Of a stretch of 33,439 nt of DNA, positions 1 to 33,439 are shown one piece after another. The notes beneath the pieces were generated by a model. The model was given only the letters and a program-made list of their open reading frames with translations. It was not told the DNA's origin and searched no databases. A program made the translations under genes and the position numbers. The stretch is taken from positions 1-33,439 of the IMG/VR virus record IMGVR_UViG_3300007735_000639, one strand, 5' to 3'. This DNA comes from a virus. Each line of letters starts with the position of its first letter. The stretch's first letter is position 1.

Positions 1-2
1 CG

Positions 3-1631
3 GTCGTCGACGGCGCCGAGCCAGCCGGGATGCTGCTGCGGGCCGCGTGCGAGCGGCATGTGCGCGACCTCAAACGGTCAGCGCAGGGCGGGCCATTCAT
101 CTTCGACCCGCGCGTCGCCGAAAGCGTGTTTCGATTCTTCAGCGCGCTGCCCCACTACAAAGGTGAGTGGGCGAACACGCCGATCGTGCTCGAACCGTTT
201 CAGGCGTTCATCATTGGCGCGCTCTTCGGATGGCTGCATCGCGAGACGGGGCTGCGCCGGTTCCGGCAGGCGTATCTTGAGCAGCCGAGAGGGCAAGGGA
301 AGTCGACGGTCGCGGCTGGCGTGGCGCTGAAACTGGGTTTTTTCGACGGCGAACCTGGGGCCGAGGTCTACTGCGCTGCCACGATGCGCTCGCAAGCTCG
401 GATCACTTGGGACGCGGCGCGCGAGATGGTGCTGCGGTCGTCGCTGAAGCGCCGGATCCGGGCGCTCGTCGGCAATTTGCACGAGCTGTCGACCGCCTCG
501 AAGCTGATGCCGCTCGGCGGCGATACCGACTCCCTTGACGGTCTGCGGCCGCACGGCGTCATCCTCGACGAGATCCACGCGCACAAGTCGGCCGCGATGA
601 TCGACGTGCTGTCGACGGCGACTGGGCCTCGCCGACATCCGCTGATTCTAGAGATCACGACGGCAGGCGTCGGACAGATCGGGCCGTGCTGGGCTCACCA
701 CGACTATACGAGCAAGGTCGTGCGCGGCATCGTCGACGACGATGCCTGGTTCGGCGCAATCATCGGGGCCGACCCCGAGGACGACTGGCGCGACCCGGCT
801 GTTTGGCGCAAGGCTAACCCGAATCTCGGCAACTCGGTGAAATTGGACGACCTCGAACGGAAGTGCAAGCAAGCGACGCACATTCCGACGTTCGAGCCTG
901 AGTTCCGGCGGTTGCATCTCGGGCAATGGGTCCAGCAGAGCGAGAAGTACCTCTCGATGCTGGCATGGGACGCTGACGGCAATGCCGCGCCGATCGACCG
1001 CGCCGCGCTGCGCCGCCAGCCGTGCGTGCTCGGCCTCGACGTCTCGGCCAAACAGGACATCACGGCGATCGTCGCGCTGTTCGCGCGGCCGGATGGAGGG
1101 TTCATCGTGCTGCCGGTGTTCATCGCGCCCGAGGCGATCATCGACCAAACGCGCCGGGCGCTCGTGCCGCTCGATGCGTGGCGGCGGCAAGGCTTCCTAC
1201 AGACGACGCCAGGCGACGTCATCGACCAGACAGCGATCGTGCAGGCCGTGCTCGACCTGTCGAGAGAGTTCCGGGTCCGCGAGGTAGCGTTCGACCCGTG
1301 GAACGCGACGCAGATCGCGAGCGACCTACAGGCGCACGGGCTGGACGTGGTCGAGATCAGGCAAGGTTTCCGCACGCTGTCCGAGCCGACAAAGGATCTG
1401 TCGTCGCTCGTGACGCAGGGCAAGCTGCAGCATGGCGGCGACCCGGTGCTGCGGTGGATGGCCGACAACCTGGTGGTGCGCGAGGACTTCAACGGCAACG
1501 TCGCGCCAGACAAGCGGAACGCGGCCGAGAAGATCGACGGCGTGGTGGCAACGATCATGGCTCTGAGTCGACGCGGGCACCTTCGCGCGCGCGCTGACGG
1601 GCCGCGTACGCGTGGGATTCTGGTGCTATGA
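3..1631 (+). CDS. terL: Terminase large subunit (TerL), 5' end cut by window edge
   Basis: ATP-driven packaging motor and nuclease that cuts concatemeric phage DNA and pumps it into the prohead through the portal. Numbering from the ATG at 30 (533 aa): N-terminal ATPase with a Walker A variant QPRGQGKS at 85-92 and Walker B VILDE at 177-181; a C-terminal RNase H-like nuclease with acidic residues D337 (LGLDVS), D422 (FDPWN) and D503 (KIDGVVA). This is the Terminase_1/COG4626 layout. The frame is open upstream of ATG 30 to the edge and reads VVDGAEPAG, which resembles the conserved stretch before the ACERHxRDL motif in this family, so the true start probably lies outside the window. No small terminase subunit is recognisable in the window. 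The stop overlaps the next start. Confidence 0.95.
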   Translation, partial: VVDGAEPAGMLLRAACERHVRDLKRSAQGGPFIFDPRVAESVFRFFSALPHYKGEWANTPIVLEPFQAFIIGALFGWLHRETGLRRFRQAYLEQPRGQGKSTVAAGVALKLGFFDGEPGAEVYCAATMRSQARITWDAAREMVLRSSLKRRIRALVGNLHELSTASKLMPLGGDTDSLDGLRPHGVILDEIHAHKSAAMIDVLSTATGPRRHPLILEITTAGVGQIGPCWAHHDYTSKVVRGIVDDDAWFGAIIGADPEDDWRDPAVWRKANPNLGNSVKLDDLERKCKQATHIPTFEPEFRRLHLGQWVQQSEKYLSMLAWDADGNAAPIDRAALRRQPCVLGLDVSAKQDITAIVALFARPDGGFIVLPVFIAPEAIIDQTRRALVPLDAWRRQGFLQTTPGDVIDQTAIVQAVLDLSREFRVREVAFDPWNATQIASDLQAHGLDVVEIRQGFRTLSEPTKDLSSLVTQGKLQHGGDPVLRWMADNLVVREDFNGNVAPDKRNAAEKIDGVVATIMALSRRGHLRARADGPRTRGILVL

Positions 1632-1822
1632 GCAGCGACCCGAGAGACGACATGCGGCTGTTGACGGTCGCCGAGGCGGCGCGGCTGGCGCAGGTCAGCC
1701 AGCGCACGATGCAGCGATGGATCGAAAAGGGCGCGGTGCGTGCGGTGCGGCCGACACCGATCGCGCGGAAGTGCCTCATCCCGGCCGAGGACGTTGACCC
1801 AAGGCGCTATCTCAAGGGCTGA
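1628..1822 (+). CDS. Small MerR/excisionase-type helix-turn-helix protein
   Basis: 64 aa. Residues 11-41 (LLTVAEAARLAQVSQRTMQRW then an EKGAVRAVR wing) match the HTH_17 helix-turn-helix found in excisionases and small MerR-like proteins. The C-terminal LIPAEDVDPRRYLKG also fits that family, in which the wing ends with a 'hidden in the helix' motif. It probably binds DNA. The ATG overlaps the TerL stop (ATGA), so it is translationally coupled to terL. With no integrase in the window, an excision role is only one option; a transcription factor or a packaging-associated DNA-binding protein are others. The DNA-binding assignment is firm, the role unknown. Confidence 0.75.
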   Translation: MSSDPRDDMRLLTVAEAARLAQVSQRTMQRWIEKGAVRAVRPTPIARKCLIPAEDVDPRRYLKG

Positions 1823-1877
1823 TCGGCCCGATTCCCTCTAGATTCTGTGCAATTGTGTGCGCGTGGGCGCTCTTTCC

Positions 1878-1908
1878 CTGTTGCATGTGATTATCTTAGT
1901 GATAATCT
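1878..1908 (+). promoter_or_regulatory. Putative promoter with overlapping dyad operator
   Basis: An AT-rich island in GC-rich DNA contains a perfect 7-bp inverted repeat, GATTATC (1889-1895) and GATAATC (1901-1907), with a 5-bp centre TTAGT. A sigma70-like promoter overlaps it: TTGCAT (1881-1886), 16 bp, TAATCT (1903-1908); alternatively CTGTTG (1878-1883), 17 bp, GATAAT (1901-1906). The 19-bp dyad has the size of a dimeric HTH repressor site. It lies about 55 bp upstream of the gene at 1962, which has a purine-rich ribosome binding site (GGGAGAGGGG). The remainder of the 1823-1961 gap shows nothing else. Confidence 0.5.
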
Positions 1909-1961
1909 ACCTACATTGAGCGCGGCAATCACGCCGCCGGGCAGCAGGGAGAGGGGCAACA

Positions 1962-2144
1962 ATGTCGAAAGCAGAAATCGTCAAGCAGCAGTTCGAGGCG
2001 TACATCATCGGCCTTGCGGAGTACTTCAAGGCCGAACCGGCGGCGCGCCACGTAATCCATTTGAGATGGGGACTGATCGAGCGCGAAACTGCGATTCGGA
2101 TCGCCGATTTGGTGCAAGCGAGCCACAGCGAGGTGGCGCGGTGA
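1962..2144 (+). CDS. Hypothetical 60-aa protein
   Basis: 60 aa with no recognised family. It is mostly helical by eye: SKAEIVKQQFEAYIIGLAEYF, then HVIHLRWGLIERETAIRIADLVQASHSEVA. The pattern RETAIRIADLVQASHSEVAR resembles a short helix-turn-helix, but this is not secure. It is the first gene behind the 1878-1908 promoter, with a strong GGAGAGGGG ribosome site at the right spacing. The stop overlaps the GTG of the next gene (GTGA). Confidence 0.65.
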   Translation: MSKAEIVKQQFEAYIIGLAEYFKAEPAARHVIHLRWGLIERETAIRIADLVQASHSEVAR

Positions 2145-2278
2145 TTAACACGGTGAAGATCGGACGGCATGAACTGCGCGCCTTCGACGGGCTGTGGTTC
2201 ATCTGGACGGAAGGCGTCGGCTACTGGGCCTTCCATATGACATACGAGCAAGCGGTCACAACCGCGCAGTCTGTTTAG
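2141..2278 (+). CDS. Hypothetical 45-aa protein
   Basis: Begins at GTG 2141, which overlaps the previous stop as GTGA; an upstream ATG in the same frame at 1847 would run through the promoter and is rejected. 45 aa, rich in aromatics (LWFIWTEGVGYWAFHMTYEQA), without a family I recognise. It looks like a small globular or beta-rich polypeptide and has no membrane segment. It is followed 11 bp later by a rho-independent terminator, so it ends a two-gene unit with 1962-2144. Confidence 0.55.
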   Translation: MINTVKIGRHELRAFDGLWFIWTEGVGYWAFHMTYEQAVTTAQSV

Positions 2279-2289
2279 TAGCACGACAC

Positions 2290-2315
2290 GGCCGGGCCTT
2301 CGGGTCCGGCCTTTT
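2290..2315 (+). terminator. Rho-independent terminator with UUCG tetraloop
   Basis: A 9-bp stem (GGCCGGGCC, 2290-2298, with GGTCCGGCC, 2303-2311; one G-U pair) closes a TTCG loop and is followed directly by TTTT (2312-2315). This is a textbook intrinsic terminator on the + strand, 11 bp after the stop of the 45-aa gene. Confidence 0.85.
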
Positions 2316-2333
2316 ACTGGTGAGAGAGACATC

Positions 2334-2423
2334 ATGGCATCCACGACCGATGAGATCACTGGCGACATTTTGGCTGGCGGCAACACCTATGTAGATATCT
2401 GCTACACCAGCGAGGCAGTGTAG
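2334..2423 (+). CDS. Possible 29-aa peptide
   Basis: ATG 2334 to TAG 2423 encodes 29 aa (MASTTDEITGDILAGGNTYV then nine more). It lies just after the terminator and 3 bp before the next start, so it fills the space between genes as expected for a real small gene. The ribosome site is only weak (GAGAGAG). No family is recognised and it may not be expressed. Confidence 0.35.
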   Translation: MASTTDEITGDILAGGNTYVDICYTSEAV

Positions 2424-2426
2424 ATC

Positions 2427-2576
2427 ATGCGCGACGCTTACCACGACGAACGACGCGGCCGACTGCTAGCCATGCAGCCACGTCGCACACGCCGAGGCCG
2501 CACAGTGGCTGCCGGAGCTGTGCTCATCCTGCTGTCGCAGGTGGTGTATTTCCTCTTTCTGAGGGCTGCGCTATGA
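2427..2576 (+). CDS. Small single-pass membrane protein
   Basis: 49 aa. A basic N-terminal half (residues 9-25, RRGRLLAMQPRRTRRGR) is followed by one hydrophobic segment at about 26-45 (VAAGAVLILLSQVVYFLFL) and a four-residue tail. The arginine-rich half should stay in the cytoplasm. The stop overlaps the next ATG (ATGA). A small one-TM phage protein like this could act in lysis control, superinfection exclusion or something else; the sequence does not decide. Confidence 0.55.
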   Translation: MRDAYHDERRGRLLAMQPRRTRRGRTVAAGAVLILLSQVVYFLFLRAAL

Positions 2577-2764
2577 CAGACAACGACGAACAGAACGACA
2601 CGCGGACGGCGCTCGATCCGAGCAAGCTGGTCGAGGCGCTGCGCGAGCTCTATCACGCGGCGACGCCGCACGCTTATCACGGCACGATCGACCTCAACGC
2701 GTACGTCTACGCCGGGCGCGCGCTGCGCGATGCCGAGGCGGCGCTGAAAGACGGCGCTCGATGA
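2573..2764 (+). CDS. Hypothetical 63-aa protein
   Basis: 63 aa, acidic N-terminus (MTDNDEQNDTRTALD) followed by helices (SKLVEALRELYHAATPHAYHG and AGRALRDAEAALKDGAR). No family recognised. ATGA overlaps at both ends (with the membrane protein upstream and the RHH-like gene downstream) place it firmly in a translationally coupled series. Confidence 0.65.
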   Translation: MTDNDEQNDTRTALDPSKLVEALRELYHAATPHAYHGTIDLNAYVYAGRALRDAEAALKDGAR

Positions 2765-2913
2765 CCTACCTGCTCCGCGACGTCGACGACGATACCTGGG
2801 GACGCGTCCGCGATCGCGCCAGAGTCGACGGCCTGTCGATTCGGGCCGTGATCCTGCTCCTGCTGCACGCCTACGCTTCCGGCCGCATCTCGGTCGGCGC
2901 GCGCCTTCACTAG
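2761..2913 (+). CDS. Ribbon-helix-helix-like small protein
   Basis: 50 aa. The N-terminus TYLLRDVDDDTWGRVRDRA gives a short beta-strand then an alpha-helix, followed by VDGLSIRAVILLLLHAYASGRI as a second helix. This is the pattern of short phage and plasmid ribbon-helix-helix proteins with the 'dxxxWxxvkxrAxxxGxSlravIlxLLxxYaxG' form. Such proteins dimerise and bind operators. The start overlaps the previous stop (ATGA), and the gene closes the small-gene block before the long non-coding stretch. The fold is likely and the target unknown. Confidence 0.6.
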   Translation: MTYLLRDVDDDTWGRVRDRARVDGLSIRAVILLLLHAYASGRISVGARLH

Positions 2914-2917
2914 AACC

Positions 2918-2953
2918 CTCTCGGCCAGCCTCTCGGCCAGCCTATCGGCCATG
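2918..2953. repeat. Three tandem 12-bp direct repeats
   Basis: CTCTCGGCCAGC occurs at 2918-2929 and 2930-2941 exactly, and a third, diverged copy (CTATCGGCCATG) at 2942-2953. The third copy forms the left arm of the hairpin at 2941-2972. The array begins 5 bp after a stop codon, so it is not coding. It could be a protein-binding site or replication slippage product. Confidence 0.75.
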
Positions 2954-2978
2954 TTCACCTGTGGCCGATAGGCGTTTT
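2941..2978 (+). terminator. Possible terminator hairpin after the small-gene block
   Basis: A perfect 11-bp inverted repeat, CCTATCGGCCA (2941-2951) and TGGCCGATAGG (2962-2972), encloses a 10-nt loop and is followed by CG and TTTT (2975-2978). It sits 27 bp after the last small gene. The 2-nt gap before the T run and the short run make it a less ideal terminator than 2290-2315. Confidence 0.5.
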
Positions 2979-3093
2979 CGGGCCAGTTTCCCCTGCTTTT
3001 GCCCATTTTGGGGCCATTTTCGGGCTATTTCGAGGCCGTTTTTAGGCCGTTTCTGGGCTGTTCTCGACCCTTATTGAGCCTGATTCGAGCCAG
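2975..3093. other. Helically phased T-tracts (predicted curved DNA)
   Basis: T-runs start at 2975, 2987, 2997, 3006, 3017, 3028, 3039, 3050, 3061 and about 3071 and 3084. From 3006 to 3061 the spacing is exactly 11 bp. The unit is a degenerate 11-mer close to TTTTCGGGCCG (for example TTTTGGGGCCA 3006-3016, TTTTCGGGCTA 3017-3027, TTTTTAGGCCG 3039-3049). A-tracts repeated at the helical period bend DNA in one direction, so intrinsic curvature is expected. No coding frame explains it. Confidence 0.6.
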
Positions 3094-3315
3094 GATCAAT
3101 GCCTGATCCGACCGGAAAACGCGCCAGATCTGACCCTCTTTAGTGCGTTTCGGGCCAGTCGATGGCCGCAAACGGCCTCGCGCCGGAACTGCGGACGGCC
3201 TAGATGCGGCGATCGGCGCGCGGACGCGTGGTTGTGTCTATCGGATGACAGATCGCGCCACATAACGCCGCAGCGACCGCGACCCGATTGCTGGCGGCGA
3301 GCATCTGCTACATAG

Positions 3316-3403
3316 TCGGACCAAGCCCCTGTCTCTGTCTGCGGGTCCGATCTGGAGCTGGCTCTCTCCCGGCGTCCAGATCGGCCCGCGTTTTTACTCG
3401 GGC
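3316..3403 (+). promoter_or_regulatory. Mutually exclusive leader hairpins before the portal gene
   Basis: Hairpin A pairs TCGGACC (3316-3322) with GGTCCGA (3344-3350). Hairpin B pairs CCGATCTGGA (3347-3356) with TCCAGATCGG (3375-3384). They share 3347-3350, so only one can form at a time. A third weak pairing, GCCCG (3384-3388) with CGGGC (3399-3403), spans a T5 run at 3391-3395 and overlaps the end of B. The arrangement resembles an attenuator or a translational switch, 10 bp before the portal ATG, which lacks a good ribosome site. Confidence 0.4.
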
Positions 3404-3412
3404 GCATCCCTG

Positions 3413-4600
3413 ATGCCGACCATCATCGAGCGAATCTCTCGCGTGTTCGGCTTGGCGCCGACCAGCGTGCGCGGCAACGCGCTCCCGGCGCTCCTGGGCG
3501 CGTCCTACGGGGCCAGCGCGGCAACCGAGGACGGCGCGCTCCGTATCGCGGCGGTGTATGCCTGCGTGCGCGTCATCGCCGAGACCGTCGCATCGATTCC
3601 CCTGCTCACCTATCGCCGCTCTGCCGACGGAGGCAAGTCGCGCGCCGAGGACGATCCGCTTTACGCGCTGCTGCGCGTGTCGCCAAATCCTGAACAGACA
3701 AGCCTAGAGTGGCGCGAGCAGATGCTCACGCACCTGTTGCTGCGCGGCAACGCCTACAGCCGGATCGTGCGTGACCGGCGCGGCGTGGTAATTGAACTGG
3801 TGCCGCTGATCCCCGATGAGGTCGACGTCAAGACGAACGCTGGCGGCGCGATTGTCGGCTACGCGTATCGGCATCGCGAGACGATCACGCCGTGGGACAT
3901 GCTGCACATACGCGGCCTGTCGAGCGACGGCGTGCTCGGGCGCTCGGTGCTGCGCGACGCCAACGACACCTTCGCTGCTGCCAAGTCCGCGCAGGAGTAC
4001 GGACGCCGGGCGTTCGAGAACGACGCGACGCCTGGCATGGTGCTGAAACACCCAGAAACGCTCGACGAGGAAGCCGCAAAGCGCCTGCGCGAGTCGTGGG
4101 AGCAGATGTTCGCCGGGCCGCGCAACGCGGGTCGCGTCGCCGTGCTTGAAGAGGGCATGAGCGTCGAGAAGATCCAGCTCTCGGCCGAGGATCTCCAGTT
4201 CATCGAGACGCGTCGACTGCAGCGGTCAGAGATCGCCGCGATCTTCCGCGTGCCTCCGCACATGGTCGGCGATCTTGAGCGCGCGACGTTCAGCAACATC
4301 GAGCAGCAATCGATCGACTTTGTGATGCACTGCATTAGGCCGTGGTGCGTGCGGATCGAGCAGGCGCTCTACAAGAAGCTGCTCACGCCAGCGCAGAAGC
4401 AGGAACTGTTCTTTGAGTTCCTGCTCGACGGCCTCGTGCGCGGCGACCTGCAGAGCCGATACACGGCCTACCAGATCGGGCGTCAGGCCGGGTTTCTGTC
4501 GGTCAACGATATCCGCAGCCTCGAAAACCTGAACCCGATCGCGGGCGGCGACCGCTACCTTGAACCGCTCAACATGCAAGTCGTCGGGAGCTCCCAGTAA
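3413..4600 (+). CDS. Portal protein, HK97 family
   Basis: 395 aa, usual length for HK97-family portals (Phage_portal). Twelve copies form the ring at the unique capsid vertex through which DNA enters and leaves and on which the head-tail connector assembles. Diagnostic stretches: AAVYACVRVIAETVASIPL (about 46-64), YRHRETITPWDMLHIRGLSSDG (about 151-172, split here by its motif only), and the wing-to-stem region ETRRLQRSEIAAIFRVPPHMVG (about 264-285). The start codon lies in a region with no clear Shine-Dalgarno sequence. It begins the late structural operon and overlaps the next gene by one base (TAATG). Confidence 0.95.
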   Translation: MPTIIERISRVFGLAPTSVRGNALPALLGASYGASAATEDGALRIAAVYACVRVIAETVASIPLLTYRRSADGGKSRAEDDPLYALLRVSPNPEQTSLEWREQMLTHLLLRGNAYSRIVRDRRGVVIELVPLIPDEVDVKTNAGGAIVGYAYRHRETITPWDMLHIRGLSSDGVLGRSVLRDANDTFAAAKSAQEYGRRAFENDATPGMVLKHPETLDEEAAKRLRESWEQMFAGPRNAGRVAVLEEGMSVEKIQLSAEDLQFIETRRLQRSEIAAIFRVPPHMVGDLERATFSNIEQQSIDFVMHCIRPWCVRIEQALYKKLLTPAQKQELFFEFLLDGLVRGDLQSRYTAYQIGRQAGFLSVNDIRSLENLNPIAGGDRYLEPLNMQVVGSSQ

Positions 4601-5010
4601 TGGCGGCGAACCCGAAACGCTCGAACACGGCGGCGAGCGCGGCTGCCGACGCTGTGAGCGCACTGCTGACCAACGGCTATCTGCGCGTCTACGACGGTAC
4701 GCAGCCAGCGACGGCCGACACGGCGATCACGACGCAGGTACTCCTGGCCGAGCTGCGATTCAACGCTTCGGCCGCATTCGGCGCGGCATCTAACGGCGTC
4801 GCGACAGCAAACGCGATCACGTCTGACAGTTCGGCGAACGCCACCGGCACGGCGTCGTGGTTTCGGGCGCTAAAGTCTGACGGCACGACGGCCGTCTACG
4901 ACGGATCGGTCGGCACGAGCGCGGCCGATCTGGTGCTGAACAGCGTGGCAATCGCGCTCGGCGCGATCGTGGCCGTCACAGCGTTTACCTACACCGAGAA
5001 CAAGGGGTAA
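4600..5010 (+). CDS. Beta-rich phage structural protein, function unknown
   Basis: 136 aa. After an alanine-rich start it contains NGYLRVYDGTQPATADTAI then a LLAELRFNASAAF strand, TGTASWFRALKSDGTTAVYDG, and an ending FTYTENKG. I recognise this as a recurrent uncharacterised protein in phage structural modules, with alternating strands suggestive of a beta-sandwich. No membrane segment or signal peptide. It is coupled to the portal by TAATG, so it should be made with the head proteins. Candidate roles are head decoration or fibre attachment; neither is shown by the sequence. Confidence 0.75.
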   Translation: MAANPKRSNTAASAAADAVSALLTNGYLRVYDGTQPATADTAITTQVLLAELRFNASAAFGAASNGVATANAITSDSSANATGTASWFRALKSDGTTAVYDGSVGTSAADLVLNSVAIALGAIVAVTAFTYTENKG

Positions 5011-5013
5011 CGC

Positions 5014-5793
5014 GTGGCCGATACCAAGATCTCGGCGCTCACCGCCGTCGCCACGCCAGCAGGTACCGACGAATTCGCGGTGAACCAAGGCGGCGTGAGC
5101 AAGAAGATCACGCTGTCGCAGATCGACACGTTCGTGCTCACCTCGCCAGTGTTCGCGGCTGGGTCTGCGAGCGCGAATTCGTGGCCGAAGTTCACCGCAG
5201 GCACGCCGCTCACGACAGCCGAGGACGGCGCGATCGAGTTCGATGGCGATGTGTTCTACGCGACCTCTGACCCGTCAAACCGTGGCTATATTCCGGTTCG
5301 ACACTTCATTCGCGCAGACGCCGATCGCACGCTCTCGAACGTCACCACGTCGCAGGCGATCTTCAATTCGCCGACGAATGGACGCCTGACGCTTGAAGTC
5401 GGCACCTACCTGATCGACGGCCTGATCTACATCAACACGATGTCCGGCACGACTGGCAACGCGCTGCTCAGTCTAATCGGTACTGGTACGGCGACGCTCG
5501 GCACGCAGCTCGTCTACGTCTTCGGCGCGGACGTCGCGGCTGGTACGGCCAACGCGACGAGCGGATCAACGCTGCAGGCGTCGAATACGTCGCCAGCGTC
5601 AGCCGTGACTGCAGGTACGGCGACAGCCGTCACGTTCGCGATCAAAGGCACGTTCGAGGTCACGGTCGCTGGCACTATCATCCCGAGCCTTTCGCTAGTG
5701 ACAGCGGCGGCAGCGGTCGTGAAGGCAGGCAGCTATCTGATGTACGAGCGGATCGGCACCACGTCGGTCGTCTCTGTCGGACAGTGGGATTAA
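5014..5793 (+). CDS. Fibre-like virion protein
   Basis: 259 aa, GTG start at 5014, 3 bp after the previous stop. The N-terminus (ADTKISALTAVATPAGTDEF then the VNQGG loop and SKKITLSQI) is a motif I associate with the virion-anchoring end of many phage fibres and fibre-like proteins. The rest is Thr/Ala/Gly-rich with short beta strands, and about residues 85-259 resemble a jelly-roll-type tip (RTLSNVTTSQAIFNSPTNG; YLMYERIGTTSVVSVGQWD at the end). It probably is a virion surface protein. Its position between portal and protease, not after the tail tip, is unusual. Confidence 0.65.
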   Translation: MADTKISALTAVATPAGTDEFAVNQGGVSKKITLSQIDTFVLTSPVFAAGSASANSWPKFTAGTPLTTAEDGAIEFDGDVFYATSDPSNRGYIPVRHFIRADADRTLSNVTTSQAIFNSPTNGRLTLEVGTYLIDGLIYINTMSGTTGNALLSLIGTGTATLGTQLVYVFGADVAAGTANATSGSTLQASNTSPASAVTAGTATAVTFAIKGTFEVTVAGTIIPSLSLVTAAAAVVKAGSYLMYERIGTTSVVSVGQWD

Positions 5794-5796
5794 GGC

Positions 5797-6063
5797 GTGG
5801 CTGATCGCTACCTGCTCGAATCCTCGCTGCTCGACGGATATCTGCTCGAAAATGCTACGGGCGTCCTGCTGCTTGAGAGCATTGATGGCACTGGCGCGCT
5901 GACCACGGCAGCGGCAAGCCTGAGCGCGAGCGGAGAACTGCAGTTTAGCGGTATCGGCGCGGCTACGATGGCGGCGGCAACGCTGGCCGGTATCGGGTCG
6001 GTCGGAGCGTTTAGCGCATCATGGGCGATGCGGTCGAACGTGCTCGTCGGAGGCGCACTGTGA
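5797..6063 (+). CDS. Hypothetical 88-aa structural-module protein
   Basis: 88 aa, GTG start at 5797. The beginning has a repeated leucine/glutamate pattern, YLLESSLLDGYLLENATGV then LLLES, a motif of 'LLExxxxDgyLLE' type seen in small phage structural proteins. The remainder is alanine- and serine-rich (TTAAASLSASGELQFSGIGA). No family is named. The stop overlaps the next GTG start (GTGA). Confidence 0.65.
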   Translation: MADRYLLESSLLDGYLLENATGVLLLESIDGTGALTTAAASLSASGELQFSGIGAATMAAATLAGIGSVGAFSASWAMRSNVLVGGAL

Positions 6064-7847
6064 CGCTCCGCAAGAATGTCGCCGGGCAGAAGGTGCCGTT
6101 TGTGCTCGTCAATGCGAGCACGGGCGCGGCGCTTACGGGCGCGACGGTTACGGCCAAGATCACGCTCGACGGTGCGGCGCAGGCGACGGCCAGTGGCACG
6201 GTCGCAGAGCTGGCGGGCGGGCAATATGTCTGGTCGCCAGCGCAGGCTGACACCAACGCCAACAGCCTCGGCGTACTGTTCACGGCAACCAGCGCGATCC
6301 CGGTCGGATTCACGATCTTTCCAACCTCGGCCGATCCGACCGACAGCGTGCGGCTTGGGCTGACGGCGCTGCCGAATGCGACGGCTGGAAGCACTGGCGG
6401 CGTCGGCACGGTCGACGCGAACAACGCGATCAAGGTTCAGAGCGGCACCGGCACCGGGCAGATCAGCATTACGAGCGGCGTGGTCAGCGCGAACACGACG
6501 CAACTGTCCGGTACCGCGCAGACAGCGCGCGACCTCGGCGCGCAGCTCGACGCGACGGTGAGCAGCCGTCTGGCCTCGGCGTCGATCTCGCTCACTGGCG
6601 GCGCGGTGACGGTCGGCACCAACAACGATAAGAGCGGCTACAGCCTGTCGGCCGCAGGCGTGCAGGCCGTGTGGGATGCGCTTACGTCTGCGCTGACCAC
6701 GGTCGGCAGCATCGGAAAGCTGCTCGTCGACAACATCAACGCGACAATCAGCAGCCGCCTTGCGTCGGCCGGCTACTCGGCTCCGCTCGACGCGGCCGGT
6801 ACGCGCTCGGCGCTCGGACTCGCCTCGGCCAATCTCGACACGCAACTCGACGCGCTGCCGACAGCCGCTGAGAACGCCAGCGCGGTGCGGTCGAACCTGA
6901 CGACAGAACTCGGCCGGATCGATGTAGCGATCAGCACGCGCGGCACCGGAACGGCGCTCGACGCGGCTGGTGTGCGGTCGGCGATAGGTCTGGCTGCGGC
7001 CAATCTCGACACGCAGATCGACGCGCTTCCGACAGCCGCAGAAAACGCAGCAGCGGTGCGGTCGAACCTGACCACCGAGCTGGGGCGAATCGACGCGGCC
7101 ACCTCAACGCGGCTGGCGTCGACCAGCTACACTGCGCCGCTCGATGCGTCTGGCACGCGTGCGGCTGTCGGCCTCGCCTCGGCCAACCTTGACACGCAGC
7201 TTGCGGATCTACCGACGGCAGGCGAGAACGCGAGCGCGGTCTGGGAAGAGTCGCTTGCGAGCCATACATCGGCAGGCACCTACGGCGGGCGCATCGTGCG
7301 AGCCAGCAGTGCCAGCGTCGAGCTGGCTCTGACGGGCAGTCACCATGCGGCGGCAGACATCCACGAGCTGCAGCCGGGCGTGCTGACGGCTGGCGACTTC
7401 GCGGCCGATGCGATTACGGCCGCAGCTATCGCGGCCGATGTCGGCGCCGAAATCGCGTCGGCCGTGCGGTCGAATCTGGCGACAGAACTCGCGCGCGTCG
7501 ACGTGTCGGTGTCGTCGCGTCTAGCGTCGACCAGCTATACCGCGCCCGACAACGTGTCGATCGCGGCAATCAAGGTCAAAACCGACGCGCTCCCGAGCGA
7601 TCCGGCCGACCAGAGCGCGGTCGAAGCGGCGATCGTCGGCCTGCTGACGACGCAACTGGCAGAGTCCTACGCGGCCGACGGCGTCGCACCGACAGTCGGA
7701 CAGGCGCTGCTCGGCATCCTGCAGCGGCTGACCGAGTTCTCGATCGACGGGACGACGATCACAGTGAAGCGGCTCGACGGCGCGGCAACGGCGTATTCGC
7801 TCACGCTCGACGACGCGACCGCGCCGACGTCGAGCACGAGGTCGTAG
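6060..7847 (+). CDS. Large repetitive fibre-like structural protein
   Basis: 595 aa from GTG 6060, which overlaps the previous stop and sits behind GGAGG (6049-6053); an ATG at 6021 in the same frame encodes an arginine run and is rejected. Residues 1-90 (TLRKNVAGQKVPFVLVNAST onward) form a beta-sandwich-like domain seen in other phage structural proteins. The middle carries near-repeats of 57-61 residues (about 240-385; units contain GLASANLDTQLDALPTAAEN). The end (about 490-595) has a DALPSDPADQSAVEAAIVG stretch and a strand-rich tail. Low cysteine, high Ala/Thr/Ser. It probably is an elongated trimeric fibre or fibre shaft. The unusual place is between portal and protease. Confidence 0.7.
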   Translation: MTLRKNVAGQKVPFVLVNASTGAALTGATVTAKITLDGAAQATASGTVAELAGGQYVWSPAQADTNANSLGVLFTATSAIPVGFTIFPTSADPTDSVRLGLTALPNATAGSTGGVGTVDANNAIKVQSGTGTGQISITSGVVSANTTQLSGTAQTARDLGAQLDATVSSRLASASISLTGGAVTVGTNNDKSGYSLSAAGVQAVWDALTSALTTVGSIGKLLVDNINATISSRLASAGYSAPLDAAGTRSALGLASANLDTQLDALPTAAENASAVRSNLTTELGRIDVAISTRGTGTALDAAGVRSAIGLAAANLDTQIDALPTAAENAAAVRSNLTTELGRIDAATSTRLASTSYTAPLDASGTRAAVGLASANLDTQLADLPTAGENASAVWEESLASHTSAGTYGGRIVRASSASVELALTGSHHAAADIHELQPGVLTAGDFAADAITAAAIAADVGAEIASAVRSNLATELARVDVSVSSRLASTSYTAPDNVSIAAIKVKTDALPSDPADQSAVEAAIVGLLTTQLAESYAADGVAPTVGQALLGILQRLTEFSIDGTTITVKRLDGAATAYSLTLDDATAPTSSTRS

Positions 7848-7851
7848 CGTT

Positions 7852-8124
7852 ATGGCGACATCAAACAAGATTCCGACGCTCGGGTTCAAAGCCTCTGTGG
7901 CAGGCATTGTCCTGCTCGGTTTTGGTTCTGGCGCTCTACCTCCTGTCGTCGTGGTGTCGCCTGACGTCTATGTGCAGCTCAGGGCCGACCAGGTGCTTGT
8001 GCAGTGGATGGCCGACGATCTGCGCGTCAGGCTGCGTGCGGATGACGCAACCGATGCGATGCGAGCAGACCAGACGACGGTGGTGATGCGCGCGGACGAA
8101 CTGACGATCCAGGTGGTGTCGTAG
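7852..8124 (+). CDS. Small protein with 'RAD' tandem motif
   Basis: 90 aa. Residues about 38-90 contain a short tandem motif of 9-12 residues with RAD or MAD at its core: VQLRADQVLV, VQWMADDLRV, RLRADDATDA, MRADQTTVV, MRADELTIQV. Alternating hydrophobic residues suggest stacked beta strands. The N-terminal 30 residues include one hydrophobic segment (ASVAGIVLLGFGSGALPP) that is too short and mild to call a membrane helix. Function unknown. It lies 4 bp after the fibre-like gene and overlaps the next gene by one base. Confidence 0.65.
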   Translation: MATSNKIPTLGFKASVAGIVLLGFGSGALPPVVVVSPDVYVQLRADQVLVQWMADDLRVRLRADDATDAMRADQTTVVMRADELTIQVVS

Positions 8125-8465
8125 TGGCGAGCGTGACGATTTACGACGGCGATGTGGACGTCAAGGATCCGGCTGATGTCCGGGTCTATACGTTCGACTG
8201 GGACACCGAGAACCTGGCAGCAGCGGTCACGATTGTCAGTCAGACAACGACTGTCGCAGCCGTGCAGCCAAGCGGTGATACGGCGCTGACGGTAGTCTCA
8301 AGCGGCACCGGCCTCGGAATTCAGGCCAGCGGTCGCACGGTCAAATGCAAGCTGTCGGGCGGCACGCTGGGAGCACTGTATCGGGTGACGAATCGCATCG
8401 TGACCGACGAGACGCCGTCGCAAACGAAGGAACGCTCGTTTTTTGTGCGAGTGGAGGATCGGTAG
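8124..8465 (+). CDS. Beta-sandwich structural protein, fibre-tail adaptor-like
   Basis: 113 aa, GTG start at 8124 overlapping the previous TAG. The layout PADVRVYTFDWDTENLAAAV, then a central LSGGTLGALYRVTNRIVTDE and final FFVRVEDR resembles the small beta-sandwich proteins annotated in many phages as fibre-tail adaptor or gp77-like proteins. It would link a fibre to the virion. If this is right it supports reading genes 4600-8465 as one fibre or appendage cassette. The family name is from memory and needs a profile search. Confidence 0.6.
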   Translation: MASVTIYDGDVDVKDPADVRVYTFDWDTENLAAAVTIVSQTTTVAAVQPSGDTALTVVSSGTGLGIQASGRTVKCKLSGGTLGALYRVTNRIVTDETPSQTKERSFFVRVEDR

Positions 8466-9536
8466 ATGCACGCGATCATCGTCGACATTGACGGCACGCT
8501 CACACGGGGCGGCAACGACCCCAACGAGCCGGTCATCGCGAAGGTGCGCGCCGTCGCGGCCGACGCCGACATCATCATCGTTTCGGCACGTCCTGCGTCG
8601 CGCCTGAACGAGACGCGCAAGTGGTTGGACGCGCAGCAAGTTCCGCACGCGCGTCTCTACTTGAACGACTTCTCCGACCAGAGCGGGCCGAATGTCGCAG
8701 AGGCGTTCAAGACCTACAAGTTCGACGAACTAGCGACGGAGCTCGGCGAGGATCTGGAGTATGTCGTCGACAACGATCCAGACATGCGCGAGATCGCGCG
8801 CAAGCGTGGTCTCACGGCGCTGAGTCCAGAGGAGTTTGTCGCGCTCGACGCGCAGGACGGCGAGGATTTGCAGACGCATCCGACGACGCTGCATCGCGCA
8901 AGCACGACGTGCCAGTACAAGGCGCTCGACGATGCGGCCAAAGTCGGACGGTTTTCCGGCTACGGTGCGGTGTTCGGCAATGTCGACGCATACAAGGAGC
9001 GTCTACTGCCTGGTGCGTTCACGGCCACGCTGGCCGATGCGCGTGCGTCTGGACGAATGCCCGCGATGCTCTGGCAGCATGATCCAACGCAGCCGATTGG
9101 CGTCTGGCGCGCGATGCACGAGGACGCGCATGGTCTGTACGTCGAGGGCGAGCTGGCCGACACGCAGCTCGGGCGTGAAGCCTACAGCCTGTTGAAGCTG
9201 GGCGCGCTGTCGGGGCTGTCGATCGGTTTCTCGGTGAAGTCGGATCGATTCGACCAGCGCGACCAGGTGCGCGAGCTGGAGTCGGTGCATCTGTGGGAAG
9301 TCTCACCTGTGACGTTTCCGGCGAACACGGCCGCGCGCGTCGCACAGGTCAAAACCGGGTCGTCGATGACGATCCGCGAGTTCGAGCGATTCCTGCGGGA
9401 GGCGGGATCGTTTTCAGCACAACACGCGAAAGCGATCGCCGCTCGCGGGTATCGCGCGCTTCGGGATGAAGCGACGGCACCTGAGACCGTCGATACCGCA
9501 TGGCTGCAGGACATGGCGCGTCGACTCTCGGTGTAA
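8466..9536 (+). CDS. HAD phosphatase domain fused to HK97 prohead protease
   Basis: 356 aa with two domains in one frame. Residues 1-125 are HAD-like: motif I DIDGT (7-11), motif II IIVSARP (37-43), and the acidic motif VVDNDPDM (100-107), as in polynucleotide 3'-phosphatase-type HADs. Residues about 145-300 are a herpesvirus-fold prohead protease (peptidase U35): FSGYGAVFGNVD (163-174), His205 in LWQHD, Ser252 in GLSIGF, then LWEVSPVTFPAN (276-287). The protease processes the capsid delta domain and portal-linked scaffold. A TTG at residue 135 with a nearby GAGGA could give a stand-alone protease. Its place just before the capsid gene is standard. The HAD fusion is not what I know for this family. 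Confidence 0.85.
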   Translation: MHAIIVDIDGTLTRGGNDPNEPVIAKVRAVAADADIIIVSARPASRLNETRKWLDAQQVPHARLYLNDFSDQSGPNVAEAFKTYKFDELATELGEDLEYVVDNDPDMREIARKRGLTALSPEEFVALDAQDGEDLQTHPTTLHRASTTCQYKALDDAAKVGRFSGYGAVFGNVDAYKERLLPGAFTATLADARASGRMPAMLWQHDPTQPIGVWRAMHEDAHGLYVEGELADTQLGREAYSLLKLGALSGLSIGFSVKSDRFDQRDQVRELESVHLWEVSPVTFPANTAARVAQVKTGSSMTIREFERFLREAGSFSAQHAKAIAARGYRALRDEATAPETVDTAWLQDMARRLSV

Positions 9537-9563
9537 CGCGCACACCTCAACAAAGGACGGATC

Positions 9564-10751
9564 ATGGACATCAAGGACATTCTCGACGGCCACGCTAAGG
9601 CGTGGGACGCCTTCAAGGCGACGAACGACGACCGCCTGAAGGCGATCGAGGCGAAGGCGAGCACCAGCGACTACGACGCGAAGCTCGCGAAGATCAACGC
9701 CGACATGGACTCGATCGCCGCGCAGCAGCGCGACATGGAGTCGAAGATGGCGCGTGGCGCGGCCAGCCAGGCGTCGCAGCCGGACGAGCACAAGCAGGCG
9801 TTCAGCAAGTTCATGCGCCGAGGCGACGTCTCCAGCCTCGACGGCATCAAGGGCATGGTCGTGCGCGACGAGGCCAACGGCGGCTATCTCGTGCCGCAGG
9901 CTGTTGTTGGGCCGATCGTGCAGCGCATCTTCGACGGCTCGCCGATCCGCCAGATCGCGCGCGTGCAGGCGATCAGCGGCAACGCGATTGAAGGCGTCGT
10001 GAGCTACGGACAGCTTTCGGTGAGCTGGGTCGATGAGGTGACGGCGTCCAGCGATCCGACCACGCCGACGCTCAAGAAGTACCGCATCGAGACGAACACG
10101 CAGCGGTCGTCGCCGCGCGTCTCGCCGATCCTGCTCGAAGACGCGGCGGTCGACGTCGAGATGTGGCTCGGCGATCAGATCGCACGCGACTTCGCGCTCT
10201 CCGAAGGCACGGCGTTCGTCGCTGGTTCCGGCGCGAATCAGCCGCGAGGGTTTGCGACCTACACGACGGCGGCGACGGCTGACTCGACGCGTGCGTGGGG
10301 CCAGCTCGAGCATATCGCGACCGGCACGTCAGCCAGTTTCGGCACCAACGCCAACGGCGTCGACAAGCTGATCAGCCTGACCGGCGCGCTCAAGAGCGGG
10401 TACCGTCAGGGCGCGGTGTTCGTGATGTCGAAGGGTACGCTGGCTGCGGCGCGTGTTCTGAAGACGTCGAACGGCGACTACATCTGGCAGCCGTCAACGC
10501 AGGCGGGCAACCCGTCGGTGCTGCTCGGCTATTCCGTCATCGAGGCCGAAGACATGCCTGCTGTCGGGGCCAGCTCGCTCTCGATCGCGTTCGGCAACTT
10601 CAACGCGGGCTACATGATCGTCGACCGCTCCGGGCTGTCGGTGCTGCGCGATCCGTACTCGAACAATCCGCAGGTCACCTTTCACGCGACGCGTCGGGTC
10701 GGCGGCGGCGTGATCGACTTCGACGCGATCAAGTTCCTGAAGTTCGCCTAA
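9564..10751 (+). CDS. Major capsid protein, HK97 fold
   Basis: 395 aa. Residues 1 to about 80 form the coiled-coil delta domain that acts as internal scaffold (MDIKDILDGHAKAWDAFKAT; KINADMDSIAAQQRDMESKM). The mature part starts near the KGMVVRDEANGGYLVPQAVV stretch (about 94-113), typical of Phage_capsid/HK97 gp5, with the spine helix and a C-terminal P-domain ending in GGGVIDFDAIKFLKFA. Cleavage by the upstream protease is expected between about residues 70 and 100. A clear ribosome site (AAAGGACGG) precedes the ATG. Length is usual for the family. Confidence 0.95.
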   Translation: MDIKDILDGHAKAWDAFKATNDDRLKAIEAKASTSDYDAKLAKINADMDSIAAQQRDMESKMARGAASQASQPDEHKQAFSKFMRRGDVSSLDGIKGMVVRDEANGGYLVPQAVVGPIVQRIFDGSPIRQIARVQAISGNAIEGVVSYGQLSVSWVDEVTASSDPTTPTLKKYRIETNTQRSSPRVSPILLEDAAVDVEMWLGDQIARDFALSEGTAFVAGSGANQPRGFATYTTAATADSTRAWGQLEHIATGTSASFGTNANGVDKLISLTGALKSGYRQGAVFVMSKGTLAAARVLKTSNGDYIWQPSTQAGNPSVLLGYSVIEAEDMPAVGASSLSIAFGNFNAGYMIVDRSGLSVLRDPYSNNPQVTFHATRRVGGGVIDFDAIKFLKFA

Positions 10752-10764
10752 AGGAGGCACAGAC

Positions 10765-11193
10765 ATGCGAGATCGACTGACAGCGAAGAAGGTTTCCAAG
10801 GCGTTTGCCTATGCCTCTCGGACGGCGACGGGCAACGGCGACATCATCGACACGCGCGGCTACGGCGCGCTCACGTTCGTCGTGCAGCTTGCGACCGTGA
10901 CCACGGCCGATGCGTCGAACTACTTCACGCTGACGCTGCAGGCCGGTGATGACTCCGGCCTGAGCGACGGCGCGACCGTGACGGCCGCGACCGGCCTGAT
11001 CGGCAGCAATCTGGTGATCAACGACAGCACCACACAGTCGGACTTCATTGGCATGATGGGCTACGCGGGCGGCAAGCGGTACGTGCGCATCGTGGCGACC
11101 GAGACCGGCACGGCGTCGGCGGCATTCTCGGCCGTCGCGGTGCAGGAGCTGGCGCACACCCAGCCGGTCGGCGACGAAGCGTTCGGCGCGTAA
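10765..11193 (+). CDS. Probable capsid decoration protein
   Basis: 142 aa, directly after the capsid gene, with a strong AAAGGAGG ribosome site. Strand-rich with alternating hydrophobics: GYGALTFVVQLATVTTADAS, YFTLTLQAGDDSG and KRYVRIVATETGTA. This size, position and beta-rich pattern fit a head decoration or cement protein that binds the capsid surface, but also resemble an uncharacterised post-capsid protein common in phages. No membrane or signal segments. I infer the role mainly from place. Confidence 0.6.
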   Translation: MRDRLTAKKVSKAFAYASRTATGNGDIIDTRGYGALTFVVQLATVTTADASNYFTLTLQAGDDSGLSDGATVTAATGLIGSNLVINDSTTQSDFIGMMGYAGGKRYVRIVATETGTASAAFSAVAVQELAHTQPVGDEAFGA

Positions 11194-11207
11194 TCACACA
11201 ACGATCG

Positions 11208-11239
11208 CACGGGCGCAGCCGGACGGGGCTGCGCTCGTG
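11208..11239 (+). promoter_or_regulatory. Stable 13-bp hairpin after the capsid-decoration genes
   Basis: CACGGGCGCAGCC (11208-11220) pairs with GGCTGCGCTCGTG (11227-11239; one G-U) around a 6-nt loop. No T run follows, and a ribosome site (GGAG, 11241-11244) comes immediately next. It could protect the abundant capsid mRNA from 3' decay or slow ribosomes or RNA polymerase; it is not a normal intrinsic terminator. Confidence 0.55.
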
Positions 11240-11251
11240 TGGAGTCTCCCT

Positions 11252-11449
11252 ATGCTCGTGCATCTGAATCAGAACCTCTACGTACAGGAGTTTGGCTGGC
11301 TCGACGTCGGCGTGCATGACGTACCAGACGGACTCGCGGCGTCGCTGATCTATCAGGGCCGAGCGCGCACGGTGTCGACGATCGAGGCCGCGCCTGAACG
11401 CGTCGCCGCGCTCGCGCCTCCACGTCGCACGCGGAGGGCGCGCGCATGA
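11252..11449 (+). CDS. Hypothetical 65-aa protein between head and connector genes
   Basis: 65 aa from ATG 11252, chosen over the in-frame GTG at 11237 because GGAG lies 7 bp before the ATG and the GTG is inside the hairpin stem. MLVHLNQNLYVQEFGWLDVG starts a strand-rich half; the C-terminus is basic (PPRRTRRARA). No family recognised. It overlaps the next gene by 4 bases. Small proteins at this point are often head-completion accessories, an inference from place only. Confidence 0.6.
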   Translation: MLVHLNQNLYVQEFGWLDVGVHDVPDGLAASLIYQGRARTVSTIEAAPERVAALAPPRRTRRARA

Positions 11450-12063
11450 CCTGGCATCGGCAGCCGCTTGTGTCGCTCGTGACCGAGCCAGTGCAGGAAC
11501 CGCTCACGCTGGCAGAGGCCAAGGTATTTCTGCGCGTCGACGGCACGTCCGACGATGCGCTGATCGGGATGCTGATCACGGCCGCGCGGCAGTGGGTCGA
11601 AACCTATACCCGGCGGGCGCTGATCACGCAGACATGGGACTGTCGATTCTGGGATTTTCCTCAGATCGGGCAGTCGCTGGTGATTCCCAAAGCGCCGCTC
11701 GCGTCAGTGACGTCGATCACCTACACCGACGAGAACAGCGTCGAGCAAACATGGGCGTCGAGCAATTACGCGGTGCAAGTGCTGGCCGGGCCGACGGCTG
11801 GTCGAGGATCGATTCGGACAACGCCAGCGACCAGTTATCCGGCAACGCTCACCGACTCGGAATGGCCGGTGACCGTGCGCGTCGTGTGCGGCTACGGAGC
11901 CAGCCAGGCGTCGGTGCCATCAGGTATCCGATCGGCCGTGGCGCTGCTCTTGGGCGACCTCTACACGCAGCGGCAGGAAACCGTCGTCGGTGTATCAAGC
12001 AGCAAGATCCAGACGACCCTCGAGAAACTGCTCGGGCCGTATCGACTGCCGGAGGCGCACTAG
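11446..12063 (+). CDS. Head-tail connector, phiE125 gp8 / HK97 gp6-like
   Basis: 205 aa. LTLAEAKVFLRVDGTSDDAL (about 20-39) followed by IGMLITAARQWVETYTRRAL and ITQTWDCRFWDFPQ matches the phiE125 gp8 family (TIGR02215-type) of head-tail connectors. The N-terminal helical part is the QLRG-like adaptor that packs on the portal; the middle (PLASVTSITYTDENSVEQTW) is an insertion with beta strands, and the C-terminus returns to helix (SGIRSAVALLLGDLYTQRQE). It forms the adaptor ring under the portal. It overlaps its upstream neighbour. Confidence 0.85.
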   Translation: MTWHRQPLVSLVTEPVQEPLTLAEAKVFLRVDGTSDDALIGMLITAARQWVETYTRRALITQTWDCRFWDFPQIGQSLVIPKAPLASVTSITYTDENSVEQTWASSNYAVQVLAGPTAGRGSIRTTPATSYPATLTDSEWPVTVRVVCGYGASQASVPSGIRSAVALLLGDLYTQRQETVVGVSSSKIQTTLEKLLGPYRLPEAH

Positions 12064-12396
12064 GTGGCACTGATCGGGCAGATGCGGCACCGGGTCGTCG
12101 TCGAGAACCCGACGGCGACGGCCGACGGCGACGGCGGCTACTCGGACAGCTATGCGCCGGTCGCGCCGTCGCCCGTCTGGGCCTCGATTGAACCGGCAAC
12201 GGCCGGTGTCATCGAACAGCAGGTCGGCAACCAGGTCGAAGCGGCGATCACGCATGTCGTCACGATGCGGTGGCACGCTGGCGTGACGACGCGCACGCGG
12301 CTCACGTTCGGGTCGCGTCGATTGTTCGTTCGCGGCCTGCAGAAGATCCACGAGGTCGGAGAGTGGCTCGTCTGCTCGTGTGAGGAGTTTATCTAA
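12064..12396 (+). CDS. Head closure protein (Phage_H_T_join family)
   Basis: 110 aa, GTG start immediately after the connector stop. The N-terminus IGQMRHRVVVENPTATADGD and the central AVIE-like strand region, with RLTFGSRRLFVRGLQKIHE near the C-terminus, fit the SPP1 gp16/HK97 head-tail adaptor beta-barrel family (PF05521). It closes the portal channel and receives the tail. Length (about 110 aa) is normal. Order after the connector is canonical. Confidence 0.85.
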   Translation: MALIGQMRHRVVVENPTATADGDGGYSDSYAPVAPSPVWASIEPATAGVIEQQVGNQVEAAITHVVTMRWHAGVTTRTRLTFGSRRLFVRGLQKIHEVGEWLVCSCEEFI

Positions 12397-12854
12397 TGTC
12401 TGCGGCATTCGTCATCGACATGGATGCGCTCGCCGAGGCGATCGACAAGCTGCCGGGGCAACTGCAAGCCGAGGCCGATCGCGTGGTATCGGACGCCGCA
12501 CGCCGCACGGCTGCGCGCGTCCGGGCGCAGTATCGGCAGGCGCGCAGCGACTCGGACACGTTCACGATCAACGGGAAGAAACTCACGCGAAAGCATCTGG
12601 CCGACGCGGTGACAACGAAGACGACAAGTAAGAATCTGGGTGCTGTCTCCGCGCGCGTGTCGGTCAATGCGCCGCACGCGCATCTCTACGAGTACGGCAC
12701 AGGTGTGCGCGCGACCAAGTCTGGCGCGAACCGAGGCGCTGCGCCTCCGCATCCGACGCTGGTTCCGGCCGCGATTGCGGAACGGCAGGTGATGGTCTCC
12801 GACATCGTCACGATCGTCGAGGCGGCAGGATTCGAGGTCGCGCGTAGTGTCTAG
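12396..12854 (+). CDS. HK97 gp10-like neck/tail protein
   Basis: 152 aa. MDALAEAIDKLPGQLQAEAD and VVSDAARRTAARVRAQYRQA (helical N-terminus), then VSVNAPHAHLYEYGTGVRAT, and PPHPTLVPAAIAERQ match the HK97 gp10 family (PF04883), whose AxYvEyGTg motif is diagnostic. These proteins sit at the head-tail neck as tail completion factors. The start overlaps the previous stop by one base (TAATG) and the next gene begins before this one ends. Confidence 0.85.
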   Translation: MSAAFVIDMDALAEAIDKLPGQLQAEADRVVSDAARRTAARVRAQYRQARSDSDTFTINGKKLTRKHLADAVTTKTTSKNLGAVSARVSVNAPHAHLYEYGTGVRATKSGANRGAAPPHPTLVPAAIAERQVMVSDIVTIVEAAGFEVARSV

Positions 12855-13266
12855 CACGGCTGTGGTCGACGCCGCATTGATCGCGCGGCTGGCGTCTGAC
12901 TCGACGCTAGCAACGCTCGCGCCTGGCGGTGTATACCGCGATACCGCGCCGCAGGGCGCGCGGACGCCGTTTGTCATCGTGTCGCAGGTCGCGCACGAGG
13001 ACGACTACAGCATCGGGTCGCAGGCGTTTGAGCAGATCCGGTATTTGGTCAAGGCCGTCGATCTGCAGACGTCAGGCACATCCGCGCAAGCCGTCGCCGA
13101 CCGGCTGCAGGCGCTGCTGCAAGTGACCACGCTGACGATGACCGGCTATCGGTCGGTGCTGATCCAGCGCGAAGAGCGCGTCGCCTACGTGGAAGTCGAC
13201 GACGCCTCCGATCGGCGCTATCAGCACCGAGGGGGCGTCTATCTGGTGATGGTGGAACCGTCGTGA
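12847..13266 (+). CDS. Tail completion/terminator protein, DUF3168-like
   Basis: 139 aa, GTG start at 12847 inside the end of the previous gene. VVDAALIARLASDSTLATLA, then GGVYRDTAPQGARTPFVIVS, then IRYLVKAVDLQTSG and AVADRLQALLQ fit the DUF3168 family, the lambda gpU-like tail terminator fold. It forms the hexameric ring that ends tail tube polymerisation and joins the neck. It normally precedes the tube gene directly; here two glycosyltransferase genes intervene. Confidence 0.8.
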   Translation: MSSTAVVDAALIARLASDSTLATLAPGGVYRDTAPQGARTPFVIVSQVAHEDDYSIGSQAFEQIRYLVKAVDLQTSGTSAQAVADRLQALLQVTTLTMTGYRSVLIQREERVAYVEVDDASDRRYQHRGGVYLVMVEPS

Positions 13267-13838
13267 TCCGTCTCTCGATTATTCTCGCGACGCTCGGCCG
13301 CGACTCGCTCGGGTTTGCGGCATCCTGCGTGGCAACCCAGATGCGTCTGACCGACGAATTGATCGTCGCCGGAGGTGGCGATTATGCGCGCCGTGTCGCC
13401 GCGACCGTTGGCGCGTCGTGGATCGACCTGCCGCCAGGCGGCGACTGGGGACATCGCGAGCGGACGAGTGCAATGGGCCTCGCTCGCGGCACACATCTGC
13501 TGTTCGTAGACGATGACGACGCCGTGCTGCCGGGGGCGCTCGAATACGTGCGCGCGGCATTGGAGGCCAATCCGGACCTCCCGCACATCTTCAGGATGTT
13601 GAACGTCGACGGACGTCTGCTGCCGGTGCTGCGCGTCGTGCAGGAGGGCAACCTCGGCACGCCGCAGATGGTCGCGCCCAACGTGCCAGCGAAGCTCGGA
13701 CAATGGGGGACTCGGTACGAGGGCGACTTCGACTACATCACGTCGACGCTCGCGCATTATCCGACCGGGCCGATCTGGCATGACACCGTAATCTACGGGT
13801 GCCGCGAGCACGGGAGGCGCGCGTGGGGACACCGATGA
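13263..13838 (+). CDS. GT-A (family 2-like) glycosyltransferase
   Basis: 191 aa, GTG start overlapping the previous stop. Start strand IRLSIILATLGRDSL, a nucleotide-binding segment ADELIVAGGGD-like, and GTHLLFVDDDDAVLPGALEY with the acidic cluster D83-D86 (the DxD metal site) give a GT-A fold family 2 enzyme. It would transfer a sugar from a nucleotide sugar to an acceptor, in the cytoplasm. It is shorter than many GT2 enzymes but carries the core. It is coupled to the next GT gene (ATGA). Its acceptor might be a virion protein, an inference from place. Confidence 0.8.
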   Translation: MIRLSIILATLGRDSLGFAASCVATQMRLTDELIVAGGGDYARRVAATVGASWIDLPPGGDWGHRERTSAMGLARGTHLLFVDDDDAVLPGALEYVRAALEANPDLPHIFRMLNVDGRLLPVLRVVQEGNLGTPQMVAPNVPAKLGQWGTRYEGDFDYITSTLAHYPTGPIWHDTVIYGCREHGRRAWGHR

Positions 13839-14902
13839 CAGGCGTGCTGGTCGTGCATCCTGGCGCATCCTGGGCGACGCACGACGTGCATATGGGCGTC
13901 GTCGAGGGGCTGCGCGCGCACGGCGTTCGGGTGTGCGAGTTCCGGCTCGACACGCGGATCCAGCGCACGCACGACTTCCTGCATTATCTGTGGCGCAAGC
14001 AGCGACGGGTCGCGCCTGAGCGCGCATGGCCGAAACCGTCGGATATCGACGTGCAGCATCAGGCGTCACAGGGGATGGTCGAGCGGGCGCTCGAAAAGGG
14101 CTGCTCTGACATCCTAGTCGTCTCAGCCATGTATCTCATGCCCGATCGCATCGCGCTCGCCAAGCGGGCTGGTCTGCGCGTCTGGCTGCTCTGCACCGAG
14201 ACGCCGTATGCAATGGCGCAGGAGCTGCGGCTCGCGGGCCTCGTCGACGGCGTCTGGACGCACGAGCGGGCCGTGCTCGACCAGTTTCTGGCCGTCAATC
14301 CATGCACCGGCTATCTGCCGCACGCATGGCGACCGGGCGTGCATGATCTTCCAGCGCCAGCCGTCGAGCCGACTTGCGACGTCCTGTTCTGCGGGTCGCT
14401 CTTCGAGGAGCGGATTCAGTGGATGGAGGCCGTCGACTGGACGGGTATCGACCTGGCGCTGTACGGCACACCAGAGCTGCTCGCGCCGCGTTCGCCGCTA
14501 CGTGCGTTTGTCCGAGGTGGACTGGTCAAGAATGCCGACCTCGTCGGCCTCGCGCAGCGAGCGCGCGTGGCGCTCAATTTGTTCCGCGCGCCGGATGATG
14601 GACACCCGGCCGAGAGCCTGAATCCTCGCCTCTACGAGATGGCAGCGGCGGGCGTGTGCAGTGTGTCAGACGGGCGTGCCGAGGTCGCCGAGAAGTTCGG
14701 CGACGCGATGCCGACGTTCTCGACGCCGTCAGAAGCGAGCGCGGTGATCCGCGAACTGTTAGCGCATCCAGCGCGGCGGGAGGCGTGCGCGGCGCGTGCG
14801 CGCGCGGCGGTGGCGTCCGATAGTTGGGCGCACCGTGCTCACCAAATGATTGATGACTGGGCCGCATGGCAGACGCCAGAGCGGCAGCAAAGGAGTGCGT
14901 AA
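13835..14902 (+). CDS. GT-B glycosyltransferase (CgeB-like)
   Basis: 355 aa from ATG 13835 (ATGA overlap with the GT-A gene). A GTG at 13823 lies 5 bp behind GGGAGG and is a good alternative start. The N-terminal half has TGVLVVHPGASWATHDVHMG and DILVVSAMYLMPDRIALAKR, LRVWLLCTETPYAM. The C-terminal half has VLFCGSLFEERIQWMEAV, ALNLFRAPDDG, and LNPRLYEMAAAGVCSVSD with the conserved Glu of the donor-binding motif. This is the Glyco_trans_1_2/CgeB arrangement. It is the second sugar-transfer enzyme of the pair and stops at the tube-gene start. Confidence 0.8.
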   Translation: MTGVLVVHPGASWATHDVHMGVVEGLRAHGVRVCEFRLDTRIQRTHDFLHYLWRKQRRVAPERAWPKPSDIDVQHQASQGMVERALEKGCSDILVVSAMYLMPDRIALAKRAGLRVWLLCTETPYAMAQELRLAGLVDGVWTHERAVLDQFLAVNPCTGYLPHAWRPGVHDLPAPAVEPTCDVLFCGSLFEERIQWMEAVDWTGIDLALYGTPELLAPRSPLRAFVRGGLVKNADLVGLAQRARVALNLFRAPDDGHPAESLNPRLYEMAAAGVCSVSDGRAEVAEKFGDAMPTFSTPSEASAVIRELLAHPARREACAARARAAVASDSWAHRAHQMIDDWAAWQTPERQQRSA

Positions 14903-15312
14903 TGGCGAAGTATCACGGACGGGGCGGCGCGGTGCTGCTGGCCTCTGCGAATGGCGGCGCGGCAGCGTCGGTCGCGAATCTGACGCAGTGGTCGCTCTCG
15001 ATCGACATGGACACGGCCGAGGTCTCGTCGCTCGGCGACAGCTTCAAGTCCTACGTCGCTGGCCTGAAGACGGCATCGGCGAGCATCTCGGGGTACTGGG
15101 CCGATGACGCCGACATCAGCCTCGACGCGTTCGATCAGGCGCAGGGCAGCGGTACGGTGAACTGCTACCTGTACCCGGCTGGTGTCGGTGTCGCGAAGTA
15201 CTGGTACGGCGCGGTGTGGCCGTCTGGAATCAGCATTGATGACAGCGTCGGCGGCGCGGTGACCTTCAGCGGCAAGCTGGCGTTCAACGGCGGCTGCACG
15301 CGCGTCGGCTAA
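14902..15312 (+). CDS. Major tail tube protein
   Basis: 136 aa from ATG 14902 (overlapping the previous TAA), behind AAAGGAG; an upstream in-frame ATG at 14866 is inside the GT gene. Strand-rich: ANLTQWSLSIDMDTAEVSSL, SFKSYVAGLKTASASISGYW, then WYGAVWPSGISIDDSVGGAV and a Gly-rich end. This fits small siphovirus tube subunits ('WslsidmdtaevsslgD' pattern of TP901-1/HK97-type tube proteins). Stacked hexamers form the DNA channel and set the tail wall. Strong ribosome site agrees with high expression. Confidence 0.85.
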   Translation: MAKYHGRGGAVLLASANGGAAASVANLTQWSLSIDMDTAEVSSLGDSFKSYVAGLKTASASISGYWADDADISLDAFDQAQGSGTVNCYLYPAGVGVAKYWYGAVWPSGISIDDSVGGAVTFSGKLAFNGGCTRVG

Positions 15313-15318
15313 ACGGCG

Positions 15319-15570
15319 ATGACACTCCGAGGCGCTACGGGCGAGATCCGGTGGGTCTATCTACCTGCCATGGTGTTCGGCCCGTGGCGCATCGAGTCGG
15401 AGCACGAGATCACGCTCGTCGGAACTGTGGCGAGCGTCGACGACTACCGGGTGACGCAGAGCCCGCTAGTCGCGGTCGTGCAACTGGGACGCTCCCAGGT
15501 GCGCTATCCGGTGCTGGATCTGCAGATAGAGGGCGGGCGCGTGACGGCGCGACTCGGCCCGAGGACATAA
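15319..15570 (+). CDS. Hypothetical 83-aa tail-module protein
   Basis: 83 aa, beta-rich, no family recognised: EIRWVYLPAMVFGPWRIESE, ITLVGTVASVDDYRVTQSPL and VRYPVLDLQIEGGRVTARLG. It lies between the tube and the G chaperone genes, with only 4-6 bp gaps on both sides. Position suggests a tail assembly or tail decoration role, not shown by sequence. Confidence 0.65.
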   Translation: MTLRGATGEIRWVYLPAMVFGPWRIESEHEITLVGTVASVDDYRVTQSPLVAVVQLGRSQVRYPVLDLQIEGGRVTARLGPRT

Positions 15571-15574
15571 GGCA

Positions 15575-15961
15575 ATGGCGAAGAAGACGAAGGCGCTGCG
15601 GTTTGTGCAGCCGGACGTGGTGCGGCTCGACCTGTCAGACGGCGACTGGGTCGACGTGCGGAAAGAATTGTCAAACGGCGAAGTACGCCGAGCGATGGCG
15701 AAAACGATCAAGTCGTTGCGGCCGGACGGCCAGATCGAGCCCGATCTGGAGATGCTGGGCCGGGCTGAGATCGCCTCCTACCTTGTGGACTGGTCGTTCG
15801 TCGACGGAAACGACAAGCGGGTGCCGTTCAGTGACGCCGCGCTTGACAATTTGACCCAGGACGCCTACACGGAGATCGAGCAGGCCGTGCGGGCGCACAT
15901 CGCGCGCGGCGAGGACGAACGAAAAAACGCGCGTGGCGGGAGTTCGTCGACGTCGGCCTGA
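15575..15961 (+). CDS. Tail assembly chaperone G (zero-frame product)
   Basis: 128 aa. The helical, charged core (SDGDWVDVRKELSNGEVRRA, MAKTIKSLRPDGQ, EIASYLVDWSFVDGNDK) looks like siphovirus G-type tail assembly chaperones, which sit between the tube and tape measure genes and coat the tape measure during tail assembly. The zero-frame C-terminus NARGGSSSTSA is a short low-complexity end, as expected if most ribosomes stop here. A slippery sequence at 15922-15928 gives the GT form. It is the lambda G equivalent by position and architecture rather than by visible sequence identity. Confidence 0.85.
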   Translation: MAKKTKALRFVQPDVVRLDLSDGDWVDVRKELSNGEVRRAMAKTIKSLRPDGQIEPDLEMLGRAEIASYLVDWSFVDGNDKRVPFSDAALDNLTQDAYTEIEQAVRAHIARGEDERKNARGGSSSTSA

Positions 15962-16074
15962 CGATCTGTCGCCTCTACCACTGGTCGTGGCAGGACTTTC
16001 TCGACCTGCCGTATCACGTTTACGAAGTGCTGATCGAGCGACTCGACGCCGAAGCACGCCAACGCGAGGACTGA
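15575..16074 (+). CDS. Frameshifted G-T tail chaperone fusion
   Basis: Made by -1 slippage: frame 0 through AAC at 15926-15928 (118 codons), then -1 frame starting CGC 15928 to TGA 16072-16074, about 166 aa in all. The extension (RAWREFVDVGLTICRLYHWS then WQDFLDLPYHVYEVLIERLD and AEARQRED) is aromatic and coherent and uses host-like codons, unlike the third frame. It ends 1 bp before the tape measure ATG. The T segment alone is too short for a usual ORF filter. In lambda, GT recruits tube subunits while the T part binds the tape measure. Confidence 0.8.
15911..15928 (+). promoter_or_regulatory. -1 ribosomal frameshift site A_AAA_AAC
   Basis: The heptamer A AAA AAC (15922-15928) is exactly in phase with the G frame (CGA AAA AAC), the X_XXY_YYZ pattern needed for tandem -1 slippage. 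A Shine-Dalgarno-like GAGGA (15911-15915) is 6 nt upstream, which stimulates such events in E. coli dnaX. A downstream stem or pseudoknot was not established by eye. Confidence 0.85.
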
Positions 16075-16075
16075 G

Positions 16076-18970
16076 ATGCTCTCCGCAAGTTTCCGCGCGA
16101 ACTTCAGCGAACTGTATAGCGAACTCGACAAGGCGAAGGTCCGATTCAAGGATCTGTCGACCGACGCGACCGATGTGCAGAAGAGCGTCAGCGCGATTGC
16201 GGATCGATTTTCCGGGCGGAATGTCATCGCGCAAGCGGCACAAATGGCCGAGGCGATCGAGCAGATCGGTGGCGCGGCCATGCTCACCGAGCGCGAGGCG
16301 GCGCGCGTCAACGCCACGCTGACTCAGGCGCTGCAGAAGGCGAAGCTGACCGGCGTGCCGGTGACCGACGAGATGAAGAGCCTCGCGGCCGCAACGGCTG
16401 ACGCTGGGAAGCAAGGCACGCTCTACAGCAAGGTGATGGACGGTCTCGGCGGCGCGGCGAAAACGGCAGCGGCATCGTTCGCGGCGATGTTCGCCGCGCA
16501 GAAAATCGCCGAGATGGCGAAGGCCGTCGTCGACTTCGGCGGCGAAATGACCGACCTGTCTGTCAAGACTGGCCTGTCGACGACAGCCTTGCAGCAATTT
16601 CAATACGCAGGAGGTCAGGTCGGCGTGTCGCTCGACACCATCACGGGCGGCGTCACCCAGCTACAAAAGCGACTCGCTGGCGACGATAAAAGCGCGCACG
16701 CGGCAATTCAGCAGCTCGGCCTGTCGTTCGATGCATTCAAGGCACTGTCACCTGAGCAGCAGTTCTCGACGCTTGCCGAGAAGGTCGGCGCGATCGAGGA
16801 TCCGATGCTCAGGACGAAGGCCGCGACCGACCTATTTGGCAAAGCAGGCACGGAACTGCTTCCGGCGCTCACGAAAGACTTCGCGGATCTGACCGAGAAG
16901 GCGAACTCGCTCGGAATCGTGATGGACGAGCAGACGATCGCCTCAATGGACACGCTCGGCGACACGGTCTCCGATCTCGGCAGCGTCGCGTTCGCCGCAC
17001 TGGGCAAAATCATCGCGCCATTGATCCCGCTACTGTCGAAGCTGGCCGAGGGCGCAATGGTGCTCGCCAGCTTCCTCGGCGACAAGCTCGGGCAAGCGGT
17101 CACGTTGATTGGCGACGGCCTGAAGTGGCTGGCGAACCAGTGGCTGTCGTTCGAGATCAATTTCCTGAGCGGCGTGCAGAAGGTCGCCGATGCGGTTCCC
17201 GGCCTCAACAGCCTGACCGGCGCGTCGGACAAGCTCGGGTCAGCGATCGACGTTCTCAAAGGGATGCAGGTCGCGCTCAACGCCGAGCAGCCAAAAACAG
17301 CGACGACTACAAAGGCCGTCGCCGTCGAGATGGACGCGGCCGCGACATTGACGAAGAAGCAGGCGGCGGAACTGGAGAAGTACGGCGAGGCGCTCACGCG
17401 CGTCGCTGGATCGGCCGTGCCGTACTCGCAGACGCTCGCGACGATCAACGGCCAGACGGTCGAAGCGGTCAAGTATTACCTCGCGCTGGGCGCGTCGGCG
17501 TCTGACCTGGCGAATGTCTACGGGCTGACCGACCTACAGATCAAAGCGGTGCAGACGAGCATGGAGCTCGCACGCCGCGAGATGGAACTGTCGAGCAAGG
17601 TCGTCGTCGGCTGGTCTGCGTCGCTCGGCACGGTCGGCAAGCAGATCGACGCCTATCTGCCGTCAATCGCGCGCGAACTCGGCAAGATCCCGACGGTCGT
17701 CTCGCAGTCGCTGCCCAAAGTGTCGCAGACGTTCGCGCAGCTCAAGGACATCGCCAAGGGCTCCGTCGGCAGCCTGAATGACATCTTCCAGAAGGCGTTC
17801 GAGGGCGGTGGCGGCATTGGTGGCGCGGTGAAGTCGTTGGCGACGCAGATGACGAGCGGACTGCTGTCGATGATCCCGGCCGTCGGGCCGATTCTGTCGC
17901 AGTTCTCTGGCGCGATTGTCGCGGGCATCTCGAAGATCGGCGCGCTGTTCTCGAACGCGGGCAAGAAAACCAACGACCTGCGCGACGCGTTCGTCTCGGC
18001 CAACGGCGGGCTGGCCGCGCTGAACGAGAAAGCGGCGCAGTCTGGCGTCACGCTCGACGAACTGCTCAAGGCTAAACGTCCCGAGGACTTCCAGAAGGCG
18101 GTCCAGAACCTTGAGGCGGCGTTCAAGGCGTCGATCGACAAGATGCAAGCTGACCTGAAGGGGCTGCAGAGCAAGCTGGCCGATCTTGAGGGCCAGATGA
18201 CGCCGACCTGGCAGGAGATGGAACAGGCCGCGAAGGATTTCGGTGTCTCAGTCGATGCGCTCGGGCCAGCCTTTCAGCAACTCAAGTCCAATGCCCGCGC
18301 GACGGAGATCGTCAACGCTTTCGAGACGATGAAGCGTGGCGGCGCGGACGTCGGAGGCGTGCTGGTCGGGATGCAGGACGAGCTGCAGAAGTTCGTCGAC
18401 GACTCGATCAAGTTCGGCACGACGGTGCCTGAAAATATGCGCCCATTGCTTGACGAACTCGTGAAGTCTGGCCGACTGACGGACGATCAGGGCAACAAGC
18501 TCAAAGACTTGAGCGGCATCAAGTTCGGCGAGCCGGTGCAAGATAAGTTCTCAAAGATCGCCGACGAAATCACTAAGGTCACAGACGCGATCAAGGAACT
18601 CGTCGACAAGCTGGCGACCGCGCTGCCCAACGCGATCCGCAATGTGCCTGCCGTCAATGTTCCGGTGCGGTTTAGGACGCAGGATAACACCGATACGCCG
18701 GACACCACGCCAGACGCGGCACCTCGTGCGCTCGGCAGTTTCGGTATGACCGGCCGGTGGTGGGAGAACTTCGGCGGCGGCAAGCTCATGCGGCTACACG
18801 GCACAGAGTCGGTCATTCGTCCTGATCAGGCGCGGGCGTTCGCAGACAGCGTCGGGGGCGGCGACACTGGCGGCATGGTCGACGAGCTGCGGAACCTGCG
18901 CGGCGACATGATGCTGCTTCCGCAGGCGCTCTCGCGGGCCGTGCGCGACGCGATGCTGGTGGCTGGATAA
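16076..18970 (+). CDS. Tape measure protein
   Basis: 964 aa, the largest protein in the window, right after the GT chaperone. GAGGA at 16066-16070 is the ribosome site. Long helical segments with hydrophobic stretches: TAAASFAAMFAAQKIAEMAK, IIAPLIPLLSKLAEGAMVLA, MTSGLLSMIPAVGPILSQFS. A coiled-coil block at about 680-710 and GMTGRWWENFGGGKLMRLHG with a helical end fit tape measures of this type. At about 1.5 angstrom per residue it would set a tail near 140-150 nm. It sets tail length and leaves on ejection. The helical GLSTTALQQFQYAGGQVGVS region is common in tape measures. Confidence 0.95.
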   Translation: MLSASFRANFSELYSELDKAKVRFKDLSTDATDVQKSVSAIADRFSGRNVIAQAAQMAEAIEQIGGAAMLTEREAARVNATLTQALQKAKLTGVPVTDEMKSLAAATADAGKQGTLYSKVMDGLGGAAKTAAASFAAMFAAQKIAEMAKAVVDFGGEMTDLSVKTGLSTTALQQFQYAGGQVGVSLDTITGGVTQLQKRLAGDDKSAHAAIQQLGLSFDAFKALSPEQQFSTLAEKVGAIEDPMLRTKAATDLFGKAGTELLPALTKDFADLTEKANSLGIVMDEQTIASMDTLGDTVSDLGSVAFAALGKIIAPLIPLLSKLAEGAMVLASFLGDKLGQAVTLIGDGLKWLANQWLSFEINFLSGVQKVADAVPGLNSLTGASDKLGSAIDVLKGMQVALNAEQPKTATTTKAVAVEMDAAATLTKKQAAELEKYGEALTRVAGSAVPYSQTLATINGQTVEAVKYYLALGASASDLANVYGLTDLQIKAVQTSMELARREMELSSKVVVGWSASLGTVGKQIDAYLPSIARELGKIPTVVSQSLPKVSQTFAQLKDIAKGSVGSLNDIFQKAFEGGGGIGGAVKSLATQMTSGLLSMIPAVGPILSQFSGAIVAGISKIGALFSNAGKKTNDLRDAFVSANGGLAALNEKAAQSGVTLDELLKAKRPEDFQKAVQNLEAAFKASIDKMQADLKGLQSKLADLEGQMTPTWQEMEQAAKDFGVSVDALGPAFQQLKSNARATEIVNAFETMKRGGADVGGVLVGMQDELQKFVDDSIKFGTTVPENMRPLLDELVKSGRLTDDQGNKLKDLSGIKFGEPVQDKFSKIADEITKVTDAIKELVDKLATALPNAIRNVPAVNVPVRFRTQDNTDTPDTTPDAAPRALGSFGMTGRWWENFGGGKLMRLHGTESVIRPDQARAFADSVGGGDTGGMVDELRNLRGDMMLLPQALSRAVRDAMLVAG

Positions 18971-20560
18971 ATGGCTCCGATCACCTCGAAGGTCGAGATC
19001 GAGCTGTTGGGCCGTGGTAACGGCTGGACGGCGATCACGCCCGACGTGCTCACGCCGATCCGGATTAGCTACGGTATTCGAGGCGCTGGGCCCGCTGATC
19101 GGACGGCCTCGTCTGGCTCGATGACGTTCACGCTGAACAACAGCGCGAGCAACAGCGACGCGACGCTGGGCTACTACTCGCCAGGGGGACCGGCGGCTCT
19201 ACTGGGATGGACGCTCGGGATCCGCGCGCGCGCGTCATTCTACGACCCGGCGACGGCGCTCTGGCATGTCCGGTTTGTCGGCGCGATTACGTCGATCAAT
19301 CCGGTGCCTGGCGTCTCGGGGCCGCGCACCGTGCAGGTCGTCGCGACTGACTGGATCGACGAAGCGGCACGGTCGACGATCGCTGGCATCACCACGCAGC
19401 TCAACAAGCGCAGCGACGAGATCATCACGCTGCTGGTGGCAAACGTGCCACGCGCGCCCGAGGGTACCAGTATCGCAACTGGACGGGACACCTTCGCCTA
19501 TGCGGTCGACACGGCGCGCGATGATCGACCGAATCCGGTACTACAGGAGATCGCGCGCGTCACGTTGTCAGAGCTCGGCTACTTCTACGTGCGTGGCGAC
19601 GGCACAGCGGTGTTTGAGGCGCGCTCTGATCGCGTCAGTACATCTGACGACGCCACGTTCGACAACAACATGGCTGGCCTGTCGGTGTCGACCTCGCGGG
19701 ATGCGCTCATCTCGCGGGTGCAGGTCATCACGCATCCGCGCACCGTCGACCTGACGACCAAGGTGCTGTACCGGCTGCAGAGCGTCACAGAGATCGCGCC
19801 TGGCGCGACGCTCGACCTCGTCGGCGGCTATACCGACCCCAGCAACCGGGCGTCGCGCATCGGCGGCACCTCGATGATCGCGCCCGTCGCGACGACCGAC
19901 TACCTCGCGAATAGCGCAGCCAACGGAAGCGGCACGAATCTGACGGCCTCGATCACCGTGGCCGCGACATTCGCGTCGAACTCGGTGCGGCTCACGGTGA
20001 CGAACAGCGCGACGGTGTCTGCGTTCGTCACGTTGTTGCAAGCGCGCGGCATCGGCATTTATGACTACGAGCAGACGGTCGGCGAGGCGGAAGATGTCAC
20101 GCTCGCAACTGATTTCGGCGAGCAGGTCGCCGCGATCGACATGCCGTACCAGTCGGATGTGGCGCTTGGCGTCGACGCCGCGCGGTATCTGCTGAGTCTC
20201 TACAGCAGCAGCGAGATCGGCATTTGGGCGCTCGGGTCGGCTGGCAGTTCTGAGCTGGGCCTGACGACTCAGCTTGCGTATCGTGTCGTGACGACGGTCG
20301 GCAGCGTGAGCATTGCGCCGAAAACGGCCGCGCTGCAAACGCAGATCCTCGCGCGCGACGTCGGCGATCGTGTCGCGCTGTTGGAAACCGTGACAGGACT
20401 CTCAAGCTCGTTCTACATCCAGGCCGTCGACCTTGAGGTGCGCGCACCGGGCGTGCCATTTGTGACGTGGACGCTTGCGCCTGGCGACACAACGACCTAT
20501 TGGCGTTTGGGCGACGCGGGCGCGTCTAGTCTCAGCGTCACCACGCGCTTGTCTTTCTAG
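18971..20560 (+). CDS. Large tail-tip (distal tail / hub-like) protein
   Basis: 529 aa, starting on the base after the tape measure stop. VEIELLGRGNGWTAITPDVL and RISYGIRGAGPADRTASSGS, then TFTLNNSASNSDATLGYYSP; mid part DWIDEAARSTIAGITTQLNK and LSELGYFYVRGDGTAVFEAR; end TWTLAPGDTTTYWRLGDAGA. The order after the tape measure and strand-rich composition match the tail-tip proteins that replace separate Dit and Tal genes in many environmental phages. I recognise the class from recurrent phage sequences, not a named family. It probably sits at the tail end and carries the fibre. Confidence 0.7.
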   Translation: MAPITSKVEIELLGRGNGWTAITPDVLTPIRISYGIRGAGPADRTASSGSMTFTLNNSASNSDATLGYYSPGGPAALLGWTLGIRARASFYDPATALWHVRFVGAITSINPVPGVSGPRTVQVVATDWIDEAARSTIAGITTQLNKRSDEIITLLVANVPRAPEGTSIATGRDTFAYAVDTARDDRPNPVLQEIARVTLSELGYFYVRGDGTAVFEARSDRVSTSDDATFDNNMAGLSVSTSRDALISRVQVITHPRTVDLTTKVLYRLQSVTEIAPGATLDLVGGYTDPSNRASRIGGTSMIAPVATTDYLANSAANGSGTNLTASITVAATFASNSVRLTVTNSATVSAFVTLLQARGIGIYDYEQTVGEAEDVTLATDFGEQVAAIDMPYQSDVALGVDAARYLLSLYSSSEIGIWALGSAGSSELGLTTQLAYRVVTTVGSVSIAPKTAALQTQILARDVGDRVALLETVTGLSSSFYIQAVDLEVRAPGVPFVTWTLAPGDTTTYWRLGDAGASSLSVTTRLSF

Positions 20561-20575
20561 GAGCGGTACTCAGCA

Positions 20576-21550
20576 ATGGCATGGACGACACCCACTACAC
20601 AGACGTCTGGCGTCCTGATCACGGCGGCGATCTGGAACACCGACATCGTCGACAACCTCAAGTATCTGATCGCGTCGCCAGTCTTCACGGGCAACCCGAC
20701 GGTCGGCGACGGCACGAATACACGCACGTTCACCGTCAAGGGTACGAACACAGGCGCGGGCGGTGGCGCACAGGTTGCCGTCTACGTCGGCGCATCGGCC
20801 GCGCTGAACCTTGGCAACGAGTCGAACATCCTCGGCACGGCGTACAGCGATGTCGGCTACGTCTATGGAGCGACGGGCCTCAAGTTCGGGGCTGGCGGCT
20901 CGACGCGGTTGACGATCGAGTCGGCTGGCGATGTGTCCGTCGCGACGAATCTAAAGGTCGCGGCAACAGGCCGTCTGTATCTCGACGGCGGCGGCGATAC
21001 CTATCTCGCGGAGTCGAGCGCGAATAACGTCTCGCTGCAGGTCGGAGGAGCCGAGCGTCTGGCGGTTAGTTCGACGGCGATCACGCCGACGCTGCCGGTC
21101 ACCAACGCCGCGCAGTATCGGTGCGGCGCGTACCACAACGCCGCGCAGAGCATCGCCGATTCGACGTTCACGACGGCCAGCCTGAACAGCGAAGATTACG
21201 ACGTTGGCTCGATGCACGATAACGCGACCAACAATTCGCGCGTGACGGTGCCAACGGGCGGCGGCGGTCTGTATCTGGTGGTCGCGATGATCTCGTTCGA
21301 GGCGAACGCGACCGGCATTCGGGCGGCACGACTGATCAAGAACGGCGTGACGGCGTCGCCGCTCCAGCAGACGGGCGCGGCAAACGGTGGTGCGTCAAAT
21401 AGCGTCACCACGACGCTCGTCGATATCGTCGCACTCAGCGCAGGCGACTACATCGAAGTACAGGGCTATCAGAACTCTGGCGGCGCGCTTCCGATTGGCA
21501 GCACGTCGCGGCCGTCGGCGAACATTCTGCAACTGACGAAACTCTGGTGA
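20576..21550 (+). CDS. Tail fibre with C1q-like C-terminal domain
   Basis: 324 aa; TAGGAG precedes the ATG by about 13 bp. N-terminus (TTQTSGVLITAAIWNTDIVD then NLKYL) is a virion-attachment motif common in phage fibres. Middle residues are Gly/Ala/Thr-rich repeats of strands (RTFTVKGTNTGAGGGAQVAV; GRLYLDGGGDTYLAESSANN). The last about 130 residues (RCGAYHNAAQSI to LQLTKLW) look like a C1q/TNF-type jelly roll: GLYLVVAMISFEANATGIRA and GDYIEVQGYQNSGGALPIGS. It likely forms trimers and contacts the host receptor. The place after the tail tip is canonical. Confidence 0.8.
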   Translation: MAWTTPTTQTSGVLITAAIWNTDIVDNLKYLIASPVFTGNPTVGDGTNTRTFTVKGTNTGAGGGAQVAVYVGASAALNLGNESNILGTAYSDVGYVYGATGLKFGAGGSTRLTIESAGDVSVATNLKVAATGRLYLDGGGDTYLAESSANNVSLQVGGAERLAVSSTAITPTLPVTNAAQYRCGAYHNAAQSIADSTFTTASLNSEDYDVGSMHDNATNNSRVTVPTGGGGLYLVVAMISFEANATGIRAARLIKNGVTASPLQQTGAANGGASNSVTTTLVDIVALSAGDYIEVQGYQNSGGALPIGSTSRPSANILQLTKLW

Positions 21551-21557
21551 GGATGGA

Positions 21558-21791
21558 ATGATCACAGGACTCTTGACGCGTGCGGAGATGTTCATCAATG
21601 CCACGACTGGCGAGGTCACGCTGGCGGCGATTGTCGATCTGCAAGACGACGCACTGGGCGCGCTTGGCGCGCGCCAGCATGTAGTGGTCGACCCTGTGGT
21701 GGTGACGCAGGTCATCGGGTTTGTCGACGCCATGCTGCCGACGCTGTCGGCTGAACTCGGCGTGACCGTGTCGAGGTCGGGGCAGGCATGA
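21558..21791 (+). CDS. Hypothetical 77-aa protein after the fibre
   Basis: 77 aa with GAGGATGG just before the ATG. LLTRAEMFINATTGEVTLAA then LQDDALGALGARQHVVVDPV. No family recognised. Its stop overlaps the next start (ATGA). Genes here can be fibre chaperones or lysis accessories; nothing in the sequence decides. Confidence 0.65.
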   Translation: MITGLLTRAEMFINATTGEVTLAAIVDLQDDALGALGARQHVVVDPVVVTQVIGFVDAMLPTLSAELGVTVSRSGQA

Positions 21792-22015
21792 CCACGCTCT
21801 CGCCGATCGACTGGGCGCGTCTACAGCGTGCGCTCGCGGAGTGGGGCGCAGAACAGGCGCGCGTCGCCTACGTGCTCGCGGACGCGCGCGAACATCTGCA
21901 GCGCGAGATGGTGGCGCTTGGCCTCGACCCGGCGCTCACCTATTCGATGGAGCCGGAAACTCGTACTGTCACACCATGCGACGACTCGGCCTCGCCTGTC
22001 TCGTCGCCAGCATGA
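21788..22015 (+). CDS. Hypothetical 75-aa helical protein
   Basis: 75 aa; helical start PIDWARLQRALAEWGAEQAR then YVLADAREHLQREMVALGLD. The C-terminal 15 residues (CDDSASPVSSPA) are low-complexity and overlap the lipoprotein gene in a different frame, so they may be constrained by it. There is no N-terminal membrane anchor, so this is not an obvious Rz protein. It overlaps its neighbours at both ends. Confidence 0.6.
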   Translation: MTTLSPIDWARLQRALAEWGAEQARVAYVLADAREHLQREMVALGLDPALTYSMEPETRTVTPCDDSASPVSSPA

Positions 22016-22239
22016 TCGGCTGCGAGCCTGCACCACGGCTGGCGCCTGTTGTCGACGTGGGCGAGATGCATCGATTGTTCGAGCATCCGCTCTGGACGCC
22101 CGAGGAGTGGGAGCGTCAGTGTCACCGGCGCGGCGAGGACGAGCACTGCTCGATCGTCGTGCAGATTGATTGTCCGCCCGACTGCGGCGTCTACAAGCTG
22201 GTGTGGGAGGACACGCTGGCGCGGAGGGTATGGGAGTGA
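21976..22239 (+). CDS. Small lipoprotein, possible outer-membrane lysis factor
   Basis: 87 aa from ATG 21976, out of frame with and partly nested in the previous gene. MRRLGLACLVASMIGC is a lipoprotein signal with a lipobox-like SMIGC (12-16), so Cys16 should be lipidated after signal peptidase II cleavage. The mature part has four more cysteines (for example RQCHRR, HCSIVV, QIDCPPDCGV), so disulfides are possible. The overlap plus lipoprotein form recalls Rz1 spanins, but the upstream gene lacks an anchor and the mature part is not proline-rich. An exclusion lipoprotein is the main alternative. It suggests a host with an outer membrane. Confidence 0.65.
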   Translation: MRRLGLACLVASMIGCEPAPRLAPVVDVGEMHRLFEHPLWTPEEWERQCHRRGEDEHCSIVVQIDCPPDCGVYKLVWEDTLARRVWE

Positions 22240-22484
22240 GCGATAACGCCGAAGATCTCGCGCAGCGACTGGCCGACGAGCGGCATCATCAAGTACTCGG
22301 CCTGCTGACAGATGTGCGCGACAAGCTGGCCGTGCAGAATGGCCGGGTCGCGATGCTTGAGCGACAGGTCGCTGTGCTCGAAGATCGGTCGCCAGGTCGC
22401 GTCGGACTGATTACAGGCGGCGTCGGCGCAGGTCTCGTCACGGGCCTCTATGAGATGCTGCAGATCGTGACAAAGCACCAATGA
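22236..22484 (+). CDS. Coiled-coil protein with C-terminal membrane segment (lysis accessory)
   Basis: 82 aa from GTG 22236, which overlaps the previous stop (GTGA) and lies 8 bp after GGAGG; an ATG at 22230 is too near that site. Residues 22-50 (GLLTDVRDKLAVQNGRVAML then ERQVAVLED) are a coiled coil, and about 57-78 (GLITGGVGAGLVTGLYEMLQ) is a membrane segment. The shape recalls XhlA-type holin-associated proteins. Direct overlap with the endolysin gene (ATGA) supports a lysis role. Confidence 0.65.
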   Translation: MSDNAEDLAQRLADERHHQVLGLLTDVRDKLAVQNGRVAMLERQVAVLEDRSPGRVGLITGGVGAGLVTGLYEMLQIVTKHQ

Positions 22485-22978
22485 CGACCGACCAGACCAT
22501 CGACGACATTCTGCGGCGCGAAGGCGGCTACGTGGCATTCCCAGAGGATCGCGGAGGCTGCACCAATCGCGGCATTACGATCGAGACGCTCGGCGTCTGG
22601 CGCGGGCGACCCGCAACGTGCGCGGACGTCGAGGCGCTGACCGAGAGCGAGGCGCGCGCGATCTATCGGTCGCTGTACGTGGATCGGCCGGGTTTTGACG
22701 CTGTGCGCGATGACCGGCTGCGGGCGCTCCTGATCGACTGGGGCGTCCATAGCGGGCCGCGCACGGCCATCCGAGGGCTACAGGCGGCTATCGGCGCTCC
22801 GGTCGATGGAATTCTCGGGCCGCAGACGATTGCAGCGCTGGGGGGCGCTGACGCGGTCAGGATATACCGCCTCGTCCTACAGGCGCGGATGTCCTACGTC
22901 GCCGACATCCTGCAGCGCAACGCCTCGCAGCGGCTCTTCGCGTCTGGATGGCTGCGACGGCTCGCCGAATTCGTATGA
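22481..22978 (+). CDS. Endolysin: GH108 muramidase with peptidoglycan-binding domain
   Basis: 165 aa. DDILRREGGYVAFPEDRGGC with catalytic Glu14 in the EGGY motif and NRGITIETLGVWRG match glycoside hydrolase family 108 (N-acetylmuramidase). Residues about 85-165 (LLIDWGVHSGPRTAIRGLQA, GILGPQTIAAL) fit the PG_binding_3 domain that follows in this family. It cuts the glycan strand of peptidoglycan. No signal peptide, so a holin should release it. Length and two-domain layout are typical. The stop overlaps the next ATG. Confidence 0.9.
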   Translation: MTTDQTIDDILRREGGYVAFPEDRGGCTNRGITIETLGVWRGRPATCADVEALTESEARAIYRSLYVDRPGFDAVRDDRLRALLIDWGVHSGPRTAIRGLQAAIGAPVDGILGPQTIAALGGADAVRIYRLVLQARMSYVADILQRNASQRLFASGWLRRLAEFV

Positions 22979-23340
22979 AGAACCCATTACGCCTGCTCGG
23001 ACTCTACGCGAAGGCGAACGCGGTGCTCGACGCGCTCGACGACGCGAAACACGACTGGGAGGCGCGACGCGCCTCTCGACGCACCACGCTCTACTCGTCG
23101 CCTGAGTGGTGGACGCGCTTACTGACGGCGACGCGTGACCTCACGCTGGCGTCAAATCCGCCAGGCGAGGTTCGGGAGTGGCTGACGATGAAGAACTGGA
23201 AGACGACGCTGTCTGGCGTGGCGACAATTCTCGCGGTCGTGGCGAAGGTGATCACGACGGGGCATCTTGACTGGCAGACCGACGGGCCTGCCGTCGTCGC
23301 CGGGATCGGTCTGATCGCCGCGAAGGACGCAGGACAGTAG
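22975..23340 (+). CDS. Probable holin or holin-like membrane protein
   Basis: 121 aa. The N-terminal part (MKNPLRLLGLYAKANAVLDA then LDDAKHDWEARRASRR) is charged; the C-terminal part MKNWKTTLSGVATILAVVAK, then GPAVVAGIGLIAAKDAGQ, has two hydrophobic segments (about 77-92 and 105-117) and the ending seen in small phage holin-like proteins. An in-frame ATG at 23188 (Met72) would give a 50-aa short form holding both segments, a common dual-start holin design. The ATGA overlap with endolysin supports this lysis role. Confidence 0.65.
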   Translation: MKNPLRLLGLYAKANAVLDALDDAKHDWEARRASRRTTLYSSPEWWTRLLTATRDLTLASNPPGEVREWLTMKNWKTTLSGVATILAVVAKVITTGHLDWQTDGPAVVAGIGLIAAKDAGQ

Positions 23341-23360
23341 CACCGAGCAGGGGCAGGGGC

Positions 23361-23903
23361 ATGAGAGACGTTTCGCCGATCGACGGCGTCACTGTGATCG
23401 GGATCACCGGACGGGCGCGCTCGGGCAAGGATGAACTGGCTCGCGCTTTTCTCCGAGCCGTGCCTGGGGCCGAGCGCGTCGCGTTCTCGGACGCGGTCGC
23501 GGCATTCGCGCGAGCAACGGGCCAGATGACGACGCGCGATGCGCGGACATTACAGCACGTCGGCGAACAGGTGCGCCGGTTCGACGTCGACTGCTGGTGC
23601 GCGGCGATGTACGGCTGGATCGATGACCGACGGCCGACACTCGCGGTCGTCACCGGCCTGCGGCACGCAAACGAATACACATTGATTCGGGCGATGCGCG
23701 GCTATCTCATCGGAGTCGTGCGGCCGGATGCGCCGCCAGTCACTGACCGCGACCCGTCGGCGCCGGTCGAGCAAGGCGTCGCGGCCATGATCGAGCAGTC
23801 CGACGTGCGGTTCACCGTGCCAGAGCGCGAGCATCCGCGCGCCAGGGCGGCACTCTTCGACAGTTACGCGGCCGAGTTTGTGCGCGAATGGCTGACCGAC
23901 TGA
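23361..23903 (+). CDS. Deoxynucleoside monophosphate kinase
   Basis: 180 aa. VTVIGITGRARSGKDELARA has the P-loop GRARSGKD at 17-24, and the rest follows the phage dNMP kinase pattern: RVAFSDAVAAFARATGQM, then a LQHVGEQVRRFDVDCWCAAM segment and LAVVTGLRHANEYTLIRAMR near the conserved Arg/Asn pocket. It phosphorylates dNMPs to dNDPs for phage DNA synthesis. A ribosome site GGCAGGGG precedes the ATG. The stop overlaps the next start by 16 bp. Confidence 0.85.
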   Translation: MRDVSPIDGVTVIGITGRARSGKDELARAFLRAVPGAERVAFSDAVAAFARATGQMTTRDARTLQHVGEQVRRFDVDCWCAAMYGWIDDRRPTLAVVTGLRHANEYTLIRAMRGYLIGVVRPDAPPVTDRDPSAPVEQGVAAMIEQSDVRFTVPEREHPRARAALFDSYAAEFVREWLTD

Positions 23904-24163
23904 AGCTCGCGGGCCGCGCGGCGGCGCAGGTCGTGCTCGTGTCGGCCAACAGCGTGACGCTGGGCGCAATAGACGGCTCACCGGCTGACATGTGGCGGCT
24001 GCTAGTCGCGGCCGCGCTTGGCTTCCTCATCTCTGCGCTCTGGTGGAGCAACGCGCGCTCGGTGTCGCTCGACACGGTGCCGCACGGTCGATTCTGGTAC
24101 GCGTCGGGAGCCATGTGCGGCACGGTCGTCGGGGCCGCGCTCGCGCGCATCTGGGCCACCTAG
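23888..24163 (+). CDS. Small multi-pass membrane protein
   Basis: 91 aa. Hydrophobic segments at about 35-53 (MWRLLVAAALGFLISALWW) and about 72-90 (ASGAMCGTVVGAALARIW), plus a milder one at 8-26 (GRAAAQVVLVSANSVTLG). It resembles recurrent uncharacterised small phage membrane proteins of about 90 aa. No function is evident. It overlaps the kinase gene and precedes the 105-bp promoter gap. Confidence 0.65.
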   Translation: MADRLKLAGRAAAQVVLVSANSVTLGAIDGSPADMWRLLVAAALGFLISALWWSNARSVSLDTVPHGRFWYASGAMCGTVVGAALARIWAT

Positions 24164-24180
24164 ATACCTCCATACCCATT

Positions 24181-24234
24181 TTTCGCTGGCAGTGTTTGTT
24201 CGTTTTCTTTCGCTGGCAATATTTGTTCGTTTTC
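24181..24234. repeat. 27-bp tandem direct repeat in promoter gap
   Basis: Copies at 24181-24207 and 24208-24234 begin TTTCGCTGGCA, end TTTGTTCGTTTTC, and differ at two positions in between. The array abuts the predicted promoter of the HTH gene at 24269, so it may hold two operator copies, possibly for that protein. Confidence 0.8.
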
Positions 24235-24251
24235 TCAACTCGTGTTATATA
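24223..24251 (+). promoter_or_regulatory. Putative sigma70-type promoter of the HTH gene
   Basis: TTGTTC (24223-24228), 17-bp spacer (24229-24245), TATATA (24246-24251). The -35 box lies in the second repeat copy, so a repressor bound there would block polymerase. The start site would be about 24258, leaving a very short leader before ATG 24269, with no clear Shine-Dalgarno sequence. Confidence 0.6.
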
Positions 24252-24268
24252 CCTCTTCGGCATAATCA

Positions 24269-24460
24269 ATGAGGCTGACGATTCGCGCCGGGCTCACCCG
24301 GCTCATGGCTCGCGACGGACTTTCGCAGGCGGCACTGGCGAAGCGGTGGTGCGTGACGCAACCGACCGTGTCGCGCTGGTTGCGCGGCACCCGTCGCGTG
24401 CGGCATCGCGCCGCACGGCTGGCGCTGCTGGAACTCGGAGTGGATCCACGATGTTTGTAG
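24269..24460 (+). CDS. Cro/C1-type helix-turn-helix regulator
   Basis: 63 aa. GLSQAALAKRWCVTQPTVSR followed by WLRGTRRVRHR is a clear HTH_3/Cro-like DNA-binding motif (about 17-40). The protein is little more than one DNA-binding domain. It lies just after a promoter and tandem repeat, so it probably autoregulates or controls the replication genes downstream. No partner repressor or integrase is seen, so lysogeny is unproven. It overlaps the next gene start. Confidence 0.75.
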   Translation: MRLTIRAGLTRLMARDGLSQAALAKRWCVTQPTVSRWLRGTRRVRHRAARLALLELGVDPRCL

Positions 24461-24636
24461 TCGACGACCTGACCATGCTCGTGCGGATCGTAGCGTTTGC
24501 AGCGGCGGCGCTCGCCGTCGCGGCGATCTTCCTGCAGGCGCGCCGCCTTTGGAGACGCTACGCCGTGCGGCGGCTGCTGCGCGATCAGGACTATCACCGG
24601 CTGATTGAGGCACAACGTCGCCGCTCGACGCGGTGA
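24451..24636 (+). CDS. Small single-pass membrane protein
   Basis: 61 aa from ATG 24451, overlapping the HTH gene stop; an upstream in-frame ATG at 23992 is rejected because it crosses other genes and the promoter. One hydrophobic segment at about 8-28 (TMLVRIVAFAAAALAVAAIF) and a strongly basic C-terminus (RRLWRRYAVRRLLRDQDYHR) in the cytoplasm. Function unknown. Confidence 0.55.
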   Translation: MFVVDDLTMLVRIVAFAAAALAVAAIFLQARRLWRRYAVRRLLRDQDYHRLIEAQRRRSTR

Positions 24637-24712
24637 CGGCAACGCGGCGCGCGAGGCTCGGGCGCGGCACGCGAGACAACAACCACGGGCCTGACAGGGG
24701 AAAAGAGAGAAC

Positions 24713-25198
24713 ATGGCGATCATCGCACGCGAACCGGAAGGCAGGAGTTTTACGCCCGCACCGGAAGGTATCCACGTTGCGGCCTGCTGCGACGTCGTTG
24801 ACCTTGGTCTCGCCGATCACGGGTTCGGCGAGAAGCACCACGTTGAGGTTCGGTTCCAGCTAGAGGACGCCGACGAGACGGGGCGGCGTTTCATCGTACG
24901 GCGGCGCTATACGCTGTCGCTGTCAGAGAAGGCGTCGCTCCGCAAGGATCTGGAGACGTGGCGCGGCAGGAAGTTCTCGAAGAAGGAGCTCGCGGGCTTC
25001 GACCTTGAAAAGCTGATCGGCATTGGCGCGCAGGTGCAGGTCGTGCATCGGCTGACCGATCAGGGCAGAACCTTCGCGAACGTGTCGGCCGTAATCCCGA
25101 TGGGCAAGGGGCAGGCGAATCCCGGCGTCGCGGACTACGAGCGCGTACAGGCTCGGCCGTCGAGCGAGGAACCGACCGAGGACGAGGTGCCATTCTAA
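24713..25198 (+). CDS. Single-stranded DNA-binding protein-like
   Basis: 161 aa; AAAAGAGAG is the ribosome site. The core (YTLSLSEKASLRKDLETWRG then RKFSKKELAGFDLEKLIG) is a motif of a recurrent phage replication protein annotated as ssDNA-binding. The C-terminus EEPTEDEVPF is an acidic tip ending in Pro-Phe, as in bacterial SSB, where it recruits repair and replication partners. It should coat single-stranded DNA during replication. Its start-stop overlap (TAATG) with the nuclease fits a joint role. Confidence 0.75.
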   Translation: MAIIAREPEGRSFTPAPEGIHVAACCDVVDLGLADHGFGEKHHVEVRFQLEDADETGRRFIVRRRYTLSLSEKASLRKDLETWRGRKFSKKELAGFDLEKLIGIGAQVQVVHRLTDQGRTFANVSAVIPMGKGQANPGVADYERVQARPSSEEPTEDEVPF

Positions 25199-26016
25199 TG
25201 GCGACGCAAAAGCGCACGACGACGGCGTCGGGTCGCTTCTATCACATCGACGGCGAGGACTATCCGAGCGTCACGACGGTGCTCTCGGCGATTGCGAAGC
25301 CGGCGCTCGTGACCTGGGCCGAGAAGACGGCGAAGGCGGCGGCGATCGAGAGCGCGGCCGACCTCTACGTCGACCTGGCGAAGATTCAGGGCGTCGTGCC
25401 GATGTCGCGCCCGGCCTATATCGCGACGCTGCAGGGCCGCATGGGCAAGGACCGGCAGACGCAGCGCGAACTCGCGAAGGCGGGCGAGATCGGCACACAG
25501 ACGCACGCGCTCATCGAGTGGTCGCTGCGAACGTTGCTCGGGCAGAAGCTGAAGCGGCCCGCGACGACGCCGCCAGCCGAGTGGGCGTTCATGGCCTACG
25601 AGGATTGGGCGAAGTCGGTCGACCTGCAGCCGATCTTCGTTGAGCAGACGGTCTGGTCTGGCGTGCATGGCTACGCCGGAACGCTCGATCTCGTGGCGCG
25701 CGTGAACGGTCAGATCACGCTCATCGACTTCAAGACGTCGAAGGGCATCTATGCCGAGTACGACCTGCAGTCGGTCGCCTACCAGGCCGCGCTCGCGGAA
25801 ATGGGACACGGTCTGCCGACCGGCGGCGGGATCATCGTGCGCCTGCCGAAGCACGAGAACGATCCGGCGTTTGAGGTCAAGACGTGTCAGCCGGTCGAGA
25901 CGCTGCTGCCGGTGTTCCTGTCGGTGCTGCAGGTCTGGCGGTGGTGGTATGCGGCCGAGCAGGCCAGCAAGGCGGCATGGGCGGCGAAGCAGCAGGGTGT
26001 CGAGGTGGCGCAATGA
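25198..26016 (+). CDS. RecB-like PD-(D/E)XK exonuclease
   Basis: 272 aa. GTQTHALIEW (His103), Glu150 (VEQTVW), GYAGTLDLVA (Asp164), TLIDFKTSKG (Asp177, Lys179) and LQSVAYQAAL (Gln191, Tyr195) are all the motifs of the RecB/Cas4-type PD-(D/E)XK family (PF12705). It likely degrades DNA ends, preparing 3' overhangs for recombination with the upstream SSB-like protein. The cysteine cluster of Cas4 is absent, so it is not Cas4. Overlaps with both neighbours. Confidence 0.9.
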   Translation: MATQKRTTTASGRFYHIDGEDYPSVTTVLSAIAKPALVTWAEKTAKAAAIESAADLYVDLAKIQGVVPMSRPAYIATLQGRMGKDRQTQRELAKAGEIGTQTHALIEWSLRTLLGQKLKRPATTPPAEWAFMAYEDWAKSVDLQPIFVEQTVWSGVHGYAGTLDLVARVNGQITLIDFKTSKGIYAEYDLQSVAYQAALAEMGHGLPTGGGIIVRLPKHENDPAFEVKTCQPVETLLPVFLSVLQVWRWWYAAEQASKAAWAAKQQGVEVAQ

Positions 26017-26204
26017 AACGCCGCGACGACGACATGACGCGTCTCGATGTGCTGCGGGCGCTACTGGCGGCGCACCAGCCGGTCGAGGACGATCGGCGCG
26101 CCGGTCATCGGTATGTCTACCCGGTGGCCGACCCGCGCGTGCAGATGGACTGGCGAGCGCGCATCAAGGCGCGCGTCGAGCGGATCCGGCGCATGGCGTC
26201 GTAA
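26013..26204 (+). CDS. Hypothetical 63-aa protein
   Basis: 63 aa from ATG 26013, overlapping the nuclease stop (ATGA). Charged helical protein: RLDVLRALLAAHQPVEDDRR, then WRARIKARVERIRRMAS. No family recognised. It is in the replication cluster between nuclease and initiator. Confidence 0.6.
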   Translation: MKRRDDDMTRLDVLRALLAAHQPVEDDRRAGHRYVYPVADPRVQMDWRARIKARVERIRRMAS

Positions 26205-26216
26205 ACAGGACGCGCC

Positions 26217-27032
26217 ATGTACAACAAGCTGTTCACGCGCATCCTCTACTCGTCGATCTGGACTGAGGCGTACGCGACACGGCTCGTGTGGTTGGCGATG
26301 CTGGCCGCGATGGACGAAGACGGGATCGTTCACGCGGCCACGCCGCGCAACCTGGCCGCGCTCGCTGGCGTCACCGTCGAAGAGGCACAGCAAGCCGTGG
26401 CGACGCTGTCCGCACCTGATCCGGAAAGCTCAAATCCCGACCGCGAGGGGCGGCGCATCGAGCGATTCCCTGGAGGCTGGGTGATCACCAACGCGCGGAT
26501 CTATCGCGCGCTCGCCAAGCGCGACGACATGCGACACAAGACAGCGGAGCGCGTCAGAAGACACCGGGAACGATTATCAAGTAACGGGTTGGTAACACCA
26601 TCAGAAGCAGAAGCAAAAGCAAAGAAAAGATCTCGATCATCGCGTGGCGATGATCACGATCAAACGCTGAAGCAACCAACCAAAGCGCCTGAGCCATATC
26701 GAACGACCTTCGACGCGTTCTGGTCGCGGTATCCGCGCAAAGTCGCGAAGGCGGCGGCGTGGAAATTCTGGGCGGCACTAAAACCAGATTCGGCGCTCGT
26801 CGAGACGATCAGCGCGGCGATCGAAGCACAACGCCGGTCGGAGGCGTGGACGCGTGACGACGGGCGGTTTGTGCCGCACGCGGCGACCTGGCTGCGCGGC
26901 CGACGCTGGGAGGACGTTGTCGAGTCACCGGCACCGGCCGCAACCGGCACCGAGGACGCGCGGCGGCGCACGGTCGACGTCGTCGAGTCGCGGCTGGCGC
27001 TACTACGCGGCGCATCTGTGGGTGATCGATGA
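26217..27032 (+). CDS. DnaD-like replication initiator / helicase loader
   Basis: 271 aa. N-terminus (YNKLFTRILYSSIWTEAYAT, then RLVWLAMLAAMDEDGIV, LAALAGVTVEEAQQAVATLS) is a winged-helix module seen in phage replisome organisers. A basic, low-complexity linker (about 105-160, SEAEAKAKKRSRSSRGD) follows. The C-terminus FDAFWSRYPRKVAKAAAWKF and WTRDDGRFVPHAATWLRGR is the recurrent end of such proteins. It likely binds the origin and loads DnaB, whose gene overlaps it. A probable origin lies in the linker codons. Confidence 0.75.
   Translation: MYNKLFTRILYSSIWTEAYATRLVWLAMLAAMDEDGIVHAATPRNLAALAGVTVEEAQQAVATLSAPDPESSNPDREGRRIERFPGGWVITNARIYRALAKRDDMRHKTAERVRRHRERLSSNGLVTPSEAEAKAKKRSRSSRGDDHDQTLKQPTKAPEPYRTTFDAFWSRYPRKVAKAAAWKFWAALKPDSALVETISAAIEAQRRSEAWTRDDGRFVPHAATWLRGRRWEDVVESPAPAATGTEDARRRTVDVVESRLALLRGASVGDR
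26603..26655. other. Origin-like segment inside the initiator gene
   Basis: In the linker, a purine-rich, AT-richer tract (26603-26630, AGAAGC repeats as AGAAGC AGAAGC AAAAGC AAAGAAAAG) is followed by a perfect 9-bp inverted repeat, GATCATCGC (26635-26643) and GCGATGATC (26647-26655), around GTG. In lambda the origin lies inside gene O. The AT-rich character stands out from the GC-rich phage. Function inferred. Confidence 0.4.
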
Positions 27033-28384
27033 GTCGGGGCAATGGCGACGCGTTCGACGATCTCGACGCGCTCAACGTGACGCGAAACGCCGCGATCGAG
27101 GCCGAGCGCGCGGTGCTCGGGGCGCTGCTGGTCGCACCGGATCGGCTCGACGATGCCGTCGAGGCCGTCGGCGAGGCCGATTTCTTCCGGACGGCGCACC
27201 GGCTGATCTGGGCGGCGATCCGTAAAGTCGCCGCCAATGGGTCAGCGGTCGACCTGTTGACGGTCAAGGCGGCGCTCGGGCCAGCGATCGAGGACGTCGG
27301 AGGTCCGGCCTACCTGGCGGCGCTCACCGACGGCGTGCCGCGCTCGGGCAACGTCGCACACTACGCGCGGCTGGTGCGCGAGTACGCTGTGCGTCGCACG
27401 GTCGAGCAGATCGGCCGCGACTTGGTCGACGCTGCCGTCGGAGGCGAGGAGACCGGCGCCGACTTGCTTGCGCGTGGCGAGACGGCGCTGCTTGGCCTGC
27501 GGACGACGCAGCCTGGGACGGCTGTCGAGGGTCCGATCGACCGCACCTCGGCGCTGCTCTCGACGCTGGAGGCCGCATCGGAAGGTCGACGGCGCGGCAC
27601 AACGACTGGATTGCGCGAGCTCGACGCGCTCACGTATGGGTTCAGGCCGGGACAATTGATCGTCTTAGGCGCACGCCCAGCGCAGGGGAAGACGGCGCTG
27701 GCGCTCTCGATGGCGCTCGGGGCCGGGACGCACGGGCCGGTGCTGTTTTGTTCGCTGGAGATGTCGACGGAGCAGATCAACCTACGCGAGATCAGCGTGC
27801 GGTCAGGGATCAGTCACACGGCGCTCGACGCTGGGCGGATTCCAGACAGTCAGCGGCGGCGGTTCTCGGACGCGCTGCAGGCGATGCACGACGGCCAGGT
27901 GCATGTGCTCGACCGGCCGGGCGCAACGTTGAGCCAAATACGCGGGGCGGCGCGACGTCTGAAGTCGGCGGCAAAGATACCGCTGGCGTTGATCGTCGTC
28001 GACTATCTACAACTCATGCGACCTGAGCGCGGCGTGCGAAGCGAGAACCGGACGATTGAGGTCGCGCAGTTTTCGGGCGGGCTAAAACTCTTGGCGCGCG
28101 AACTTGAGGTGCCGGTGATTGCGCTGTCGCAGCTCTCGCGCGAGTCGGAGCGGCGCGCCGACAAGCGGCCGATGCTCGCCGACCTGCGCGAGTCTGGCGC
28201 GCTTGAACAGGACGCCGACGCGGTGCTGCTGCTACACCGGCCGGGCGTCTATGACGCAAGCGTGCCAGACACGCGCGCGGAACTCATCATCGGTAAGCAG
28301 CGCAACGGGCCGACCGGAATCGTGCATCTCGCGTTCGATCCAGAAACGATGCGGTTTTTGGACAGCGTCGGTGTCTACGCATGA
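27029..28384 (+). CDS. DnaB-like replicative helicase
   Basis: 451 aa, family length. N-terminal helical domain (about 17-120; NAAIEAERAVLGALLVAPDR) and a C-terminal RecA-like motor: Walker A GARPAQGKT (214-222), FCSLEMSTEQ (240-249), Walker B LIVVDYLQLM, and a final QRNGPTGIVHLAFDPETMRF motif. A hexameric 5'-3' helicase that unwinds the replication fork. The ATGA overlap with the initiator shows coupled synthesis. Confidence 0.95.
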   Translation: MSRGNGDAFDDLDALNVTRNAAIEAERAVLGALLVAPDRLDDAVEAVGEADFFRTAHRLIWAAIRKVAANGSAVDLLTVKAALGPAIEDVGGPAYLAALTDGVPRSGNVAHYARLVREYAVRRTVEQIGRDLVDAAVGGEETGADLLARGETALLGLRTTQPGTAVEGPIDRTSALLSTLEAASEGRRRGTTTGLRELDALTYGFRPGQLIVLGARPAQGKTALALSMALGAGTHGPVLFCSLEMSTEQINLREISVRSGISHTALDAGRIPDSQRRRFSDALQAMHDGQVHVLDRPGATLSQIRGAARRLKSAAKIPLALIVVDYLQLMRPERGVRSENRTIEVAQFSGGLKLLARELEVPVIALSQLSRESERRADKRPMLADLRESGALEQDADAVLLLHRPGVYDASVPDTRAELIIGKQRNGPTGIVHLAFDPETMRFLDSVGVYA

Positions 28385-28686
28385 CGCATAATCCGGTAGG
28401 ACTTGGGGGACCGATGAGCAACGACCACACCTGCGGCGTCGACGGCTGGCGCTTTCAATGCAATCCGGCGCGGGTGCTCTGCCAGCGGTGCGCGCATGTC
28501 CATCCGCCGATTGTTCGCTACCGGCTTTCGACCGGTGAGCTGTGGCCTGACAGCGACGGCGAGCTCGTGCGCGTCGATGCGGTGCTGGCCGCGATCGAGG
28601 AGATGCGGCAGACCTGGGTCTCCGATGGCGACGCGCTGGCGTGCCTGATGGGCCTGCGTGACCGCATCCGAGGCGCGGGCGCATGA
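28381..28686 (+). CDS. Hypothetical Cys-containing protein
   Basis: 101 aa from ATG 28381 (ATGA overlap); the in-frame ATG at 28414 behind GGGGGA is an alternative, 90 aa. Cysteines in CGVDGWRFQCNPARVLCQRC suggest a zinc site. The C-terminal half (VDAVLAAIEEMRQTWVSDGD) is helical. Possible small DNA- or protein-binding factor; no family recognised. Confidence 0.6.
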   Translation: MTHNPVGLGGPMSNDHTCGVDGWRFQCNPARVLCQRCAHVHPPIVRYRLSTGELWPDSDGELVRVDAVLAAIEEMRQTWVSDGDALACLMGLRDRIRGAGA

Positions 28687-28907
28687 GCACGGCGAAGCCG
28701 GTCGTCTGTCCGTCGTGTGGTTGGCAGTCTCAGCGTATTTACGTGCCGCTGGAGACGTTCGCCTTGCGGCACGAATTGCACTTAGGGTTTGGACGCTGTC
28801 AGCAGTGCGACGCGCTGATGCAGCGGCGAATTATCGGCGCAGAGAAACAAGCGCGCATACGCGCCGAGATGGCGCGGTGGGATGAGGTGACCAAGCGTGG
28901 TAGATAG
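28683..28907 (+). CDS. Small zinc-ribbon protein
   Basis: 74 aa. CPSCGW (9-14) and CQQCDA (about 39-44) form a treble-clef or zinc-ribbon four-cysteine site. The helical basic tail (EKQARIRAEMARWDEVTKRG) follows. Overlaps at both ends. Role unknown, probably nucleic-acid binding in the replication cluster. Confidence 0.65.
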   Translation: MSTAKPVVCPSCGWQSQRIYVPLETFALRHELHLGFGRCQQCDALMQRRIIGAEKQARIRAEMARWDEVTKRGR

Positions 28908-29340
28908 CAACGTGGCGGCGCGAGAGACGGCGCTGTCGTTTACGGTGTGGGGCATCGCGCAGCCGAAAGGATCGACGCGCGCGTTTGTGCCGAAAGGCTG
29001 GACGCGTGCGGTCGTGACGGCCGCGAACCCGAAAACGAAAGGCTGGCAGGAACTAGTCGCCGAAGCGGCGCTCGGTGCCATGCCGTCGCCGACACTGATC
29101 GACGGGCCAGTATCGCTCTCGGTCAGCTTCTACCTGCCGCGCCCAAAGTCGATCAAGGCGCGAACGGTGCCGCATGTGACGAAGCCTGATCTCGACAAGC
29201 TGGTGCGCGCGGTGAAAGACGGGCTGACGCGCATCGTGTGGCGCGACGACGCGCAGGTCGTCGAGGTGAAGGCGTGGAAGCAGTACGCGCCGCCGACGAT
29301 GACACCGCACGCGCTGATCACGGTGGAGCCTGCGCGATGA
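28897..29340 (+). CDS. RusA-like Holliday junction resolvase
   Basis: 147 aa; GTG start at 28897. HVTKPDLDKLVRAVKDGLTR followed by IVWRDDAQVVEVKAWKQY is the RusA motif, with acidic residues D98, D100 and D117/D118 in the metal site and Lys/Arg nearby. It resolves four-way junctions arising in replication and recombination and can debranch DNA before packaging. Length is a little above E. coli RusA. The start overlaps the upstream gene. Confidence 0.9.
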   Translation: MVDSNVAARETALSFTVWGIAQPKGSTRAFVPKGWTRAVVTAANPKTKGWQELVAEAALGAMPSPTLIDGPVSLSVSFYLPRPKSIKARTVPHVTKPDLDKLVRAVKDGLTRIVWRDDAQVVEVKAWKQYAPPTMTPHALITVEPAR

Positions 29341-29753
29341 CACCTGAACAGGCGGCACGACGCTATCAGCGGCACGACAAACCGGCGCAGCGGCAACGGC
29401 GCAAGGCCGGGCTGTGCGTCTCGTGCCACGCGCCGGTCGACGAGATCAACCCGAGCACGGGCCAACGCTACTGGCGCTGCGCGACGCATCGGAAGATGGC
29501 GAGCGCGGCGTCAGGTCGCTACGCGCGGCCGATGCGGGCGGCGTGGCGCGCGGCTGGGCTGTGCCGGGATTGCGGGCAGGAACCGGGGCGCAATCGTCAG
29601 ACGGGGCAAGTATACGTGCGGTGCATGGCGTGCCGCATGTCCGGAGCCGAGCACCAGGTGCGACAACGGGCTGCACGCAAGCAAGAACGACGAAACGCGG
29701 CGATCGCGCAGTGGGAGCAGAGTCGTGAGCAGCGATCGTCCACGTTTCGTTGA
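29337..29753 (+). CDS. Double zinc-ribbon protein
   Basis: 138 aa from ATG 29337 (ATGA overlap with rusA); an upstream ATG at 29238 is inside rusA. Two similar cysteine modules: CVSCHAPVDEINPSTGQRYW then RCATH, and CRDCGQEPGRNRQTGQVYVR then CMACRMS. Both keep the GQxYxRC spacing, so it looks like an internal duplication. The ends are rich in Arg and Lys. It probably binds DNA or RNA. No named family. Confidence 0.65.
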   Translation: MTPEQAARRYQRHDKPAQRQRRKAGLCVSCHAPVDEINPSTGQRYWRCATHRKMASAASGRYARPMRAAWRAAGLCRDCGQEPGRNRQTGQVYVRCMACRMSGAEHQVRQRAARKQERRNAAIAQWEQSREQRSSTFR

Positions 29754-29925
29754 GGAAGCGACGCGCTCGTGGTGGCTCGACGAGATGACGCGCGAGGCGT
29801 TCATGCGCGCGGCCGAGCGCGAGGCGTCGACGCGCATGTCGCGCAGCCGCGAGGCGCATCGGCACCAGCCGATCACCGTCGACTACCTGACCGTCAAAGC
29901 ACGGACGGGTGGACGTCGGACGTAA
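29725..29925 (+). CDS. Hypothetical 66-aa protein
   Basis: 66 aa; GTG 29725, 7 bp after GGGAG and overlapping the previous stop. Charged, helical: FVEEATRSWWLDEMTREAFM then RAAEREASTRMSRSREAHRH. No family recognised. It ends the replication cluster before a 183-bp gap. Confidence 0.6.
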   Translation: MSSDRPRFVEEATRSWWLDEMTREAFMRAAEREASTRMSRSREAHRHQPITVDYLTVKARTGGRRT

Positions 29926-30108
29926 CGAACTGAGCCTCGCTGCAGCGGGGGCGCGGCGCATCTCTGTGGGGTAGACAATCCGCCACACAGGCCAGCAGCC
30001 GTGCAGAGGAGCCGGGCGCGTGCATGTTCTGCAGGATGACGGGTTATGAGATGCACGCAGTTCTCGCGGTGGTGGGCTGCGGGGACACATTCAACAGGAG
30101 AGAGAGAC
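29926..30108 (+). other. Intergenic gap before the methyltransferase cluster
   Basis: Carries a 10-bp palindrome CGCTGCAGCG (about 29937-29947) and an imperfect dyad around CTGTGGGG/CCACACAG near 29963-29988, and ends in a strong ribosome site (CAGGAGAGAGAG) for the gene at 30109. No clear -35/-10 pair was found; an ORF starting at 30024 is in a different frame and looks spurious. Confidence 0.4.
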
Positions 30109-30327
30109 ATGACGCGAGAATGCTGGGTCGTAGAGGAACAGGACAGAGAGACAGGCGAGTGGTTTCCGACCGATGTGTGCTTCACCGAAGCACAGGCGCG
30201 AGAGGTGCTGCGGAAGTGGCGTAGCGCGTATCCGCACCGGGTCGTGCGTTATGCTCCGCAGGATGACCGGCGCGAAGTCTCCGACGCGGCGACCGACGAG
30301 GCGATGCGCGAGGCGCGCGGACAATGA
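30109..30327 (+). CDS. Hypothetical 72-aa protein
   Basis: 72 aa from ATG 30109, preceded by AGGAGAGAGAG; an upstream in-frame ATG at 30046 lies in the gap and is rejected. ECWVVEEQDRETGEWFPTDV then CFTEAQAREVLRKWRSAYPH. A small conserved-looking protein of unknown function common beside phage methyltransferases and replication genes. Overlaps the next ATG (ATGA). Confidence 0.7.
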   Translation: MTRECWVVEEQDRETGEWFPTDVCFTEAQAREVLRKWRSAYPHRVVRYAPQDDRREVSDAATDEAMREARGQ

Positions 30328-32096
30328 GATACCTCTCTGTGTGTTCAGGCATCGAGGCCGCGACGGCTGCGTGGCACCCGCTCGGCTGGGAGCCGGTCGC
30401 GTTTAGTGAGGTGGACGCGTTCCCGTCTGCAGTGCTAAGGCACCATTATCCAAACGTCCCGAACTGGGGCGACATGACCAAGTTTCAGGAGTGGCCGGAT
30501 GCAGATTTCGATGTTCTCGTTGGAGGAACCCCTTGCCAGTCCTTCTCAGTCGCAGGACTCCGAGCAGGTCTGGCTGACCCGCGTGGCAACCTCATGCTCA
30601 TCTATCTTGCAATTGCTCGCCGCTATCGGCCCAGATGGCTGGTCTGGGAGAACGTCCCCGGCGTCCTGTCTTCCAACAGCGGAAGGGACTTTGCTGCCCT
30701 GCTCGGAGGGCTGGGGGAACTCGGGTATGGGTTCGCCTACCGCGTTCTTGACGCTCAGTACTTCGGAGTGGCCCAGCGACGGAAGCGCGTGTTCGTTGTC
30801 GGATGTCTTGGAGACTGGCGACGTGCCGCGGCGGTTCTATTTGAGCGGGAAAGCCTGTCGGGGCATCCTGCGCCGCGCCGAGCGTCGGGGCAAGGCGTTA
30901 CCCCCATCCTTGAGGCAGGCGCTCGAACAGGTCGCAGTACAACCGACATCCGCGCTGGAATAGGCATTGGCGAACCCGGCGACCCGATGTTCACCCTTCA
31001 GGCCGGCAAGCAGCACGGTGTTGCGAGTGTTGCGCCGACGATTCCCAGCCGCCGCACTGCGGGCGGTGGCTTCGGCACCGACTTCGACTGCGACGGAGGA
31101 CTGATCGCGAGACAGTGGCCGGCTGATGTCGCGCCGACGCTCGACGCGCACTTTGGCGACAAGCTAGGACAAGAAAACCAGCATGTGAATGGCGGCTGCG
31201 GGTTGTTCGTTCCCGCCGCGCCGTTCTTTGCTACCAGCGGACAATCGAACGCCGCGTTCGCGGAGAACATCGCGCTGGCGCTCAATGCGACGCATGATCA
31301 GCCGTATATTGCAGGCACACTGCGAACGCGGCGACCGGGCGAGACAGGTCAGGGCGCGGATGTAGATCTCGTCGTGCCGGTACTGTCGCCTGCGCTCAAC
31401 ACCGTCAGTGGTAGTCATCACGCGCCTGACACGCGCGCTTACGTCGCTGAAGTGGCCCACAGCCTCCGCGCCGATGGCTTCGATGCCAGCGAGGACGGCA
31501 CAGGGCGCGGGACGCAACTGGTGCCTGTGACTCACGCGCTCGACAGCTACAGCGCAGGACGGGCAACGGAAGACGGGACCGGGCGTGGATGCCCACTGGT
31601 GCCAGTAGCCCACGCCTTCGACGCTCGTCAATCCGACGTGCTCCAGCATGGCGACCAGACCGGCCCGCTGGACACACACGGCAGTAGCATCGGCGTGCTG
31701 CTCGGTGGGCTGGACTACGAGAACAACGCTCATGGGGCAGACGAACCTACGGGTCCACTGCTGAAAGGTTCGCCCACTGGCGGCGGTCGCCCTCTGCCTG
31801 CAGTAGCGTTCGCGCAAAACACATGCGACGAAGTGCGCGAGATGCCGGTAGTCGGCGCGTTGGCGGCAGAGCCAGGGATGAAGCAGACGAGCTATATCCG
31901 TCAGCACATGGCCGTGCGCCGACTGACGCCCCGCGAGTGCGAGCGGCTCCAAGGGTTTCCTGACGACTTCACTGCGGTGCCGTATCGCGGCAAGTCAGCG
32001 GCAGATGGTCCGCGTTACAAGGCGCTCGGCAACTCGATGGCCGTGCCGGTGATGGGCTGGATCGGTAAGCGCATCAAGATGGTCGAAGAGCTATGA
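30324..32096 (+). CDS. C5-cytosine DNA methyltransferase (Dcm-like)
   Basis: 590 aa. Motif I LSVCSGIEAAT (4-14), motif IV GGTPCQSFSVAG with catalytic Cys71, motif VI ENV (109-111), motif VIII QRRKR (151-155), and C-terminal RRLTPRECERLQGFP and YKALGNSMAVPV (motif X) near 573-583. It transfers a methyl group from SAM to C5 of cytosine, probably protecting phage DNA. Residues about 180-530 are an unusually long variable region with near-repeats (EDGTGRGTQLVPV and EDGTGRGCPLVPV). The first part (30500-30960) overlaps a second ORF. No cognate restriction enzyme is adjacent. Confidence 0.9.
   Translation: MRYLSVCSGIEAATAAWHPLGWEPVAFSEVDAFPSAVLRHHYPNVPNWGDMTKFQEWPDADFDVLVGGTPCQSFSVAGLRAGLADPRGNLMLIYLAIARRYRPRWLVWENVPGVLSSNSGRDFAALLGGLGELGYGFAYRVLDAQYFGVAQRRKRVFVVGCLGDWRRAAAVLFERESLSGHPAPRRASGQGVTPILEAGARTGRSTTDIRAGIGIGEPGDPMFTLQAGKQHGVASVAPTIPSRRTAGGGFGTDFDCDGGLIARQWPADVAPTLDAHFGDKLGQENQHVNGGCGLFVPAAPFFATSGQSNAAFAENIALALNATHDQPYIAGTLRTRRPGETGQGADVDLVVPVLSPALNTVSGSHHAPDTRAYVAEVAHSLRADGFDASEDGTGRGTQLVPVTHALDSYSAGRATEDGTGRGCPLVPVAHAFDARQSDVLQHGDQTGPLDTHGSSIGVLLGGLDYENNAHGADEPTGPLLKGSPTGGGRPLPAVAFAQNTCDEVREMPVVGALAAEPGMKQTSYIRQHMAVRRLTPRECERLQGFPDDFTAVPYRGKSAADGPRYKALGNSMAVPVMGWIGKRIKMVEEL
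30499..30963 (+). CDS. Overlapping ORF inside the cytosine methyltransferase
   Basis: 154 aa, +1 frame relative to the methyltransferase. AGGAG (30487-30491) is 7 bp upstream of ATG 30499, a near-perfect ribosome site. Sequence MFSLEEPLASPSQSQDSEQV, then LSDVLETGDVPRRFYLSGKA and CRGILRRAERRGKALPPSLR, matches a pattern I recall from hypothetical phage and prophage proteins (LSDVLETGxVPxRYxLSxKACxGILRRAEKRGK). Both frames keep family-like sequence, so this is probably dual coding. Function unknown. Confidence 0.55.
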   Translation: MQISMFSLEEPLASPSQSQDSEQVWLTRVATSCSSILQLLAAIGPDGWSGRTSPASCLPTAEGTLLPCSEGWGNSGMGSPTAFLTLSTSEWPSDGSACSLSDVLETGDVPRRFYLSGKACRGILRRAERRGKALPPSLRQALEQVAVQPTSALE

Positions 32097-32143
32097 CCGA
32101 CGCCGACGTGGGCAGCTACGCCCAGCGTAGAGTGGCCGCATGA
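32093..32143 (+). CDS. Possible 16-aa coupling peptide between methyltransferases
   Basis: ATG 32093 overlaps the cytosine methyltransferase stop (ATGA), and its own TGA (32141-32143) overlaps the next methyltransferase ATG at 32140 (ATGA). The 16 codons (MTDADVGSYAQRRVAA) thus link both genes. A 6-bp hairpin CTACGC/GCGTAG (32116-32130) sits inside. It could be a leader-type coupling peptide or a coincidence. Confidence 0.35.
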   Translation: MTDADVGSYAQRRVAA

Positions 32144-32859
32144 AGCCTTACTACGAACACGGGGGCGTGACCATATACCACGCAGATTGCCGCGACGTGC
32201 TGCCATCGCTAGCCGTGGATCACATCATCACGGACCCTCCGTATTCAGAGCGCACACACGCGGGACATGACGCGAGTGCGCGTGGGCACCATGGGCAAGG
32301 CTACGACGGGGCTGCGCGTCAGGTTCTTGGCTATGAGCCTTGGAACATGGAAACAGCCACAGAGCTTGTGTCCATGATGTGTCGCGTGGCGCAAGGGTGG
32401 TGCGTGGTGATGACGGACCACGTTCTTGCGCGTCACATGGTGGTCACGATGGAAGCCACAGGACGTTACGCTTTCGCGCCTCTGCCGTGGTACGTGCCAG
32501 GTTCCCGTGTGCGCTTGTCCGGAGACGGACCATCGTCGTGGACGACATGGATCGTCGTCTCGCGCACAGCGAAGCAGTCGAAGTGGGGGACGCTGCCGGG
32601 CGGCTACACGCAGAACGGCAAGGCGTTTCGCATGGGCGGCAAGCCGGAAGAGCTGATGGTCGCGCTCGTCTGCGACTACTCCCGCGAAGGTGACACCGTG
32701 TGCGACCCGTTCATGGGCGCAGGTACCACGCTTGTCGCTGCCAAGCGTCTTGGTCGCAAAGCCATCGGCATTGAGCGCGAAGAACGCTACTGCGAGATCG
32801 CCGCCAAGCGACTGGCGCAGGAAGCCCTTCCGTTGGAGTTCACAACTGATGCCGAGTAA
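32140..32859 (+). CDS. Beta-class N6-adenine/N4-cytosine DNA methyltransferase
   Basis: 239 aa. DPPY motif IV (32-35; IITDPPYSER) comes before motif I (CDPFMGAGTTLVAAKRLG, about 188-205) and IGIEREERYC, the order of beta-class enzymes. The target recognition region lies between (about 70-170). It uses SAM to methylate an exocyclic amino group of adenine or cytosine. Second DNA methyltransferase of the phage; its sequence preference cannot be read. Overlaps the HNH gene. Confidence 0.85.
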   Translation: MKPYYEHGGVTIYHADCRDVLPSLAVDHIITDPPYSERTHAGHDASARGHHGQGYDGAARQVLGYEPWNMETATELVSMMCRVAQGWCVVMTDHVLARHMVVTMEATGRYAFAPLPWYVPGSRVRLSGDGPSSWTTWIVVSRTAKQSKWGTLPGGYTQNGKAFRMGGKPEELMVALVCDYSREGDTVCDPFMGAGTTLVAAKRLGRKAIGIEREERYCEIAAKRLAQEALPLEFTTDAE

Positions 32860-33247
32860 GGCAAAGCGCGCCTGTCTTGAGCCCGGCTGTATCGGCTACG
32901 CCGAGCGCATCGGGCGCTGTGCCACGCACGCTGCACCGATACTCGCGCGGCGACGGCAGGGCGAAGACCGCAGCGGCGAGGCCGGGCGCGGCTGGTACTT
33001 TACGCGTCGCTGGCAGGCGCTCCGCGCAGCCGTACTGAGAGCCGAGCCCTTGTGCCGGGCGTGCATGGCGTTTGGCCGCGTATCGGCTGCCACCGACGTC
33101 GACCACGTTCAGGCGCATCGAGGCGCGGCCCGGATCTTCTGGGACAGCCGCAACCTGCAGCCGCTCTGCGCGGCCTGCCATTACCGCAAGACTGCGATCG
33201 AACGATTGGAGCGACACCGTGACCGACACCAGCCGCCGACCGACTGA
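32849..33247 (+). CDS. HNH endonuclease
   Basis: 132 aa from ATG 32849, which overlaps the end of the methyltransferase gene; the longer in-frame start at 32690 is inside that gene and is rejected. The core VDHVQAHRGAARIFWDSRNL then QPLCAACHYRKT carries D85/H86, N102 and H111, with zinc cysteines C69, C72, C107 and C110. A second possible zinc knuckle is C9, C14, C24 and H27. HNH enzymes beside terminase genes help cut DNA at packaging. Its place near the window end supports this. Confidence 0.9.
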   Translation: MPSKAKRACLEPGCIGYAERIGRCATHAAPILARRRQGEDRSGEAGRGWYFTRRWQALRAAVLRAEPLCRACMAFGRVSAATDVDHVQAHRGAARIFWDSRNLQPLCAACHYRKTAIERLERHRDRHQPPTD

Positions 33248-33404
33248 CCGAGCTGACCTCGCCGCGCGCGCCGACGCCGCCGTCGCGCACATTGAACAGT
33301 ACGAGCGCGACATGCTGGGCCGCGTGCCGGTGGATCTCCCGACGCTGAAGCGCATCCTGCGCGAGGTCGCGCGCGTGCTGCGCGAGGATGTCGGTGCTGG
33401 GTAG
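33219..33404 (+). CDS. Hypothetical 61-aa protein at the window end
   Basis: 61 aa from GTG 33219, inside the HNH gene end. Helical: LAARADAAVAHIEQYERDML then VDLPTLKRILREVARVLRED. The longer reading from 33072 overlaps the HNH core and is rejected. It is too short for a normal terminase small subunit, which is expected next. The last 35 bp of the window hold no recognisable feature. Confidence 0.6.
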   Translation: MTDTSRRPTDRADLAARADAAVAHIEQYERDMLGRVPVDLPTLKRILREVARVLREDVGAG

Positions 33405-33439
33405 GGGGGATCTGATTTCTGAGGGGTTAGCGTTCTAAC

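Follow-up and report, generated by a model that had tools for sequence, protein, structure and literature searches.

An array of about ten degenerate TTTTcGGGCCg units, predicted to be intrinsically curved, lies at 2975–3093 on the plus strand of the record of an uncultured phage with 65% GC. The array is real, and DNA of this kind, in which each helical turn carries a T-run, is rare. We tentatively suggest that it serves the late operon as a curved regulatory site, to which a small phage protein would bind cooperatively, with one unit per turn. The sequence analysed, called the window here, is the whole virus record of 33 439 bases. Both curved DNA and operator arrays in phase with the helix are already established kinds of site.

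The T-tract array and its predicted curvature

Runs of three or more T's start at 2975, 2987, 2997, 3006, 3017, 3028, 3039, and 3050, and weaker runs are found further 3′ at 3061 (TTC), 3071 (TTATT), and 3083 (ATT). The unit spacing is exactly 11 bp for five successive steps, from 3006 to 3061, and 9, 10, or 12 bp elsewhere. The six clearest units conform to TTTYnRGGCYR, in which TTT and GGC never vary and are separated by half a turn, and the differences among the units are confined to the other five columns. All of the T-tracts and GGC elements are on one strand, in a single orientation. The TTTYnRGGCYR motif is present six times in the array and only once elsewhere in the record, on the minus strand at 4526. 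The Fourier power of T at about 10.75–11 bp is 6.28 at 2970–3079, while the next-best place in the record reaches 1.46, and the maximum among 60 simulations of the window with a first-order Markov model was 2.80 (mean 1.64). The periodicity of T at about 11 bp in the array is the strongest in the 33-kb record. Furthermore, self-comparison of the gap at a lag of 10/11 gave 34/45, compared with at most 27 in 500 dinucleotide shuffles. These results confirm the original observation of a degenerate repeat with helically spaced T-runs. GGCC or GGCT recurs every 11–12 bp from 2923 on, and three tandem 12-bp copies of CCTCTCGGCCAG (2917–2951, plus strand), which have no T-tract, extend the approximately 11–12-bp GGCC spacing of the array. 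The exact pattern TTTTCGGGCYATTTTCGGGC had no match in viral contigs.

The array had also been described as free of genes, and we found no plausible gene over it. The ORFs there are either antisense or out-of-frame overlaps of the gene at 2761–2913, and a coding explanation was rejected, as there is no plausible frame and the ORFs scanned gave no family matches. A structured RNA was likewise rejected, with no Rfam match and with array RNA that, taken alone, folds like its shuffles (z = +0.29).

The curvature was calculated with two dinucleotide wedge models. Both place the most strongly curved 105-bp segment of the record at 2956–3070. The predicted bend there is 121–140 degrees, and the end-to-end ratios, 0.70 and 0.76, are the lowest in the record. 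Among 400 dinucleotide shuffles of the array, only 5 in one model and 1 in the other were equally curved. The A/T-tracts of the array are in phase with the helix, with a period of 10.75–11 bp. Thus, the array DNA should be strongly bent according to these models, which bear out the intrinsic curvature originally proposed, as a prediction that depends on the wedge parameters used.

Genomic setting and candidate binding proteins

The record encodes a large terminase (TerL), portal, head protease, HK97-type major capsid protein, tape measure, and endolysin, together with an exonuclease, replication initiator, DnaB helicase, methyltransferases, and an HNH endonuclease. All of the genes identified are on the plus strand. 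The initiator-like protein is encoded at 26217–27032 and DnaB at 27029–28384, and the HNH gene sits at the end of the record. The terminase frame is already open at the first base, and alignment by eye with a relative (L028) suggests that about the first 17 codons of TerL are missing. Since the 5′ end of TerL seems to be missing and no small terminase (TerS) was found in the record, the record is probably not quite complete. No close match to the array region, and none to the 2761–2913 protein, was found among isolated phages. In the search for a host, a portal scan of genome contigs gave no match, nor did a TerL scan of 398 genomes of one phylum at E ≤ 1e-120, which was run without a positive control.

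Several other features of the record were observed. The N-terminal 120 residues of the head protease gene product (8466–9536) have additional matches to polynucleotide kinase families. A tandem pair of 27-bp T-rich repeats at 24181–24235, just upstream of a Cro-like repressor gene (24269–24460), probably forms the operators of that gene. C-runs on the coding strand of the window show a strong strand asymmetry (CCC 146 vs GGG 491; GCCC 45 vs GGGC 262), and the record of the relative L025 (L403, L404) has CCCC 0 vs GGGG 151 and CACC 18 vs GGTG 358. GATC occurs 300 times in the window, about 2.8 times more frequently than the 107 predicted from base composition.

The array lies in a gap of 499 bp between the 2761–2913 gene and the start of the portal gene at 3413. 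This is the second largest gap in our hand-made gene list, the largest being at 29341–30045. The portal gene (3413–4600, plus strand; PHROG portal E = 2.5e-125) is the first of the capsid and tail operon, and the portal, capsid, and tail genes follow the array, so the array is indeed located just before the late operon, as had been claimed.

The array is flanked by two predicted terminators on the plus strand. The first, after the 2761–2913 gene, is a strong intrinsic terminator at 2940–2978, with a 13-bp stem followed by GTTTTC (fold −25.7 kcal·mol−1, z = −7.1); its hairpin spans 2940–2973, and its T-tract doubles as the first array unit. The second is a strong terminator-like hairpin followed by GTTTTT at 3340–3394 (fold −38.4 kcal·mol−1, z = −6.2), about 20 nt before the portal start. 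A third terminator-like site was noted at 2290–2311. If the hairpins terminate transcription, the portal operon would need both a promoter and a way past the last hairpin. A consensus scan of 1500–4700 found no sigma-70 promoter. The sequence CTTATTGAGCC at the 3′ edge of the array (3070–3102, plus strand), with a −35-like TTGAGC and no good −10, might be a weak promoter, which is speculation from the sequence only.

What protein might bind the array? The best candidate appears to be the 50-residue product of the 2761–2913 gene (plus strand), whose start has an ATGA overlap with an ORF ending at 2764. It is predicted to be a ribbon-helix-helix (RHH) DNA-binding protein of the Arc/CopG/FitA-like type. 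Its Pfam match to FitA-like_RHH (E = 0.026) is below the cut-off, and its PHROG match is to an Arc-like repressor at E = 0.19. The AF2 model (pLDDT 77.8) has two helices, at residues 10–23 and 27–39, and a Foldseek search gave Arc, CopG, VapB12, AtaR, and ParG, led by the first three, all with E ≥ 1. No single match is significant, and the predicted assignment comes from the convergence of weak evidence. Homologues are located at the same place in the relatives L028 (33% identical by alignment) and L321. The second candidate would be the HTH_17 (Xis/MerR-like) protein encoded after TerL at 1628–1822 on the plus strand (Pfam HTH_17 8.7e-10; phrog_66, excisionase and regulator, 3e-7).

Relatives and similar arrays elsewhere

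Relatives were taken from the TerL and portal scans, and the gap between TerL and portal was inspected; L025, L026, L027, and L028, with 63–68% TerL identity, were read directly. No comparable array was found in this gap in relatives at 54–68% identity. In L025, it is absent from the gap, and no comparable periodicity was found in the whole 35.9-kb record. In L026, TerL and portal are almost contiguous, and L028 shows only weak periodicity, in a different gap. The array is also absent from L321 and L322, with 61% portal identity. The closest relative, L002 (75% portal identity), starts 141 bp before its portal gene, and the position of the array is outside its sequence. Strong curvature is not consistently shared by the equivalent gap in relatives. 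A T/A periodicity in L060–L066, L079–L083, and L092 is about 1.7 kb past TerL and resembles coding sequence. A complete lack of conservation of the 11-bp spacing in relatives had been named as counter-evidence, and this is largely what the relatives that could be compared show. On present evidence, the array appears to be lineage-specific, with a proposed role.

The gaps between the RHH gene and portal in L028 (8096–8679) and L321 (379–1094) are conserved at least as well as the adjoining coding DNA and have no Rfam match. Where aligned, they are about 97% identical, with 179/180 in the last 180 bp, and the whole aligned stretch, portal sequence included, is about 95% identical. A weak 10–11-bp repeat is located directly before TATTGACC in both (matched by 1/500 and 4/500 shuffles), and TATTGACC, at the edge of this repeat, is comparable with the possible weak promoter CTTATTGAGCC. 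Since L028 and L321 have the RHH gene without the T-tract array, the RHH site, if bound, differs there.

Other genomes were surveyed with the pattern TTTnnnGGCnn, as three units plus TTT. Viral contigs contain 29 such stretches, and bacterial and archaeal genomes contain at least 119, while a rough estimate of the chance expectation is less than 1 in each set. Control arrays with a 10-bp or 12-bp unit gave 12 and 58 stretches, respectively, in the viral contigs. Outside ORFs of at least 90 residues, the 10-, 11-, and 12-bp units gave 9, 19, and 14; most of the 12-bp matches are coding, and several outside these ORFs are still coding-like by eye. Thus, tandem arrays also occur with other unit lengths, and 10–11 bp looks favored in noncoding DNA. 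The 11-bp arrays are sparse in unrelated phages and bacteria and have mixed contexts, namely, replication genes, promoters, and operon junctions, as judged from crude ORF calls in GC-rich DNA. The viral genes flanking them include primase/helicase, DnaD-like loaders, O-like initiators, and Erf. In L140 and L141, the arrays are directly upstream of good promoters. In L018, a strongly curved array, with its T strand antisense to the flanking genes, is in the gap before the terminase genes.

Possible functions of the array

We suggest that the 11-bp degenerate direct repeat would give the gap before the late operon an intrinsic curvature, and that a small phage-encoded protein might bind it cooperatively, one unit per helical turn. 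Binding on one face of already bent DNA could then control the late operon in cis. Although this is put forward tentatively, a regulatory role in the late operon is the most likely of those considered because of the position of the array, its regulator-like neighbor, the phased repeats on one strand, and the precedent of phage regulators. The periodicity is far above chance, the motif is almost confined to the array, and the two models agree on the curvature. Furthermore, the gap separates a regulator-like gene from the portal operon, and the RHH prediction is accompanied by synteny in L028 and L321, where the conserved RHH–portal gap has a weak repeat. Against this reading, similar arrays in other phages and bacteria have no RHH gene identified nearby, the RHH assignment comes from sub-threshold matches, and L028 and L321 are without the T-tract array. 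The proposal that the site regulates the late operon is based on its position, since no sigma-70-like promoter was found near the array. A previously undescribed late-gene switch, in which the RHH protein would polymerise on the curved array between the two putative intrinsic terminators and thereby govern entry into the operon of capsid and tail genes, is an improbable elaboration.

Cooperative binding of direct repeats spaced by 10–11 bp, with bending of the DNA, is known for Apl of phage 186 and other recombination directionality factors (PMC7498355). The operators of 186 Apl, lambda Xis, and P2 Cox have 5–7 direct repeats one turn apart, and the spacing in the array is likewise 10–11 bp. 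Unlike these excisionase-type operators, the array lies before a late operon in a record with no recombinase match, and its binding is proposed. An excisionase site was rejected, as no tyrosine integrase or serine recombinase was found; searches of this incomplete record for Phage_integrase and Resolvase gave no match, with positive controls.

In plasmid R1, the RHH protein ParR binds the 11-bp direct repeats of the parC site. Our array similarly comprises about ten direct repeats of 11 bp and adjoins a gene whose product is a putative RHH protein, predicted from sub-threshold matches, but the sequence and the setting of the repeats differ. A search with AAA_31, for which 14 controls were positive, found no ParA-type ATPase in the record, while in the StbA/ParM search no positive control gave a match. 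Among the uses of curved DNA originally suggested, a control region before the late operon fits the position, packaging is disfavored, an origin is not supported by position, and partition would be without a ParA-type ATPase.

Because the array is not conserved, two other explanations remain serious rivals of the regulatory site, though each seems unlikely. Replication slippage may have expanded an 11-bp unit beside the T-tract of the terminator, giving a neutral tandem repeat with no function. The absence of the array from relatives agrees with this, as do the TTTnnnGGC arrays with units of 10, 11, and 12 bp, of which the viral contigs have 12, 29, and 58, and the 12-bp repeats at 2917–2951 show the tendency of this region to duplicate. 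However, TTT and GGC are fixed and the phasing is kept despite divergence in five columns, which is suggestive rather than decisive, and most of the 12-bp matches are coding, so that the counts outside ORFs of at least 90 residues are 9, 19, and 14. Alternatively, and with slightly less likelihood, curvature alone may matter, as a bent upstream element that aids RNA polymerase, localises supercoils, or is read by a host architectural protein. The array is the most curved part of the record in both models, and some other 11-bp arrays are directly upstream of good promoters (L141, L140). In E. coli, a periodicity of ApA/TpT near 11 bp is concentrated between genes, and a role in transcription has been proposed for it (PMC516772). 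The 11-bp AA/TT periodicity of bacterial intergenic DNA has been linked to curvature (PMC516772; PMC4132750). The array shares the period, the type of location, and the link to curvature, but the bacterial periodicity is a weak genome-wide statistic, whereas the phage array is single and dense, in DNA with 65% GC. Moreover, pure curvature does not need T-tracts and GGC on a single strand in a single orientation, the consensus scan found no recognisable promoter beside the array, and strong curvature is not consistently kept in the equivalent gap of relatives.

The remaining explanations are less attractive. Iterons of a replication origin, bound by the phage initiator, are improbable. The phage does encode an initiator-like protein (26217–27032) and DnaB (27029–28384), and replication-type genes (primase/helicase, DnaD-like, O-like, Erf) flank 11-bp arrays in other viral contigs, but the array at 2975–3093 is neither inside nor beside the initiator gene. 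Even in a circularised genome, it would be more than 9 kb from that gene, in the late region; an origin is thus unsupported by position, with the replication genes at 25–28 kb. A packaging site, at which the DNA would wrap a small-terminase ring with one HTH per helical turn, is very unlikely. In the model proposed for the pac sites of SPP1 and SF6, AT and GC steps alternate over about 100 bp, with one small-terminase contact per turn (PMC4737164), and the approximately 110 bp of alternating T-tract and GC steps in the array fit this wrapping length. The strongly curved array of L018 also precedes terminase genes. Unlike at pac, no TerS was found beside the array, and the phage looks cos-type, with an HNH gene. 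The position of that gene at the end of the record and the order HNH, gap, TerS-like gene, TerL in L028 suggest that a cos site is near the ends of the record and not between TerL and portal, which disfavors packaging. Back-up terminators behind the main one, formed by GGCC/GGCC mini-hairpins followed by U-tracts, are hardly credible. The array does start at the U-tract of the 2940–2973 terminator, and its T-runs are on the gene strand, but folding of the array RNA is no better than that of shuffles (z = +0.29), and the T strand in L018 is antisense to the flanking genes.

If the array is functional as a regulatory site, it would be a compact control region for late genes that combines curvature with helically phased binding sites. 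Dense 11-bp T/GGC arrays are sparse in unrelated phages and bacteria, and those found there often adjoin replication genes or promoters, so that such arrays are usable in searches for cis-acting sites. In L123, two inverted arrays of 11-bp CATTTACTGGC repeats surround an AT-rich core of about 230 bp (7412–7740). This pair flanks a divergent region and adjoins a TTGACA promoter and a small gene that is RHH-like by eye, with no Pfam match. In many loci from gut Firmicutes (for example, L139, L145, L149, L168, L215, and L222), a recurring 11-bp repeat is found antisense inside a gene for a protein of about 485–498 residues; these are possibly iterons inside a replication initiator gene.
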